Below are positions 1 to 64,000 of a stretch of 64,000 bases of DNA, in pieces. A program made the position numbers and the translations under genes. Every line of letters starts with the position of its first letter. Position 1 is the stretch's first letter. The stretch is taken from positions 1,452,501-1,516,500 of the forward strand of contig NC_009515.1 in assembly GCF_000016525.1 (NCBI RefSeq). The letters run 5' to 3'. The notes beneath the pieces were generated by a model that was not told where the DNA came from, made no database searches, and saw only the letters and a list, made by a program, of their open reading frames with translations. Source of the DNA: Methanobrevibacter smithii ATCC 35061 (GTDB lineage: Archaea; Methanobacteriota; Methanobacteria; Methanobacteriales; Methanobacteriaceae).

Positions 1-1931
1 ATAATAAGACTGGCTGGAGCCCTCAGGAGCAATTAGATGCCATATTTAAAGCTACTAAACCGTTATATGAAGAAAGAGATTTGATTTTTGATGAAATAGC
101 TAAAGATTTAAGAAAATATGGTATTGTTAAACATAATTTCAATGAGTTAAATAGTAAGTTCAGACAGTATGCAACCCAGTATTTCTATGAAAATGTAGCT
201 CCATTATTATCTCCTCAAATAATTGATTCTTATCATCCTTTCCCTCATATGGCAAATAAAAAGTTATATATTTATTGCATTTTGGAAAGGGGGGCCAGCA
301 AGAAAAAAAATTCAAAAGAATACATTGGATTAATTCCAATTCCATATTCTCTGCCTGATTATGTTAAATTTCCGGATACAAATGAATTTATTTTAATGGA
401 AGATTTGATTTATGCATTTGCTGAAGGTATTTTTACAAATTATAGGGTTAAATACCGGACTGTAGCTGCAGTAACAAGAAATGCAGATATAAACCTTCAA
501 GATACTCCTATTGATGAGGATGAGGATTACAGACATTTCATGAAAAACATTCTTAAAAAAAGAAAAAGGTTGTCACCGATAAGATTGGAGTTTTACAAAA
601 GCAATGATTCCACATACACCAAATATCTTAGAAAAGAATTGGGATTACATAAAAACCAGGTTTTCCTTACACAATCTCCAATAAATCTTGATTTTATTCA
701 TGATTTTATAAAAGAACTTCCTGGTGATGTAACTGATGATTTAACTTTTTTAGAGTTTACTCCTCAAAGGACAAGTCAAATTGACCCAAACAAATCATTG
801 TTTAAGCAATTGGACAAGAAAGATATTTTGTTATTTTATCCATATCAAACAATGGACCATTTCCTTGATTTTTTAAAGGAGGCAGCGAATGATCCTGAAG
901 TTTTATCAATTAAAATAACTTTATATCGTGTTGCAAGAACATCACGAGTTATTAAATATTTGATTGAAGCTTTAGATAATGATAAAGAAGTAACAGTTTT
1001 AATTGAGCTTCGTGCAAGATTTGATGAGAAAAACAATATTCATTATGCAGAATTGCTTGAAGAGGCAGGATGTCAAATATTGTATGGTTTTGTAGATTAT
1101 AAAGTGCACTCTAAAATATGTACTGTAACTAAAAAACATAATGGAACTATAAAGCAGTACACACAAATTGGTACTGGTAATTATAATGAAAAAACAGCAA
1201 GGTTATATGTTGATTATTGTTATTTAACATCCAATCAGGAAATTGGAGATGATGCTACTGAATTCTTTAAAAATTTAGCATTGGCTAATTTACAGGGTCA
1301 TTATAATAAGTTTCTTGTAGCTCCTACTTCTTTAAGGTCAGGAATCATGAATTTGATTGATAAGGAAATAGCTAAAGCTAAAAATAATCAGCCTGCTGAA
1401 ATTTTGATGAAAATGAATTCATTTACAGACAGGAGAATCATTGATAAAATAGCTAAAGCTTCAAAAGCAGGTGTTACAGTAAAAATGATTATTCGTGGAA
1501 TTTGCTGTATTATTCCGGGGCTTAAAGATAAAACAGACAATATTGAAATTCGTGGAATCGTTGGCAGGTATTTGGAACACTCCAGAGTCTATGCTTTTGG
1601 TGTTGGTGAAGACAGGATTTTATATATTTCAAGTGCAGATATGATGACAAGAAACACTGCAAAAAGAGTTGAAATTGCATGTCCTATTGAAGACAAAGCT
1701 ATAAAAGCAAGAATTCTTGAAGATTTGGATATTATGTTAAAAGATGACATCAAAGGCCGTAGAATAAATTCCGACGGGGATTATGAATGCATACAGCAGG
1801 CACGTCATATCAATTCACAGGAATTTTTCCAGCAAAGAGCTATTGATGAAATGAAGGATGTTAAAGTTAAAAAAGATAATCCTAATTTTTTAAATTCTAT
1901 TGTTGATAAAATTAAAAGTATTTTTAATTAA
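1..1931 (+). CDS. ppk1: Polyphosphate kinase 1, 5'-truncated by the window edge
   Basis: Transfers the terminal phosphate of ATP to polyphosphate, and the reverse. The reading frame is open to the left edge (in frame from base 3), and its first residues, NKTGWSPQEQLDAI, are a typical internal PPK1 segment, so the true start lies outside. The TTG at 81 is therefore not the start. Visible family features are the middle-domain block around TLYRVARTSRVIKYLIEAL, the conserved histidine region YKVHSKI (the site usually autophosphorylated) and the second catalytic histidine region YLEHSRVYAFG. About 640 residues are present, against roughly 690 for full PPK1, so only the N-terminal domain edge is missing. 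The gene is followed by a hairpin terminator and stands apart from the ribosomal cluster. Confidence 0.95.
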   Translation, partial: NKTGWSPQEQLDAIFKATKPLYEERDLIFDEIAKDLRKYGIVKHNFNELNSKFRQYATQYFYENVAPLLSPQIIDSYHPFPHMANKKLYIYCILERGASKKKNSKEYIGLIPIPYSLPDYVKFPDTNEFILMEDLIYAFAEGIFTNYRVKYRTVAAVTRNADINLQDTPIDEDEDYRHFMKNILKKRKRLSPIRLEFYKSNDSTYTKYLRKELGLHKNQVFLTQSPINLDFIHDFIKELPGDVTDDLTFLEFTPQRTSQIDPNKSLFKQLDKKDILLFYPYQTMDHFLDFLKEAANDPEVLSIKITLYRVARTSRVIKYLIEALDNDKEVTVLIELRARFDEKNNIHYAELLEEAGCQILYGFVDYKVHSKICTVTKKHNGTIKQYTQIGTGNYNEKTARLYVDYCYLTSNQEIGDDATEFFKNLALANLQGHYNKFLVAPTSLRSGIMNLIDKEIAKAKNNQPAEILMKMNSFTDRRIIDKIAKASKAGVTVKMIIRGICCIIPGLKDKTDNIEIRGIVGRYLEHSRVYAFGVGEDRILYISSADMMTRNTAKRVEIACPIEDKAIKARILEDLDIMLKDDIKGRRINSDGDYECIQQARHINSQEFFQQRAIDEMKDVKVKKDNPNFLNSIVDKIKSIFN

Positions 1932-1940
1932 ATAGTTTAT

Positions 1941-1966
1941 AATGAAATTTTTATAAAAATTTCATT
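1941..1966 (+). terminator. Hairpin terminator after ppk1
   Basis: A perfect inverted repeat of 12 bp (AATGAAATTTTT / AAAAATTTCATT) with a 2-base centre begins 9 bases after the ppk1 stop and is followed by a T-rich stretch. It is AT-only in its core, so the stem is weak, but position and symmetry support a 3'-end signal. Confidence 0.6.
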
Positions 1967-2052
1967 TTGATTCCATTTTCTAACAACTTTTAAATTTTAG
2001 AAGTTAGATATGCTATTATTAATCTTATTTTAACTTAAAAAAATCAATACCT

Positions 2053-2059
2053 TTATATA
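2053..2059 (+). promoter_or_regulatory. TATA box upstream of tRNA-Ser
   Basis: TTATATA lies about 100 bases before the tRNA. If used, transcription would start near 2083, giving a leader that contains two inverted repeats. A second weaker box (TTATTATA, about 2125-2131) sits at the distance expected for a transcript starting directly at the tRNA, so the actual start is uncertain. Confidence 0.4.
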
Positions 2060-2081
2060 GGTAGAAAATTAAATATATTGT

Positions 2082-2134
2082 TATCATGTTAATTAGTGTT
2101 TAACATGATAGGCTAAGTATTTTTTATTATACTT
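2082..2134 (+). other. Two consecutive inverted repeats before tRNA-Ser
   Basis: The first is a perfect 10-bp inverted repeat, TATCATGTTA (2082-2091) and TAACATGATA (2101-2110). The second is AAGTAT (2115-2120) and ATACTT (2129-2134) separated by a T-rich loop, with the pairing extendable through flanking GCT/AGC. They lie between the TATA box and the tRNA. They could be the folded 5' leader of the tRNA transcript, a separate small RNA, or a protein-binding site. No known family is recognised. Confidence 0.45.
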
Positions 2135-2155
2135 GGAGCTATTTTAAGCAATAAT

Positions 2156-2240
2156 GCCGAGATAGTCTAGCCTGGTAAGGCGCGAGACTGGAAATCTCGT
2201 GGGAGCTTTTCCCTCCTGGGTTCAAATCCCAGTCTCGGCG
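2156..2240 (+). tRNA. tRNA-Ser (anticodon GGA)
   Basis: The acceptor stem pairs GCCGAGA (2156-2162) with TCTCGGC (2233-2239), with discriminator G at 2240. The anticodon arm is CGAGA-CTGGAAA-TCTCG with anticodon GGA at 2190-2192, reading serine UCC/UCU codons. A long variable arm (GGGA...TCCC) marks it as class II, as expected for serine. The T arm is CTGGG-TTCAAAT-CCCAG. No intron is seen, and the 3' CCA is not encoded; the next bases are GTTTATT. A T-rich run downstream probably ends the transcript. Confidence 0.97.
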
Positions 2241-2361
2241 TTTATTAGTTTTTAACATACGATTTTTTAATTATTTTTTTCACGATTATTAAATTATTTG
2301 TTAAACTGATATTTTGCACTCTTAGTTGTAAATACTAAGTTTTAAATTGTTGAAAGAACTG

Positions 2362-2412
2362 TGTTTTGAAATCAAAACATTTGAATCTATTACTTTTGCG
2401 TCTCGTAGATTC
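2362..2412 (+). promoter_or_regulatory. Structured leader before the S13 operon
   Basis: Two perfect hairpins stand back to back directly before the ribosome-binding site of rpsM: TGTTTTGA/TCAAAACA (2362-2369 and 2372-2379), and GAATCTA/TAGATTC (2383-2389 and 2406-2412). The ribosome-binding site GGAGGT is at 2424-2429. Bacterial alpha operons with the same gene content are controlled by S4 binding a folded S13 leader, so an analogous autoregulatory element is possible here. That role is inference; the hairpins are seen directly. Confidence 0.5.
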
Positions 2413-2435
2413 GCTCTATAAATGGAGGTTATTTA

Positions 2436-2879
2436 ATGGAAGACGACTTTAAGCACTTGGTGCGTATTTCTAGAAAGGATGTAGATGGTAATAAAACCAT
2501 TGAACAAGCTTTAACCGAAATCAAAGGTGTTGGAATATCTTTATCCACAACTATGTGCCGTACTTTAGATTTAGATTCTGAAGCTCAAATCGGTTATATC
2601 GCTGATGAAGATGTTTTAAAAATTGAAGAAATTTTAGAAAACCCACAGAAATTTAATATTCCTAATTGGATGTTAAACCGTAGGGAAGACTATGAAACTG
2701 GTGAAAATATTCATTTAATTGAATCAGATCTTGACATGACTTTAAGAGATGATTTAAACAGAATGAAGAAAACCAGAAGTTACAAAGGTAGAAGACACGA
2801 AGCAGGTTTACCTGTTAGAGGTCAAAGAACTAAATCTACTTTCAGGAACAGTTCTTCAGTTGGTGTAAAACGTTCATAA
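2436..2879 (+). CDS. rpsM: 30S ribosomal protein S13 (uS13)
   Basis: Small-subunit head protein that contacts the P-site tRNA and the 50S subunit. The 147 residues show the archaeal form: an N-terminal [22 protein letters not shown] segment typical of uS13, the helix-two-turn-helix part [13 protein letters not shown], and a basic C-terminal tail with [20 protein letters not shown] and KSTFRN. The ATG at 2436 is preceded by GGAGGT at good spacing. It is the first gene of a plus-strand operon with rpsD, rpsK and RNA polymerase subunit D, in the usual archaeal order. A structured leader precedes it. Confidence 0.97.
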
Positions 2880-2970
2880 GCATGAGAACTTTTTTTATAA
2901 TTAATATTACTCAATAATTTTTTTACAATGATAGTATTAATTTAATTATTTTTATAAAGGAGATGTTTTA

Positions 2971-3507
2971 ATGGGACAACCTAGAAAATCAAGGAAAAAG
3001 TATAATACACCGCCACATCCTTGGAATGCAGAAAGAATCAAAAATGAAAATAAATTGATGACTAAATACGGCTTAAAAAACAAAAAAGAAATTTGGAAAG
3101 CTGATACTTTAGTTAGAAGATACAGTAGGGAAGCAAGATACCTACTCGGGTTCGATATGGACCAAATGCAAGATGAAAAATTAGAATTATTAGGACACTT
3201 AGCTAGAACCGGTGTTTTGCCTGAAGGTGCAGCACTTGAAGAAGTCTTAAACTTAACTGTTGAAGATATCTTAAGAAGAAGATTACAAACTATTGTTTAC
3301 AAAAAAGGTTTAGCTCGTACTCCTAAAGAAGCTAGAATGTTTGTTGTACATGGTCACATAACTTTAAACGGTAAAAAAATCAATTCACCAAGTTATGTTG
3401 TATTAAAAGGCCAAGAAGATGAAATTGGATTTTATCCATCATCACCTGTAGCTAAACAGATTGAAGAGTACAATAAAAACAAAAATGAAAAAGCTACTGA
3501 GGAATAA
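2971..3507 (+). CDS. rpsD: 30S ribosomal protein S4 (uS4)
   Basis: Primary 16S-rRNA-binding protein of the small-subunit body. At 178 residues it is of normal archaeal length (shorter than bacterial S4 and lacking the long N-terminal domain). It starts [18 protein letters not shown], characteristic of the archaeal and eukaryal form. The S4 RNA-binding domain is in the second half ([20 protein letters not shown], then [13 protein letters not shown]). AGGAGATG lies just before the ATG. It follows rpsM after a 91-bp AT-rich gap and precedes rpsK by 11 bp. In bacteria S4 represses the equivalent operon; nothing here tests that. Confidence 0.97.
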
Positions 3508-3518
3508 AGGGTGTAATT

Positions 3519-3911
3519 ATGGCAAAAGATGAAAAATGGGGTATAGCTAATATTTACTCATCATACAATAACACTATTATTACTGTAACAGATATTACTG
3601 GTGCTGAAACCATTTCCCAATGGTCAGGTGGTAAAGTTGTTCGTGCAGATAGACAACAAGCTTCACCTTTCGCAGCTATGGCTGCAGCAACTAGAATAGC
3701 TGATGATGCTAAAGAAAAAGGATTTGTTGGCTTACATATTAGAGTAAGAGCTCCTGGTGGAAACGGACACAGAAGTCCAGGACCTGGTGCACAAGCTACT
3801 ATTCGTGCTTTAGCAAGAGCTGGAATTAAAATTGGTAAAATAGAAGATATCACTCCTATTCCTCACGACGGTACTGGAAGACCTGGTGGTAAAAGAGGAA
3901 GAAGAGTCTAA
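3519..3911 (+). CDS. rpsK: 30S ribosomal protein S11 (uS11)
   Basis: Platform protein of the small subunit, close to the 3' end of 16S rRNA and the mRNA exit. The 130-residue sequence begins [19 protein letters not shown] and carries the hallmark [17 protein letters not shown] and [19 protein letters not shown] blocks, ending in the basic [11 protein letters not shown] tail. It has a GTG-rich upstream site (GGGTG), an 11-bp gap after rpsD and a 12-bp gap before the RNA polymerase gene, so it is co-transcribed with both. Confidence 0.98.
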
Positions 3912-3923
3912 GAAGGGTTTAAT

Positions 3924-4748
3924 ATGGAGATAGAAGTTAAAAGTCAAACAGATGATGAAATTGTTTTCATTGTCCGTGATGCAGAAGTACCTTTTATTAA
4001 TGCTATTAGAAGGTGTGCAATGGTAAATGTACCTAAAATAGCTATTGAAGATGTAAATATCATGAGAAATGATTCAGCTATGTTTAATGAGGTACTTGCT
4101 CATAGGCTTGGTTTAACTCCTTTAGTTTCTAACATGGATGCAATTGAAGGTTTACCTTTACCTGGTGATGATGATTACGAGGAAAACAATAGTGTCATGT
4201 TTTCTTTAAAAGAAGAAGGACCTAAAGTTGTTTATTCTAAGGATTTAATATCTTCAGACTCAAAAATTAAACCAGTATATGATACCATTCCTTTAGTAAA
4301 ACTTAAAGAAGGCGAAAAACTCAATATTGAAGCAGTTGCAAAAGTTGGATATGGAAAAGAACATGCTAAATGGATGCCAACTACTGTATGTGTTTATAAA
4401 CAATATCCTGAAATCACTTTTAATGAGGATGTGGGAATTGATTATGAATGTGCTGATGCATGCCCAAGAGGTGTTTTAAAATCTGATAAAAGATCCAAAG
4501 AGATTAAGATTTTAGACATTGAAGACTGTGCTATGTGTAAAAGCTGTGTAAGAGCTTCAATTAGAAATGCACAATCTGAAGGAAAAGATGAAAGCTACAT
4601 CAATGTAGGATATCATGAAAATGATTTTATATTTAGAATAGAAACTGATGGATCAATGCCTCCTAAAGAAGTTTTATTGCAAGCTTGCGATGAATTAGGT
4701 GAAAAAGCAGATAAGTTTATCAGATTTAGTGAAGGAGGAAGTAAATAA
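3924..4748 (+). CDS. rpo3: DNA-directed RNA polymerase subunit D (Rpo3) with an Fe-S domain
   Basis: Homologue of bacterial alpha and eukaryotic RPB3; with Rpo11 it forms the assembly platform of archaeal RNA polymerase. The N-terminal dimerisation domain is recognisable in FINAIRRCAMVNVPKIAIEDV and LAHRLGLTPLVS. A ferredoxin-like insertion at about residues 170-210 contains C-x3-CP and C-x2-C-x2-C (YECADACPRG and CAMCKSC). The fourth cysteine of the second motif is replaced, and the first motif lacks its early cysteines, so one [4Fe-4S] cluster rather than two is expected. The gene overlaps the next start by one base (TAATG), which suggests translational coupling. Confidence 0.96.
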   Translation: MEIEVKSQTDDEIVFIVRDAEVPFINAIRRCAMVNVPKIAIEDVNIMRNDSAMFNEVLAHRLGLTPLVSNMDAIEGLPLPGDDDYEENNSVMFSLKEEGPKVVYSKDLISSDSKIKPVYDTIPLVKLKEGEKLNIEAVAKVGYGKEHAKWMPTTVCVYKQYPEITFNEDVGIDYECADACPRGVLKSDKRSKEIKILDIEDCAMCKSCVRASIRNAQSEGKDESYINVGYHENDFIFRIETDGSMPPKEVLLQACDELGEKADKFIRFSEGGSK

Positions 4749-5113
4749 TGGTTAAGAAAATTATCAAAACAAATCCTAACCTTATTGAACTTATTAATAA
4801 ACTTAATAAAAAATCAAAAACAGAAAATGCAGCTATTTGGAAAGATGTTGCTAATAGACTTGGAAGGTCTAACAGAAGAACTGCAGAAGTTAATTTATCA
4901 GATATTGCAAGGTATGCAAATGCTGATGAAACTGTTTTAGTACCTGGAAAAGTATTATCTAACGGTGATTTAACAGAAAAAGTAAATGTTGCAGCATTTA
5001 AATTCTCACAAAAAGCACAAGAAAAAATTGAAAGTGCTGGTGGAGAATGTGTCTCAATTGATGATATAATGGAATCTAATCCAAAAGGAAGCAACATTAG
5101 AATCATGGAATAA
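4748..5113 (+). CDS. rpl18e: 50S ribosomal protein L18e (eL18)
   Basis: Archaeal/eukaryal-specific large-subunit protein with no bacterial counterpart. The 121 residues include AIWKDVANRLGRSNRRTAEV, LSDIARYANADETVLVPGKVLSNG and VAAFKFSQKAQEKI, a standard eL18 pattern. The start ATG shares a base with the stop of the RNA polymerase subunit gene, and the ribosome-binding site GAAGGAGG lies inside that gene's end. It stands in the conserved rpo3-L18e-L13-S9 string. Confidence 0.96.
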   Translation: MVKKIIKTNPNLIELINKLNKKSKTENAAIWKDVANRLGRSNRRTAEVNLSDIARYANADETVLVPGKVLSNGDLTEKVNVAAFKFSQKAQEKIESAGGECVSIDDIMESNPKGSNIRIME

Positions 5114-5131
5114 GATGGATGTGTTGTTATT

Positions 5132-5554
5132 ATGATTATTGACGGAGAAGGATGCGTTTTAGGAAGATTAGCTAGTGTAACTAGTAAAAATCTCTTAGAA
5201 GGCGAAGAAGTAGTAATTCTTAATGCTGAAAAGATTATGATTACTGGTAATAAGGATTGGGCTTATGCAAAATACAAACAAAGAGTAGACAGAGCAAGTA
5301 TCTCTAACCCTCGTGATTTAGGTCCTAAATATCCTAGAAGACCAGACGATATATTCAGAAGAACTGTAAGAGGAATGTTACCTTATAAAAAATCTAAAGG
5401 TAGAGTTGCTTTCAAAGGTTTAAAAGCATATGTTGGTGTACCTGAAGAATATGCTGATGCTGATCTTGTTGCAGTTCCTGAAGCAGAGTACAACAACCTT
5501 AAAAAAGGTATTGAATTAGGTGAAGTTTCTAAACTTTTAGGAGCTACCTTTTAG
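5132..5554 (+). CDS. rplM: 50S ribosomal protein L13 (uL13)
   Basis: Early-assembly large-subunit protein. The 140 residues start [20 protein letters not shown] and contain [35 protein letters not shown] and [21 protein letters not shown] split over the C-terminal half, typical of archaeal uL13. It is spaced 18 bp after rpl18e and 18 bp before rpsI, forming the L13-S9 pair found in all domains. Confidence 0.97.
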
Positions 5555-5572
5555 ATAAGTGGGTGTGTGATT

Positions 5573-5974
5573 ATGGTTAAAGTTATTCATACAAGTGGAA
5601 AACGTAAAACAGCTATCGCAAGAGGTACTGTTCAAGAAGGTACTGGTAAAGTAAGAATAAACAGAGTTCCTTTAGAACTTTACTCCCCAGAACTCGCTAA
5701 CTTAAAATTACAAGAACCATTAACCTTAGCTGGAGATTTAGCTAATGAAGTGGATATTAACATCCATGTTGTTGGTGGAGGAGTAATGGGTCAAGCTGAA
5801 GCTGCACGTATGGTAATTGCTAAAGGACTTGTACAATGGTCTCAAGATATGAATTTAAAAGATAAATTCATACACTACGACAGAACTATGTTAGTAGGTG
5901 ACCCAAGACGTTCAGAACCTAAAAAATATGGTGGTCCTGGAGCAAGAGCACGTAAACAAAAAAGTTACAGATAA
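5573..5974 (+). CDS. rpsI: 30S ribosomal protein S9 (uS9)
   Basis: Small-subunit head protein whose C-terminal tail reaches the P-site tRNA anticodon. I chose the ATG at 5573 ([18 protein letters not shown], 133 residues) over the in-frame GTG at 5567, because the GGTG ribosome-binding site at 5562-5565 would be too close to the GTG. The family pattern is clear: [10 protein letters not shown] at the start, [19 protein letters not shown] in the middle, and the basic end [17 protein letters not shown]. It pairs with rplM. Confidence 0.97.
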
Positions 5975-6025
5975 TTTTTCTGTAATTTTATAATTTTTAT
6001 TTAAAAAATTAAAAAGATGATATAA

Positions 6026-6196
6026 ATGATTCCTATAAGATGCTTAAGTTGTGGAAAACCAGTATCAGCTTACTTTGATGAATATAATAAAAGATTAGCT
6101 GCCGGTGAAAAATCAAAAGATATCTTAGATGACTTAGGCTTAAACAGATATTGTTGTAGAAGAATGTTAATTTCTCATGTTGAAACATGGGAATAG
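6026..6196 (+). CDS. rpo10: DNA-directed RNA polymerase subunit N (Rpo10)
   Basis: A 56-residue zinc-binding subunit, homologue of eukaryotic RPB10, that helps assemble the Rpo3/Rpo11 platform. It begins MIPIRCLSCGKPVSAYFDEY and shows the diagnostic C-x2-C near the N-terminus and the adjacent CC pair (NRYCCRRMLISHVE), which together bind zinc in an unusual four-cysteine fold. The ending HVETWE is normal. It lies 51 bp after rpsI and before Rpo6, the standard archaeal order. Confidence 0.95.
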   Translation: MIPIRCLSCGKPVSAYFDEYNKRLAAGEKSKDILDDLGLNRYCCRRMLISHVETWE

Positions 6197-6280
6197 GTTT
6201 TTACAAGTTGTAGGGATATATTTTTACTTATAAAATTAATCTTGGTAAACGGTAATACCTAAAAAATGGAAGTAATATTC

Positions 6281-6463
6281 ATGACTACAGAAAATTTAAC
6301 AAGGTTTGAAAGAGCTAGACTTCTTGGAGCTAGAGCAATTCAGATTTCAATGGGTGCTAAACCATTAGTGGAGATTGGTGACTCATTGGATCCTATTGAT
6401 ATAGCTTATGAAGAACTCAAAGCTGGAGTTTTACCATTAGATGTAATAAGATATGATGAATAA
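6281..6463 (+). CDS. rpo6: DNA-directed RNA polymerase subunit K (Rpo6)
   Basis: Homologue of bacterial omega and eukaryotic RPB6, which clamps the largest polymerase subunit. From the ATG at 6281 the 60-residue protein starts [19 protein letters not shown], and it contains the conserved [16 protein letters not shown] segment. An upstream in-frame ATG at 6266 would add five residues (MEVIF); I prefer 6281 because family members start at MTTENLT, but the upstream start cannot be excluded. It follows Rpo10 and ends in a small inverted repeat. Confidence 0.93.
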
Positions 6464-6482
6464 ATAGTTTATTCTATTTATT
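6459..6482 (+). terminator. Weak hairpin after Rpo6
   Basis: An inverted repeat AATAAATAG / CTATTTATT (6459-6467 and 6474-6482) overlaps the Rpo6 stop codon and is followed by T-rich sequence. It is AT-rich and therefore weak; it may mark a partial transcript end before enolase. Confidence 0.35.
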
Positions 6483-6602
6483 TCATTATTAAATTATTTA
6501 AAAAAAATAAAAAATACCAACATAACTCTATAAAGAAATTTACTAATTTTTTATGAGTATAGGTTATATGGTAATAAATTAATTGACACTGAGGTGTTTT
6601 TT

Positions 6603-7847
6603 TTGGATAGTATAATAGAAGATGTCCAGGTTCGTAAGATTTTGGACAGCAGAGGAAACCCAACTGTTGAAGTAGATGTAATTACTTGGAACGGGTTTGG
6701 TAGAGCTGCTGCACCAAGTGGGGCAAGTACTGGTTCAAGAGAAGTAGTATCATTCCCTGAAGGTGGAGTGGACGTAATTGTAAGTGAAATTGAAGACATT
6801 ATCGCTTCTGAACTTATTGGAATGGATGCTGAAGATATAGCTACTATTGATGAAGTTTTAAGAGAAGTCGATGGAACTGACAATCTTTCAGCTATTGGTG
6901 GTAACACTACTGTAGCTGTTTCCATGGCTGTAGCTAAAGCAGCTGCTGCATCATATAACATGCCGTTATACAAATTTTTAGGAGGAAACTTAGTAAATGA
7001 ATTACCTTTCCCTCTCGGAAATATGATGAATGGTGGAGCACATGCAGGAGTTAATGCACCAGATATTCAGGAATTTTTAGTAGTTCCTGTCGGTGCAAAA
7101 AATATGGTTGAAGCAGTATTTGCAAATTCAAGTGTTCACAAAAGATTAAAAGAATTAATCCAAACCAAAGACTCCAATTTCACTGGTGGAAAAGGAGACG
7201 AAGGTGGATGGGTACCTAACATTACTAATGATGCTGCTTTGGAAATTCAAGCTCAGGCATGTGAAGAAGTTGGTGATGAACTTGGTATTGAAATCAGACC
7301 TTCCTTAGATATGGCTGCTTCTGAATTATGGAATGCAGATGAACAGAAATATATTTATGCTCAAGATGGTATCAAAAGAGATACTGGAGATCAAATTGAC
7401 TTTGTAAAAGACATTATTGAAACTTACAACATGTTTTATGTAGAAGACCCATTTGACGAGTCTGATTTTGACGGATTTGCTCAATTAACTTCTAAAGTTG
7501 GAGACAAATGTCTTATTTGTGGTGACGATTTATTCGTAACTAACAAAGAAATTTTAGCTAAAGGTATTGAAATGAATGCGGCTAATGCAATCATTATTAA
7601 ACCAAATCAAATAGGTTCTTTATCTGAAACTTATGCTACTGTAAAATTAGCTAAAGAAAATGATATTGTACCTGTTGTTTCCCACAGGTCTGGTGAAACT
7701 ACTGATGCAACTATTGCTCATTTGGCTGTTGGTTTCGGTTCTCCTATGATTAAAACCGGAGCTATCGGTGGAGAAAGAATAGCTAAATTAAACGAGCTCA
7801 TCCGTATTGAAGAAGAACTTCCTAATCCAAAAATGGGTGAATTTTAG
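6603..7847 (+). CDS. eno: Enolase (phosphopyruvate hydratase)
   Basis: Interconverts 2-phosphoglycerate and phosphoenolpyruvate, used mainly for gluconeogenesis in methanogens. I chose the TTG at 6603 ([19 protein letters not shown], 414 residues): GAGGTG at 6591-6596 is its ribosome-binding site, which excludes the GTG at 6594 lying inside that site. Family motifs include [15 protein letters not shown], the metal and catalytic region [21 protein letters not shown] and [18 protein letters not shown]. Length is normal. The gene belongs to the conserved Rpo10-Rpo6-eno-ferredoxin-S2 string. Confidence 0.97.
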
Positions 7848-7870
7848 ACAAGCTTATTGGAGATTTGGAT

Positions 7871-8065
7871 ATGCCTATTGTAACTATTAATTATGATAAG
7901 TGTAAAGGTATTGATTGTGCAGAATGTGTTGACGTTTGCCCAATGGAAGTTTTAGTTCTTGAAGGGGACAAAGTTGAAATTGTAGATCCTGAAGACTGCA
8001 GTTTCTGTGAAGTTTGTATGGATGTCTGTCCTGAAGAATGTGTCAATGTTGAAGATGATGATTAA
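7871..8065 (+). CDS. 2[4Fe-4S] ferredoxin
   Basis: A small electron carrier of 64 residues, starting MPIVTINYDKC at the ATG 7871 (GGAGA at 7859-7863 is the ribosome-binding site; the upstream TTG at 7865 is too close). It has two cysteine motifs: C-KGID-CAEC-VDV-CP, in which the first spacing is longer than the usual two residues, and the regular CSFCEVCMDVCP. It is very acidic at the end. The same ferredoxin sits between eno and rpsB in related methanogens, suggesting a conserved but unassigned role. The partner is not evident. Confidence 0.9.
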   Translation: MPIVTINYDKCKGIDCAECVDVCPMEVLVLEGDKVEIVDPEDCSFCEVCMDVCPEECVNVEDDD

Positions 8066-8117
8066 ATTTATTTAAAAAAAATTATTAAAATATATTATTA
8101 AATTAAGGTGATTAATT

Positions 8118-8714
8118 ATGTCCGAACTTTTAATTGAATTAGATAACTACTTAGCAGCAGGTTTACATATCGGAACCCAACAAAAAACCAGCGATATGGA
8201 AAAATACATATTCAGAGTAAGATCTGATGGTTTATATGTATTAGATATTCAAAAAACTGATGAAAGAATTAGACAAATTGCTAAACTCTTAGCAAGATAC
8301 GACCCAGAAGATATTTTAGTAGTAGCTACCAGACAATACGGTCAAGCTCCTGTTAAAAAATTCGGTGAAGTTACCGGTGCAAAAACCATTCCTGGCAGAT
8401 TCATTCCTGGAACCTTAACTAATCCAACTTATGCAAAATTCATTGAACCAAAAATTATTGTAGTAACTGACCCAAGGTCCGATGCACAAGCAGTTCTTGA
8501 ATCTAAACAAAACGGAATTCCTGTAATTGCATTATGTGATACTGAAAACTTACTCAGTTTTGTTGATATTGCTATTCCTGTAAACAACAAAGGTAGAAAA
8601 GCTATTGCTTTAGTTTACTGGTTACTTGCTAGACAAATCTTAAGGGAAAGAGGTACCATTCCTGAAGATGGTGACTTAGATATTGAAGCTACTGACTTTG
8701 AACTTAAATTTTAA
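8118..8714 (+). CDS. rpsB: 30S ribosomal protein S2 (uS2)
   Basis: Late-assembling small-subunit protein between head and body. The 198 residues begin [20 protein letters not shown] and contain [47 protein letters not shown] and [15 protein letters not shown], all standard for archaeal uS2 (shorter than the bacterial form). AAGGTGAT precedes the ATG. It is tightly followed by the MEMO gene. Confidence 0.97.
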
Positions 8715-8723
8715 GTGAGTTTT

Positions 8724-9572
8724 ATGTTAAGAAAACCTGCAGTTGCTGGAATGTTTTATCCGGATGATTCCGAAGAGCTTGTAAAAACTATTGAAGATTG
8801 TTTTTTACACTCTTTCGGCCCAGGTAAAATCCCAGACATTGAATCTTTTGAGGGTAATGATTATCCAGTTAATGTTATGGTTCCGCATGCAGGTTTTCAA
8901 TATTCTGGAACAATAGCTGCTCATAGCTATTGTGAATTAGCTAAAAATGGTTTTCCTGAAGTTTTTATAATAATTGGTCCGAACCATACTGGTCTGGGCA
9001 GTGAAGTTTCAGTTTTCAACAAAGGAGAATGGATAACTCCTCTTGGAAACATTCAGGTTGATGAAGAATTTGCAGATACTTTAATTTCTTTTTCAGATTT
9101 TGCATCAGCTGATTTTGCAGCCCATATGAGAGAACATAGTATAGAGGTTCAGCTTCCGTTTTTACAGTATTTTTCCAATGATTTCAAAATAGTTCCTGTT
9201 GTACTGGGTTCACAAACAATTTCAGCAGCAAATGATTTGGCGGCAGCTATTTTAAAAGCTGGTGAAAAATTAGATAAATCCTACTGTGTTATAGCTAGCA
9301 GTGATTTATCCCATTTCAATACTCAGGAGAGAGCTAATAAAGTTGATGGGTTTGTTTTGGAAGATATTGAAAATATGGATGAATTTAAACTTTTAGAAGA
9401 AATTATTCAGTATAACATTACTATGTGCGGTTATGGTCCGGTTATGACTACAATGATACTTTCAAAGATGTGTGGGAAAAACACATCTGAAATACTGGCT
9501 TATAAAACCAGTGGAGATATATCTGGTGATTTAAGTTCCGTTGTAGGTTATGCTTCAGGTATTTTTAAATAA
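8724..9572 (+). CDS. MEMO family metal-binding protein
   Basis: Member of the MEMO1/AmmeMemoRadiSam-B family, structurally related to class III extradiol dioxygenases; its cellular substrate in archaea is not established. The 282-residue protein starts MLRKPAVAGMFYPDD (ATG 8724; a GTG at 8715 is possible but lies in the GTGAG ribosome-binding sequence). Conserved putative metal ligands are in VPHAGFQYSG, IGPNHTG, MREHSIEVQLPFL and SSDLSHF, plus the late cysteine in TMCGYGPV. It is encoded directly after S2 and before mevalonate kinase, as in many archaea, which hints at but does not prove a role in isoprenoid or core metabolism. Confidence 0.9.
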   Translation: MLRKPAVAGMFYPDDSEELVKTIEDCFLHSFGPGKIPDIESFEGNDYPVNVMVPHAGFQYSGTIAAHSYCELAKNGFPEVFIIIGPNHTGLGSEVSVFNKGEWITPLGNIQVDEEFADTLISFSDFASADFAAHMREHSIEVQLPFLQYFSNDFKIVPVVLGSQTISAANDLAAAILKAGEKLDKSYCVIASSDLSHFNTQERANKVDGFVLEDIENMDEFKLLEEIIQYNITMCGYGPVMTTMILSKMCGKNTSEILAYKTSGDISGDLSSVVGYASGIFK

Positions 9573-9583
9573 GGTGTGTTTAT

Positions 9584-10546
9584 ATGAGGGCTTTAGCTTC
9601 TGCTCCAGCAAAAACTATTTTGTTTGGTGAACATTCTGTTGTTTATGATGAACCTGCGATTGCAGGAGCAGTTAATAAAAGGGCATATGTTGAAATTACT
9701 GAATCAAAGACGGATAAATCTATTTTAAAGTCTTATGATTTGAATTTTGAAGCTGAGTTAGATACTAAACATAAAAAATATAATTTAAAAAGAGGAAAGC
9801 CAGGTATTATTCGATATATTTTAGAAGCTCTTAATAAAGTTCACGATCACAGTCCAATTGTGATGAAATTATCTTCAAATATTCCTATTGGCTCTGGGCT
9901 TGGTTCATCTGCTGCAGTTACAGTAGCTACACTTGCTGCACTGTACAGATTTCACAATATAAGATTCAACAAGAAATCTTTAGCTCATGATGCACATATG
10001 GTTGAACAGGCAGTTCAGGGAATAGCCAGTCCGTTGGATACATTGGTTTCCACTTATGGTGGGCTTGTTTATTTGTCCAGAAATAAGAAAGTGGAGCATT
10101 TCAAGGTTAACTTCAATGCGCCGTTTGTTGTAGGATATACAAATAAACATGGCAATACTGGCAAAATGGTTAAGGATGTCAGACTCTTAAAAAACAGAAA
10201 TCCGAAAATTATCAATCCTGTTATTAGTGCAATGGGACAGTTAACTAACTATGCCAAACAAGCTATATTGAAACGTGATTTTGATAAAATAGGGGAGTTA
10301 ATGAACCTGAATCATGGATTTTTGGATGTTTTAGGAGTAAATACTTTAGAATTGTCCCGTATGGTTTATACTGCTAGGGAATGTGGTGCTATTGGTTCTA
10401 AAATCACAGGAGCTGGTGGTGGAGGAAGTATTATAGCACTTTGTCCAAATAGTGTAGATGAAGTTGCCCGCGGAATTGCTGCAGAAGATAATGTTTTAAA
10501 AATAAGATTTACCAGAAAAGGTGTTTCTTCAAGGGTTTACAAGTGA
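9584..10546 (+). CDS. mvk: Mevalonate kinase
   Basis: Phosphorylates mevalonate to 5-phosphomevalonate in archaeal lipid biosynthesis. It is a GHMP-family kinase of 320 residues. The N-terminal strand is ASAPAKTILFGEHSVVYDEPA, the phosphate-binding loop is PIGSGLGSSAAVTVAT, and the C-terminal glycine-rich motif is GSKITGAGGGGSIIAL. It starts at an ATG preceded by AAGGTGTG. Its stop overlaps the sequence just before isopentenyl phosphate kinase; together with the IPP isomerase and prenyl synthase downstream they form an isoprenoid operon. Confidence 0.95.
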   Translation: MRALASAPAKTILFGEHSVVYDEPAIAGAVNKRAYVEITESKTDKSILKSYDLNFEAELDTKHKKYNLKRGKPGIIRYILEALNKVHDHSPIVMKLSSNIPIGSGLGSSAAVTVATLAALYRFHNIRFNKKSLAHDAHMVEQAVQGIASPLDTLVSTYGGLVYLSRNKKVEHFKVNFNAPFVVGYTNKHGNTGKMVKDVRLLKNRNPKIINPVISAMGQLTNYAKQAILKRDFDKIGELMNLNHGFLDVLGVNTLELSRMVYTARECGAIGSKITGAGGGGSIIALCPNSVDEVARGIAAEDNVLKIRFTRKGVSSRVYK

Positions 10547-10551
10547 TTTAT

Positions 10552-11349
10552 ATGATTATTTTAAAAATTGGAGGAAGTATCTTAACAAATAAGGATGCTG
10601 CTGAAAGCGAAATTGATGAGAAAAACTTGTCAAGGATTGCAAAGGAAATTAAATCCTCACTTGATAATGATTCTAAGGAAATAATAATTGTTCATGGTGC
10701 AGGATCATTTGGCCACCCTCCAGCTAAAGAATATAAAATTGGAGAACCTTTTGACAAAGATGAATATCCTCAAAAAAGAATAGGATTTTCTAAAACACAA
10801 AATGCAGTTAAAAGATTAAACATGCTTATTTGTGATGAATTTATAAAAGAAGATTTGCCTGTTGTAGCTGTTCCGGCTTCAAGTTTTATGGTAGCTACTA
10901 ATAAAAGAATAACTGAAGGCGATTTAGATAGCTTTAAAAGATATTTAAATAAAGGATTTATTCCAGTTATTTATGGGGATGTTGTTTTAGATAATGATTT
11001 GGAAATCTGTGTTATTTCTGGTGATCAGATTATTCAATATTTAGCTAAAAATCTTAATCCGGATAAGGTTATTTTAGGAACTGATGTTGACGGAGTTTAT
11101 AATAAAAATCCTAAAACCCATGATGATGCGGTTTTCTTTGATAAATTTTCTTCACTTGAAGATTTGGATACCTTAGAAGGAACTACCAATATTGATGTTA
11201 CTGGCGGAATGGTCGGTAAGATTAAAGAGCTTTTATATTTGGCAGATTTGGGAATAGAATCTAAAATAATAAATGCTGAAATTGAAAATAATATTTTCAA
11301 AGCTTTAAATAATGATCAAGTAAAGGGAACTGTTATTTCAAGGGGATAA
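10552..11349 (+). CDS. ipk: Isopentenyl phosphate kinase
   Basis: Converts isopentenyl phosphate to isopentenyl diphosphate, the last kinase step of the modified archaeal mevalonate route. It is an amino-acid-kinase-fold protein of 265 residues. The start ATG at 10552 gives [15 protein letters not shown]; the GTG at 10543 overlaps the preceding gene and is less likely, with AGTGATT serving as the ribosome-binding site. Motifs: LKIGGS near the N-terminus, the catalytic-histidine segment [17 protein letters not shown], and [16 protein letters not shown] with [10 protein letters not shown] near the end. No phosphomevalonate kinase or decarboxylase gene lies nearby. Confidence 0.95.
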
Positions 11350-11356
11350 TAAAAAC

Positions 11357-12403
11357 ATGATTTCAGATAGAAAATTAGAGCATCTATTAATTTGTAAAAA
11401 TTATGATGTTGAATTTAAAAATAAAAAAACTGGTTTCGAAGATGTTGAATTAATCCACAAAGCACTTCCGGAAATTGATAAAAACGAAATTGATTTATCA
11501 ACTTCTGTTTTTGGTAAAAAATTAGATTCTCCTTTATTTATAACTGCTATTACTGGAGGACATCCTGCTGCAAAAGCCATTAACAAACAATTGGCTATTG
11601 CCGCAGAAAGTAAAAATATTGCTTTAGGTGTTGGCAGTCAGAGAGCTGCTATTGAACATCCTGAACTTGCAGATACATATACTGTTGTTAGAAAAAATGC
11701 TCCTGATTGTTTGCTTGTTGGTAATATTGGAGCACCTCAATTGGATTTGGCTGATAAAGCTGTTGAAATTTTAGATGCAGATATTTTAGCTATTCATTTA
11801 AATCCTCTTCAGGAATCAATACAGCCTGAAGGAGATTTGGATGCAAGAGGTTATCTTGATTCAATAAATCAGATAACTAAAAGAGTTGATATTCCTGTTA
11901 TGGCTAAAGAAACCGGCTGCGGAATATCTGCTGAAATGGCAAAACAATTGGTTGATGCCGGCGTTAGTTATATTGATATTGAAGGTGCAGGAGGAACAAG
12001 CTGGGCTGCTGTTGAGACTTACAGAGCTGAAGACAGGTATTTAGGTGAAACATTTTGGGACTGGGGAATTCCAACAGCTATCAGTACAGTAGAAGTTGCT
12101 GATGCGGTAGATGTTCCGGTTGTTTCATCAGGAGGTATCAGATCAGGTCTTGAAGCTGCAAAAGCTATTGCTCTTGGAGCTGATAGTGTAGGTATGGCAT
12201 TACCATTTTTAAAACACTCTGTTTCTGAAGAACAATTAACTACATTCATTGACAGATTCAATGATTCTCTAAGAATAGCTATGTTTTTAGTTGGCGCAAA
12301 TAATATCGAAGAACTCAAAAATTCAAACTTGGTTATAAGTGGAAAAACAAGAGAATGGCTTAATGAAAGAGGAATTAACACAAAGAAATATTCAAGGAGA
12401 TAA
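11357..12403 (+). CDS. fni: Isopentenyl-diphosphate isomerase, type 2 (FMN-dependent)
   Basis: Interconverts IPP and DMAPP using FMN and NADPH. At 348 residues it is of typical length. Family features include [16 protein letters not shown] at the start, [34 protein letters not shown], the GNIGAPQLD strand, the [14 protein letters not shown] block with catalytic glutamine, and the FMN phosphate-binding end [20 protein letters not shown]. It lies 7 bp after the kinase and 6 bp before RNase J. Confidence 0.96.
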
Positions 12404-12409
12404 AAACAT

Positions 12410-13774
12410 ATGAGTGTTGAAGTAATCGCAATTGGCGGATATGAAGAAGTCGGGAAGAACATGACTGCTGTCAAGATTGGCGAAGATGTTATCATTTTTG
12501 ATATGGGAATACACTTGGACAGGATCAATATTCACGAAGATACTGATATTGATAGGATGCACAGTCTAGATTTAATTGAAAGGGGAATTATTCCGGATGA
12601 CACTTTAATGAAAGATGTTGACGGTAAAGTAAAAGGAATAATCTTCTCTCACGGTCACTTGGACCATATTGGTGCAGTAGCTAAATTGGCTCACAGATAT
12701 GATGCTCCATTAATTGGAACTCCATATACAACTGCACTTGTTGAAAAACAAATTAAAGGGGAACGTAAATTTAAAGTAAATAATCCAATCAGACCTTTAA
12801 ACCCCGGAAGTAAAATGAAGCTGTCTAAAAATATTACTTTGGAATTTGTTCAATCAACACACAGTATTCCGCAAGCAGTTTTTCCGGTTTTACATACTCC
12901 TGAAGGAATTATTGTTTATGCACTTGATTTTAAATTTGATAATCATCAAAAAGTATCTCCACCACCTGATTATAAAAGATTAAGGGAATTAGGTAGGAAA
13001 GGAGTTCTTACTCTTATTGTAGAAACTACTAATGCAAAAAATACAGAGGAAGTTAAAACTTATTCTGAAAGAATTGCAAGAAATATTTTGGAAGATGTAA
13101 TGCACGGACCGTTATATGAGAAAAAAGGTATGATTGTTACTACTTTTGCTTCTCATATTGAAAGGGTTCAGGCTATTGCAGACATTGCTAAAAAAAGCCA
13201 CAGGGAAATTTATTTCCTTGGAAGATCCATGGAAAGGTTCTGTGGCATTGCACAAAAACAGGGTATTTTAAAATTACCTAAAAATGCAAGTATTTATGGA
13301 AGCCCAAAAGCAGTTAATAAAGCTTTAATGAGAGCTGATGAAGACAGAGAAAAATATTTGCTTGTAACTACTGGACACCAAGGGGAACCAGATGCATTGC
13401 TTCCTAGAATAGCCAGTAACAGAACTCCATTCAATATTAAAGAGGGAGATAATGTTATTATTTCTGCACCGATTATTCCAAATCCAACAAATGCTGCTAA
13501 CAGGCATATTATGGAAAGTAAATTAAGGTCAAAAGGTGCAAGAATTTATTCAAATGCCCATGTTTCAGGGCATGCTGGAAGAGAAGACCACAGGGAATTC
13601 TTACGTATGTTAAAACCACAGCATATTATTCCGGCTCACGGAGATTTATCAATGCTTGCTGCTTACGGAGAATTAGCTGAAGAGGAAGGTTACAGAATTG
13701 GTTATAATGTTCATATATTAAGAAATTCACAAGCACAAGTTTTTGAAAATGAACGTGCACATGGAGGAAATTAG
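12410..13774 (+). CDS. rnj: Ribonuclease J (archaeal, beta-CASP family)
   Basis: Metallo-beta-lactamase/beta-CASP nuclease with 5'-3' exoribonuclease activity in archaeal relatives, acting in RNA turnover. The 454-residue protein carries the zinc motif FSHGHLDHIGA, the second metal-ligand region TLEFVQSTHSIPQAVF, the aspartate-containing VYALDFKFDNH, beta-CASP elements such as IVTTFASHIERVQAI, and the late VSGHAGREDHREF and IIPAHGD motifs. It is placed between IPP isomerase and prenyl synthase; this position is conserved in methanogens although the functions are unrelated. It ends 1 bp before the next start. Confidence 0.94.
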   Translation: MSVEVIAIGGYEEVGKNMTAVKIGEDVIIFDMGIHLDRINIHEDTDIDRMHSLDLIERGIIPDDTLMKDVDGKVKGIIFSHGHLDHIGAVAKLAHRYDAPLIGTPYTTALVEKQIKGERKFKVNNPIRPLNPGSKMKLSKNITLEFVQSTHSIPQAVFPVLHTPEGIIVYALDFKFDNHQKVSPPPDYKRLRELGRKGVLTLIVETTNAKNTEEVKTYSERIARNILEDVMHGPLYEKKGMIVTTFASHIERVQAIADIAKKSHREIYFLGRSMERFCGIAQKQGILKLPKNASIYGSPKAVNKALMRADEDREKYLLVTTGHQGEPDALLPRIASNRTPFNIKEGDNVIISAPIIPNPTNAANRHIMESKLRSKGARIYSNAHVSGHAGREDHREFLRMLKPQHIIPAHGDLSMLAAYGELAEEEGYRIGYNVHILRNSQAQVFENERAHGGN

Positions 13775-13775
13775 C

Positions 13776-14768
13776 ATGGATGTAATAGAAGAATTGGGAA
13801 ATTATTCCGTTGATATTAGTAAAACAATAGAAGAAGAATTATCTTGCATAGTTCCAAACAATCTTCAAGAAGCTTCAATTTATTTAACTAAAGCTGGAGG
13901 TAAAATGCTTAGACCAGCTTTAACTTTAATTACTTCTGAAGCAGTTGGCGGATCTAGGGATAATTCATTGAAATCTGCTGCAGCTATTGAACTTATCCAT
14001 ACATTTTCACTTATTCATGATGATATCATGGATGACGATGATATGAGAAGAGGAAAACCTGCAGTACATAAAGTTTGGGATGAAAATGTAGCTATTTTAG
14101 CTGGAGATACTTTATTTTCAAAAGCTTTTGAAATAATTATGAATTCAGACCCTGAAAAAAATACACCGACTCAGTTAAGCCAGACATTAGCTACTGTAGC
14201 TGATGCTTGTGTTAAAATTTGTGAAGGTCAGGCTTCCGATATGAGTTTTGAAGATAGGTATGATGTATCTGAAGAAGAATATTTGGACATGATCTTTAAA
14301 AAGACCGGTGCATTAATAGCTGCTGCTTCCAAAGCTGGAGCCATTATGGGTGGAGCCAATCAGGAAGTAATCGATGCAATGTATGATTACGGAAGATTAA
14401 TTGGTCTTGCTTTCCAAATTCAGGATGATTATTTAGATTTAGCTAGTGATGAAGAAACATTAGGTAAACCTATTGGAAGTGACATAGCTAAAGGTAAAAT
14501 GACCATTATAGCTATTAAGGCTTTAGCTGCTTCTGAGGGTGAAGACAATAAAAAATTATTAGAAATCTTAAAAGATGATAATAATTCACAGGAAGATATA
14601 GATGTGGCTCTTGATTTATTCAATAAATATGGGGCTATTGAATATGCTAAAAATGTTGCATTAGAAAATGTAACTTCTGCTAAAAAACTACTCGAAATAT
14701 TGCCTGATTCTGAAAGTAAACAGATGCTTTTTGACCTTGCAGATTTTGTACTTGAAAGGCATTCTTAA
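13776..14768 (+). CDS. idsA: Short-chain polyprenyl (geranylgeranyl/farnesyl) diphosphate synthase
   Basis: Condenses IPP with allylic diphosphates to give FPP/GGPP for archaeal membrane lipids. I use the ATG at 13776 (MDVIEELGNYSVDIS, 330 residues) because GGAGG at 13763-13767 sits eight bases upstream; an earlier ATG would overlap RNase J by 32 bases. The first aspartate-rich motif is in LIHDDIMDDDDMRRG, the second in FQIQDDYLDL, and GGKMLRPAL is the N-terminal substrate-binding part. Product chain length cannot be fixed from sequence alone. Confidence 0.95.
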   Translation: MDVIEELGNYSVDISKTIEEELSCIVPNNLQEASIYLTKAGGKMLRPALTLITSEAVGGSRDNSLKSAAAIELIHTFSLIHDDIMDDDDMRRGKPAVHKVWDENVAILAGDTLFSKAFEIIMNSDPEKNTPTQLSQTLATVADACVKICEGQASDMSFEDRYDVSEEEYLDMIFKKTGALIAAASKAGAIMGGANQEVIDAMYDYGRLIGLAFQIQDDYLDLASDEETLGKPIGSDIAKGKMTIIAIKALAASEGEDNKKLLEILKDDNNSQEDIDVALDLFNKYGAIEYAKNVALENVTSAKKLLEILPDSESKQMLFDLADFVLERHS

Positions 14769-15030
14769 ATTCATTTGGGATTTCAAATCCTATTTCTTTC
14801 TTTTTTTGATTAACTGATTTATTTTATATATTTAAATATTTTATGCTGTTTTTTTTTAAATAAAACAATTTTAAAATAGTTTTAATTCTTTTTATATTCA
14901 ATAAACATTTAAACAGATATTCTTAAATCTCTGATGGGACTTGGGTGGTATTTCTCTTGACTTTTAGTAAAGTTTGATTAATTACCGTTAAACTAACAAT
15001 ATTTATACTACATCATATTAATATTAATAT
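14769..15030 (+). promoter_or_regulatory. Intergenic region with leaderless promoter and a shared short element
   Basis: Directly after idsA there is a T-rich termination stretch (poly-T near 14800). A TATA-like ATTTATACT at 15001-15009 lies 22 bases before the ATG of the next gene, so that mRNA is probably leaderless. Between them, ACTTGGGTGGT...TTCT at 14939-14960 resembles elements at 37123-37148 and 59966-59996. No open reading frame of note is present. Confidence 0.4.
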
Positions 15031-16548
15031 ATGAACTTTAATTCTGCACGAGACATTATTTCAGAGTATAAACAAACCCTCACAACCAATAAAAAATTTA
15101 TTTTAATTTATTTGGCGGGGATTTTGTTTTTTGTATTTTCAATGTTTTGCCGGGATAACTTCATTTACTTTAAAGGGGAGTTAATAGGTTTAGCTATTCT
15201 TTTGGTTTTTGGAAGTTTTGGCATATTGTATGGTATTAAACATAAAAAAGAACCTCATAAAGTTGCTTTTGTAATTATTATTCTTTTTGGGTTGCTGATG
15301 GTATTTTTTGCACCTCCAATGTCATTTCCAGATGAAGCTATTCATTTTGCACGTGCAGAATCTATAACTGAAGGTGTTTTATACCCTGTAAAAACCCCTA
15401 ACGGTTATTATATTCAGGATTATTTTTTTGAAATGAATCAGGCAAAAGCAGGAACAACAGTTATTATGTATGATTTTAATAAGCCTATAAATGATTCATG
15501 GGGTTATTGGCCGGCATCTACAAACACTCCATTTTATTCTTATTTATTTTCGGCTTTGGGAATTTTAATAGCTAAATGTCTGGATTTGTCTGTTATATGG
15601 ACATTATGGTTAGGAAGACTGGCTAATTTATTATTGTATGGAGGTTTTGTTTATTTTGCAATTAAAAAAGCTCCTGTTTATAAGATGCCATTGCTGTTTA
15701 TGGCTTGTTTGCCGATTGCAGTTTCCCAAGCTTCATCATTTAGTTATGATGCATTTATATTTGGCTGTGCTATAGTGATGTTTGCTTATTTTGTCTACAT
15801 GTATAAAAATAAGTTTGAAACTAAAGATTTGGCCATATTTTTCATAGCATGTTTGCTGATGAGTTTAATAAAGCCACCTTATGTCTTTTTAGCTTTGAGT
15901 ATATTTGCTGTTCCTAAGGAGAATTTTCCATCTGCAAAACTTCAGAAATATTCTGCAATTGTCACATTTGCAGTTTTTGTAATTGTAATAATGTATTTTG
16001 GAAATTTTTTTAATCAGTTTATTGGTGCTAGTCAACACACTACAGATTATGTATTGAATAGCCGTAATGCATCATTTACCGCCCAGATGGAATATATTAT
16101 GGGTAATCCTACAGCTATTGGTACTTTGATGTTGTTTGCAGTCAAATCTGTATTTGATGTATTTGTTGTCAATTCAACATTTTATCATTTTGCAGATTTT
16201 AAAGGGTTGATTTTATTTAATGCAATTTATCTGGTCTTTTTTGCTGTATTTTCTGTTGGATATCAGTATGAATTAAATCTGTCCAGAAAAAGAAGGCTAA
16301 TATTAACTGCTATTGTTTTACTTGTGTACTTTTCAATATTCGGTATTTTATACTGTACATGGACTCCTGTTGGTGCAAGTTACATTGTCGGAATTCAAAC
16401 AAGATATTTTGTTCCAATGCTTCCGTTAATTCCTTTAATAGTAAATATAAAACATGAGAAATTTGAAAATAGGGATGATTTATTTTTAACTTTAATAATA
16501 GTGTTTTTAGCAGGTTTATTTTTACTTACTGTTTCACATTATTATTAG
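15031..16548 (+). CDS. DUF2142 multi-pass membrane protein
   Basis: A 505-residue polytopic membrane protein with about 11-12 hydrophobic segments. The motif PPMSFPDEAIHFARAESITEG after the third segment matches the DUF2142 signature, a family related by architecture to GT-C glycosyltransferases (aspartate/glutamate in the first large extracellular loop). A role in transferring sugars to cell-surface polymers is therefore possible but unproven. It stands alone, appears to be transcribed from a leaderless promoter, and its last 23 bases overlap the end of the convergent TrmB-type gene. Confidence 0.75.
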   Translation: MNFNSARDIISEYKQTLTTNKKFILIYLAGILFFVFSMFCRDNFIYFKGELIGLAILLVFGSFGILYGIKHKKEPHKVAFVIIILFGLLMVFFAPPMSFPDEAIHFARAESITEGVLYPVKTPNGYYIQDYFFEMNQAKAGTTVIMYDFNKPINDSWGYWPASTNTPFYSYLFSALGILIAKCLDLSVIWTLWLGRLANLLLYGGFVYFAIKKAPVYKMPLLFMACLPIAVSQASSFSYDAFIFGCAIVMFAYFVYMYKNKFETKDLAIFFIACLLMSLIKPPYVFLALSIFAVPKENFPSAKLQKYSAIVTFAVFVIVIMYFGNFFNQFIGASQHTTDYVLNSRNASFTAQMEYIMGNPTAIGTLMLFAVKSVFDVFVVNSTFYHFADFKGLILFNAIYLVFFAVFSVGYQYELNLSRKRRLILTAIVLLVYFSIFGILYCTWTPVGASYIVGIQTRYFVPMLPLIPLIVNIKHEKFENRDDLFLTLIIVFLAGLFLLTVSHYY

Positions 16549-17311
16549 CTATTTTTTTTAGCTGATTTTCAAATCTTTCATTATAGTTGTTTGCTATTTC
16601 TTCGTACTGGTTCCAGATTCCGATAGCAGTATTTGGAAGTATTTCACCATTTTCCTTTGAAAATTTTGAATATATATGCATCATTTCTTTTGAATCAGAT
16701 ATTAACAGTTTAACATAAGGAATATCCGTTGTATAGACATTTACATTTTTCTGATTAACTAATTTGGAAATATTAAATTCTTTGTAGGATATCCGGCAGT
16801 AAGGTGAAACCATAAGGTTTATTTTAACATTTTCAGATTTTAAAAGAAGTTCATAAACTAATTTGGATCCTTCGTCCTGAAGTAAAAATCCTATTCTCAT
16901 ATTTATTGTTTTTTTAGACTGTCTGATGATTTCCAGTTCTTTATCGATTATATTGTCCAGGCCACTTATTCTCCAAATTGGAGCTTCAACTTCAGATATT
17001 TTCTTTTCATATAATGTATTCAGATTTTCGCCGGTTTTATTAATTCTTCTGATAAATTTTTCTTTTTCCCTTTTCAATACATTAATCGGAGGATTTACAT
17101 GATATGTTAAGGGCCGTCCACTTTCTATTTTGATGTAGTCTTTTGAATTTAATCTTTTTAAGACATCATATATTTTGGATCTTGGTATATCTGATTTGTC
17201 ACTTATTTCATCAGCTGTGGCCTGAATTAGTGAACTTAATGTAATATATGCTTTAGCTTCGTATGTGGTTAGCCCCAATTGTTTTAATAAGTTGATGTCT
17301 TCCTGTTTCAT
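16526..17311 (-). CDS. TrmB-family transcriptional regulator
   Basis: A 261-residue DNA-binding regulator. The N-terminal winged helix is clear: LLKQLGLTTYEAKAYITLSS, then ATADEISDKSDIPRSKIYDVLKRL and the wing SKDYIKIESGRPLTYHVNPP. It is followed by a short helical linker and a C-terminal effector domain of the phospholipase-D-like TrmB type (WRISGLDNIIDKELEIIRQSKK). The ligand is unknown. It is divergent from the hybrid-cluster protein gene, and an 8-bp inverted repeat lies symmetrically between the two promoters, so it probably controls itself and that operon. Confidence 0.85.
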   Translation of the reverse strand: MKQEDINLLKQLGLTTYEAKAYITLSSLIQATADEISDKSDIPRSKIYDVLKRLNSKDYIKIESGRPLTYHVNPPINVLKREKEKFIRRINKTGENLNTLYEKKISEVEAPIWRISGLDNIIDKELEIIRQSKKTINMRIGFLLQDEGSKLVYELLLKSENVKINLMVSPYCRISYKEFNISKLVNQKNVNVYTTDIPYVKLLISDSKEMMHIYSKFSKENGEILPNTAIGIWNQYEEIANNYNERFENQLKKIANNNVKQ

Positions 17312-17328
17312 AGTAATTATTTTGTTTT

Positions 17329-17386
17329 ATCCATTAATATAACTTACTTTTCACCCTTAACAAGTTACAAAATCTTTATAATGGAT
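17329..17386. promoter_or_regulatory. Divergent promoter region with symmetric operator-like repeat
   Basis: ATCCATTA (17329-17336) and TAATGGAT (17379-17386) form a perfect 8-bp inverted repeat with a 42-bp spacer. The left arm touches the TATA box read leftward for the TrmB-type gene (about 17334-17342), and the right arm overlaps the TATA box TTTATAAT (17375-17382) of hcp. The symmetry about the two promoters suggests binding by the adjacent regulator. A second weaker pair, AACTT/AAGTT, lies inside. Confidence 0.55.
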
Positions 17387-17426
17387 TAAATCAACTGTTA
17401 TTATAATAAATAATGAGGTGGTTATT

Positions 17427-18722
17427 ATGGTAGATATGTTTTGTTATCAATGTTCACAAACTGCAAAAGGTACCGGATGCACTGTACGTGGAGTTTGTGG
17501 CAAAGAACCAACTGTAGCTAGATTACAGGATAATTTGATTTTTGCTTTAAAAGGAATGAGTGCATACAATTATAATGCAAACGTTTTGGGAGTTAAAGAC
17601 TCTGATGTTGATGAATTCTTAACTAAAGGATTGTATTCCACATTAACTAATGTTAATTTTGATGCTGAAGACTTGATTAATTTGGGACTGGAAGCTGGTG
17701 AAGCCAATGTTAAAGTAATGAAAATGCTTAAACAAGCACATATTGACCATTATGGTGAGCCGGAACCTGCAGAAGTAAAAGTAGGTGCACAGGAAGGTCC
17801 AGCAATAATTGTTACAGGTCATGATTTGAAAGCATTAGATGAATTGTTAAAACAGACTGAAGGAACTGATGTAAAAGTTTATACTCACTCTGAAATGTTG
17901 CCTGCACATGGTTATCCTGAACTTAGAAAATATGAAAATTTAGCAGGTCAGCTTGGAGGAGCATGGTTTGACCAAAAAGACATATTCTCTAAATATAATG
18001 CAGCTATTGTAGCAACAAGCAACTGTGTACTGCTTCCAAAAGATGAATATGCAGACAGAATTTTCACTATGGATGTAGCTAAATTACCGGATACTCCAGT
18101 AGTAGAAAATTACGACTTCAAACCAGTTATTGACAAGGCTATTGAATTAGGTGGTTTAGATGCTGAAGAATTAACAACAATCACTACAGGATTTGGAGCA
18201 TCTACAGTGCTTTCACTTGCTGATAAGATTAAAGAATTGGTTGAAGCAGGTAAAATCAAAAGATTCTTCTTAGTAGGAGGATGTGATGGACCATTCCCTA
18301 AATCTAACTACTACAGAGAATTTGTACAAAACTTACCTGAAGATGTTGTTGTACTGACATTAGCCTGTGGTAAATTCAAATTCAATGATTTGGATTTGGG
18401 AGATATTGAAGGAGTACCAAGACTTATAGATTTAGGTCAATGTAATGATGCAATTGTTGCAGTAGATATTGCACTTGCATTATGTGACTTATTTGGAGTT
18501 GGATTAAATGAATTACCACTTACTATTGTTTTAAGTTGGATGGAACAAAAAGCAGCAGCTATTTTATGGAGTTTATTATATCTGGGCAAAACAGATATGC
18601 TTATTGGACCTGTGTTACCTGCATGGGCAAATGAAGACATACTTAATTACCTAGTAAATACATATAATCTAACACCAATTGGTGATCCGATTGAAGATAT
18701 TAAAAAAATAATGGGCGAATAA
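17427..18722 (+). CDS. hcp: Hybrid-cluster protein (hydroxylamine reductase-like), short class III form
   Basis: Redox enzyme with a cubane Fe-S cluster and a hybrid Fe-S-O cluster, tied to nitric oxide or hydroxylamine detoxification. The start is ATG 17427 ([18 protein letters not shown]), with GAGGTG at 17415-17420 as ribosome-binding site. The N-terminal motif C-x2-C-x8-C-x5-C is intact. Hybrid-cluster ligand regions are visible at [31 protein letters not shown] and DLGQCNDA. The 431 residues, against about 550 for class I, place it in the class that lacks the helical insertion. The cupin gene follows after one base, so the two are co-expressed. Confidence 0.93.
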
Positions 18723-18723
18723 A

Positions 18724-19053
18724 ATGAGCGAAGATATTAAAGCTAAATCTTTAAACATTGAAAATTTGGTTGATTATCAAAAAGATACGGTAGTTAGTAG
18801 GGAAGTAATCAAAAAAGAGCTTGGAACAGTAACATTTTTTGCATTTGACAAAGGTCAAGGCTTAAGTGAACACTCTGCACCATTTGATGCTATGGTTCAA
18901 GTAATTGATGGTGAAGCAGAAATAACTATTTCAGGTAATAAAAATATTGTAAAAAAAGGTGAAATGATTATTATGCCAGCTAATGAGCCTCATGCTCTTC
19001 AAGCTGTTAATATGCCATATAAAATGATTTTAACTATGATTAAATCTGATTAA
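18724..19053 (+). CDS. Cupin-domain protein
   Basis: A 109-residue single-domain cupin. The two cupin motifs are visible: GQGLSEHSAPFDAMVQVIDGEAEI (first) and MPANEPHALQAVNMPYKMI (second), with histidines that could bind a metal. Function is not determined; small cupins of this type often accompany redox or stress genes. It begins one base after the hcp stop (TAA-A-ATG), so it is translationally linked to the hybrid-cluster protein and may act in the same stress response. Confidence 0.85.
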   Translation: MSEDIKAKSLNIENLVDYQKDTVVSREVIKKELGTVTFFAFDKGQGLSEHSAPFDAMVQVIDGEAEITISGNKNIVKKGEMIIMPANEPHALQAVNMPYKMILTMIKSD

Positions 19054-19131
19054 AATCATTTATTTTACTTTTTTGATTGCTGAAAAGATTTGTGTAATTA
19101 GGGTTATTTATAATGTGAAAATTATAAATAA

Positions 19132-19950
19132 CTACTTTTTCCACCAAATTAAAATCCAGTCAGCTTTATCTTTTTTATTGTATAATTTTCCTGTTTCAGA
19201 ATCTTTTTTAAGAATTTCATTAAGGTATTTTCTCAATTGTGCTTTTTCATCATCATTAAGTAAATCCAGCCTAAATTTACCGTTGTCCATAGCTTCTTCA
19301 ATGCTGCTGTATTCTCTATATGCTTTAATGTCCAGGCGTTCTATATTGGCATAAATCCCCATGTTGTAGAGTATATTAAACATATAATTATACTCTGGAA
19401 ACGGCTTATTTTCTTTTCCGATGTATTCATTGAATTCTTTTTCTATTTTCCAATTTTCAGGACCAAATAAAGTGATAAAAACATATTTGTTAGCTATTTC
19501 ATTTATTGTTTTAAGAGTTTCTTCAATTGGGATTATTCCATTTAATGACCTTGAAGCAAGTACGACATCATAATCTCCAATTTCTTCATAACTAATATCC
19601 TCTAAGGATTTTAAAATAGTGTCCACGTTTTTGATATTTTGTTCTTGAGCTCTTTGGTTTAATAGTTCCAACATTTTAGTTGATGAATCAACACCTGTTA
19701 CTTTTCTAACTTGTTTAGCTATAGGTAGGGTAATTGACCCTTCACCACAGCCTAAATCTAAAAGACTGTCATTTTCATTTAAAATAAGCTTTGAGAATAA
19801 TAAATCATGATAATCATCTTTTTTAGCTCTTTTATGAAAATGGGGAGCTGCTTTATCCCAGTCTTTGTTTTTGTCTGTCTTTTGTTTGAGTGCTTCTTGC
19901 CAATATTTAAGCCAGTCAACTTCGTTCGGATTGGTTATAGTCTGTTTCAT
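19132..19950 (-). CDS. Class I SAM-dependent methyltransferase
   Basis: A 272-residue methyltransferase. Motif I is LLDLGCGEGSITLPIA, followed by the acidic end of strand two in KVTGVDSSTKMLELL, and YDVVLASRSLNG corresponds to motif IV. The N-terminal extension WLKYWQEALKQKTDKNKDWD is often seen in uncharacterised methanogen methyltransferases. The substrate is unknown. It is the last gene of a minus-strand unit with the TPR proteins and the aldo/keto reductase; the gap to the upstream TPR gene is 27 bp. A ribosome-binding site AAGGAAG precedes the ATG. Confidence 0.85.
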   Translation of the reverse strand: MKQTITNPNEVDWLKYWQEALKQKTDKNKDWDKAAPHFHKRAKKDDYHDLLFSKLILNENDSLLDLGCGEGSITLPIAKQVRKVTGVDSSTKMLELLNQRAQEQNIKNVDTILKSLEDISYEEIGDYDVVLASRSLNGIIPIEETLKTINEIANKYVFITLFGPENWKIEKEFNEYIGKENKPFPEYNYMFNILYNMGIYANIERLDIKAYREYSSIEEAMDNGKFRLDLLNDDEKAQLRKYLNEILKKDSETGKLYNKKDKADWILIWWKK

Positions 19951-19977
19951 TGCATTTACTTCCTTTTTTTAATTTAC

Positions 19978-21057
19978 CTAAAAACGTGATTCATAAATCT
20001 GTTTAGCTAGTGAAGCTACAGCAGTAATTAAAAATATTATATTTGCAGCTAATTTAACTGTGCCATTAACAGGCAGAAAATTAACTAAAATAGCCAGAGC
20101 TAAAAAAATATAAACTAATTTGCTTAAATTAATTGTGTGTTTGCTATATTTAAGATCAGCTATGCCCATATTAAGTAGTTCCTGCTTTTCTTTTTCACAA
20201 TCTTTCAATAATTTTATTCCCTCTTCATTTAAATCGGCACGAATTTCTATAGCAAGGATTATGTCCATTGTTTTATTTAAACATTTCATTGCCTCTTCGT
20301 ATTTCTGCAATTGAATTAATGATAGAGCTTTTTTGTGATACCATTCAATACTTAGGTATTCTTTACTTCCACTTAATGATTTTATTCCAATATCGAAGCA
20401 TTTAATAGCTTTTTCGTGTTGGTTTAAATTAATGTAAATGTCTCCTTTTATAAGAACCCCTTCAATAACCCTTTCTTTTTTCAGGCATTTGTTAACTAGT
20501 TTCAAAGCTTCCTGATTTTCATTATTTTTACATAATAATTTGGCTTTTATTAGCATGGCTAAAATGCTGTCGGGATATTCGCCAAGCAGTTTATTTGCAT
20601 AATTCAGGCAATTTTCGTCTGATTCCTTTTCGAAAGTGTAAATTAGTTTAAGTTCGCAAAGCTTTTCTTTTGACTCACAGGTGATTAGTTCATCACTGTA
20701 TGGACTTTCATGATAATTCTCAATAAGATTGTCAATAATTTGTTTGGATTCTTCTTCATTTCCTTTTGCAGATGATGCAATAGCTTTTTGAAAACGAATG
20801 GATGTTGAGTCTGGCCGTTCTTCCAAATATTTATTGAAGTATTTTTCACCATAATCATTGTTGTCATGATATGCGTCTTCAATTAGGTGGTAATAACCTC
20901 TTAGAGGAAGTGCAGGTATGTAATTTTTTTCCAGAAGCAAATTATTGATTTCTAAAAATTCTTTCATGTTCTTTTTTTGAAATAATATAAATGAAAGCTG
21001 GTTTGCCTTTTCATATTCTTCGTTGTTTATTAGTTTAATCGCTTTTTTATTTACCAT
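19978..21057 (-). CDS. TPR-repeat protein with C-terminal membrane segments
   Basis: A 359-residue protein from ATG 21057 (MVNKKAIKLINNEEYEKA); AGGTGA upstream decides this start over the GTG at 21069. The body is made of helical TPR-like repeats (for example ALKLVNKCLKKERVIEG, HEKAIKCFDIGIKSL and KYEEAMKCLNKTMDII), and the end has two hydrophobic segments (LVYIFLALAILVNFL and LAANIIFLITAVASLA). A motif HD-x2-DYGEKYF in the first third is shared with the paralogous gene at 22111-23115. It is likely a membrane-tethered protein-interaction scaffold; partners are unknown. Confidence 0.8.
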   Translation of the reverse strand: MVNKKAIKLINNEEYEKANQLSFILFQKKNMKEFLEINNLLLEKNYIPALPLRGYYHLIEDAYHDNNDYGEKYFNKYLEERPDSTSIRFQKAIASSAKGNEEESKQIIDNLIENYHESPYSDELITCESKEKLCELKLIYTFEKESDENCLNYANKLLGEYPDSILAMLIKAKLLCKNNENQEALKLVNKCLKKERVIEGVLIKGDIYINLNQHEKAIKCFDIGIKSLSGSKEYLSIEWYHKKALSLIQLQKYEEAMKCLNKTMDIILAIEIRADLNEEGIKLLKDCEKEKQELLNMGIADLKYSKHTINLSKLVYIFLALAILVNFLPVNGTVKLAANIIFLITAVASLAKQIYESRF

Positions 21058-21072
21058 ATTTAATTTCACCTA

Positions 21073-22101
21073 TCAATCTACGATGGTTTTTCCGTTTAAG
21101 ATATTTTCATAATCCTGAATATTTTCTTTAAGTAATTGAGGGATATTTAAACTGTAGGGACATTTTTTAATACATTCTCTACATTCATCACATTTTTTGG
21201 CCTGTTTCATTTTAGATTGGAAATCTTCACTTAAACTAGGCTGTGTAGGCATTCTTCTAATCCATAAAGACATTCTGGCACATGTATTAATCTCAATATC
21301 ATTTGGACAGGGCATACAATAGCCGCATCCTCGACAGAAGTCGTCTCCCAGTTCCTGTTTGTCTTTTTTTATAGCGGTTTTTAATTTATCATCTAAAACC
21401 GGAGGATTTTCCTGATAGGATATAAATTCATCCAATTCTGACTCTCTTTGAATTCCCCAGATAGGCAATACATTATCATAATTTGCCATAAATGAATATG
21501 CTGCTTTTGAGTTTGTGATTAATCCTCCGCCCATAGCTTTCATGGCCAAAAATCCGACATCTAATTTTTTACATTTTTCAACCAGATTTAGTTCCTGAGC
21601 ATCGGTTAAATATGAAAACGGAAATTGCAGTGTTTCATAAAGTCCGCTTGAAAGAGCTTGTTTGGCTATTGTAAATTTATGTGAAGTAATTCCGATATGT
21701 TTTATTTTCCCTTCGTCTTTAGCTTCCAGCATTGCTTCATAAAGTCCTGATCCGTCATTAGGTTTTGGACAAAATGGAAGATTATGGAACTGGTAAATTT
21801 CCACATAATCTGTTTGAAGATTTTTAAGGGAAGTTTCTAAATCCTTCCAGAAATCCTCTGCATTTTCAGCTCCGGTTTTTGTTGCAATAATTACATTTTC
21901 CCGTACTTCATTAAGACTGGCACCTAATTTTTCCTCACTGTCTGTATAAAAACGGGCAGTATCATAGAAATTGATTCCATTATTATATGCCTTTTGTATG
22001 ATTTCGATGGAATCCTTTTTATTTCTTCTTTGTATTGGAAGTGCTCCGAATCCATTTTTGTTAACTTTATAATTTGTTTTCCCAAGTCTAATCATTTTCA
22101 T
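21073..22101 (-). CDS. Aldo/keto reductase with C-terminal ferredoxin domain
   Basis: A 342-residue fusion. The N-terminal barrel shows the aldo/keto reductase tetrad region: FYDTARFYTDSEEKLG (Asp, Tyr), IIATKTGAE (Lys) and IYQFHNLPF (His). The C-terminal 80 residues carry two cysteine clusters, CRGCGYCMPCP and CDECRECIKKCP, typical of ferredoxin-type [4Fe-4S] sites. Such fusions are common in anaerobes and probably exchange electrons between NAD(P)H and an Fe-S partner; the substrate is unknown. It lies between two paralogous TPR membrane proteins with gaps of 9 and 15 bp, implying one operon. Confidence 0.9.
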   Translation of the reverse strand: MKMIRLGKTNYKVNKNGFGALPIQRRNKKDSIEIIQKAYNNGINFYDTARFYTDSEEKLGASLNEVRENVIIATKTGAENAEDFWKDLETSLKNLQTDYVEIYQFHNLPFCPKPNDGSGLYEAMLEAKDEGKIKHIGITSHKFTIAKQALSSGLYETLQFPFSYLTDAQELNLVEKCKKLDVGFLAMKAMGGGLITNSKAAYSFMANYDNVLPIWGIQRESELDEFISYQENPPVLDDKLKTAIKKDKQELGDDFCRGCGYCMPCPNDIEINTCARMSLWIRRMPTQPSLSEDFQSKMKQAKKCDECRECIKKCPYSLNIPQLLKENIQDYENILNGKTIVD

Positions 22102-22110
22102 TTAGTATCA

Positions 22111-23115
22111 CTAGTATCCAATAATTTTTAAGATAATATAAGCTATTATAATAATTATAAGGGCAATTATTGATGTTTTTGTAGATAGGAATTTAAAATT
22201 ACTGAAGCGTTTGTCTTCCACATTATTTTTATACATTAATCTGTCTTTTTCAAAGGAACATTTTTGATAAATATCTTCAAGGTTTTTATCTAATCTGCCC
22301 TTTTCATTCAACATGTCAATGGTTTTGTTTAAATGCTTGACCGCTTCATCATAGTTTCCAAGTTCAACATTACAAAATGCAGCCTTATAATTGAAATTAG
22401 TAACTAACTCCAAGTCATCTTTAACATCTTTTTCATGAGTAATGCATGAATTATAGGAATCCAAAGCTTTTTTATATTCTCCCAATTCATATAATGCATT
22501 TCCTTTTGAATTTAAAGCTATTATTGTGTGGTCTTCATCTAAACTTTTATCCAGATATTCCAGTGCCTTTTCATATTCGCCGGTTTTTTCAAGAAGCTGG
22601 CCTTTGTAGAAAATTTCTTTTTTATTTTGACCGAATTTCTTTTCATATTTGTTTATTTCATTTAATGCTTTTTTATTTTGATTGTCCTGCATTAAAAGCT
22701 CAATTTTACCCATTCTAACTTCTTCATGGCTAATTCTAGGCTCTTCTTTTTGAGAATATGCATCATAATTTTTAAAAGCCTTATCCATATATCCAATAGC
22801 TTCTGTTAATTTATTTTTATTGGATAAAGACATTGCTTTATCACATAATCCGTTAATTGACTGGGGCTCTATTTCCAAGTACATATCAAAATATTTTTCA
22901 CCGTAATCTCCATTGTCATGATTTGGGTCGTAATATTGGTGATAGTGACCCCTTTCTTCAATTGCAGGCAAATATTTTTCTTGAATTAATAAGTCTAAAA
23001 TAATCAAGTATTCATTTATTTTATCGTTTCCATGTCTTTTTTTAGCTATATCGAGAGCTTTTTTATATTCTTCATTTTTTATTAACTCTTTTGCTTGTTC
23101 AAGCTTACTGCTCAT
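22111..23115 (-). CDS. TPR-repeat protein with C-terminal transmembrane anchor
   Basis: A 334-residue protein, first gene of the minus-strand operon. It has several TPR-like units (YKKALDIAKKRHG, EYEKALEYLDKSLDEDH, EYKKALDSYNSCITHE and NYDEAVKHLNKTIDML) and ends in one hydrophobic helix (TSIIALIIIIIAYIILKIIGY; no residues follow). The segment HDNGDYGEKYFDMYLE matches the paralogue at 19978-21057. Positive residues precede the anchor, so the TPR part should face the cytoplasm. It is likely a scaffold for the aldo/keto reductase encoded between the two paralogues; this is inference from gene order. Confidence 0.8.
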   Translation of the reverse strand: MSSKLEQAKELIKNEEYKKALDIAKKRHGNDKINEYLIILDLLIQEKYLPAIEERGHYHQYYDPNHDNGDYGEKYFDMYLEIEPQSINGLCDKAMSLSNKNKLTEAIGYMDKAFKNYDAYSQKEEPRISHEEVRMGKIELLMQDNQNKKALNEINKYEKKFGQNKKEIFYKGQLLEKTGEYEKALEYLDKSLDEDHTIIALNSKGNALYELGEYKKALDSYNSCITHEKDVKDDLELVTNFNYKAAFCNVELGNYDEAVKHLNKTIDMLNEKGRLDKNLEDIYQKCSFEKDRLMYKNNVEDKRFSNFKFLSTKTSIIALIIIIIAYIILKIIGY

Positions 23116-23245
23116 TATATCATACCTAAGTTTTTATTCAACTCCGTAAAAATAAATAACTACTCTTAGTGAATATTTATATATTTTCAAGTAAATAAAT
23201 TATATTATTAATTACTATTTTTATATAAATTGTGATGATGATTTT

Positions 23246-24913
23246 ATGAATGATTTAGAAGAAATTGTCTATAAACATGCTTTATTAAATGCTGCTAAGC
23301 ATAAAGGAAGTGCAAATCCGGGGGCAGTTATTGGTTCAATTATGAGTCAGGAACCGGATTTAAGAAGTAGAGCAAAAGAAATTGGTCCAATTGCAGGAAA
23401 AATTGTAGCTCAGGTTAACAAATTAAGTGAAGATGAACAGTCAGCTCAAATGGCTAAATATCATGTGGAAGTAAAAGAAAATAAACAGAAAAAAGAAGAA
23501 GGTCTTCAGGAGCTTCCAGGTTCTCATGATAATGTAGTAATGAGATTTGCTCCAAACCCAAGCGGACCTCTACACATTGGTCATGCCCGTGCAGCAGTTC
23601 CAAATGCAGAATATGTTAAAAGATATGGCGGTAAACTTATTTTAAGAATAGAAGATACTGACCCTAAAAGAGTTTTCGAACCTGCATATGATTTGATTCC
23701 TCAGGATTTGGAATGGCTGGGAATAAAAGCAGATGAAGTTTACTATCAAAGTGACAGATTTGAGATTTATTATGATTATGCTCGCCAATTGATAGAAAAA
23801 GGTGCTGCTTACATGTGTACATGTGACGGTGCTACATTTAAGGAGCTTAAAGATAACTGTAAACCTTGCCCATGTAGGGACAACAGTGTTGAGAAAAACC
23901 TTGAATTATGGGATAAATTTGATCAGATGCATGCTGGAGAAGCTGTTTTAAGAGTAAAAACAGATATCAATCATAAAAATCCGGCTATTCGTGACTGGGT
24001 AGCTATGCGTATTGTAGAAGAAACCCACCCACGTTTAGGGAATAAATACAGAGTTTACCCTATGATGAACTTTTCAGTAGCTGTGGACGATCATCTAATG
24101 GGTATGAGTCATGTACTTAGAGGAAAAGACCATTTGGCAAACAGTGAAAAACAGAAATACCTTTATGACCATATGGGATGGGATGTTCCTGAATTTATCC
24201 ATTATGGTAGGTTAAAAATGGAAGACATTGCATTAAGTACTTCTAAAGCTCTGGAAGGAATCAGCTCAGGTAAATACTCAGGATGGGATGATCCGAGATT
24301 AGGTACCTTAAAAGCAATAGCCAGAAGGGGAATCCAGCCTCAGACAATATACAATTTAATTACTGAAATCGGAGTTAAAATGTCTGATTCAGCTATTAGC
24401 TGGAAAAAGATTTACGGATTGAATCGTAATTTCTTAGAACCAATAGCTAACCGTTATTTCTTTGTAGAAAATCCGGTTGAAATAACTGTTGACGGATATG
24501 AAGATGGAGCTGTTGATATCGAAAGGCCATTACATGCAGACCATGAAGACAGGGGAAACAGAATATTGCCCTTTGCAGGAAAAGCATATTTGGCTAGTGA
24601 AGACGTTAAAGATGGAATATCTCGGTTGATGGATGCAGTAAATGTTGATATTGACGGAGATAAAATTACTTATAATTCAACTTCTTTTGAACAGGCAAGA
24701 GATTTGAAAGCTAAAATCATTCAATGGGTTCCGGTTGAAGACAATGTTAATGTAAGTATTGTTATGGATGATGCATCTACAAAAACAGGTCTTGGTGAAG
24801 GAGCACTAAAAGATTTAAAAGTTGGGGATGTAGTGCAATTTGAAAGAGTTGGATTTGCCCGTTTGGATGAAATTAAAGATAATGAGTTAGTATTTTATTA
24901 TGCTCATAAATAG
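23246..24913 (+). CDS. gltX: Glutamyl-tRNA synthetase (archaeal, likely non-discriminating)
   Basis: Charges tRNA-Glu, and in archaea usually also tRNA-Gln, which is then amidated by GatDE. The 555-residue protein has the HIGH-type signature in FAPNPSGPLHIGHARAAVPN, the eukaryal/archaeal-type catalytic core (LRIEDTDPKRV), a KMSKS equivalent ALSTSKALEG, and a beta-barrel anticodon-binding C-terminus. The N-terminal roughly 90 residues form the archaeal helical extension. It is transcribed rightward, divergent from the TPR operon. Confidence 0.96.
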   Translation: MNDLEEIVYKHALLNAAKHKGSANPGAVIGSIMSQEPDLRSRAKEIGPIAGKIVAQVNKLSEDEQSAQMAKYHVEVKENKQKKEEGLQELPGSHDNVVMRFAPNPSGPLHIGHARAAVPNAEYVKRYGGKLILRIEDTDPKRVFEPAYDLIPQDLEWLGIKADEVYYQSDRFEIYYDYARQLIEKGAAYMCTCDGATFKELKDNCKPCPCRDNSVEKNLELWDKFDQMHAGEAVLRVKTDINHKNPAIRDWVAMRIVEETHPRLGNKYRVYPMMNFSVAVDDHLMGMSHVLRGKDHLANSEKQKYLYDHMGWDVPEFIHYGRLKMEDIALSTSKALEGISSGKYSGWDDPRLGTLKAIARRGIQPQTIYNLITEIGVKMSDSAISWKKIYGLNRNFLEPIANRYFFVENPVEITVDGYEDGAVDIERPLHADHEDRGNRILPFAGKAYLASEDVKDGISRLMDAVNVDIDGDKITYNSTSFEQARDLKAKIIQWVPVEDNVNVSIVMDDASTKTGLGEGALKDLKVGDVVQFERVGFARLDEIKDNELVFYYAHK

Positions 24914-24922
24914 GTAGAAATC

Positions 24923-25381
24923 ATGACACTGTTTACTAACGGATATATCACTCTCCCAATTCCTAAAGGATTTCAAAGCATAAACAGCACAGAGGAATTT
25001 GTTGAGTTAGTTTTAGTTGATCCAACAAAACCTATGACTATTAAGGTATCAGTTACTCCTACACTGGCTGGATTGGTTGATATCAAAGAAAGTATTGAAA
25101 AAAACTTTGAAAATGGTAATGGAGAATTGATTTTCTCTGATTTTCTCCCTATTAATGAAGATATTTATTACTCAGCTATTTCTTCTATAGATGATGGTGA
25201 AGTATCTGCCCGTTGCAATGAATTCCTATTTGTTAAAGACAATAATCTGTATTCTTTTGAATTTGTATATCCTTATGCGGATGCAGAATTGGATGATTTT
25301 TATTTAAATATGATTCGTTCATTAAAAATAGGAAAAGCAAAATATATAGTAGAAAAAGAAAGTTACAGGTTAAATGAATAA
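24923..25381 (+). CDS. Conserved hypothetical protein, 152 residues
   Basis: Not recognised with confidence. It is a small soluble protein with no signal peptide or membrane segment. The pattern of strands (TNGYITLPIPKGFQSIN at the start, a central MTIKVSVTPTL strand, LYSFEFVYP, and the final helix DDFYLNMIRSLKIGK) resembles the DUF1795/PsbP-like fold, but no diagnostic motif is present. It starts 9 bp after gltX and is probably co-transcribed with it. It ends in a bidirectional hairpin shared with the convergent neighbour. Confidence 0.6.
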   Translation: MTLFTNGYITLPIPKGFQSINSTEEFVELVLVDPTKPMTIKVSVTPTLAGLVDIKESIEKNFENGNGELIFSDFLPINEDIYYSAISSIDDGEVSARCNEFLFVKDNNLYSFEFVYPYADAELDDFYLNMIRSLKIGKAKYIVEKESYRLNE

Positions 25382-25384
25382 AAA

Positions 25385-25407
25385 AATAAGAAAAATTTTT
25401 TCTTATT
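25385..25407. terminator. Bidirectional hairpin terminator between convergent genes
   Basis: AATAAGAAAAA and TTTTTTCTTATT face each other within the 26-bp space between the two stop codons. T runs follow on each strand, so it can end both transcripts. Confidence 0.65.
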
Positions 25408-27123
25408 TTAATATATTTTTTTAATGTCTTTTGAATTGATGGTAATTTTTTTACCTCTGTATTTTACAGATATGTCATTACCTCTGATTCCATAGACTTT
25501 ACTTGAATATGATTCACCGTCATGTTTAAAGATGATTTCAGCACCTTTACGAAGAATTACTTCATCATTGTTTATTTTTATTTTAAGATTATTTTTTTCC
25601 GGTTTTTCTTTTATTTTAATGTCGCTTGCACCTGAAGATTCATTCATTCTAAGTGTGTTTTCTGTTTCGGAATTTTTAGCCATGTTAAATACTTTACGGG
25701 TATTTTCCTGTCTTAGTAATTGTTCCGGACTTTGTTCCTGATAATCATAGTCACTAGGATAGTCTTCATGTCTTTCATTTACAATAGGTTCATATTCCGG
25801 AAATGCAGGTTCTTCATTGTATGCGCCAACATTTCTTAAATACATTTCATCTGCAATGTGTTTTTCTTCAGTTATTGGGGTTTCCGGAGCAAGTTTTTCT
25901 TTTACTTCATTAAATATTTTGGAATTTTTAATGGAGTTTGTTATTTTAGCCAAATCTTTTCTGTAATCTAAATCACCTAATTCATTTTCTTCTGTTTCTT
26001 CTTCATCTTTAAATAATTCAGATTCTTCTAATGGAGCTCCAAATTCATAATCTTCTTCAACAGCTGGAAGAACACTTAATTCGTTTTCTTTTGAATTGAT
26101 TTTAGTTGGAGATTTTAAACTTGGTGTTTTTATTTCATCATTGTTAGCTAAAACGTCTGCAACATTTCCTTCATCAGGTGTTTTGTCTTCTTTATCTTCA
26201 GTTAAAAGATCTTTAACATTGTCTTCTTTTGAAACGTCAGCACTTTCTTCTTTTTTACCTTTGCCTAAAACTTCTGCAACACTTTCATCTTTTGGTGTTT
26301 TGTCCTCTTTTTCATCAGCTTTGATTGCATTAGTTATATCTTCAGCACTTGGTTTTTCTTCAGTCTTATCTTTAGATGCATCATTAATAACATCATAAAG
26401 ATTAGTTTCTTTACTTTCAGCAGGTGTTTCAGTAATGGACTCACTTTTGATTTCAGTTATAGGATCGTCTTCTTTTTTGCCTGCTTTTCTTTGTTTGATA
26501 CTTTCTTTAATTTCTGTAGTATCTTCTTTTTCTTTTTTAATGGTTTTAGATTCTTTTTCCCTTTTACTATCTTTTCTTTTTGATTCTTTAATCAATTCGT
26601 CGATACTGAATAAATCTTTTAATTCATGTTTTGGTTTTTCTTCCAATGAAATATTATTTTCATTTATTTCTTTTTTGGTGTTTTTGTTATTTTTACTCAT
26701 AATATCCATCTGGGTTTCGTTTATTGGTTCTTGAAACTTTTGAACTTTGGTTTCATAATTAAAATTTATATGTTTCGCAGGATCTTCTTCATTTTCTGAT
26801 TTATCGGAAAATAGATGTTCGTTGGTTTCAGGAACAATATAACTATTGAAGTTATCTTCCGGTATTTGGCCTTGTTTTCTTAAGGAAGTACCTTTAGGCT
26901 GGTCTTGTTTAGAGAAGTATGTTGAAACAAAAGATTTATTGGGTGCGGTTTTTGATAAATTATTTTCACTGGATTGACTTAATTTGTTTAAACTGTCCTT
27001 TGACAATAAAGGAGAGTCGTCTTTTTCTAATTCATCTTTTCTAAAATACAGTTTTACGATAATTATGGCAATTATACCGACTATCGCAATATTAATCCAC
27101 ACTAATATGGTAGTTTCATTCAT
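25408..27123 (-). CDS. Membrane-anchored acidic protein with C-terminal beta domain
   Basis: A 571-residue protein of unknown function. Residues 5-25 form a single N-terminal membrane helix followed by KLYFRK, predicting a cytoplasmic body. Residues 30-500 are low-complexity and rich in Glu, Lys, Asp and Ser, with imperfect repeats such as EDKTPKDESVAEVLGK and EDKTPDEGNVADVLAN. The last 60 residues form a compact beta-rich domain (EVILRKGAEIIFKHDGES, then GNDISVKYRGKKITI). The layout (anchor, long charged linker, small globular end) recalls bacterial ZipA-like tethers, but no homology is claimed. It is divergent from dapL. Confidence 0.7.
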   Translation of the reverse strand: MNETTILVWINIAIVGIIAIIIVKLYFRKDELEKDDSPLLSKDSLNKLSQSSENNLSKTAPNKSFVSTYFSKQDQPKGTSLRKQGQIPEDNFNSYIVPETNEHLFSDKSENEEDPAKHINFNYETKVQKFQEPINETQMDIMSKNNKNTKKEINENNISLEEKPKHELKDLFSIDELIKESKRKDSKREKESKTIKKEKEDTTEIKESIKQRKAGKKEDDPITEIKSESITETPAESKETNLYDVINDASKDKTEEKPSAEDITNAIKADEKEDKTPKDESVAEVLGKGKKEESADVSKEDNVKDLLTEDKEDKTPDEGNVADVLANNDEIKTPSLKSPTKINSKENELSVLPAVEEDYEFGAPLEESELFKDEEETEENELGDLDYRKDLAKITNSIKNSKIFNEVKEKLAPETPITEEKHIADEMYLRNVGAYNEEPAFPEYEPIVNERHEDYPSDYDYQEQSPEQLLRQENTRKVFNMAKNSETENTLRMNESSGASDIKIKEKPEKNNLKIKINNDEVILRKGAEIIFKHDGESYSSKVYGIRGNDISVKYRGKKITINSKDIKKIY

Positions 27124-27156
27124 TTTTTCTCCACTTCCTTATTAAAATTTTATAAC

Positions 27157-27211
27157 TTATAATTATATATCAGTTATTTATAATTATATATCAGTTATTT
27201 ATAATTATATA
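27157..27211. repeat. Tandem 21-bp repeats between divergent genes
   Basis: A unit TTATAATTATATATCAGTTA recurs with a 21-bp period at 27157-27176 and 27178-27197, with a partial third copy (13 bases) at 27199-27211. It occupies the intergenic space between the anchored acidic protein and dapL. Two-turn periodicity would place binding sites on the same DNA face, but the AT-rich unit may equally be slippage product. Confidence 0.7.
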
Positions 27212-27305
27212 GTTTTATATTTTTTAAAATTTTTAAAAAACAGTTAGTTTATATATTCTGATAGCTAAAATATAAATTATATTAATAATTATATGAGGTT
27301 CAATC

Positions 27306-28541
27306 ATGGTTGTTAAAATTAATGAAAACTATCTTAAATTAAAAAGTAGTTATCTTTTTGTTGAAGTAGCAAGAAGAGAAGCTGAATTCCAAAAAAATAA
27401 TCCTGATGCGGATATTATTAAAATGGGTATTGGAGATGTTACCAAACCGTTAGCTCCTAGTGTTATTAAAGCATTCCAGGGTGCTGTAGATGAAATGGGT
27501 AATGCTGATACATTCAGAGGTTATGGTCCTGAACAGGGATATGATTTTTTAGCTGAAGAAATTATTAAAAATGATTTTGAACCGTTCGGAGTTTCTCTTG
27601 ACACTGATGAAGTATTTATTAGTGACGGAGCTAAATGTGATACCGGTAATATTCAAGAAATTTTTGATTTAGGTAATAAAATAGCTGTTACTGATCCGGT
27701 TTATACTGTATATGTTGATACTAATGTAATGGCTGGAAGAACTGGTGAAATGAAAGATGACGGTATGTATGAAGGACTTACATACTTAAAATGCAATGCA
27801 GAAAACGGATTTGTTCCGGAACTTCCGGAAGAAGATGTGGATATTATTTACTTATGTTATCCAAATAATCCGACAGGTACTACTCTTACTTATGATCAAT
27901 TAAAAGTCTTTGTTGATTATGCAATTGAACATAAAGCAATTATTTTATTTGATGCAGCATATGAATGTTTCATTCGTGAAGATGATGTGCCTCATACTAT
28001 TTATGAAATTGAAGGTGCTAAAAATGTAGCTATTGAATTCAGAAGCTTTTCTAAAATGGCTGGTTTCACAGGTACCCGTTGTGCTTATACTGTTGTTCCT
28101 AAAGAAGTGGCAGGTTATGACAGTAAAGGCAATGAAGTTCAGTTAAACCAGTTATGGAACAGAAGACAAACTACAAAATTCAATGGTGTTTCATATCCTG
28201 TTCAGGTTGCAGCAGCTGCAGTTTATTCTGATGATGGTAAAAAAGAAATTAAAGAAATAATTGATTATTATATGGAAAATGCAAAAGTAATCAAATCTAG
28301 CTTGGAAAAATTAGGTCTTGAAGTTTATGGTGGAGTCAATTCACCTTATATATGGGTTAAAACTCCAAATAACATGGATTCCTGGGCTTTCTTTGATTTA
28401 TTATTAAATGAAGCTAATGTAGTTGGAACTCCAGGTTCAGGATTCGGACCAAGTGGTGAAGGTTATTTGAGACTTACTGCATTCAATACTTTAGAAAATA
28501 CTAAAGAAGCAATGGACAGAATTTCCAAATTAAATTTTTAG
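27306..28541 (+). CDS. dapL: LL-diaminopimelate aminotransferase
   Basis: PLP-dependent enzyme converting tetrahydrodipicolinate directly to LL-diaminopimelate, the usual lysine route of methanogens (lysine also goes into pseudomurein). The 411 residues include the N-terminal [71 protein letters not shown] and the PLP-lysine region [17 protein letters not shown], with [17 protein letters not shown] near the end. These match the DapL family rather than general aspartate aminotransferases. It is followed at 9 bp by three small acidic genes. Confidence 0.96.
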
Positions 28542-28550
28542 GTGTTTTTT

Positions 28551-29246
28551 GTGAGGAAAATTGAAAAACCAGTTGAAATTGAACAGGGTGACTCATTTAA
28601 AGTTATCTTATCTAAATACGGTGCTTTAGGTTTAGATAAACAGGAAAACTTATCAGAATTAATCGGAGATTTGGAAGGTCAGTTGGATATTGAAAAAGGT
28701 GTCTTAACATTTAGTGACGATATTTCATTTAATGTTCAGATTTTAGGTTTCTTCAATGAAGAAGCTAAAAAATGGTCCTGGGCATGGGATAATGAAAATA
28801 TAGGATTTGATGAAAGTCTAATTGAAGCTGCAAAAGAAATTCATGAAATCGGTTTAAAATATGAAATCGGCCAATTTACAACTCCTGAATTTGAAACAAC
28901 TTTTGATGATTGTCATATATGGGCAATGGTAGCTACTTCTATTTTAAAAATGGACGGATACTATGGAGTTAATATGGAAGGATTGGATATCTTTGTAGCT
29001 ATTAAATCTGATTTGATAGTTGAAAACAATTCAGTTCTTAAATTCAGAGATACATTCTACACTTTCCAGAAGAATTTTGAAATTTTCCCAAAAATAGCTT
29101 TTGAATCATATACAAAACTTAAGGGTTATCCTTTCAAACAGAAAGAAGAGTTTGCTGTCGCTAAACTTGGTGAAAGTCGTATTATTACAAGTTTTACTGA
29201 AAGAGGTAATGTAACTCACATTCAAATGCTTTTAGAAGATGAGTGA
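28551..29246 (+). CDS. DUF6882-like acidic protein
   Basis: A 231-residue soluble acidic protein. The start is GTG 28551 (MRKIEKPVEIEQGDSFK): AGGTG at 28540-28544 is its ribosome-binding site, which rules out the GTG inside it at 28542. The middle block VQILGFFNEEAKKWSWAWDNENIG and the following helix with EIGLKYEIGQFTTPEF resemble the DUF6882 family, known from bacterial genomes and sometimes found beside toxin/immunity genes. Its biochemical function is unknown. It is second in a run with dapL and two further acidic genes, and its end meets the next start region. Confidence 0.6.
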   Translation: MRKIEKPVEIEQGDSFKVILSKYGALGLDKQENLSELIGDLEGQLDIEKGVLTFSDDISFNVQILGFFNEEAKKWSWAWDNENIGFDESLIEAAKEIHEIGLKYEIGQFTTPEFETTFDDCHIWAMVATSILKMDGYYGVNMEGLDIFVAIKSDLIVENNSVLKFRDTFYTFQKNFEIFPKIAFESYTKLKGYPFKQKEEFAVAKLGESRIITSFTERGNVTHIQMLLEDE

Positions 29247-29250
29247 TTTT

Positions 29251-29835
29251 ATGAATCAGGAATTAGTTGATGAAATAGAATATACAAAAGAATTATTAGC
29301 TAATTCTGGGTTTTTCAACAGGGAAGATATTATAGAAATATTGGAAGAGCAGTTCATTGAAGATGACATTGATTTTTCCAATATTGAAATATCTTTTAGT
29401 CAGAAGGATAACTCTAACTTTAAAGTATTGGAAAATGCCTTTATCAAATTATCCGGTGAAAACATTATAGCTATCCATAACTGCGGTTATGATATTGAAG
29501 AGGGAGTAACTGATGCCTTTGAGTTATTTGTTCATCTGAAAAACAATAAATATGACCCTGTGGGTTTTTGTTTTTACACATTTGAAGATGTTGAGGAAGC
29601 TATTGAAAACAATAAACTGAAAATCACTTTTGGAGATTTTGAGAATAGTCCTGATAAGGCTTTGGAAATCGGAAAAATTGTTTTCAGCACTTTAAAAGAA
29701 TCTAATTTTGATGTTAATTGGGACGAAACAGTTAACAACCAGATTGAAATTTCCATTGAATGGGATAAAATTTTTGATGAAAATAAGGAATATGAAATGG
29801 AAGGCGCTTTTGAAGCATATATAAATAATAATTAG
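29251..29835 (+). CDS. DUF6891-like acidic protein
   Basis: A 194-residue soluble protein starting at ATG 29251 (MNQELVDEIEYTKELL), with GAGTGAT as ribosome-binding site; the ATG at 29239 is an alternative that would overlap the previous gene by eight bases. The segment PVGFCFYTFEDVEEAIENN, then LKITFGDFENSPDKALEIGK, with a final strand WDETVNNQIEISIEW, resembles the DUF6891 family. No catalytic motif is seen. Strong acidity matches its neighbours. It is probably co-transcribed with the DUF6882-like gene and the next small gene. Confidence 0.6.
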   Translation: MNQELVDEIEYTKELLANSGFFNREDIIEILEEQFIEDDIDFSNIEISFSQKDNSNFKVLENAFIKLSGENIIAIHNCGYDIEEGVTDAFELFVHLKNNKYDPVGFCFYTFEDVEEAIENNKLKITFGDFENSPDKALEIGKIVFSTLKESNFDVNWDETVNNQIEISIEWDKIFDENKEYEMEGAFEAYINNN

Positions 29836-29845
29836 GTGTTTGAAA

Positions 29846-30430
29846 ATGAATTCAAAATCATTAAATTTAATTGAGGAAGTTATAACTTCTTTTGGAATGT
29901 GGGATTCTTTAGAAATAGCTCAAGATTCAATATATCTGGAATTTAGTGATGTTGAGTTGGGAAACCCTAAATATAATGATAGTTTAAATTTATCCTTCAG
30001 ATTTTCAGACAAGTCATTTATTGTCTTTTTTTATAATAACATCTGGGATGCTGAGTTTTTAGCTAATTTTGATTTTAAAAACCATTTCATTAATGAAGAT
30101 TTTGTTTTAAAAGTGGAAAAAATTAAATTTTTGGATTTTGAATATCTGAATACCTTTTTTTATAATTATGCCAAAGATAAAGTCCTATCTTTAGATGGGG
30201 AGTTTGATATTCATAATATCAGAAATGATTTCTTTGTTTTACTTGAAACTGAGGAATTAGCTATTGCTGTTGGCGGAAATGAAATGGATTTCTTTTTCAA
30301 TGATTTAAAATTAGATGACGATAGCTTAAAAGAATTATCTAATCAGTGGATTCTTTATTTTTTGAAATATCGTTTAAAAAGAAATATTATCATGAAAGAT
30401 CCGATGTGTGAACATAACACATTAATTTAA
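29846..30430 (+). CDS. Hypothetical acidic protein, 194 residues
   Basis: Not recognised. From ATG 29846 (AGGTG at 29834-29838) it starts MNSKSLNLIEEVITSFGMWD and is a soluble protein rich in Asp, Glu, Phe and Asn. It alternates strands and helices (DSIYLEFSDVELGNPKY, LNLSFRFSDKSFIVFFYNN and ELAIAVGGNEMDFFFNDL). Size, acidity and position suggest the same broad class as the two preceding genes, but I see no direct sequence repeat. The transcript ends in a good hairpin 10 bp downstream. Confidence 0.55.
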   Translation: MNSKSLNLIEEVITSFGMWDSLEIAQDSIYLEFSDVELGNPKYNDSLNLSFRFSDKSFIVFFYNNIWDAEFLANFDFKNHFINEDFVLKVEKIKFLDFEYLNTFFYNYAKDKVLSLDGEFDIHNIRNDFFVLLETEELAIAVGGNEMDFFFNDLKLDDDSLKELSNQWILYFLKYRLKRNIIMKDPMCEHNTLI

Positions 30431-30440
30431 AATAAAATTA

Positions 30441-30466
30441 ATAGCTGTTTTGTTATAAACAGCTAT
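30441..30466. terminator. Hairpin terminator
   Basis: A perfect 10-bp stem (ATAGCTGTTT / AAACAGCTAT) with loop TGTTAT follows the stop of the plus-strand gene by 10 bases, and T-rich sequence follows. It also lies 22 bases beyond the stop of the convergent MFS gene, so it may serve both. Confidence 0.7.
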
Positions 30467-30488
30467 CTTTTAAACTCTTTTTTCCAAT

Positions 30489-31871
30489 TTAAAAATACAG
30501 TTTGTCCTTGGATTTGTAGCCTATATGGCAGACAATAAAACAAAGAGCACTGATTACGGTTATAATCAGTAATGTTATTTGGGAACAGGAAATAAGCTGA
30601 GGATAGTTAGATGGCTGAATTATTACATTTCCCATCATTATTGCAAAAATCACAGTTAATATTCCAGTACTTAATGTTTGACCAAGTATTCTCATTGTAG
30701 CTACTGCACTTGATGCCATTGGAGTATCTTTTGGAGGAACACTGCTCATTATAGTGTTGATGTTTGGACTTGCGAATAATCCGTAGCCTATACCCTGCAA
30801 TGCAAGTGATACAAGTACAATTACAATTGATGTGTCTTTATCAAGAGGTACAAGCAGGATTAAACCGACAGTTACAATTATCATTCCGATTGTTGCAATT
30901 TTTTGAGGATCAATTCTATCAGATAATTTTCCGGCTGCTGGAGCTACAATAGCCATTAATAATGGGAATGTAATTAAAATCAGTCCTGAAAGCTGTGAAT
31001 CAAAACCGCGAACATACTGGAAATTGTAATTGACAATTGTAGTTACTACAAAGGTAGCTATGTAACTTAATATACTGGCTATATTGCTTGATAAAAATTT
31101 CTTATTTTTATATAATTTTATGTCATATGCAGGATATTTGGAGTTTAACTCAATTTTACCAAATAAAATCAGTAAAAGCACTCCAGCAACAGTTATTATG
31201 AATCCTATTGTTGTATTAAATATTGAAAATCCGTAAATCAATAATAAGATTCCAATTGCAAAGACTATAGAACCTTTCAAGTCGAATTTTTCATTTTGGT
31301 ATTTGAACCATTCCTCTTTTATTGTAAAAAGTAATATTAGGTTTAATAATATAAATGGAATCATTACCCAGAATATGGATTCCCAGCCGAAATTATAGGT
31401 TAGACTGCCTCCAAGTACTGGTGCCAGTGCAATTCCGATATATGTGCAGCTTACAGTTATTCCCAGTGCCTGACCTCTTTTTTCAGGACTTATTGCCTCA
31501 GCAATTATTAACATTGAATCTACACAAAGACCGGCACCTCCGATTCCCTGAATTACTCTGAATATTAATAATTCCGGAATTGTGTGTGATAGGGGAGTTC
31601 CAATACTTCCGATTAACATTAAAATTACAGAATAAATAAATGTTTTCTTAACTCCATATCTGCTGCAGAGCTTTCCTAAAGGAATAGCTAATACTCCCAT
31701 TGTTAATAAAAATATATTTGTAACCCAATTTTGCATTATATTACTTAATCCAAAAATTTCAGCCATTTTAGGCAGTGCAACAGGCGTAACATTTCCCATG
31801 TATGCGCCGTAAAATGTGGCAAGAGAGGCTACAGTTATAACAATAAAATCTCTTTTTTTATTTGCATTCAT
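30489..31871 (-). CDS. MFS drug/proton antiporter, DHA2-type (14 TM)
   Basis: A 460-residue polytopic transporter starting at ATG 31871 (MNANKKRDFIVITVASLATF). The loop 2-3 motif GKLCSRYGVKKTFIY and the helix-5 antiporter motif around ALAPVLGGSLTYNFGWESIFWV are typical of EmrB/QacA-like exporters. The late segment FASPNINTIMSSVPPKDTPMASSAV is shared almost word for word with the second MFS gene at 37268-38659, so the two are recent paralogues. It lies downstream of the redox operon on the same strand. The substrate is unknown. Confidence 0.88.
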   Translation of the reverse strand: MNANKKRDFIVITVASLATFYGAYMGNVTPVALPKMAEIFGLSNIMQNWVTNIFLLTMGVLAIPLGKLCSRYGVKKTFIYSVILMLIGSIGTPLSHTIPELLIFRVIQGIGGAGLCVDSMLIIAEAISPEKRGQALGITVSCTYIGIALAPVLGGSLTYNFGWESIFWVMIPFILLNLILLFTIKEEWFKYQNEKFDLKGSIVFAIGILLLIYGFSIFNTTIGFIITVAGVLLLILFGKIELNSKYPAYDIKLYKNKKFLSSNIASILSYIATFVVTTIVNYNFQYVRGFDSQLSGLILITFPLLMAIVAPAAGKLSDRIDPQKIATIGMIIVTVGLILLVPLDKDTSIVIVLVSLALQGIGYGLFASPNINTIMSSVPPKDTPMASSAVATMRILGQTLSTGILTVIFAIMMGNVIIQPSNYPQLISCSQITLLIITVISALCFIVCHIGYKSKDKLYF

Positions 31872-32068
31872 AAAAAACAACTCTCTTTTTTATTTATTAT
31901 AATGTAGTTTGTATTTTTTAAGTAATATGCAATTTTCTATTTGATTTATCTGTTATAATCATAAATTCATTAGATGTAAAATAGAATTATTAAATTTATA
32001 TAAATTGGGAGAGATGTTTTTAATAAGAGTAATATAATAAAATTGAATAGGTTTAAAATAAAAAAAGA

Positions 32069-32089
32069 ATAGGTGTTTAACACCTATTT
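32069..32089 (-). terminator. Hairpin terminator overlapping the polyferredoxin stop codon
   Basis: A 21-base near-perfect palindrome (AATAGGTGTT and AACACCTATT around one base) includes the stop codon of the polyferredoxin gene. On the minus strand it is followed by CTTTTTTTA. It should close the five-gene redox operon before the MFS gene. Confidence 0.7.
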
Positions 32090-33322
32090 GTAACTTAAAG
32101 CTTTTTCAGGACATGTTTCGATACATTGTCCACATAATGTACAGAATCCTGCTATTGGAAGTTTAGGATTATCTGTTGTTTTTAGCATATTATATGGGCA
32201 GCTGTTTACACAGTCTCCACATTGGTCACATTTTGATGGATTATATTGTATTCTTGGTCTTTTTATAAGTGTGCCATTTTTATTTATTTCAAATTCCGTA
32301 TCCAGTGTTAATGCATTATTCGGACAAGATGATGCACATGCTCCGCAGCGTATACAACTTTTAAATAAAGGGTCTTCATCACTTTTTATCTGTTCCGGAA
32401 CGGACATTCCTGTTTTTGTAACCACATGAATAGCTTGTGTAGGACATTTCATTGCACATGCTCCGATATGGTCACATTTTTCTGCATCACAAACTACTCC
32501 CTCTTCAGTACATGGTGTTGCGTCATGGAGTTTTACATTTAATGAAATTGCATTTACTGAACACATTTTTTCACATAAACCGCATGCTGCACACATTTTT
32601 GGAAGAGTTATTGTTAGATTGTTGGTATTGAATTTAATAAAGTCTCCGGGACATATTTCAACACATGTTTTACAACCTATACATGAGGATTCATTTAGTT
32701 TAAACTCAGTAATTTCTTTTGTTCTTTTTGTTGGAATTTTTTCAGAGATAAATACTGCATTCCATGGACAGGTTTGAGAACAAACACCGCATTTAATGCA
32801 AATTTCAGAATTAATTTCTATTGGTTCGCCAAGTTCATTTAAACTGATTGCCTGTACAGGACATTCTTCAATACAGGTTCCGCACCCAACACAGTTTTCA
32901 ATATAAATCGGTCCTTCAATATTGAGTTCACGATGATTTGGATCTTTAATGCCTTCAATTCCTACATAATCCAAAGGACATATTTCAACACATTGCTGAC
33001 ACATGACACAAAATCCTTCAAGAGGAATTTTAGGATTGTTGGTTAGTGTTATAGTGTTTTGAGGGCATGTTTCTACACATTTTCCGCACTGATCACATTT
33101 TAGGCCATTAAAAATTAATCTTGCTTGCTGGGCGCCACCTTCTTCAAGTGTTAAAAAGTCTACTTTTAATGCATCATTGGGACATATTTCAGCACATTTG
33201 GGGGAATCGCCACAGGTATCGCAGTGAATTATGTTATTAGGTTGTACTTTTATAGCATTTGAAGGACATATTCCTTCGCAGGCTTCACATTTAATACAAT
33301 CGTCAGTATTAAAAATAATCAT
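32084..33322 (-). CDS. Polyferredoxin with 12 [4Fe-4S] motifs (MvhB-like)
   Basis: A 412-residue iron-sulfur protein built from tandem ferredoxin units. I count 12 cluster motifs; ten are regular C-x2-C-x2-C-x3-C (such as CIKCEACEGICP, CDQCGKCVETCP and CVGCGTCIEECP) and two have altered spacing (CDTCGDSPKCAEICP and CDHIGACAMKCP). Length and cluster number match MvhB, the polyferredoxin of the methyl-viologen-reducing hydrogenase. Here there is no hydrogenase large or small subunit next to it; instead it ends an operon of FlpE/C/B/D-like genes. It probably acts as an electron store or wire for that complex. Confidence 0.93.
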   Translation of the reverse strand: MIIFNTDDCIKCEACEGICPSNAIKVQPNNIIHCDTCGDSPKCAEICPNDALKVDFLTLEEGGAQQARLIFNGLKCDQCGKCVETCPQNTITLTNNPKIPLEGFCVMCQQCVEICPLDYVGIEGIKDPNHRELNIEGPIYIENCVGCGTCIEECPVQAISLNELGEPIEINSEICIKCGVCSQTCPWNAVFISEKIPTKRTKEITEFKLNESSCIGCKTCVEICPGDFIKFNTNNLTITLPKMCAACGLCEKMCSVNAISLNVKLHDATPCTEEGVVCDAEKCDHIGACAMKCPTQAIHVVTKTGMSVPEQIKSDEDPLFKSCIRCGACASSCPNNALTLDTEFEINKNGTLIKRPRIQYNPSKCDQCGDCVNSCPYNMLKTTDNPKLPIAGFCTLCGQCIETCPEKALSYK

Positions 33323-33337
33323 TTCAAAACCTCTTTT

Positions 33338-33739
33338 TTATTCTAAATTCAAAGGACCTAATTTGCTGACTGTTTTTTCAAATTCTTCCATTGTTTTTTG
33401 GAATTTTTCACCTTCTGAAGCAGATACCCATTCAAATTTAAATCTTTCTTTTTCAATACCAAATTCTTCTACAATGTCTTGAACCATAAATGCTCTTCTG
33501 TTCCATTTATAATTTCCTGCATCATAGTGACAATCTCCAAGATGACATCCCCCTACAAATACTCCGTCAGCACCTTCTTTAAATGCTTTAAAAACTAAAG
33601 ACGGGTTAATTCTGCCAGAACACATTACTCTTATAATTCTAATGTTTGGAGGATATTGCATTCTTGCAGTCCCGGCAGTATCTGCACCACCATAACAACA
33701 CCAATTACATAATAATCCTACTATTTTAACATCACTCAT
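33338..33739 (-). CDS. flpD: MvhD-like delta subunit (FlpD-like)
   Basis: A 133-residue [2Fe-2S]-type protein of the MvhD family, which passes electrons to HdrA in methanogens. The start is ATG 33739 ([20 protein letters not shown]), with AGGTGAT upstream; a longer frame to 33868 would overlap the preceding gene by 113 bases and is rejected. Conserved cysteines appear in [20 protein letters not shown] and [18 protein letters not shown]. It lies 16 bp after the FrhB/FdhB-like gene and 15 bp before the polyferredoxin. Order and composition recall the flpECBDA genes reported upstream of mvhDGAB in Methanothermobacter (from memory). Confidence 0.92.
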
Positions 33740-33755
33740 ATTATCACCTTTTATT

Positions 33756-34904
33756 TTATAAAATCTCTTTTTTTGGACTGTATAATGGAGGTTTCTCTTC
33801 GGATATTCCTGCAATATATCCAGTTCTATTTTTATATTTTCTTTGTATTTTGTCGAATAGTTTATCAACAGGTATTTCCATAGGACATACGTCTCCGCAC
33901 TGTCCGCAGTTTACACAACTAAATGCCATGTGGGATAATCTTACACCCTGGAATGAAATAGCGCTTGGCGGACAGTTTTCGTTTTCATTTTCAAAGTATG
34001 ATTTTTCTAATTCACATTCATTACACCAGCAGATTGGACATATGTCTCTACATGCATAACATTGAATACATCTGTTCCATTCATCAGAGCCAATGGAAAT
34101 ATCTTCGTCTAAAAGTGAGGTTTTTTCTTTTTCACCCATTTTTGTCATGAGATTTTCTATTTTGCTTCTTATTCCAATAGCTTTTTCACTAGGTGTTTTA
34201 CCTTCGATGTAACCTTCAGCTTTTGCCTGGTTTACTATTTTTGCTCCTTTTTCTGAATTTATTTCAATGAATGTCCAGCCGTCTTCAGCACCCCAGTTTC
34301 CACAGGCTATATCTGCATTACGTGGAACTTTAAGGTCACATCTTTGGCAGTTATGTCTTCTACCATATCCGTTTTCTTCCAGTTCATCGATACTGACTGC
34401 TTTTTCGCTGCCGTCTTCTAATTCAACTATGAATTTACCTTTTGCAATTTCTTCTTTAACAACAGAACTTGGATCAATGTCATAGTATAATTTAAGCATT
34501 TCACGTGCTGTTATAGGACTTATTGTTCCTCCACAGTTCAGTCCTATAGTGTAAATATTGTCAGGATTGATTCTGTGTCTTTTAATTAATTCATTTACTG
34601 CTTTTGCATCACATGGTTTTACAGCTATTCCGATTTTTTTATCAGATAAATATTTGCTGATGAGGTCTGCAGTCATTGTTGGTGCACAATGAAGTGAACC
34701 GCTTGTTTTTAATAATTCTTCACTGGTTGTTGCAATAGTTGGAATTCCATCATAGATATCATCTTCAGGTTTTAATGTTAAAACACCGTCTATAATGTTG
34801 TTGTCTAATAAATATTGTAAAATTCCGGTTACAGCTCCTCCAACAGCAGCTTTTTTCAATATCTCTTCGTCTTTAGAACGAGCTAGAATATAATTTGAAC
34901 TCAT
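33756..34904 (-). CDS. flpB: FrhB/FdhB-type iron-sulfur flavoprotein (FlpB-like)
   Basis: A 382-residue member of the F420-reducing hydrogenase/formate dehydrogenase beta family, which usually carries FAD and [4Fe-4S] clusters and reacts with F420. The start is ATG 34904 ([19 protein letters not shown]). Visible parts: [17 protein letters not shown] (nucleotide or flavin region), [31 protein letters not shown], the cysteine pair in [20 protein letters not shown], and the C-terminal ferredoxin motifs [16 protein letters not shown] and [13 protein letters not shown]. It sits between the truncated molybdopterin-type protein and MvhD-like FlpD. Confidence 0.92.
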
Positions 34905-34915
34905 AAACATACCTT

Positions 34916-36025
34916 CTATAAATCAATATCTAATTTTTCGGAAATTTTCATTAAAATTTCAATTTCAGAAAGATTTTCATTTACAATGTCTGGAACAGCT
35001 ATTTTAAAGTTTTGATTTGTATTTACACTGTTTGTGTAAGATCCTTCTTTAAAAGCCCAAGGTTTTCCAGGAATTACATAATCGCTTTTATTTACAATAT
35101 CATTTTTAAAATAAGAAATGGTAACTATCTTTTTTATGCTGTTTAAATCGTCTTCAGTTATATAATCGAGAGGATTTTCATTGACAATTAATAAAACTTC
35201 AATATTTTTCAATTCTTCTTTTAATTCATTTAAATTAATAGGATCTATTTTATTTAATGCTCCTTTACTGTTACATTTTTTGTATATAGGTAAAATTTTA
35301 GCATTGGTTTTTAATCCTATTTCAGATATTTTTTGGCAGTTTTCTTCATTGTCTACCTTATTGAATATTATAATTGCATCTTCGTTTAATTCATCTAAAA
35401 TTTCTTCATCTAAACTATCGAGGAATTCACTTACAGAGTCAAATTGAATATATTTATCGGAGTTTATGGAAGTGGTATTTTTATTTTCATTATCTGCACA
35501 AATAACTTTTGCACCATTTTCTTTAGCCATTATTACTCTTCTGGCAACTAAAGGGTTTTCATCATATAAGTCTCCGATAATCAAAATGGTTTTGGAATTG
35601 TTGATGTCATCGTAACTTGTAGCTGTTTTGTCAAGGTTTACAAATCCATTTTCATATAAGAATAATTTGTTTCCATAGTTTTCACTGAATTTTTTTATCA
35701 AATCCAATTCTTCATTTGTTGAATTTCCTGAACATAAAATCCCGAACTGTTCCGGTTCTACATTTTTTATATCTTCTATAAACTGTTCTATAATGCTTTT
35801 AAAATCAGATTCATTTAATTTTCCGTTATTTACTATGGAAGGTTCATCGATTTTATTAAATGAATATTTTGTAAAACAGTATCTGCCATTTTTACAGTTT
35901 TTTCCTTCATTAATTTCATGTCTTTTGTAGGGATAAGTTCCAAGTAATTCTTTATTATTTGAGATTAAAGTTATGCCACAGCCAGTACTACATGATGGGC
36001 ATATTGTATGCTTTAAATTTAACAT
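34916..36025 (-). CDS. flpC: Short molybdopterin-oxidoreductase-like protein (FlpC-like)
   Basis: A 369-residue relative of the formate dehydrogenase/formylmethanofuran dehydrogenase catalytic subunits. The start is ATG 36025 (MLNLKHTICPSCSTGCGI). The N-terminal [4Fe-4S] motif C-x2-C-x3-C with a later C (KNCKNGRYCF) is present, followed by a dinucleotide-like domain (FGILCSGNSTNEELDLIKKF and TILIIGDLYDENPLVARR). Full FdhA is near 680 residues; the C-terminal cofactor-binding part and an obvious Cys/Sec metal ligand are missing, so it may have no molybdopterin chemistry. The matching short form is known as FlpC in Methanothermobacter, from memory. Confidence 0.8.
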   Translation of the reverse strand: MLNLKHTICPSCSTGCGITLISNNKELLGTYPYKRHEINEGKNCKNGRYCFTKYSFNKIDEPSIVNNGKLNESDFKSIIEQFIEDIKNVEPEQFGILCSGNSTNEELDLIKKFSENYGNKLFLYENGFVNLDKTATSYDDINNSKTILIIGDLYDENPLVARRVIMAKENGAKVICADNENKNTTSINSDKYIQFDSVSEFLDSLDEEILDELNEDAIIIFNKVDNEENCQKISEIGLKTNAKILPIYKKCNSKGALNKIDPINLNELKEELKNIEVLLIVNENPLDYITEDDLNSIKKIVTISYFKNDIVNKSDYVIPGKPWAFKEGSYTNSVNTNQNFKIAVPDIVNENLSEIEILMKISEKLDIDL

Positions 36026-36041
36026 ATATATCACTACTCTA

Positions 36042-36404
36042 TCAATTTATCAATTGATTTTCAAAAAATGCTTTTGAAAATGTTGTTTCGTTTTCGTTTT
36101 TTATTTCATAAACATTCTGTCTTGTCAGATTAATCATTTCCATTAGAATATCACTGCTTTTTTTAACTAAAATTTGAGAAAATAATTCTTTTTGAAATTT
36201 TTCGTATTCCTCCAGAATTATTCTACCTTCAACTTTTAATTTTATATCAAAAGAGCCATAATTTTTTAAAATGCAATCATAATTTAATACTTTTTGATCA
36301 GTGTTTTCATAGTCTACAGACCAGTCTAAGTTTAATGTTAATTGCTTATTTTTAGGGTTAGGATTTAATCTTATTAATCCAACCTTTTCTATATGGATTT
36401 CCAT
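36042..36404 (-). CDS. Small FlpE-like hypothetical protein
   Basis: A 120-residue soluble protein, first gene of the redox operon, starting at ATG 36404 with GGTGATTA upstream. It begins MEIHIEKVGLIRLNPNPKNK and appears as a beta-rich N-terminal half followed by helices (LEEYEKFQKELFSQILVKK). No cysteine motif is visible, only one cysteine. Its position as first gene before FlpC and FlpB corresponds to flpE in Methanothermobacter; function is unknown. A TATA box read leftward (TTTATATAATT, about 36497-36507) fits transcription of the operon from just upstream. Confidence 0.65.
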   Translation of the reverse strand: MEIHIEKVGLIRLNPNPKNKQLTLNLDWSVDYENTDQKVLNYDCILKNYGSFDIKLKVEGRIILEEYEKFQKELFSQILVKKSSDILMEMINLTRQNVYEIKNENETTFSKAFFENQLIN

Positions 36405-37199
36405 TTAATCACCAAGCTCCAATTAATAAATTATTTTTTTAAATTATTCAATCAAATATTTTTAGAAAGAATAATCTATTTAAAGTTTTTAGTAATAATT
36501 ATATAAATTTTATTAATTATTTTAAGCTTGTATGGGATTTATTTTTAATATTTAACAGTAATAAAAGTATTTTATAGAAAATTAGTTTTAATTAAATGGG
36601 TGTTGGTTAATTTAATGATTTAGAGCCCAGTTAATTTTTTGAGTATTATTTTAGCTTTATTTTATTTTCTTTAATTTCAGTTTAATTTTTGTTATAGTTT
36701 GTTAATATGATTTATTTTTTATTTTTTCAATCATGATTATTTTTTTGTAGTTTTTATAGTTTAATATGCTTTATAATCTGGTTTTTATTGGATTATATTT
36801 GTTTTTTAAAAGTATTACTTTTTACTAAATTCTTCCTATTTTTATTAACATTTTTTTATAAAAAAGTATTACTTAAAAATTTTTTATTTATATATGTTTT
36901 TGTTTTTTGTATTATCTGGCTAATTGATTTTTATTGTATTTTTTGTCTATATTCTGGGGGATTTTTAGGCTATAAATTGCTGATTATTATTTTTTTTCAT
37001 TTTTTTTCAAAAAAAGTAATACTTTTTTATCAAAAAGTATTTATTATACTTAGTCACTATATATGATTGTTTGAAGATGATTCCGTAATTTCGTAAGAAT
37101 CATAATTTTGCTCAGCTGTGTTATCTTGGGAGTGGTTTCTATTTTCAAACAAAGTCATCTCTTTTTAAAATAGATGAACATTACAATTTTTACAAAAAA
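36405..37199. other. Long AT-rich intergenic region with repeated GTATTAC-type motifs and a structured stretch
   Basis: No convincing gene: the only sizeable frame here is a Phe/Leu-rich artefact of T-rich DNA. It holds the FlpE promoter at its left end. Three near-palindromes of the form AAAGTA-T/A-TACTT have cores at 36812-36818, 36866-36872 and 37016-37022. AAGTAT/ATACTT lies at 37035-37051. A TATA-like CTATATATGA is near 37057. A 7-bp stem ATGATTC/GAATCAT lies at 37077-37103, and the CTTGGGAGTGGTTTCT element at 37123-37148. The right half (37052-37170) is less AT-rich than its surroundings and could be a small RNA gene. Confidence 0.45.
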
Positions 37200-37229
37200 A
37201 TAAGAATTAGTTTTTTAACTAATTCTTAT
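37200..37229 (-). terminator. Strong hairpin terminator after the second MFS gene
   Basis: A perfect 13-bp stem (ATAAGAATTAGTT / AACTAATTCTTAT) with a TTTT loop lies 38 bases beyond the MFS stop codon. On the minus strand it is followed by a run of seven or more T. This is a textbook intrinsic-terminator layout. Confidence 0.75.
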
Positions 37230-37267
37230 AGCCTTTATGTACTGATTTTTAAAAGATAATGTGGTGG

Positions 37268-38659
37268 TTATCTTTGTGTGGTGTTTAATTTATCATCAGA
37301 GTTCATTCCTACAAGTGATACTAAAACACTTATGACTCCAAGTACTGTTGAACATATTAAAGCTAAATGACAGCTTTCACTAAGTTGAGGATATACGCTA
37401 GGGGTTATGGCCACATTACCCATTACAAATGCAAAAATAACTGTTAAAATGCCTATACTTAATGTCTGACCGATAACTCTCATGGTAGCTACTGCAGCTG
37501 ATGCCATGGTTGTTTCATTTGGCGGAACACTGCTCATAATTGTATTTGTATTTGGGCTGCTGAACAGTCCATATCCGACACCTCCAATCATCAATGCAAT
37601 AATTATGATATATACTGATGTGGAGTCATCCATTGTTGTCAGTATTAATATGGCTATTGTTGCAAGTCCCATTCCAAGTGCTGAGAGCTTTTGAGGATTT
37701 ATCAAATCAGACAATTTTCCGGACTGCGGAGTTACAATTGCCTGCATTATAGGCATGCTGATTAAAATCAGTCCGGTCATTTGTGCATTCCAGCCTAAAA
37801 TATATTGGAAATGGTAATTGATAATTGTAGATACACTAAAAATGGAAATATAACTTATTACGCTGGCTATGTTGCTTGATAAGAATTTGTGGTTCTTATA
37901 TAATCTTACATTAAATATAGGATATTTCTGTTTTAATTCATAGTAAATGAATATTATTAGAAATATTACTCCAACTGCTGTAATTGCCTGTCCGGTTAGT
38001 GTATGCAGTTCTGTAAATCCATACATAAATGCTGAAATTCCAATTCCATAAAAAACACTTCCTTTTATATCAATCGGATCATTTGCATCTAATTTCCATT
38101 CCTCTTTAATTTTTAAATAAGTAAGGACCACTACAATAAAACTTACAGGAAGTGTTATTGCAAAGATACTTTCCCAGCCAAAGTTATATGTTAAACTTCC
38201 TCCCAGTACTGGAGCCAGAGACAGTCCGATATAAACTGAAGCTATGTTTATTCCCAATGCACGTCCTCTTTGATTATTTGGAACAGCTTTTACAATCATA
38301 CTTACTGAAGATACAAATATTGCAGCAGATCCTATTGCCTGAATAAATCTGAACAGTAATAGCATTTCAGTATTTGCTGCCATTATTATTCCAGCAGTTC
38401 CTATGAAAAATACAAGTGCACCATAGAAGAATGATTTTTTAAGTCCTTTTTGGGCACAAATTTTTCCGAAGGGGACACTTAATACAGCCATTGTTAATAA
38501 ATAGAGGTTTATTGTCCAGTTTTGCAAAATATTGCTTAGGTGAAATACTCTTGCAAGTTCCGGCAGAGCCATTGTTACTGCATTTGATGTGTAGGCAGCC
38601 ATAAAACTAGCCAGTGATCCTACAAGCACTACATAAAATGCTGTTGTTTTTTTAATCAT
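37268..38659 (-). CDS. MFS drug/proton antiporter, DHA2-type (14 TM), paralogue
   Basis: A 463-residue polytopic exporter, starting MIKKTTAFYVVLVGSLASFM. It carries the same diagnostic blocks as the gene at 30489-31871: GKICAQKGLKKSFFYGALV in the loop 2-3 region, LSLAPVLGGSLTYNFGWESIF and FSSPNTNTIMSSVPPNETTM. The two share identity along their full length and flank the FlpE-to-polyferredoxin operon, so they likely arose by duplication. The substrate is unknown. GGAGAAAT upstream serves as ribosome-binding site. Confidence 0.88.
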   Translation of the reverse strand: MIKKTTAFYVVLVGSLASFMAAYTSNAVTMALPELARVFHLSNILQNWTINLYLLTMAVLSVPFGKICAQKGLKKSFFYGALVFFIGTAGIIMAANTEMLLLFRFIQAIGSAAIFVSSVSMIVKAVPNNQRGRALGINIASVYIGLSLAPVLGGSLTYNFGWESIFAITLPVSFIVVVLTYLKIKEEWKLDANDPIDIKGSVFYGIGISAFMYGFTELHTLTGQAITAVGVIFLIIFIYYELKQKYPIFNVRLYKNHKFLSSNIASVISYISIFSVSTIINYHFQYILGWNAQMTGLILISMPIMQAIVTPQSGKLSDLINPQKLSALGMGLATIAILILTTMDDSTSVYIIIIALMIGGVGYGLFSSPNTNTIMSSVPPNETTMASAAVATMRVIGQTLSIGILTVIFAFVMGNVAITPSVYPQLSESCHLALICSTVLGVISVLVSLVGMNSDDKLNTTQR

Positions 38660-38757
38660 TTGTTTTTATTTCTCCGTTTTATTGTTTTTTTAAAATAAGA
38701 ATATTAATATATTTGTTAAGTATGTACAATAAAACTTTGCCAGCAACTATAAAAAAA

Positions 38758-39372
38758 TTAGTTTGGGAATAAATAGTTATAAATTTTATTTATTCCAGAA
38801 AAAAATCCGTTATATTCTTTGTTATGTATATTACCTATCATATCTTCGATACGGTCATCTAACTCTTTAGTATAAGTTTTGTTGTTGTAATCATAGGTTG
38901 TGAAGTAATGAACTTCAATACTATAATTTGTATCCTCTTTTGGGAAAACATAGTTTACTCCGACATGATCCCATTGATAATCATTATCTCTTGAAGGATT
39001 TGAATAATACTGTTTGGAAACATTAATGCCTCCTAAATCAATATTTTCTTTTTTTAATACTTTAAAACCTCCAGATTCCATAGAAGCAAATTTGGCATTT
39101 GAAATGTCGGTTATACTTGATTCCGGCCAATCATCCCATACATCAATAATAGTGTAGTTGTTTGTAATTCCATTATCTGTTTTTGCTTGACTACTAAGGT
39201 TTACTTCATCTGTTGTGTTCCAGGCTTCTGGAACTACAATATTTGAATGTCCAAATTCAATGGTTTTGTCTGTATGGACACTTAAAAAATTATTTATGGC
39301 ACCCATATTAGCCACAAAAAATATTATTATAATAGCAATAACAATGCTCATAAAAATATCTCTTTTTTGCAT
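38758..39372 (-). CDS. Exported or membrane-anchored hypothetical protein, 204 residues
   Basis: Not recognised. An N-terminal hydrophobic helix (SIVIAIIIIFFVANMGAINNFL) acts as signal anchor, followed by an extracellular-type domain rich in Asn, Asp and Tyr. The visible pattern EFGHSNIVVPEAWNTTDEV, then FASMESGGFKVLKK and NYSIEVHYFTTYDYN, is consistent with a small DcrB/PsbP-like beta fold also suspected for the protein at 24923-25381. There is no lipobox cysteine. It lies upstream (minus strand) of the second MFS gene with a 98-bp gap; co-transcription is uncertain. Confidence 0.6.
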   Translation of the reverse strand: MQKRDIFMSIVIAIIIIFFVANMGAINNFLSVHTDKTIEFGHSNIVVPEAWNTTDEVNLSSQAKTDNGITNNYTIIDVWDDWPESSITDISNAKFASMESGGFKVLKKENIDLGGINVSKQYYSNPSRDNDYQWDHVGVNYVFPKEDTNYSIEVHYFTTYDYNNKTYTKELDDRIEDMIGNIHNKEYNGFFSGINKIYNYLFPN

Positions 39373-39703
39373 ATTATTCCTCTATTCCTTTATGTTTGGT
39401 TTTATCCCATTTTCTTTCTTTTCTAATAATCATTTTAAACATTGTTTCGAAAAATAATGGTATTAAATGGAAACAATAAATCCAATAACCGATAATGTCT
39501 TTTATAAATTTGTTTTAATTTTCATATGATGTTGATTTTTTTGAAATTTGATTTTGTATTTATTATTATAAAAGAAAAATGCATTGAAAATATATTGATA
39601 ATGGGGTATTTTGGAAAAGTTTTTAAAAGAGTACTAACAAAGTATTTTAGTGTTGTGAAAATTTTTATTTTTCATGTTTTAATATTATGAAAGGAGTTAT
39701 TAA
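39373..39703. promoter_or_regulatory. Divergent intergenic region before purA
   Basis: 331 bp of AT-rich DNA between the minus-strand hypothetical gene and purA. It contains the ribosome-binding site GAAAGGAG just before the purA ATG and TATA-like stretches such as TTTTAATATTATG near 39677. I see no tRNA, no small open frame with a ribosome-binding site and no strong inverted repeat. Confidence 0.4.
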
Positions 39704-40726
39704 ATGACTTGTAGTATTTTAGTCGGTGGAGCATGGGGTGACGAAGGTAAAGGTAAATGTATCACTTATCTTTGCGGTAATGATAAACCGGATATCATTG
39801 CTCGTGCAGGTGTAGGTCCAAATGCAGGCCATTCTGTAGAGTTTAATGGTGAAAAATATGGTTTAAGGCTCATCCCTTCTGGTTTTGTACATACTGATGC
39901 TAAACTCATGATTGGTGCTGGAGTATTAGTAGATAAAGATGTTTTATTTAAAGAATTTGAAGATTTAAAGAAATATAATGTAAAAGAAAGAACTTTTGTG
40001 GATCCTAGATGTGCTATTATTACTAAAGATCACAGAGAAAGGGACAAAAAATCAGAACATTTAGCTAAAAAAATAGGAAGTACTGGATCCGGCTGCGGAC
40101 CAGCTAATTCTGATAGGGTATTAAGAACAGTTAAATTAGCTAATGATGTTCCTGAACTTGAGGATTATTTAGCTGATGTTTCTTTAGAAACTAATGATGT
40201 TTTGGATAATGGAGGGGATGTATTTATTGAAGGTTCTCAAGGATTTGCATTATCTCTTTACTATGGAACTTATCCATTTGTAACTAGTAAAGACACTACT
40301 GCAAGTACATTTGCTGCTGATGTAGGTGTAGGTCCAACTAAAGTCGATGAAGTAATCAATGTATTTAAAGCTTATATTACCCGTGTTGGTGAAGGACCTT
40401 TCCCAACTGAAATTTCACAAGAAGAAGCTGAAAGTAAAAATATTGAAGAATATGGTGTTGTAACTGGACGTAGGCGTCGTGTAGGTTTATTTGATATGGA
40501 ACTTGCAAAAGAATCCTGCAGAATCAATGGTGCAACTCAAATAGCTTTAACCTGTGTAGACAGATTATATCCCGACTGTGCTAGAACACAAAGTTATGAT
40601 GATTTATCTGCTGAGACCAAAAAATTCGTTGAAGAAATTCAATCTGAAACTGGTGTTCCAGTAACTATTATTTCAACAGGTCCGGATTTAAAGGACACTA
40701 TTGATTTGAGAAAAGAATTATTATAA
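39704..40726 (+). CDS. purA: Adenylosuccinate synthetase, short archaeal form
   Basis: Joins IMP and aspartate with GTP to make adenylosuccinate, the first committed AMP step. The 340-residue protein has the P-loop-like [17 protein letters not shown], the catalytic-histidine segment [49 protein letters not shown] and [13 protein letters not shown]. Archaeal PurA of this length lacks roughly 90 residues found in bacterial enzymes, so it is not truncated. GAAAGGAG precedes the ATG. Confidence 0.96.
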
Positions 40727-40892
40727 TTAATTAATTCCTTTCACTTTTTTTTAATTTATTTTTGCTTATTTGTTGATATTTTTTAAAAAGGTTTTGTTCA
40801 TGGCTTTAATTTTAAATTTTAAGAATGTTTCAGAAACTTTTATATATTGCTATTTTTAATACATATTACTGTAATTTAATTATGGTGATGAT

Positions 40893-41843
40893 ATGAATAA
40901 AAAATCAATTATAACTATTGTTATAATCGTTGCAGTTATCATTATTGCAGCTGGAGCATATATGTTTTACTCCAATCAAGATGATGGTACAGTAACTATC
41001 GGTTATCTTCCAAGTGATCATGATGCAGCTTTATTCATTGCTGATGCTCAAGACATGTATCAAAAAGAAGGTATTAATACTAAATTAGTTCAATTCAATA
41101 ATGGTGGAGACTTAATGACTGCTATGGCTAGTGGTGAAGTGGATGTTGGATATGTAGGTATCACTCCAGTATTGTCTTCAATAGAAAAAGGCGTACCAGT
41201 AAAAGTTATTTCTGGTGTACAGACTGAAGGTAGTGGAATTGTTGTAAGTAACAGTTCAGGAATTACTTCTGTTCAGGATTTAGAAGGCAAATCCATTGCT
41301 ACTCCTGGAGAAGCTTCCATTCAATATATGTTGCTTAAATATTATTTAAATCAGAATAATATTGATATTAAAGATTTAAAAGTTTCTGCAATGAAAGTTC
41401 CTTCAATGAATGATGCTTTAAAATCTAATCAGATTGACGGTATGTTAACTTATGAACCGTTTGTAACTACTGCAGTTGAAAACGGCAATACTGAATTGGT
41501 TGACTCATCTGAAATCATACCTGGACATCCATGCTGTGTAGTTGCCGCATCTGATGATTTCTTAAAAGAACATCCTGATGAAGCTAAAAAAATTGTAGAA
41601 ATCCATGGTAATGCTACTAAATATGTTCAAGAAAATCCTGATGATTCAGTATCCCAATTACCAAAAGACATAGTATCTAATCCGGATATTGAGAAAAAAT
41701 CTTTAAGCGGAATCAATTTTGTTTCAGGATTGGATGATGCATATAAACAAAAAGTATTGGACTTCATGAATATTGAAGTTGATTTAGGTGTCTTAAAAGA
41801 AAAAATTCCTGCAGAAAAAATCTTTTATGATGTAACTGCTTAA
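40893..41843 (+). CDS. ABC transporter substrate-binding protein (SsuA/NMT1-like), orphan
   Basis: A 316-residue extracytoplasmic solute-binding protein tethered by an N-terminal hydrophobic helix (SIITIVIIVAVIIIAAGAYM). The mature part begins VTIGYLPSDHDAALFIADAQ and shows the two-lobed NMT1/SsuA pattern (VDVGYVGITPVLSSIEKG, SVQDLEGKSIATPG and IDGMLTYEPFVTTAVENG). Members bind nitrate, sulfonates, taurine, thiamine precursors or other small anions; the ligand is not predictable here. No permease or ATPase is adjacent, so it must work with components encoded elsewhere. It has a good terminator. Confidence 0.88.
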   Translation: MNKKSIITIVIIVAVIIIAAGAYMFYSNQDDGTVTIGYLPSDHDAALFIADAQDMYQKEGINTKLVQFNNGGDLMTAMASGEVDVGYVGITPVLSSIEKGVPVKVISGVQTEGSGIVVSNSSGITSVQDLEGKSIATPGEASIQYMLLKYYLNQNNIDIKDLKVSAMKVPSMNDALKSNQIDGMLTYEPFVTTAVENGNTELVDSSEIIPGHPCCVVAASDDFLKEHPDEAKKIVEIHGNATKYVQENPDDSVSQLPKDIVSNPDIEKKSLSGINFVSGLDDAYKQKVLDFMNIEVDLGVLKEKIPAEKIFYDVTA

Positions 41844-41853
41844 TTTATCTTTT

Positions 41854-41880
41854 GAATGTAATTTTTTATAAGTTACATTC
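41854..41880 (+). terminator. Hairpin terminator after the substrate-binding protein gene
   Basis: GAATGTAA (41854-41861) pairs with TTACATTC (41873-41880) across an 11-base loop, followed by CCC and a run of about 13 T. This is an intrinsic-terminator layout. Confidence 0.75.
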
Positions 41881-42056
41881 CCCTTATTTTTTTTTTTAAA
41901 TTTTGATTCTGTTGCTGCTGAAAGATACAGCACTTTAGTTTGAAGAATTTTAACAATAGTTTATTGCAAAATAAAAAGAAGTAGCTATGGTTATATTTAA
42001 AAGTTTTATTTTTACTGTAATATAATCAAAGCAATTTTTAATTTAAAGTAGGAACT

Positions 42057-42518
42057 TTAATGTTTTTTTAAAATATCTTTTGTGCTATCTACATAATCAA
42101 TAGCTATTTTTAACAAGTTTGTAAATGTATTTACGATTTCCATAATTGCATTATCCAGATCTGCAATAGCTTGATCCAATTCGGAATTGTCTATTCCGAT
42201 ATTTTTCAAATTGCCAATACTTTTTACAAGACTTTCTTGGTATTGTGGAAATATCTGATTTATATATTTAAAAAATGGTTCATATTCATTGTAATTAACT
42301 TCTTTTTGATTTAAGCTGTCTACAATATCCAAATACATTCTGTTAAAGTCTTTGGCACTATTTTTAAAAGATGGAGTTGTGTTTTTAATTTCTTCAATTA
42401 ATATTTTTATAGCTTCAGGATTGTTATTTTGAAGTTCATCTGCATTTTTCTGAATTATTTCACCGATATTTTGAAATCCTGTATTTAATCTGGTTATAGC
42501 TATGGTATATAATTCCAA
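42057..42518 (-). CDS. Helical hypothetical protein with unusual start
   Basis: About 153 residues from the TTG at 42518, almost all helical (TGFQNIGEIIQKNADELQNN, KNSAKDFNRMYLDIVDSL and LDQAIADLDNAIMEIVNTFT), soluble, no motif recognised. The start is odd: a strong GGAGG (complement of 42544-42548) stands seven bases before an in-frame ATA at 42536-42534, which would give six extra residues, while the TTG has no ribosome-binding site of its own. A rare ATA start or a mutated ATG is possible. It lies alone between the solute-binding protein gene and the acyl-CoA synthetase gene. Confidence 0.6.
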   Translation of the reverse strand: MELYTIAITRLNTGFQNIGEIIQKNADELQNNNPEAIKILIEEIKNTTPSFKNSAKDFNRMYLDIVDSLNQKEVNYNEYEPFFKYINQIFPQYQESLVKSIGNLKNIGIDNSELDQAIADLDNAIMEIVNTFTNLLKIAIDYVDSTKDILKKH

Positions 42519-42574
42519 ATCTATTTCATTAGTTATAGTATAACCTCCAACTAATGTTTAAAAGAAAAAAGAGT

Positions 42575-42594
42575 AATTTCTCAAATGAGAAATT
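42575..42594 (-). terminator. Hairpin terminator overlapping the acyl-CoA synthetase stop
   Basis: AATTTCTC and GAGAAATT form an 8-bp stem around an AAAT loop. On the minus strand it overlaps the stop codon and is followed by ACTCTTTTTTCTTTT. Confidence 0.65.
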
Positions 42595-44689
42595 ATAATT
42601 TGATTTTTATATCAAGAGCACTTGATCCGTTTTCGTATACGAAAATTGGGTTAATATCCAATTCGGATATTTCAGGGAAGTCTAAGGTTAACCTAGCTAC
42701 TCTTTTAATAGCTTCTTTTACAGCATCAATATCGCATGGTGCTTCTCCTCTGTAACCTTTAAGCAATTCGCTAACTTTAGTGTCATTGATTTGCTCATCA
42801 ATTTCCTGACTGCTGATACCGTTAGCTAATTTAAAGGATACATCTTCAATAAGGTTAACGTAAATTCCACCCATACCAAATGCAATCATCGGTCCGAATT
42901 GTTTGTCTTTAATCATACCGACAATTACTTCCTGACCGGTTTCCATCATTTTTTGCACTTCTACACCATCCGGCACAATGTCAGGATGTGCTTTTTTAGC
43001 ATTAGCTATGATTTCATCGAAAGTTGCTTTAGCTTCTTCTTCACTTTCAATTCCTACTTTTACTCCGCCGATATCTGATTTGTGAAGTATTTTGTCAGAA
43101 GCTATTTTAAGTACAACAGGGAATTCCATATCTGCTGCTAATTGGCTTGCTTCATCTGCATTGGTAGCTAATTTAATTGGTGCAGCTTCAATTCCATAAG
43201 CTTCAGCTACTGCATATGCTTCACTACCAAGTAAGGTGTCTCTGCCGTCAGCTTTAACTTTAGCAAATATTTCTTCTACAGCTTTTTTATCGATGTTGTC
43301 TAAATCATCAATACATGAATCAGCTTCTCTGCGTTCCAATTCAGCATAGGTTGTCATAGCTGCAAGTGCATCTACTGCATTTTCAGGGAAAACATAAGTA
43401 GGCACATTGTGGGACCTTAGTGCATGGTTTGCTGCTTCAAAGGTTGGTCCACCCATGTTTACAACTAAAATAGGTTTTCCGAATTTTTCTCTTTCTTCTA
43501 AGATTGCAGCTGCAATTCCGTCTGGGTCTGCAGATGCTGTAGGACAAACCATAATGATTAAACTGTCTACTTGATCATCTTTTAAAACAATATCTAATGT
43601 TTCTTTGTACCTTTGTACTGGAGCGTCTCCTAAAACATCAATAGGGTTGTTTACACTACCTTCTTCAGGAATACCTTTCCTTAATTTTTCTTTGGTTTCT
43701 TCATCAAATTGAACAAGTTTCAATCCCTGTCTTTCCATTTCATCTACAGTAAGTACTCCTCCACCACCAGCATTGGTAATGATAGCTACATTGTTTCCTT
43801 CTGGAAGTGGTGCTTTGGAAAATGCCAATCCGATATCAAATAATTCTGCCATGCTGCTTACACGAAGAATTCCGGATTGTTCAAAAGCAGTATCAAATGC
43901 CAAGTCACTACCGGCTAAAGCACCAGTGTGGGAAGATGCAGCTTCTGCACCGGCATTACTTGAACCGGATTTAAGTACAACAATTGGTTTTTTAGCAGTG
44001 GTTTGTCTCATTGCTTTAACAAAATTATCATCGTCAGATATTGATTCTAAATAACATATAATAACTGCAGTTTCAGGGTCTTCAGCTAAGTAATTCATTA
44101 ATTCGGTTTCACTTACACCTGCTTTGTTTCCAAGACTGATTACTTTACTGAATCCGATTCCTGAAGTAAGACTCCAATCAAGAAGTGCTACCATCATAGC
44201 TCCACTTTGGGAAATAAATGCAATATTTCCTTTTGGCGGCATCATTTGTGCAAATGAAGAGTTTAATGGAGTATGGGAATCTGTAATTCCTAAACTGTTT
44301 GGTCCAATAATATTTATCCCATATTCTTTACTAAGTGCAACTAATTCTTCTTCTAATTTTGCACCTTCTTCTCCAATTTCTTTGAAACCAGCACTAATAA
44401 CTACCATGTTTTCTACGCCAGCTTCACCACAGTCTTTTATTGATTCATTTACAAAAGCTGCAGGAATGGACATGATTACTAAGTCCACCTTTTCAGGAAC
44501 ATCTTTAATATTTTCATATGCTTTTAACCCTTGGATTTCTCCGCTTTTTGGGTTAATTGGGTATACTTTTCCTTTATATCCTCCAGAGATGATATTATCT
44601 ATGATAATATAACCTACTTTACCTGGGGTGTTTGAAGCTCCGATTACAGCAACTGAATCAGGTTTAAACATTTTATTGAGATCTTTCAT
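42593..44689 (-). CDS. acd: ADP-forming acyl-CoA (acetyl-CoA) synthetase, fused alpha-beta
   Basis: NDP-forming acyl-CoA synthetase interconverting acyl-CoA + ADP + Pi with acid + ATP + CoA. The 698-residue chain is a fusion: the N-terminal CoA-binding domain (SVAVIGASNTPGKVGYII), the CoA ligase domain with the phosphohistidine-type segment ASSHTGALAGSDLAFD, and the C-terminal ATP-grasp domain (FPVVLKIASDKILHKSDIGG and EVQKMMETGQEVIVGMIKD). The acid used is not predictable; acetate is common. It stands alone. AGGAG lies a dozen bases before the ATG. Confidence 0.93.
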   Translation of the reverse strand: MKDLNKMFKPDSVAVIGASNTPGKVGYIIIDNIISGGYKGKVYPINPKSGEIQGLKAYENIKDVPEKVDLVIMSIPAAFVNESIKDCGEAGVENMVVISAGFKEIGEEGAKLEEELVALSKEYGINIIGPNSLGITDSHTPLNSSFAQMMPPKGNIAFISQSGAMMVALLDWSLTSGIGFSKVISLGNKAGVSETELMNYLAEDPETAVIICYLESISDDDNFVKAMRQTTAKKPIVVLKSGSSNAGAEAASSHTGALAGSDLAFDTAFEQSGILRVSSMAELFDIGLAFSKAPLPEGNNVAIITNAGGGGVLTVDEMERQGLKLVQFDEETKEKLRKGIPEEGSVNNPIDVLGDAPVQRYKETLDIVLKDDQVDSLIIMVCPTASADPDGIAAAILEEREKFGKPILVVNMGGPTFEAANHALRSHNVPTYVFPENAVDALAAMTTYAELERREADSCIDDLDNIDKKAVEEIFAKVKADGRDTLLGSEAYAVAEAYGIEAAPIKLATNADEASQLAADMEFPVVLKIASDKILHKSDIGGVKVGIESEEEAKATFDEIIANAKKAHPDIVPDGVEVQKMMETGQEVIVGMIKDKQFGPMIAFGMGGIYVNLIEDVSFKLANGISSQEIDEQINDTKVSELLKGYRGEAPCDIDAVKEAIKRVARLTLDFPEISELDINPIFVYENGSSALDIKIKL

Positions 44690-45057
44690 AGGTTTTTTCT
44701 CCTAGTTCTTTAATTTTTACCATTATTTAAATTATAATTTTTATGACGTTATAATTTGTAATGATAAATAATTAAAAATTATTATACTACTATTTTATGC
44801 TCTATTGTTATATAAAGATTGTTATTATGAACACTTCTATAATCTTTTTAATTAATTTTAATGCTATGTTTTAATACTTTAGAAGGAGTTATAACGAATT
44901 TCTTTGCTTGGTTATATATGATACGATTTTTTAATGGAAATTTTTTAGGGTCATATCAAAATTTGATGAAAATATATAACTTATAATAAATATAATATAT
45001 TATTAACTTAAATTATTAAATTAATTTTTATTCATTGTTAATTTTAGAGGTTAGGAA
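44690..45057. other. AT-rich divergent intergenic region
   Basis: 368 bp between acd (minus) and the DUF2121 gene (plus). TATA-like sequences occur for both directions (for example TTATATAAAG near 44811 and AAAATATATAACTTATAAT near 44970). No tRNA, open frame with a ribosome-binding site or strong hairpin is seen. A weak GTAATG-N16-TATTAT similarity at 44758-44785 is probably chance. Confidence 0.35.
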
Positions 45058-45978
45058 ATGAGTTTGATTATTGCTTATATTGGAAAAAAAGGATGTGTAA
45101 TGGCTAGTGATAAAAGAAGAATTGGTTATTTTGGGAATAAAGAGCAATTAAATGCATTGGAATCTGAATTATACAGTGGTAAAATAAAAACCGATGAGGA
45201 ATTTAAAAAGAAAGCTGATGAATACGGCATCTCAATTAAGTTAACTGAAGATGCTACTAAAATAACCACTGTGGGAAATTGCGTAAGGGGAGAAGTCACA
45301 ACCAAAAAAGTTTTTGAAACATACAGGAAAAGAATTTACGGAACTACAATGGGTTACCAGATAGTGGAATTGTCAGGTTCTGAAACTGTTTCAAGGGAAG
45401 CCGGTGAAAAGGCAATTATTGTATTTGGTAATAAATTTGCCAAACAGGAAGCAGAAAAGCTAATAAACAAAAAATGGAAACCTTCATTAAGTTTAAAATA
45501 TATGGGTGATATCTTTGAAGAGATACTTACCGAAATTTCTAGAAAAACACCAACAATTGGAAATACTTTTGATGTTTTAATCAAACAGCCTAAATTCAAC
45601 AAATCAGAAGCTCAAAGACATCTTAATGTAAGTATTGATAAGGATATTAAGGTTTTATCTAAATTTAGACAAAAGCTTCAGGAAGATTTAATCCAAAAAA
45701 ATAAGGAAATAGCTTTGGCTGATAAAATTATTAATAAAGGAGATGTTGGTGAAGTTGTTTCAGTAGATGGGAAAATGCTTCATGTCAAATTAAATAGTAA
45801 AACACAGGCTTTTGATGGAAATTGGAAACAGATAGCTAAGCCAAATGAAACTGTTTTCATGTTCAGTGACCATAACCATGTGGAACTTGGAGATAAGGTA
45901 GTTATCCAGGATGAAAAGTTATGTCTTAAAAAGGACAAATCTAATCTTAAATGTGATATAATTTTATGCAGTTTATAA
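45058..45978 (+). CDS. DUF2121 family archaeal protein
   Basis: A 306-residue conserved protein of methanogens with unknown function. It opens MSLIIAYIGKKGCVMASDKRR, the DUF2121 signature that resembles the N-terminal strand-turn of proteasome-like Ntn folds, followed by FGNKEQLNALESELYSG. The C-terminal third has a small barrel-like part (GDVGEVVSVDGKMLHVKLNS, then ELGDKVVIQD). Similarity to Ntn hydrolases is structural guesswork; no catalytic N-terminal Thr is exposed. It is followed at 15 bp by a metallo-beta-lactamase-fold gene, so the two are probably co-transcribed. Confidence 0.8.
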   Translation: MSLIIAYIGKKGCVMASDKRRIGYFGNKEQLNALESELYSGKIKTDEEFKKKADEYGISIKLTEDATKITTVGNCVRGEVTTKKVFETYRKRIYGTTMGYQIVELSGSETVSREAGEKAIIVFGNKFAKQEAEKLINKKWKPSLSLKYMGDIFEEILTEISRKTPTIGNTFDVLIKQPKFNKSEAQRHLNVSIDKDIKVLSKFRQKLQEDLIQKNKEIALADKIINKGDVGEVVSVDGKMLHVKLNSKTQAFDGNWKQIAKPNETVFMFSDHNHVELGDKVVIQDEKLCLKKDKSNLKCDIILCSL

Positions 45979-45993
45979 AGGAGATTTTTTAAA

Positions 45994-46914
45994 ATGAAAA
46001 TAACATTTTTAGGTACTGGAGGTGGAAGATTCTCAGCCATTAGTCAAAGAAGAATGACTGGCGGTTTCAGAATTGATAATTTAAACGGGAAAAATTATCA
46101 TGTTGATCCAGGTCCTGGTGCACTTGTTAGAACTTACCAGTTTGGATTTGACCCAAGAAACTTAGACGGTGTTTTTGTTTCTCATGCACATACTGACCAT
46201 TACAATGATGCAGAAATTCTTATTGAAGCTATGACCAGAGGAATGACCAAAGAATATGGTGTTGTTTTAGGAAATAAAAGTGTTCTTGACGGTTATGAAA
46301 AATGGGGTCCGGGAATTTCAAAATATCATCAAAGCCACTCTAAAAAATATGTTTTGGAGCCAAATCAGGTTGAAAACATTAACGGATGTTCTGTTAAAGG
46401 TACAAAAACAGTGCATGGTGATCCTGAAGGTGTAGGATTTCAGATTGATTATAGGGGTTTTAAAATATCCTATACTTCTGATACTGGATATTTTGAGGAT
46501 TTGCATAAATATCATGAAGGGGCGGATATTTTAATAGCCAGTGTGCTTAGGCCTGGAAATAAATCTATTAGGGGTCATTTATGTTCACGTAACTTCATTG
46601 AGTTGTTAAAAGAAGTAAAACCAAAACTGGCTATTATGACTCATTTCGGTCTTAAAATGTTAAGTATAGATCCGATTGATGAAGCAAAAAGAATAACTAA
46701 GGAAACCGGTGTAAAAACACTGGCAGCTTTTGACGGAATGTCTTTTGAAGTAAACACTCAAAATCCTGCAAGGATTAGAATTAAAACCTTAAAGGATGTT
46801 AATTCTCAAATCCACAGTTCAAACATTGATTTAAATAGAATGGAGAGAAAAAACACTTATCAATCTTCATTAAAAAATGGAGAAAATGATGAGCTTACTA
46901 TTGGAAAAAACTGA
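45994..46914 (+). CDS. Metallo-beta-lactamase-fold hydrolase
   Basis: A 306-residue MBL-fold protein. Motif 1 is LGTGGGRFSAISQRR, the zinc motif HxHxDH is VFVSHAHTDHYNDAEIL, further ligands occur in TVHGDPEGVGFQI and ISYTSDTGYFEDL, and the last histidine is in LAIMTHFGLKM. The domain lacks the beta-CASP part of RNase J. The substrate is unknown; relatives include phosphodiesterases and tRNase Z-like enzymes. AAGGAG precedes the ATG. Its last codon abuts the end of convergent aroC with no gap. Confidence 0.9.
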   Translation: MKITFLGTGGGRFSAISQRRMTGGFRIDNLNGKNYHVDPGPGALVRTYQFGFDPRNLDGVFVSHAHTDHYNDAEILIEAMTRGMTKEYGVVLGNKSVLDGYEKWGPGISKYHQSHSKKYVLEPNQVENINGCSVKGTKTVHGDPEGVGFQIDYRGFKISYTSDTGYFEDLHKYHEGADILIASVLRPGNKSIRGHLCSRNFIELLKEVKPKLAIMTHFGLKMLSIDPIDEAKRITKETGVKTLAAFDGMSFEVNTQNPARIRIKTLKDVNSQIHSSNIDLNRMERKNTYQSSLKNGENDELTIGKN

Positions 46915-48009
46915 TTAGATTTCCAGATTGGAAGGATGGATGTATCCTGATCTAATCATATGGTCTGCAAGAACAATAGCTACACTGGATTGGGCTACAA
47001 CAGTAGCTCTTGGACAGATGCAGGGGTCATGTCTTCCCTGAATAGTTATGTCTTCTGCTTCCATTTTTTCTAAATTAACTGATTTTTGACATTTTGAAAT
47101 TGAAGGGGTTGGTTTAACTGCAATCCTTGAAATTATTGGCATGCCATTGCTTATTCCACCAATAATTCCTCCTGAACTGTTGGTTGAAGTGTAAATTTTA
47201 TTATCTTCAATATAATATTCATCATTAATCTCTGATGCGCAGCTGGTAGCTACATCAAAACCAAAACCGATTTCCACTCCTTTTACAGCATTTATATTCA
47301 TTAAAATTCTAGCTAAATCACCATCAAGTCTTTCAAATACAGGTTCGCCAAGTCCTGCAGGAACTCCTACAGCGACTGTTTCAACGATTCCTCCAATTGA
47401 ATCACCTTCCTGTTTTTTAGATAAAATTAATTCTTCCATAGCTTTAGCAGCTTCCAGATCACCGCATCTTACAGAATTTTTCTCAACATTTTCTTTTACA
47501 GTATCAAAATCATTGCTGTGAGCCATTATGTCTCCGATTTGAATAACTTGTGAAACAATTTCAATATTTTTTGTTTTTAAAAGCTTTTTAGCTATTGCTC
47601 CTGCAATTACATGGCCGATAGTGATTCTTCCGCTTCCTCGACCTCCTCCATTGTAGTCATAATTGCCGTATTTGCTCATCCAGCCATAATCTCCATGAGA
47701 TGGGCGGGGAGTATTTTTAAACATGGAATAATCTTTGGAATGCTGGTTGTTGTTATAGACAACTCCTGTAATTGGTGTTCCGTCAGTTTTACCCTCAAAA
47801 ATTCCTGATAAAATCTGAACTTTATCTTCTTCTTTACGTGGTGTTGTTACTCCGCTGGTTCCAGGTTTTCGTTTATCCAGTTCTTTTTGAATATCTTCAG
47901 TGTTTAATTCAAGATTGGCAGGACATCCATCAATAACTGCTCCTACAGCTTTTCCGTGGCTGGATCCAAAACTGGTTACTGAAAACATTTTTCCGATAGT
48001 ATTTGCCAT
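46915..48009 (-). CDS. aroC: Chorismate synthase
   Basis: Final enzyme of the shikimate pathway, converting EPSP to chorismate with reduced FMN. The 364 residues have [20 protein letters not shown] at the N-terminus, the arginine-rich [17 protein letters not shown] segment, [33 protein letters not shown] and [13 protein letters not shown], all diagnostic. GGAGAAAC precedes the ATG. No other shikimate genes are nearby. Confidence 0.97.
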
Positions 48010-48082
48010 AGTTGTTTCTCCAATAAAAATCTTATATTCATAGTAATATAATATAAATCTAATAAATGTTTTGTTGAGTGGT

Positions 48083-48793
48083 ATGACTGAAAATAATATT
48101 AATCTGATTTATGACAAATTACTTAAGACATATTCTTATCAGGGGTGGTGGCCTATTATAGGTTATGACGGCTCAAATCCCACTAAGACAGGGGCTGTTA
48201 AAGGTTATCATCCAAAAGATTATAGCTTTCCAAGAAATTCAAAAGAACAGTTTGAAATTATAATGGGGTCTGTTTTGACTCAGAACACTTCATGGCCTTC
48301 AGTAGAAAAAGCATTAAATAATCTAAGTCTTTTATGTGATTTTTCAGCTGAAAATATTCTTGAACTGGCTGATTCGTGTGAAGATGAGTTTAAACAGGCT
48401 ATTCGCCCTGCAGGTTATTTTAATCAAAAATTCAATTATCTTAAAAATATAGCTGAATTTTATATTTCTTTAGATGGTGAAATTCCCTCCAGAAAAGAAG
48501 TTTTGGCTGTTAAGGGAATAGGCAATGAAACAGCAGATTCCATTTTGCTTTTTGCATATAAACAAAAGCAATTCAAAGTCGATGCTTATACTAAAAGGAT
48601 ATTTTCCTATTTGGGCTATTTTGACGAAAAAGAAAAGTATATGGATATTAAAAAATTATTTGAAGATAATTTTAGCGGTGATGTTAATGCATATCAGGAG
48701 TATCATGCATTAATTGTTGAGCATGGGAAGAACTGCTATTTGAAAAAGCCTTATGGTGCTGAAGATAGGATTTTAGATGAATTTAAAATATGA
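48083..48793 (+). CDS. HhH-GPD DNA glycosylase (endonuclease III superfamily)
   Basis: A 236-residue base-excision-repair enzyme. The helix-hairpin-helix is [19 protein letters not shown], followed by the conserved aspartate in [11 protein letters not shown]. The core begins [20 protein letters not shown]. The four-cysteine Fe-S loop of classical Nth is absent (only one cysteine near the end), and the lysine expected in bifunctional enzymes is not evident in the hairpin region, so a monofunctional glycosylase of the MagIII type is likely. The start is ATG 48083, preferred over the upstream TTG. Confidence 0.85.
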
Positions 48794-48839
48794 TAAATAT
48801 TAAGTGTAATATTTTACTAATAATTATGTAGGTGAAAAC

Positions 48840-49841
48840 ATGGTATTTCCAGTTACAAGAATGAGAAGATATAGAAAAAACTCTAAAATTAGAGATATTG
48901 TTCGTGAAACTAAATTAGACAAAGAAGATTTGATTTATCCTATTTTTTTCAAAGAAGAACTTCAGGGTGATGAAAAAGAACCGATTGAATCTATGCCTGG
49001 TGAATACAGATATTCATTAAATGCAGGTATTGAATTTGCAAAACAACTGGAAGAAAAAGGTTTAAAATCAATCATTGTCTTTGGGGTTCCATTGCCTGAA
49101 AGTAAAGATGAGGTGGCCAGTCCGGATTACTCATCTACCGGAATAGTTCAAAGAGCAATTCGTGAACTTAAAAAACAGACTGATCTGGTTGTTATTGGTG
49201 ATGTATGTTTGTGCCAATACACTTCTCATGGACACTGCGGATTAATCAAAGAAAATGATGATACTGACGATGGAGTGGAAATATTAAATGATGAATCATT
49301 GGAATATCTTGCTAAAGTAGCTGTTTCTTATGCTAAAGCAGGTGTAGATATTGTAGCTCCTTCTGACATGATGGATGGCAGGGTAGACGCTATTAGGACA
49401 GCTCTGGATGAAAATGGATTTTATAATGTTATGATTATGTCATATTCAGCAAAATATGCATCTGCATTTTATGAACCATTCAGGGCAGCTGCTGATTCAT
49501 CACCAACTCACGGAAACCGTAAAAGTTATCAGATGGATCCCGCCAATGCTTTAGAAGCAATCAGAGAATGTGAACTTGATGTGATTGAAGGTGCTGACTT
49601 TTTAATGGTTAAACCGGCTTTGCCTTATCTGGATATTATTAAAACAATCAGGGAAGAATTTACCTTACCTTTAGTTAGCTATAATGTAAGTGGAGAATAC
49701 TCAATGATTATGGCGGCTATTGAAAAAGGATTTTTAACTGAAAATGCAATTTTGGAAAGTTTAATTTCTATTAAAAGAGCAGGATCAGACTTGATAATTA
49801 CTAACTTTGCATCATATGTGCTTTTAAACGATTTGCTTTAA
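48840..49841 (+). CDS. hemB: Porphobilinogen synthase (delta-aminolevulinate dehydratase)
   Basis: Condenses two 5-aminolevulinate molecules to porphobilinogen for F430, cobamide and siroheme. The 333-residue protein has the zinc cysteines in [14 protein letters not shown], the active-site segment [20 protein letters not shown] and the Schiff-base lysine in [13 protein letters not shown], with [13 protein letters not shown] following. The cysteine-rich site indicates the zinc-dependent class. GGTGAAAAC precedes the ATG. The CitG-like gene follows at 9 bp. Confidence 0.97.
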
Positions 49842-49850
49842 GTTGATATT

Positions 49851-50735
49851 ATGGATTCAAAAACAATAGCTAAAATAGCTCAGATAGCTTCAGCATTGGA
49901 AGTAAGCGGATATCCGAAGCCGGGAAATGTTCATAGAACTCGCGATTTTGAAGATATGGAATTTGAAGACTTTGTAATAAGCGGAATTGTAATTGGAGAT
50001 ACTATTGAAAAAGCAACTTCAAAAGTCGATAAAAACAGCCTTCAAAATGCAGGATTAGGTAAATATATATTGGAGGCTGTAAAAGAAACAGACAAATGGA
50101 TAGCCAACAATACAAATCTTGGAATTGTAATGATGATTACTCCAATAGCCTGCGGTGCAGCTATCAGTGATGATTTTTCTCAACTTAGGAAAAACACAGC
50201 TGAATTAATGAAAGCAACTACTGTGGAAGATGCAGTGGACTTGTATGATGCAATTAACATTGCAGATGCCGGGGGAATGGGAGATCAGGATGAGTATGAT
50301 GTAGCTAGTGAAAATGCAAAAGAAGAATTAAGGACAAATAAACAAACCATGTTTGATGTTTTAGAGATTTCTGCACCATGGGACAGATTAGCTAATGAAA
50401 TGACTACTGGAATGCCTGTTGTTTTTGAAAAAGGTTATCCTACCTATAGCGGTTTAAAAAAAACCATGAAAGCTAATGATGCATGTGTTTTAACATTTTT
50501 AACTATCTTGTCTGAAACTCCAGACACTTTAATTTCAAGAAAATACGGTGACAAAAAAGCAGATGAAATTTCATCTCAGGCCAGAGAATTGCTTTCATTT
50601 AAAGATGATGAGAGTTTTTCAGATAAATTAAATGAATTTGATAATTATTTATATGAAAATAAATTAAATCCTGGAACTACTGCTGATTTAACTGCAGCTT
50701 CCATTTTTGTCAGCTATTTGGAATCAAATTTCTAA
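49851..50735 (+). CDS. CitG/MdcB-like triphosphoribosyl-dephospho-CoA synthase family protein
   Basis: A 294-residue all-helical protein of the CitG family, which in bacteria makes the prosthetic-group precursor of citrate lyase or malonate decarboxylase from ATP and dephospho-CoA. Signature pieces are IAQIASALEVSGYPKPGNVHR, TNLGIVMMITPIACGAA and NPGTTADLTAASIFVSYL. Methanogens have no citrate lyase, so the archaeal member probably acts on another dephospho-CoA or nucleotide-like substrate; function is open. It is encoded directly after hemB. Confidence 0.88.
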   Translation: MDSKTIAKIAQIASALEVSGYPKPGNVHRTRDFEDMEFEDFVISGIVIGDTIEKATSKVDKNSLQNAGLGKYILEAVKETDKWIANNTNLGIVMMITPIACGAAISDDFSQLRKNTAELMKATTVEDAVDLYDAINIADAGGMGDQDEYDVASENAKEELRTNKQTMFDVLEISAPWDRLANEMTTGMPVVFEKGYPTYSGLKKTMKANDACVLTFLTILSETPDTLISRKYGDKKADEISSQARELLSFKDDESFSDKLNEFDNYLYENKLNPGTTADLTAASIFVSYLESNF

Positions 50736-50891
50736 ATACTTTTTTTCTTTTTTTTATTATCTTCAAAGCTCATACTTAAATTAAAATATTTCTTTTTCAA
50801 TTCTTCTTTTTAAATAAAAGCTATTTTTAGCTAACATTTATAAATTCTATTTACATATATTATAATATTATTTATTATTTAAGGTGTTTAA

Positions 50892-52436
50892 ATGAGTGGG
50901 GATATTAAAAAAACCATTAGTGAATTACATATTTATGAGAAAAAACTTTTAAAAGAATTGGAAACTAATCCTGATGCAACTCCTGAGGAAATAGCTAAAA
51001 ATACACAAATGGATATTAAATCTGTTATGAGTGCAGCAGGTTCCCTTGCTTCTAAGGATATTATTGAAGTGGATAAGGATGTTGAAGAAATTATTTCATT
51101 AACTGATAATGGAAGTGAATATGCAGACGGGGGACTTCCAGAACGTAAAATCCTAAGAGTTTTATCTTCCAAAAAAGAAATGAACATGGGAGATTTAGCT
51201 AAAGATGCCGATATTGATAAAAAAGAAACCAACATAGCTATTGGTTGGCTGGTTCGTAAAAACTGGGCTAAAATCAATAAAGGTATTGTAACTATTACTG
51301 AACATGGTCAGGAATCTTTTAAAATCTTAGGAACTGATGAAAAGTTATTAAAACATTTGCAGGAAGCTAAAAATTCCATTAAAAGCAATTTGCCTCCTGA
51401 ATTGTTAGACGGATTTAAAAAACTTAATGACAGGAAAAATATTTTAAATATTAAAAAGAACACCTCACACTCTTTTAAAATATTAGATAAAGGTGAAGCT
51501 ATATTAAAAGAAGGTTTCACTATTCAAAAACAAGCTACTCAATTAACACACCAACAATTAAAAGATGGAGAATGGAAAAATTTAGAATACCGTCCTTATG
51601 ATATTAATGCTGAAGCTCCAAAAGTTTTCCCTGGTAAAAAACATCCTTTAAGGGAAATCATTGATGAAATCAGAGAAATCTTTTTAAACATGGGGTTCAG
51701 TGAAGAAAATGGTTCTATTGTAGCTTCTGCATTCTGGAACTTTGATTCATTGTTCCAGCCTCAAGATCATGCAGCCCGTGAAATGCAGGATACTTTTTAT
51801 GTTAAAAATCCTTTAACCTGTGATTTGCCTGACCAGAAATTAGTTGATGAAACTGCTGAAGTTCATAATACTGGTGGGGACACAGGTTCTACAGGATGGC
51901 AATATGAATGGGATGAAGATGTTGCAAAACAAACAGTTTTAAGAACACATACAACAGGAATCTCAACAAGATATTTATATGAGCATGAAGCTCCGTTTAA
52001 AATGTTTTCTGTAGGCAGAGTATTTAGAAGAGAAACTATTACTTATAAACATTTGCCTGAGTTCCATCAGGTGGAAGGACTTGTTGGCGGTGAAGGTGTT
52101 AACTATCAAAACTTAATGGGCTTTTTAAAAGAATTTTATAAAAAATTAGGTTTTGAAGTTAGATTTAGGCCGGCTTATTTCCCATACACTTATTTATCTA
52201 CTGAATGTGAAGTTTATCTGGAAGATAAAGAAAGCTGGATTGAACTTGGAGGTTCTGGAATGTTCAGGCCTGAAGTTCTTAAACCTTTAGGTGTAGATGT
52301 TCCTGTTCTTGCTTTTGGTTTAGGTATTGAAAGATTAGCTATGATTAGATACGATATTTCTGATATCCGTATGCTTTACAAAAGTGATATCAAATGGCTT
52401 CGTGAATTGCCTACAACAAATGGAGTTAGATTATAA
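50892..52436 (+). CDS. pheS: Phenylalanyl-tRNA synthetase alpha subunit
   Basis: Catalytic subunit charging tRNA-Phe as an alpha2-beta2 enzyme. The 514 residues have the archaeal/eukaryal N-terminal winged-helix repeats (about residues 1-150; [20 protein letters not shown]), then the class II core with motif 2 ([20 protein letters not shown]) and motif 3 ([19 protein letters not shown]). [20 protein letters not shown] is the phenylalanine-pocket strand. AAGGTG precedes the ATG. The beta subunit is not in the window. Its stop codon is followed at once by the exonuclease III ATG. Confidence 0.97.
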
Positions 52437-53210
52437 ATGTCAGTTAAGCTCGTTTCCTGGAATGTAAATGGTATTAGGGCAGCCAGTAAAAAGCCGGAGT
52501 TTTGGGATTGGTTCAACAGTACTAATGCAGATATTATTAATTTTCAGGAAGTTAGAGCTACTGAAGATTCAATACCTGAAAAATTAACTGATGTCGCAGG
52601 ATTTAACTCTTATTTTAATGAAGCCGAAAAGAAAGGATACAGCGGTGTCGGCACTTTTTCTAAAATCAAACCTGAAAATGTTGTTAGGGGTTTGGGAGTT
52701 GAAGCACTGGACAGGGAAGGTCGTGTACTCAGACTTGAATATAGTGATTTCACTCTTTTCAATATTTATTTCCCAAATAGTGGAATGAATGCTAAAAGGT
52801 TGGATTATAAAATAGACTTCTGTAATGCTTTGCTTGATTTGCTTGAAGATTTGAAAAATCAGGGTCAGAATTTAATCATTACAGGTGATGTCAATATAGC
52901 TCATAATCCTATTGATGTTTACAATCCGGCAAATTGTGAAGGCAAGTCAGGTTATCTTATTGAAGAACGTGAATGGTTAGATGATTTACTGGCTAGTGGT
53001 TTTGTTGATACTTTTAGAATGTTTGATGATTCTGGAGATAATTTTACCTGGTGGAGTTACAGAACCCGTGCAAGAGACCGTAATGCCGGCTGGAGACTGG
53101 ATTATTTCTTTGTAAATGAAGAATTTAAAAATAAAGTAAAATCAGCAACCATAAAAAATGATGTTTTTGGTTCTGATCATTGTCCGGTTACTTTGGAACT
53201 GGATTTATAA
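52437..53210 (+). CDS. xth: Exodeoxyribonuclease III / AP endonuclease
   Basis: DNA-repair nuclease cutting at abasic sites. The 257-residue EEP-fold protein shows LVSWNVNGIRAASKKPEF, the metal-binding glutamate in INFQEVRATED, NLIITGDVNIAHNPIDVYNP, the WRLDYFFVN segment and the terminal catalytic GSDHCPVTLEL. It starts directly after the pheS stop, so translation is likely coupled. Its last six bases overlap the convergent HAD gene. Confidence 0.96.
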   Translation: MSVKLVSWNVNGIRAASKKPEFWDWFNSTNADIINFQEVRATEDSIPEKLTDVAGFNSYFNEAEKKGYSGVGTFSKIKPENVVRGLGVEALDREGRVLRLEYSDFTLFNIYFPNSGMNAKRLDYKIDFCNALLDLLEDLKNQGQNLIITGDVNIAHNPIDVYNPANCEGKSGYLIEEREWLDDLLASGFVDTFRMFDDSGDNFTWWSYRTRARDRNAGWRLDYFFVNEEFKNKVKSATIKNDVFGSDHCPVTLELDL

Positions 53211-53906
53211 TATTGTATTTACATCACCAATATTTTCAATAATGGTGATATCCAATTGCTCTTTTCTGATGTATGCTCTGTCTTCTTCTGTAACATCGGA
53301 ATTAACAAGTATTGCACTCATTCCGGCATTTACTGCTCCAAGTGCATCTTCTTTAAATTTATTTCCAATCATTATTGATTTTTCGGGATCACCATTCATT
53401 TTTCTTAAAGCTACATCGTAGATTAATTTATCCGGTTTTTTTGCTCCCACTTCTTCAGATGTTATTACTTCATCAAAAAATGAGTATACATTGAGTCTTA
53501 CTAATTTTTCCCATTGTTTAATTGTAATTCCGTTGGAAATAACACCTAAACGATATCCCTGACTTTTAAGATAGATTAATGTATCAATAGTTTCAGCAAA
53601 TGGTCTTAAAAGAGCTATTTTAACATTGTGGTATGTTATCATACCTAACGCAACAAGCATAGGGTCTTCATGGCCTAAAACCACTTCTGTTAAAATATTA
53701 AAGTGTTTACCATAATTTGATCCTTTCTGTCTTATGATGGTTTTTAAAACACCATATGCTTCATCTTTGTCTAAAGGCAATCCATTGTCTACCATTAATT
53801 CAATAGCTGCTTTTCTTGCAGTTTCTGCAAATGTTGATGTGTCAAGTAAAGTATCGTCTACATCAAAAAATACAACACGGTCATCATTAGGGTTATTACG
53901 CATCAT
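53205..53906 (-). CDS. HAD-superfamily hydrolase
   Basis: A 233-residue haloacid-dehalogenase-type phosphatase. Motif I is VVFFDVDDTLLDTSTF, motif II is RLGVISNGITIKQWEK, motif III lysine is in EEVGAKKPDKLIYDVAL, and motif IV is SIMIGNKFKEDALGAVNAG. The cap region is helical. The substrate is unknown; the sequence fits the archaeal subgroup near TIGR02253. It lies downstream of PolB2 on the same strand with a 38-bp gap and overlaps xth by six bases at the 3' end. Confidence 0.9.
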   Translation of the reverse strand: MMRNNPNDDRVVFFDVDDTLLDTSTFAETARKAAIELMVDNGLPLDKDEAYGVLKTIIRQKGSNYGKHFNILTEVVLGHEDPMLVALGMITYHNVKIALLRPFAETIDTLIYLKSQGYRLGVISNGITIKQWEKLVRLNVYSFFDEVITSEEVGAKKPDKLIYDVALRKMNGDPEKSIMIGNKFKEDALGAVNAGMSAILVNSDVTEEDRAYIRKEQLDITIIENIGDVNTIL

Positions 53907-53944
53907 TATATCTACATATTATTTTAGTCTTATTTAAAGTTTTA

Positions 53945-54628
53945 TTAGAAAAATGCATCTAAACTTGTTTGTTTTTCTCCTTGGGCTAAGTCTTCCAAAT
54001 CCTGTTTTGTGTAGCCTAAGGAATACATTATTCTTCCAATAGCCGGAATCATCTGATTGTTTATATAGTAATCTCTATCATATTCTGCTCCTTCACTGTA
54101 GTCATAAGGAACTGCTCTCTGGCTGATGGAACCTTTTCCTTTTACAATCACATATTGGATAATTGTTCCTTTAGTTATTTTAATTCCGTGTTCTTCCATT
54201 TTTTTAGCTGCAACCACATGTGGTCCGATTTGTTTGTATTCGCTTAATGGTTTTGTGATTTGTGTGTGGATTATCAATTCCTTTCCTTCAATTTTTCCAG
54301 TTTTTAGCCTTTTTAAAACTTTTTTAACTGTATTTATTGCTTTGGTTGTGTTTCCTTCTTTTAGGATGTCCTTTAGGACGTCTTTTTGTGTTTGTTTAAC
54401 GATTGGTGCCCAGTCTCTTCTGACTAATTCCAGACCTTTTGCTATGATTTCACCATCTTCAATAACTGCATATCTTTTTTTACTTACAAAAAAGCCTCTT
54501 CTGTAGAATCCTTCATATTCCAGTTCCATAACTTCTGGAAGTGTTGCATTAAGGTCGGTTATGAATTTTTGAGCCTGATTTTTAATTTCAGCTTCTAATT
54601 CCAGTTGTTCTTTTGTTTCTTTTGGCAA
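53945..54628 (-). CDS. B-family DNA polymerase small (C-terminal) subunit, PolB2
   Basis: In Methanobacteriales the B-family polymerase is split into two genes; this 227-residue protein is the C-terminal piece. It covers the end of the palm and the thumb: LEYEGFYRRGFFVSKKRYAV (palm strand), VKKVLKRLKTGKIEGKELII, KITKGTIIQYVIVKGKGSI and YINNQMIPAIGRIMYSLGY, typical of PolB C-termini. The last residues QTSLDAFF form a PCNA-interacting (PIP) box. It starts at TTG 54628 with GGTGT upstream. No N-terminal polymerase piece is present here, so this is not a frameshift fragment. Confidence 0.92.
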   Translation of the reverse strand: MPKETKEQLELEAEIKNQAQKFITDLNATLPEVMELEYEGFYRRGFFVSKKRYAVIEDGEIIAKGLELVRRDWAPIVKQTQKDVLKDILKEGNTTKAINTVKKVLKRLKTGKIEGKELIIHTQITKPLSEYKQIGPHVVAAKKMEEHGIKITKGTIIQYVIVKGKGSISQRAVPYDYSEGAEYDRDYYINNQMIPAIGRIMYSLGYTKQDLEDLAQGEKQTSLDAFF

Positions 54629-54850
54629 TTTTTTTACACCAATTTTATTTTAGTTATTTATTATTATTGCTTTGATAATTTAAATTGTTATTGTTTTGAA
54701 ATATTTAATCGGGTTAATACTGTTTATTTTAGAAATATTGCTTTAAAAATTAACTATTTAATTGAAAAATACTTATAATTTCTTTTCAAATGCTCTTATT
54801 GGTTAATTATTTATTTTATAAGATTATAACAATATGTGAGGTGATATGTC

Positions 54851-55198
54851 ATGAAAACTCAAAGATTAATTTCTAGCTATGATGAAATAAATGATATTTT
54901 CTGTGGAAAAATAGACGGTAAAAATGGTTATTTTGCAAATTATGCAATGAATGAAGGAATTTTTATAAATATTGATAAAAATGGATGTCCTGTATCTGTT
55001 TTTATAGATAGGGCATCTGATATTTTAAATGTTAAAAAAGAAATTTTGGAAGAATCTGATATTAAAATCGGGCTTGGCTGTGATGATTGTTCAATATATT
55101 TTGATATTTTTGTAAATGGTGTAAAAATTTATAATAACAAATTTGAGAATAACTGCGGAATTCCTGACCTTAATTTTCTTTTAGACACTGATTATTAA
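54851..55198 (+). CDS. Small hypothetical protein (115 residues)
   Basis: Not recognised with confidence. It is a soluble acidic protein starting at ATG 54851 with GAGGTGAT upstream. The middle segment GIFINIDKNGCPVSVFIDRA followed by SDILNVKKEIL weakly recalls DUF2283-like proteins, but the rest (DIKIGLGCDDCSIYFDIFVN) does not. It stands alone between the PolB2 gene and the ABC exporter, divergent from the first, and ends in a strong hairpin. Confidence 0.6.
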   Translation: MKTQRLISSYDEINDIFCGKIDGKNGYFANYAMNEGIFINIDKNGCPVSVFIDRASDILNVKKEILEESDIKIGLGCDDCSIYFDIFVNGVKIYNNKFENNCGIPDLNFLLDTDY

Positions 55199-55221
55199 AA
55201 AGGAAATATTCTTTCCTTTTT
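55197..55221 (+). terminator. Hairpin terminator
   Basis: AAAAAGGAAA (55197-55206) pairs with TTTCCTTTTT (55212-55221), loop TATTC, starting at the stop codon of the small gene and followed by a T run. Confidence 0.7.
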
Positions 55222-55309
55222 TAATTATCCCATATATTTATAATTTATTTTTGATATATCATTAAATGGGAAAACGAATAAAAAAATTATATTTTTTGAC
55301 TTTGTTTTT

Positions 55310-55335
55310 AACTGATTATACTCAGAGTATCAGTT
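55310..55335 (+). promoter_or_regulatory. Operator-like palindrome before the ABC exporter
   Basis: AACTG-ATT-ATACTC-A-GAGTAT-CAGTT: a perfect 6-1-6 palindrome (55318-55330) extended by AACTG/CAGTT. It lies about 35 bp before the ATG, near the predicted transcription start from the TATA-like AATTATATTTTTT at about 55286. This is where a repressor would act. No regulator gene is adjacent. Confidence 0.5.
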
Positions 55336-55370
55336 AACACATGGTCAAATTATAGGATAAGGTTAAAATA

Positions 55371-56309
55371 ATGTCTGAAACTTTAATTGAACTGCGGAAT
55401 GTTGTTAAAAAATATGATGATGTTGCAGTTGTAAATAATCTGTCTTTGGAAATTAAAAAAGGTGAGATATTTGGATTTTTAGGTCCGAACGGTGCTGGAA
55501 AAAGTACTTCTATTAATATGATGGTCGGATTATTAAAACCGACAAGTGGAAATATATTATTCAATGGAAAGGACTCCTCATATCTTGATGAAAAGGAAAT
55601 AGGAATTTGTCCCCAGGATGTTGTGCTGTGGAACAATCTCACCTGTTTTGAAAACTTGTATATGATAGGAAAAATGTATGATATTCCAAAAAAGCTTTTA
55701 AAAGAAAGGATATTAAAAATTCTTGAAAAATTACACTTGACTGATAAAAAGGATGAGCTGATATCCTCTTTATCCGGAGGGATGAAACGCAGGATGAATA
55801 TAGCTATGGCTACCATTCACAATCCCTCTATCGTTGTTTTAGATGAGCCTTCAGAAGGTTTGGATCCGCAGTCTAGAAGACTGCTGTGGGATTATATCCT
55901 TCATCAGAAGGAACTGGGTCATACTGTTATTTTAACCACGCATCTGATGGATGAGGCAGATATGTTAAGTGACAGGGTAGCTATTATTGATCATGGCAAG
56001 TTATTAAAATTAGACACTCCAAAGAAATTAAAGCAGATAATCGGTAACGGAGATACTGTTCAGCTTGAGCTGGATAATCATAAAGACAATGAGGGGATTA
56101 TCAGTGAACTTAAAACCATTGGTGATTTAAACAATATCTTTGAATCTGATGAAAAAATAATTCTTGTTTTGCTGGATGCAGTTAAAAAACTGCCTGATAT
56201 AATTCATCTTGTTGAAAGCAAAGGTTCCAAAATAGCTGATATCAGCATACGTCAGAATACTTTGGAAGACGTGTTTATTGAGCTGACAGGAAGACAATTA
56301 AGAGAGTGA
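55371..56309 (+). CDS. ABC transporter ATP-binding protein (DrrA-like)
   Basis: A 312-residue ATPase of the ABC-2 export group. Walker A is FLGPNGAGKSTSINMMVGL, the signature is LISSLSGGMKRRMNIAMATI, Walker B is PSIVVLDEPSEGLDPQSR, and the switch histidine is in TVILTTHLMDEADML. The C-terminal extension (SIRQNTLEDVFIELTGR) is the usual DrrA-type end. It forms a pair with the permease 6 bp downstream. The substrate could be a drug, lipid or surface polymer; unknown. Confidence 0.93.
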   Translation: MSETLIELRNVVKKYDDVAVVNNLSLEIKKGEIFGFLGPNGAGKSTSINMMVGLLKPTSGNILFNGKDSSYLDEKEIGICPQDVVLWNNLTCFENLYMIGKMYDIPKKLLKERILKILEKLHLTDKKDELISSLSGGMKRRMNIAMATIHNPSIVVLDEPSEGLDPQSRRLLWDYILHQKELGHTVILTTHLMDEADMLSDRVAIIDHGKLLKLDTPKKLKQIIGNGDTVQLELDNHKDNEGIISELKTIGDLNNIFESDEKIILVLLDAVKKLPDIIHLVESKGSKIADISIRQNTLEDVFIELTGRQLRE

Positions 56310-56315
56310 GTTAAA

Positions 56316-57470
56316 ATGAAAATATTTGATATTGTCCAGTTAAATTTTAAACAGTTAATCAGAGATAAGAAAAACCTCTTCTTCCTGTTGCTGTTTCCTG
56401 CAGTATTCATGCTAATATTCGGTATTGGTTTCGGAGATAATGTGGAAAGTGATATAGATATAGCTATTGTAAATCATGATGATGGGGATGTGTCCAATCA
56501 GCTAGTTAGCATAATTGAAGACTTTAATTCCAGTGAGGATGAAAAATTATTTACAGTTCATAAGATTGATGATGAAACTAAAGCCCAGGAAATGCTGAAA
56601 AACGGCTCTGTTTCTACAGTTCTGATTATTCCTCAGGATTTTACCAGTGATATGGGTAAAAATCAGTCCAGTTTAGGTGAAGTTACAGTTAAAGGAAATG
56701 CAATTGATACAGATTATGGTATTGCAAGCAGTGTTATTGCAGGAATTCTTTCTGAATTTTCTAAAGAAATCATAAAGGAAGTTTCAGGACAGACAATTCC
56801 GGAAATAGACTTGAAATATGATGATCTGGATATTTCTTCATCATCTCTGTTTGATATATATGCTCCGGGGCTGATTGTATTTGCTATTCTTATGACTATA
56901 ACTGTAGTTGCTTCCAATGTAGCCAGTGAAGAAGAAAGCGGAATGATTAAACGTTTAAAACTTTCTAAAATGAAAACAATTGATTATGTAGTTGGAAATT
57001 TAATTTCCTGGTCTTTTGTCGGTGTCATTCAGGTAATCATAATGCTTTTAGTAGCTGTTTTAGTTGGATTTAAATGGGAAGGAGGAATTTACACATTGGT
57101 TCTGGCATGTATTGTAGGTATTGTAACCACATTTTCTTCAGTGGCTGTTGCTTTGATAATTGTGGCTTTTTCAAAAAATGCAAAACAGGCTTCAAGTATT
57201 TCTCCAATTGTTGCTGTTCCATTAAGTTTTATAGCAGGAGCATTTATCCCATTACCTGACTGTGTTATAGCTACTATAAATAATCAGCAAATACAAATTT
57301 ATGAGATTTTACCTTGGAATCAAGCAATTACTGCCATTCGTCAGGTTTTAACTTATGGTCAGGGTCTGGATGCAATATTCATGAACCTAATAATTATATT
57401 AATAATGGGAATTATATTATTAGCTATAAGTGTTCTATTGTTCAATAGAAAAATTTCACGTGAAAGCTAA
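56316..57470 (+). CDS. ABC-2 type transporter permease
   Basis: A 384-residue membrane protein. It has the ABC-2 layout of one N-terminal membrane helix (LFFLLLFPAVFMLIFGIGF), a large extracytoplasmic domain of about 150 residues (DIAIVNHDDGDVSNQLVSII), then five helices in the C-terminal half (LFDIYAPGLIVFAILMTITV through LIIILIMGIILLAISVLLF). It works with the preceding ATPase. A small Ig-like surface protein follows at 18 bp and may belong to the operon. Confidence 0.9.
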   Translation: MKIFDIVQLNFKQLIRDKKNLFFLLLFPAVFMLIFGIGFGDNVESDIDIAIVNHDDGDVSNQLVSIIEDFNSSEDEKLFTVHKIDDETKAQEMLKNGSVSTVLIIPQDFTSDMGKNQSSLGEVTVKGNAIDTDYGIASSVIAGILSEFSKEIIKEVSGQTIPEIDLKYDDLDISSSSLFDIYAPGLIVFAILMTITVVASNVASEEESGMIKRLKLSKMKTIDYVVGNLISWSFVGVIQVIIMLLVAVLVGFKWEGGIYTLVLACIVGIVTTFSSVAVALIIVAFSKNAKQASSISPIVAVPLSFIAGAFIPLPDCVIATINNQQIQIYEILPWNQAITAIRQVLTYGQGLDAIFMNLIIILIMGIILLAISVLLFNRKISRES

Positions 57471-57488
57471 TTTAAGGTTTGGTTTGTT

Positions 57489-57875
57489 ATGAATAAAGAG
57501 AATATATCTTATGTTTGTATTATTATATGTGCATTAGTTGCTTTAGCTATTGTTTCAATTTATGCGCTGGAATATTCTCAGGAAAAAACTAATCTGAAAA
57601 TTATAAGTGATTCTAATTTACATAATGGTGATTCATTCACTTTAAGGTTAAGTGATGCTTATAACAGACCAATTGACAACAAATCTGTTGAAATTACTGT
57701 AACTGATGCATTAGGCGAAAAAAACTCTTTCAATGTTACAACTGATAGCTGCGGAGAAAATACCTTTGGAATGCGTGTTACTCCAGGAGTCTATTCATTT
57801 GATTGTGTTTTTTCGGGTGACGGTAATTATAAGGGATCTAGTACTTCACAAAATATTTCAGTTTGTGATTACTAG
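57489..57875 (+). CDS. Small membrane-anchored Ig-like protein
   Basis: A 128-residue protein with an N-terminal hydrophobic helix (YVCIIICALVALAIVSIYAL) and an extracellular beta-sandwich of the bacterial Ig-like/carboxypeptidase-regulatory type (SFTLRLSDAYNRPIDNKSVEI, then GVYSFDCVFSGDGNYKGSST; the latter resembles one repeat of the adhesin-like proteins common in Methanobrevibacter). It could be a minimal surface protein or an accessory of the ABC exporter encoded just upstream. Function unknown. Confidence 0.7.
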   Translation: MNKENISYVCIIICALVALAIVSIYALEYSQEKTNLKIISDSNLHNGDSFTLRLSDAYNRPIDNKSVEITVTDALGEKNSFNVTTDSCGENTFGMRVTPGVYSFDCVFSGDGNYKGSSTSQNISVCDY

Positions 57876-57934
57876 CTATTTTCTTTTTTAAATGAAATTT
57901 TATTTTTTCTTATTTTGGAAGGCAAATAAAACAT

Positions 57935-58040
57935 TTATATATAATGAAAGAGTAATATTTTATTATCATTATTCTTTAAGACTCTTTATTGCTCTCAAGA
58001 TTTAAATTGTTATTTATCTTCTTGTCACAACAGTTTAAAT
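57935..58040 (+). promoter_or_regulatory. TATA promoter and structured leader of rps8e
   Basis: A clear TATA box (TTTATATATAAT, about 57934-57945) lies 150 bp before the rps8e ATG, implying a leader of about 125 bases. Within it ATTTAAATTGTT (58000-58011) can pair with AACAGTTTAAAT (58029-58040) over 12 positions with one G-U pair. AAAGAGT/ACTCTTT may form a second stem at the 5' side. An autoregulatory or RNA-gene role is possible but not shown. Confidence 0.4.
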
Positions 58041-58093
58041 GAAAGAGGCTTAATGACGCGATTATTATTTAATTATATTTATTAGGTGAAATA

Positions 58094-58471
58094 ATGGCAA
58101 TTTCTCAAGGAAAATCAACTAGATTACCATCCGGTGCAAGGAATGTTGCAAACCGTGGAAAAAGGAAAGCTGAATTAGGTAGAGACCCAGCTGAAACTAG
58201 AGTAGATGAAAAAAGATTGAAAAAAATCAGAACCCGTGGCGGAAACGAAAAACTCAGATTAGCTACTGCTAATAAAATGAATTTAACTGATCCTGCTACT
58301 GGTAAATCCCAAGTTGTAGATGTTTTAGGTGTAATTGAAAACTCTGCAAACCCAAACTACGTAAGAAGGAACATCATTACCAAAGGTGCTATTGTAGAAA
58401 CTCCTGAAGGTAATGCAAAAGTAACCTCCAGACCTGGTCAGGATGGAGTACTTAACGGAATTTTAATTTAA
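58094..58471 (+). CDS. rps8e: 30S ribosomal protein S8e (eS8)
   Basis: Archaeal/eukaryal-specific small-subunit protein. The 125 residues start MAISQGKSTRLPSGARNVAN and include RKAELGRDPAETRVDEKRLK, KIRTRGGNEKLRLATANKMN and NPNYVRRNIITKGAIVETPE, matching archaeal eS8. AGGTGAAAT precedes the ATG. It is transcribed alone from its own promoter, with an AT-rich tail afterwards. Confidence 0.97.
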   Translation: MAISQGKSTRLPSGARNVANRGKRKAELGRDPAETRVDEKRLKKIRTRGGNEKLRLATANKMNLTDPATGKSQVVDVLGVIENSANPNYVRRNIITKGAIVETPEGNAKVTSRPGQDGVLNGILI

Positions 58472-58576
58472 ATAATTTATTTTATTTAAATTTACTTTTT
58501 TTATTAAAATTAGAAAATTAGCTTTTTATATATTGACTTTTTTAAGTTATACTTTATTTTTTAAAAAAAGGAGTTA

Positions 58577-58594
58577 AAGGAATTTTTATTCCTT
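58577..58594 (-). terminator. Hairpin terminator of the metal-permease operon
   Basis: AAGGAAT / ATTCCTT (7-bp stem) overlaps the stop codon of the minus-strand gene and is followed on that strand by AACTCCTTTTTTT. Confidence 0.55.
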
Positions 58595-59077
58595 ATTTTT
58601 TCTTTTCATTAAAAGCACTCCAATTGGTGCACCAATAAGAATACCTATTATTAATCCAATGAATAACGGCACAGCAAATGAACTTTGAGACTCTTCATTT
58701 TGTGTTGGTGCATTCATTATTTTATTTAATCCGTCTTCTATTGTATCATTGTTAACGTCGTCAACTACAATAACCCTATCAGATACTTCTGAATGTTTCT
58801 TTAAAAATTCATTTCCGCTGTCCTGATAAGCTATCATTAGTATGCGTTTGTTTGTGTTGTTTACACTGTGTTCTAAAATATGTTCCACATCAGCCTGTGA
58901 AGTAAATTTATAAACACTGATATTCATTCCGTTTGAATCAGCTATGTCTTTAGCTAACTGTCCGTTTGTTTCATCTGCGATAACCATTGTATCAGCAGTT
59001 ACATCAACTCCATGTCCGTATACAGCAGACATGATTAAAGGTATTAATAAAATTATAATTAAATATTTTTTATTCAT
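58586..59077 (-). CDS. Small exported membrane protein partnered with CbiM/NikM
   Basis: A 163-residue protein from ATG 59077 (MNKKYLIIILLIPLIMSAVYG); GAGTGAT provides the ribosome-binding site and overlaps the stop of the permease gene. After the signal peptide the mature chain begins HGVDVTADTMVIADE, followed by a soluble external domain (about residues 25-130) and a C-terminal membrane helix (FAVPLFIGLIIGILIGAPIG) with a basic end. Exposed N-terminal HG sequences occur in accessory NikL/NikK-type components of nickel and cobalt ECF transporters. Position after the M component suggests an equivalent role; exact family not assigned. Confidence 0.65.
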   Translation of the reverse strand: MNKKYLIIILLIPLIMSAVYGHGVDVTADTMVIADETNGQLAKDIADSNGMNISVYKFTSQADVEHILEHSVNNTNKRILMIAYQDSGNEFLKKHSEVSDRVIVVDDVNNDTIEDGLNKIMNAPTQNEESQSSFAVPLFIGLIIGILIGAPIGVLLMKRKNKE

Positions 59078-59081
59078 AGTA

Positions 59082-59702
59082 TCACTCATTAATCTCCATT
59101 ATTTCAGGTTTCATAGTTTTAATTGCACTTATAATAACCACATTTGCAGCTCCTTCAATTATTGATATAAATAAATAAAATGGGAGCAATGTTGCAAGTA
59201 ATGCGTTTAAACTCATAGTTCCAGATATTAATAATATAATTATTTGTCCAAGTGTTGCGAATATAATTCCAATTACTGTTCCTCCAAATATTGCAAACTT
59301 TTCATTTAAGTCTTTGAATAAAGTGTAGAAGAAGTATGCTGTTATGGATATTATAAATCCTATTACTATAAAATTAGCTCCAAGAGAAGTTAGTCCACCC
59401 ATATTCAATGCTAATGCCTGTATAATTAAACTTATAAATGCAACTATACTTGAAGAATATGGCCCTAATATAATTGCAATTAATGGAATTAAAAAGAAAT
59501 GAATCGGAACACCTAGGGGTGAAGGAATAGACAGTGATGTAATGATTACTGTAAATACACTAAAAATAGCCATTGAAACAATTTTCTTGTCTTTTTGACT
59601 GTCTTTTTGAAGTTTATAGAAACATATTGCCATAATTAATATTGTTAAAATCCAGTAGATAAGTGCCTGGTCTATAGTTATTATTCCATCGGGTATATGC
59701 AT
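59082..59702 (-). CDS. CbiM/NikM-type Ni/Co ECF transporter substrate-binding membrane protein
   Basis: A 206-residue membrane protein. The N-terminus MHIPDG is the hallmark of the CbiM/NikM family, where His2 and the amino terminus coordinate Ni(II) or Co(II). The conserved stretch SIPSPLGVPIHFFLIPLIAI and six to seven hydrophobic segments agree. It needs an ATPase and a Q component, which are not in the window. The metal cannot be told from sequence alone; Ni (for F430 and hydrogenases) or Co (cobamides) are both in demand in this organism. AGTGAT precedes the ATG. It is divergent from the FmdE-like surface gene. Confidence 0.88.
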   Translation of the reverse strand: MHIPDGIITIDQALIYWILTILIMAICFYKLQKDSQKDKKIVSMAIFSVFTVIITSLSIPSPLGVPIHFFLIPLIAIILGPYSSSIVAFISLIIQALALNMGGLTSLGANFIVIGFIISITAYFFYTLFKDLNEKFAIFGGTVIGIIFATLGQIIILLISGTMSLNALLATLLPFYLFISIIEGAANVVIISAIKTMKPEIMEINE

Positions 59703-59762
59703 TATATCACTTTTTCATTTATATTCTTATATATTTAAATATAATATGTATTTAAGTCTTTT

Positions 59763-59863
59763 TATTACTTTTTTTATATTTTTCATTGAAAAGTATTACT
59801 TTTTAAACATTTTTACTAATTGTATGTCGTTAATTGGTACTTTGTCAATATAATAAGTATTAC
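59763..59863. promoter_or_regulatory. Cluster of TATTAC/GTATTAC motifs between nikM-like and FmdE-like genes
   Basis: TATTAC at 59763-59768 and GTATTAC at 59793-59799 and 59857-59863, all within 100 bp upstream of the permease gene. The first two bracket an AT-rich box. The same motif occurs at the promoter of the divergent gene (60058-60085), so one regulator may bind all of them. Confidence 0.4.
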
Positions 59864-59909
59864 TTTTGATTAAATGATATATTAATTAAATTGCCATAGG
59901 TTTAACGAA

Positions 59910-60016
59910 TATTATAAACATTGTTCTGTTTGTAGGTCTTTGAGACTGATTTGGTGATACAGGATAACTTGGTATTGGTATTGGTGCTTTCTATGAAGGG
60001 TGTTTCATTTTTTTTT
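59910..60016 (+). other. Possible small RNA gene in the intergenic region
   Basis: A TATA-like TATTATAAA at about 59910-59918, a less AT-rich stretch from about 59940, the CTTGG...TGGT...TTCT element at 59966-59996, and a hairpin ATGAA/TTCAT (59993-60008) followed by eight T. Together these resemble a transcription unit of about 75 bases with its own terminator. I find no tRNA, C/D-box or riboswitch fold. Confidence 0.3.
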
Positions 60017-60057
60017 AAAAAAAAAGTAATAATATTTTTGCTTTTTTTCCATAATTT

Positions 60058-60085
60058 GTAATAATCATATTTATATGGGTATTAC
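60058..60085 (+). promoter_or_regulatory. NikR-like operator enclosing the TATA box of the FmdE-like gene
   Basis: GTAATA (60058-60063), 16 bases, TATTAC (60080-60085): a perfect inverted repeat with the spacing of the E. coli NikR operator (GTATGA-N16-TCATAC). The TATA box TTTATAT (60070-60076) lies inside the spacer, so a bound protein would block initiation. The same arrangement recurs at 63910-63937. Confidence 0.6.
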
Positions 60086-60100
60086 TTTTTATATTAGAAT

Positions 60101-60123
60101 CGTATTCATCTTTCGTGAATACG
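60101..60123 (+). promoter_or_regulatory. 5' hairpin of the FmdE-like mRNA
   Basis: CGTATTCA (60101-60108) pairs with TGAATACG (60116-60123) at the predicted transcript start, followed by a ribosome-binding site AGGAGGT (60141-60147). In the copy at 63954-63974 the stem is GTATTCA/TGGATAC, where one pair becomes G-U, so the fold is conserved. Confidence 0.5.
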
Positions 60124-60155
60124 AGTTTAATTAATTAAAAAGGAGGTTTGATTTA

Positions 60156-62999
60156 ATGGTTGTTAAAAATAACGGGAAGCGATTCGTGTTTATATTATTG
60201 GTCGTGACATTAATTGCTTTAATGATGGGTAATGTTTGTGCAGAAGATGTTAATGGTACAAATGTTGATACAATAACACCAACTAAATCAATTAATGTAG
60301 ATGTTAATTACGAATACGCAAACGATAATAATAATGTAATTCCTGATTTTTATATTTATTCAGGTGAAGATAAAATAGAATATAACAAGGAGTTGGTTAG
60401 CTCAAACAGATTTGTTCTTACATTTAAGGATAATTCTTCTAATGGGTATAATATAACTGCTTTGACTGCAGGGTATATCTCTCAAAGTCAGATTATCAGT
60501 GATTCCATTACTTTTAATTTAAAAGCTAGTGATGCATATAAACTTGGTCGTGATGTAACTGCTGATGCAGACAGATTATTGGACTTTAAAACTGCTGATG
60601 ATATTCTTGTTGTAACAACAGCAGGAGTTACCAAGTTAAATGGTAAATCAACTGAAGATGCACTTGAAGCTATTTTAAACTACGGAACTAAAATTAAATA
60701 TTCAAATGTTTTAATGTTACGTGACACTGCTGTTAATCCAATTGATTTTGCTTTTATTGTTAAAAAAGGAAATGAATTAAAAGCAGTAATTTATGAAAAC
60801 GGTTCAAGATCTTATTCTTACTTAGGTACAATTTCTGAAAACATGACTAGAGAACAATGGAACAACTATATCAGGTCTATTCATGGCCAAAATGCTTGGT
60901 CTTTTGCAAGTTTAGCTAATGGATGGGTTGCAGGTGTTTCTAGAGAAGTACTTCAGGAAGCAGCATTCCACGGGCATATTTGTGAAGGTACACTTGGTGG
61001 TTATAGTATTGTTAAAGCTTTAATAAAATATTACCCTCCAGTTCAAGAAACTTTAACTGGCGGAGGATCTCCAGCTGATGTTACTTCCTACAAAGTATTA
61101 GGAGTTCCTGGAGGCTCTGATGATGATGCAGTACTCTTTTTCTTAGATGCTACAATTGGTAAAACTTCATATGTTGGAATTGACACCACTGCAACTGGTG
61201 CTACTGAAAATATGTTAGGTTTTATTAGATGGGATGCAAAATCATTATCTGGTGATTTAATTATAATGAGTTTTGATTCCAAGAAGATAAAAGCTGATTT
61301 TAAAGCTGAAACTGGTATTAATGCTGATGCTGGAAGCTTAGAAGAATTAAAATATTGTACCTGGTGGATTAATAAAATTAATAAAAATCCTGAAGAATTA
61401 GCAACATTTTTATATGAATTTACTAATTTAACTGAAGAACAATACTATTATTTGATGGGAACTGCAAAAAGTGTTGTTCATGGTAATGTATCAATTGCAC
61501 CTGTTGAATCTCACGGTTTAGATTTAAAATATATTTTATCATTAAATTTACCAAAAGCAACAAGAACTGTTCCTTCTGGTGAATCTGGTTCATTATCCGA
61601 TGAAGAAATGAAAAATATTGGTTTTGAAGCATATAATAAAGCTAGCGCTATTTTTAAAGATGAATTAAATATTAATTTAGGTAAAGATAATGTGGATTTA
61701 GGTATATTTACTTCTGCAGGTTATGTTTATTTAAATGGTAAAGAAACTGTTGCAGTACGTGACGGACTTTATGAAATTGCTGGTGCAACTTTATACAGTA
61801 AAAACTTGTTACAATATCACCAGGCATTATGGAAACCGTTATGGTTTACATTTATATTGCGTAATCCTAATTCTGATGTTTTATACTCAGTTTATTTAAG
61901 GTATAATCCTGATGGAACATGGTTTGTCGGTGAATTAAATGGAAGTAATGTTGTTGATATTGGAATTGAAACTTTAAACAGTTCTGCAAAAGTAAAAGCA
62001 ATTCAAAAAACTTTTATGCCTGACCAAAATTGGAATAGTATTCAATCTATTGCAAATGCATGGAAATCAAATCCTAATTTTGATCAAATAATGGCTTTTT
62101 TATACCATAATCATGTTTGTCCTGGTGTACAACCTGGATTTTTCATAACTGATTATATTCAACAGAATCATCCGTTAGGTGAAAATGAATCATATAATTA
62201 CATTGCATCTAGTACTTATTGTAAAGATGACAGTTTGACTTATCTGTTAGGTGTATCTCCAGGTATGGGAACTTATTTTGTTCAGAAATTACCTGATTCT
62301 GATGTAACTTCTACATATGTAGATGGGGCTACTGATGAAGGTGCTTTAGTTATTTGGGATAATAACTTAAATATTGGTCGTGTTGTTATTGTTTCATTTA
62401 AATGGCCTACAATAGATACTAGTATGTATGCTACTTCTGAAGCAAAACGTGCTGCTCAAATTCAAGCATTCATTGATTTATATAAGGGAATCAATAATCC
62501 AAATGTTTTAGAAAATTTTGTTGTTAAAACCAGTGAGGAAAAATGGATTACTGCTGAGCAATTTAATTTATTAAAGTCAGGATCTGGTGAATTAAACACT
62601 ATGGATTATATTAAGAGTCTTGACGGTTCAGTAACTAAAGAAGATTTGTTAAAACAATTAGAAAAGAATAACAATTCAAACACTAATACTAATACTAACA
62701 CTAATACTAACTCTAATTCCAACTCTAATGTTAATGAAAACTCTCATTCATCAGCAAGCAGTGCAGGTGTTTCTAATAATCGTAACATGCCACAAAGCAG
62801 CAATTCTAATGTTGGTGATTCAAATAATGCATTAGATTCAAGCAGTGCTGATTTAGGTTCTGATGATGGTAAATCTTACGAAGTTTCTAAAAAATCTCCA
62901 GCTAAATCCATTAATCCAGATTATATGCCATATGTAGTAATTGTCATATTAATTGTCGGAATATTAGTTGGTGTAGGTTATATGAAACATAGAAAATAG
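60156..62999 (+). CDS. Surface-anchored protein with two FmdE-like metal-binding modules
   Basis: A 947-residue exported protein. Residues 1-30 are a signal peptide (cleavage after VCA-30). Two similar modules follow: the first centres on AAFHGHICEGTLGGYSIVKA (His272, His274, Cys276), the second on FLYHNHVCPGVQPGFFITDY (His651, His653, Cys655). The H-x-H-x-C-x-G pattern is the metal site of FmdE, the domain named from formylmethanofuran dehydrogenase operons. Each module is preceded by an extra roughly 130-residue domain. An Asn/Thr/Ser-rich stalk and a C-terminal helix (YVVIVILIVGILVGVGYM) anchor it outside. The promoter holds a NikR-like site. Enzymatic function is unknown; metal capture is my inference. 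Confidence 0.8.
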   Translation: MVVKNNGKRFVFILLVVTLIALMMGNVCAEDVNGTNVDTITPTKSINVDVNYEYANDNNNVIPDFYIYSGEDKIEYNKELVSSNRFVLTFKDNSSNGYNITALTAGYISQSQIISDSITFNLKASDAYKLGRDVTADADRLLDFKTADDILVVTTAGVTKLNGKSTEDALEAILNYGTKIKYSNVLMLRDTAVNPIDFAFIVKKGNELKAVIYENGSRSYSYLGTISENMTREQWNNYIRSIHGQNAWSFASLANGWVAGVSREVLQEAAFHGHICEGTLGGYSIVKALIKYYPPVQETLTGGGSPADVTSYKVLGVPGGSDDDAVLFFLDATIGKTSYVGIDTTATGATENMLGFIRWDAKSLSGDLIIMSFDSKKIKADFKAETGINADAGSLEELKYCTWWINKINKNPEELATFLYEFTNLTEEQYYYLMGTAKSVVHGNVSIAPVESHGLDLKYILSLNLPKATRTVPSGESGSLSDEEMKNIGFEAYNKASAIFKDELNINLGKDNVDLGIFTSAGYVYLNGKETVAVRDGLYEIAGATLYSKNLLQYHQALWKPLWFTFILRNPNSDVLYSVYLRYNPDGTWFVGELNGSNVVDIGIETLNSSAKVKAIQKTFMPDQNWNSIQSIANAWKSNPNFDQIMAFLYHNHVCPGVQPGFFITDYIQQNHPLGENESYNYIASSTYCKDDSLTYLLGVSPGMGTYFVQKLPDSDVTSTYVDGATDEGALVIWDNNLNIGRVVIVSFKWPTIDTSMYATSEAKRAAQIQAFIDLYKGINNPNVLENFVVKTSEEKWITAEQFNLLKSGSGELNTMDYIKSLDGSVTKEDLLKQLEKNNNSNTNTNTNTNTNSNSNSNVNENSHSSASSAGVSNNRNMPQSSNSNVGDSNNALDSSSADLGSDDGKSYEVSKKSPAKSINPDYMPYVVIVILIVGILVGVGYMKHRK
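62680..62732 (+). repeat. ACTAAT-type microsatellite coding the Asn-Thr/Asn-Ser stalk
   Basis: Six-base units (ACTAAT, ACTAAC and variants) encode alternating Asn-Thr then Asn-Ser residues between the second FmdE module and the membrane anchor. Such repeats can change length by slippage without shifting the frame, altering stalk length. Confidence 0.75.
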
Positions 63000-63070
63000 G
63001 AATTTTTGTATTTATGGATTGCATATTAATTTTTTAGTATGCAATTCTTTTAATATTTTTTTTGATTTAA

Positions 63071-63556
63071 ATGAATTTTAAAAATATATTATTGTTAATC
63101 TCAATAATTTCTCTAATATTTGTTTGTGTAGGTGGAGTAGCTGCACATCCTGGACATGGACATGAGTATATTGAAGAGGTTTCTTCATCTTCAGATTCTC
63201 CCCAGTCAGCTCCTTCACATTCAGGTTCATATCAACAGTCACATTCTTCAGGTGGTTCTTCTGCTTCTCACACTTACCAATCTAAAAGTTCTCAGGGAGT
63301 AGCTGAAAAAACACATAGTTCTACTGGCGGGAAATCTGCAGGATCTGGTGTTGATTCACAGAATGATGTGTCTGATTCTGGAGATATGAATGTTGATGAG
63401 GTTAATAATTCAAATACAACAGATAACAGTACTGCAGAGGAGGTAGTTGAAGAAACTAATCCTTTATTCAGCACATCTAATATTTTTATTTACATAGTGG
63501 TTTTTTTAGCAGGTTTGTTCGGTTCAATAATTTTAATGAAGATATTTTCTAAATGA
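63071..63556 (+). CDS. Small surface protein with N-terminal HPGHGH
   Basis: A 161-residue protein with signal peptide (ILLLISIISLIFVCVGGVAA) and, after predicted cleavage, the mature start HPGHGHEY. Then comes a Ser/Gly/His-rich disordered stretch (PSHSGSYQQSHSSGGSS), an acidic segment (DSGDMNVDEVNNSNTTDN), and a C-terminal membrane helix (IFIYIVVFLAGLFGSIILMKI). The exposed histidines could bind Ni, Co, Cu or Zn. It lies 71 bp after the FmdE-like gene and before another copy of the same promoter, so it belongs to the locus. No ribosome-binding site is obvious; a leaderless or read-through start is possible. Confidence 0.7.
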   Translation: MNFKNILLLISIISLIFVCVGGVAAHPGHGHEYIEEVSSSSDSPQSAPSHSGSYQQSHSSGGSSASHTYQSKSSQGVAEKTHSSTGGKSAGSGVDSQNDVSDSGDMNVDEVNNSNTTDNSTAEEVVEETNPLFSTSNIFIYIVVFLAGLFGSIILMKIFSK

Positions 63557-64000
63557 AATGAGATTATAAAATAATTATATTGTTTGGATGTTTGATATTA
63601 TTTAAAATAATTGAATGGATTCTTAAAAATCATTTTTTTATTTCTTTTTTTTCTACATTTGTCAAAACTGATTTTTTTTATTACTTTTTATTGAAATGTA
63701 ATACTTTTAAAATATTTTAACTAAATGGCGTATTAATTAAATTGCCTTTGTTTTAAGTAATTTTTTAAAATATTGCTTTATTGATATCTATTTAAAATTA
63801 ATTTGCTGTTTTTAAATAGTTTAATATTGATATTCAGCTATTTTGTGTAGATTATTTTTAAAATTATTTTTTAGAAAGTAATAATATTTTTAGTTTTTTC
63901 TCAAAATTCGTAATAATTATGTTTATATATGTATTACTTTTTATAATGATATAGTATTCATTTATTATGGATACGTGTTTTATTAATTAAAAGGAGGTTG
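63557..64000 (+). promoter_or_regulatory. Duplicated control region of a gene starting beyond the window
   Basis: Contains TATTAC (63679-63684), GTAATAC (63698-63704), the conserved TATTAATTAAATTGCC block near 63731, AAAGTAATAATATTTTT near 63876, the NikR-like GTAATA-N16-TATTAC at 63910-63937 with the TATA box inside, the hairpin GTATTCA/TGGATAC (63954-63974), and AAGGAGGTTG at the last bases. Elements and spacing (44 bases from operator to hairpin) equal those before 60156. A further paralogue or locus member should begin at about 64005. Confidence 0.65.

Follow-up and report, generated by a model that had tools for sequence, protein, structure and literature searches.

What do anchored surface proteins with metal-type residues do beside a permease of the nickel and cobalt importer family? 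The question is raised by a locus of Methanobrevibacter smithii at the end of the window, that is to say, of the whole 64,000-nucleotide stretch of DNA analysed here. A preliminary description of this DNA had proposed four genes for metal capture at the cell surface, namely a large anchored protein with FmdE modules (FS), a small anchored protein starting with histidine (HIS), a CbiM/NikM-type permease (NikM), and its small exported partner (PART), and all four were found where it had placed them (Table 1). Directly outside the window lie a second FS gene, whose product is 65% identical to the first, and then hypE. The reading that we favour, with a probability of about 0.6, is that these genes belong to a NikR-repressed surface nickel-acquisition system in which FS and a CobN-like protein, together with a proton-driven trio (T-U-V), feed a HIS-NikM-PART cassette.

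Table 1. Features of the locus (window coordinates, except for the first row, which is in contig coordinates).
Feature	Position	Strand	Remarks
Window	1452501-1516500		Single 1,853,160-bp contig, M. smithii
PART	58586-59089	-	Exported partner of NikM with a single transmembrane (TM) helix
NikM/CbiM-type S component	59082-59702	-	Solitary, without adjoining Q/O
Operator-like palindrome, one mismatch	59741-59768		Before nikM
Operator GTAATA-N16-TATTAC, exact	60058-60085		Encloses the TATA box of FS
FS	60156-62999	+	Anchored surface protein, two FmdE domains, C-terminal TM helix
FmdE domain 1 metal motif HGHIC	60969-60983	+	Residues 272-276; without the fourth (Cys) ligand
FmdE domain 2 metal motif HNHVC	62106-62120	+	Residues 651-655
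C689	62220-62222	+	FS domain 2 counterpart of Cys55 in solved FmdE
HIS	63071-63556	+	Exported Ser-rich stalk and C-terminal TM anchor
HPGHGH	63146-63163	+	Predicted mature N-terminus of HIS
Operator GTAATA-N16-TATTAC, exact	63910-63937		Belongs to the second FS gene
Second FS gene	Start about 64007		Just past the window edge, downstream of operator 63910-63937

Conserved residues of the surface proteins and the permease

FS comprises 947 amino acids, matches the FmdE family over two stretches (Pfam PF02663, 9e-19; 68.3 bits against a curated cut-off of 22.9 bits), and ends in a TM anchor, in agreement with the earlier placing of FmdE modules on an anchored surface protein. The metal ligands of solved FmdE proteins are His15, His17, Cys19, and Cys55 (Cys55 of the DESHY protein), and in one crystal the site was occupied by mixed zinc and nickel; overall, the crystals contain more zinc than nickel (PMC2954224). 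Both FS domains keep HxHxC in 43 of 46 homologues, that is, the sites are not degenerate. The two FmdE-type sites described earlier thus stand as far as both H-x-H-x-C motifs are concerned, and do not stand as a complete ligand set in domain 1, which has no cysteine like C689 of domain 2 (kept in 45 of 46 homologues). The AlphaFold model of FS (pLDDT 78, pTM 0.77) had as its best PDB match 2glz, an FmdE protein, with a probability of 1.00 but an E-value of 0.003; a phmmer search of the PDB with full-length FS found no relative, and comparison with viral structures gave no match. A YEVSK motif beside the TM anchor is common to FS and CobN and might serve for docking or anchoring.

Several other FmdE- or FS-type genes were seen. 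FS relatives occur near ABC transporter genes at L152:8830-11412, L158:8821-11007, L079:9094-11562, and L080:8471-10981; those of L079 and L080 have no HxHxC, and that of L152, which is also near genes resembling formylmethanofuran dehydrogenase subunits, has no FmdE match. The FS of the genome taken to be that of M. marburgensis (L170:6980-9874) has a sub-threshold match to the Shr-like hemoglobin-interacting domain PF07550 (21.9 against 22.3 bits). M. smithii also has a single-domain, cytosolic-type FmdE gene (genome 1,416,325-1,416,903; L007:4326-4904), which comes after FdhD-like and binding-protein ABC transporter genes.

The permease begins with MHIPDG and matches Pfam CbiM (PF01891) at 9e-42, above the cut-off, which bears out its assignment as a CbiM/NikM S component. 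Its N-terminal M1-H2 and a second histidine (PIHFF) are conserved and aligned with those of 4m5b. No Q and O genes are present at this locus; full nikMNQO and cbiMNQO sets are found at other M. smithii loci. For archaea, one study reports only NikMN1QO and NikMN2QO (PMC2667541).

Neither PART nor HIS matched a NikN/CbiN model or any Pfam or NCBIfam family above cut-off. PART is indeed a small exported protein, with a signal peptide recognised by eye; its model shows a small alpha/beta domain, with no significant PDB match, and a C-terminal TM helix. Its predicted mature N-terminus is HGVDVT, and it has a conserved VxHxLEH motif (H70 and H74); among homologues, HG occupies the cleavage-type position in 31 of 31, and VxHxLEH is kept in 29 of 31. 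HIS, as previously described, would be cleaved between GVAA and HPGHGH. In each of the 36 non-identical homologues of HIS in the set, HPGHG directly follows an A/S cleavage position and precedes a Ser-rich stretch and then a TM anchor, and HIS proteins farther off begin with HD or HPGHE. Because HIS, PART, and NikM all have a conserved N-terminal histidine, each of the three possibly carries a metal site at or beside its free N-terminus; that these sites bind metal we infer from sequence.

Operon structure and co-occurrence among relatives

FS homologues were found in 40 genomes of a first set of 139 Methanobacteriaceae genomes, and a wider FS profile matched all Methanothermobacter-type genomes searched and a 1,243,342-bp genome from a different family within the class. 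Of the 40 genomes with FS, 37 have PART, as do 10 of the 99 without FS (Fisher 5e-21), which answers the call in the preliminary description for a check of co-occurrence elsewhere. Where both genes are present they are mostly neighbours, and in the first set a PART gene adjoins each of the 28 nikM-type genes.

Comparison of gene orders revealed that (i) many Methanobacteriaceae have FS-HIS-NikM-PART as a single operon, which usually runs on as FS-HIS-NikM-PART-DUF2162-ExbB-DUF2149; (ii) in a second arrangement, seen in M. smithii among others, nikM-PART is divergent from FS; (iii) the large surface protein beside the trio is a CobN (PF02514, 3e-220), and CobN-DUF2162-ExbB-DUF2149 is a straight run in relatives (L193-L196, L201, L204, L206); (iv) one genome has FS-HIS-NikM-PART-CobN-T-U-V all in a row (L097); and (v) Methanothermobacter has two separate halves, FS-CobN-T-U-V and HIS-NikM-PART, the latter near hypE. 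The DUF2162, MotA_ExbB, and DUF2149 members of the trio were confirmed with Pfam. In M. smithii, the trio (T-U-V) lies away from FS (genome 1,769,581-1,771,297) and is divergent from the CobN-like gene (1,761,079-1,766,094, minus strand), with one DUF3344 surface gene between. It follows from the separate halves and from the operon orders in relatives that FS is tied to T-U-V, with HIS-NikM-PART as a further cassette attached to the FS/T-U-V unit. The original gene set of surface proteins and permease therefore holds as a real and conserved locus and is not complete, as the trio and the CobN/HmuS-like protein also belong to it; with these in the module, the system exceeds a group of binding proteins plus a permease. 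The existence of such a module is strongly indicated.

The ExbB profile of the trio matches MotA chains. DUF2149 has a TM helix with an invariant aspartate (NLVDAMLV), a motif which recalls ExbD; a PDB comparison of DUF2149 gave chance matches only, with no ExbD structure among them. A loose search of the CobN-like proteins for the HmuS active-site motif found none, and no HmuY or HmuR was recognised among the neighbouring archaeal genes read.

M. smithii encodes a further CobN-like surface protein near frh-like F420-reducing hydrogenase genes (L147:8000-12778, genome about 1,094,000-1,098,800). On a 64% GC contig labelled as an actinobacterium (L105:7586-12820), an FS homologue occurs together with an ExbB gene and a gene that weakly resembles DUF2162; the association of FS with T-U may thus extend to bacteria. 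Contigs labelled Bacillales and Clostridia (L099 and L103) hold 29% GC methanobacterial operons and are probably mis-binned.

Palindromes before the FS genes

The preliminary description had ascribed NikR-type operator geometry to the promoters of the locus. Exact GTAATA-N16-TATTAC palindromes precede both FS genes, in keeping with this assignment. Across the M. smithii genome the palindrome is not enriched, either exact (9 against 11 in the control) or with two mismatches (390 against 608), and the case therefore rests on its position and conservation before FS. A perfect palindrome (N15-17) occurs in 27 of 50 FS upstream regions, 2 of 186 control upstream regions, and 1 of 1000 shuffles; the Fisher value for FS against controls, 1.5e-19, is optimistic because FS genes share descent. 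When the sites are aligned, their middle reads TTTATATA and the half-sites flank the TATA box, an arrangement suited to a repressor. In front of the surface-protein/CobN/T-U-V operon, M. smithii and its relatives have a palindrome of similar form with N17 spacing, so that the FS half and the CobN/T-U-V half look co-regulated. Conservation is not general at the divergent nikM genes, of which only 2 of 17 have the operator with at most one mismatch, and Methanothermobacter keeps just one half-site, the one beside the TATA box.

M. smithii encodes one NikR, which scores above the curated NikR models, and among 78 good genomes of the family, 76 encode a NikR; being near-universal, it is uninformative in its co-occurrence with FS. 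The operator geometry and this wide presence suggest NikR as the putative binder of the palindromes. Regulation of the module is strongly indicated, and NikR is the candidate regulator.

Further elements lie close to these sites. An inverted repeat, CGTATTCA...TGAATACG, is located between the operator and the FS start (window 60101-60123), and recurs in imperfect form ahead of the second one. Extra GTATTAC/GTAATAC half-sites occur upstream of the genes (window 59788-59804, 59860, and 63680-63710). A gene for a MinD/CbiA-type ATPase, two kilobases ahead of an FS paralogue, also has a perfect operator in front of it (L067:6132).

The metal, a possible mechanism, and known systems

In genome G144, which we take to be that of M. 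marburgensis, gene counting puts MTBMA_c10530 at the trio of the FS-CobN-T-U-V run or no more than a few genes away. This gene encodes a "Transporter" that is one of two transporter proteins raised in nickel-limited M. marburgensis; CobN1, whose induction was left unexplained, and a NikR homologue (NikR1) were abundant under nickel limitation only (PMC12350162). This position is suggestive only, and MTBMA_c10530 may be one of T-U-V. Nickel is favoured as the metal because of NikM, the NikR-type site, the M. marburgensis proteome, and hypE, which adjoins the locus in M. smithii and is close to HIS-NikM-PART in Methanothermobacter. Cobalt, zinc, or iron is less probable. Against a nickel system count the excess of zinc over nickel in FmdE crystals, the missing ligand of FmdE domain 1, the distance of T-U-V from FS in M. 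smithii, the NikM without adjoining Q/O, and the single half-site in Methanothermobacter.

The same parts could be read as an archaeal HmuSTUV, in which FS, CobN, and T-U-V act on heme iron or corrinoid cobalt and NikM, HIS, and PART import the released metal. The S-T-U-V gene order as in hmu, the strength of the CobN match, and the weak Shr-like match of one FS speak for it, whereas the NikR-type operators, the NikM-type permease, the nearby hypE, and the induction of CobN1 by nickel limitation count against it, and we regard it as improbable. Less probable still is zinc or general metal homeostasis, with surface proteins that buffer or sense several metals and a regulator that may answer to zinc: crystal FmdE sites hold mostly zinc (PMC2954224), and a Methanothermobacter NikR homologue beside Znu genes has been suggested to be a zinc regulator (PMC3087415), but NikM comes from the nickel/cobalt importer family and CobN1 rises when nickel is limiting. 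That FS and HIS are ordinary adhesin-like proteins merely close to a nickel permease, as the many large M. smithii surface proteins with Ser/Asn-rich stalks might suggest, is very unlikely in view of the operon order conserved across genera, the co-occurrence, the shared operator, and the invariant metal-type residues.

On the nickel reading, scarcity of nickel would release NikR from the palindromes enclosing the TATA box, and the genes would be transcribed. Anchored FS, with its two FmdE sites, and the CobN/HmuS-like surface protein would then capture nickel from the surroundings or, alternatively, remove it from a ligand, for example a tetrapyrrole. The trio of DUF2162, MotA/ExbB channel, and DUF2149 may drive this surface step with the proton gradient, much as has been suggested for the Bacteroidota proteins HmuU/HmuV. 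The ion would be collected by HIS, on its flexible Ser-rich stalk, and by PART, with its added H-x3-H site, both with a mature N-terminal histidine, and passed to NikM, which may import nickel alone or with Q/O units of other Nik/Cbi systems. More tentatively, the whole may be a proton-motive-force-driven archaeal surface machine, in which FS and the CobN/HmuS-like protein on T-U-V strip nickel from tetrapyrroles or other chelates and N-terminal-histidine proteins relay the ion to an ATPase-less NikM; this is possible rather than probable.

Searches of open-access literature on FmdE with NikM, NikR, or Methanobrevibacter found no description of this system. The preliminary description's impression of novelty survives for the combination. 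An association between FmdE genes and metal transporters is already in the literature (PMC2954224). NikM, NikR, and the hmu trio are each known; the combination of parts and the nickel role appear undescribed. Archaeal HmuS/CobN homologues, which occur without a complete hmu operon, were left with a role called unclear (PMC12583661), and the locus ties this puzzle, together with the low-nickel CobN1 (PMC12350162), to named partners, a regulator site, and metal motifs. A nickel-stripping machine, if real, would give these homologues a function. The host is a major methane producer in the human gut, and the locus suggests that it gathers nickel, when scarce, by a route that appears undescribed.

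The E. coli NikR operator is GTATGA-N16-TCATAC. The FS operator shares its 6-bp half-sites and N16 spacing, and differs in the half-site GTAATA, in the enclosed archaeal TATA box, and in the N17 spacing of some sites. Like the NikMNQO, CbiMNQO, and NikKMLQO ECF transporters, the locus has a CbiM-family S component with M1-H2 and a second histidine and small exported accessory proteins (PMC2667541); unlike them, it has no adjoining Q/O, and neither of its accessory proteins, HIS and PART, resembles NikN/CbiN by any model. FS resembles the FmdE family (PF02663) in its HxHxC motifs, joined by the further Cys in domain 2, its fold match to 2glz, and its nearby metal transporters; unlike that family, it is exported and anchored, has two domains in one large protein, lacks the zinc finger, and has no fourth ligand in domain 1.

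The hmu operon of Bacteroidota encodes HmuY, a TonB-dependent receptor, the CobN-like HmuS, the membrane protein HmuT, and then HmuU (MotA/TolQ/ExbB) and HmuV (DUF2149) (PMC10434189, PMC13227078); HmuS takes iron out of heme, and HmuU/HmuV are drawn as users of the membrane gradient (PMC12583661). The CobN-DUF2162-MotA/ExbB-DUF2149 order of the archaeal relatives is that of hmuS-T-U-V, the likeness to HmuT being one of position, and both systems have a CobN-like surface or membrane-anchored protein and, probably in the archaeal case, induction by metal scarcity. By contrast, in the archaeal system FS joins or replaces CobN, NikM/HIS/PART are coupled to it, the operators are of the NikR type, and the metal is likely nickel.
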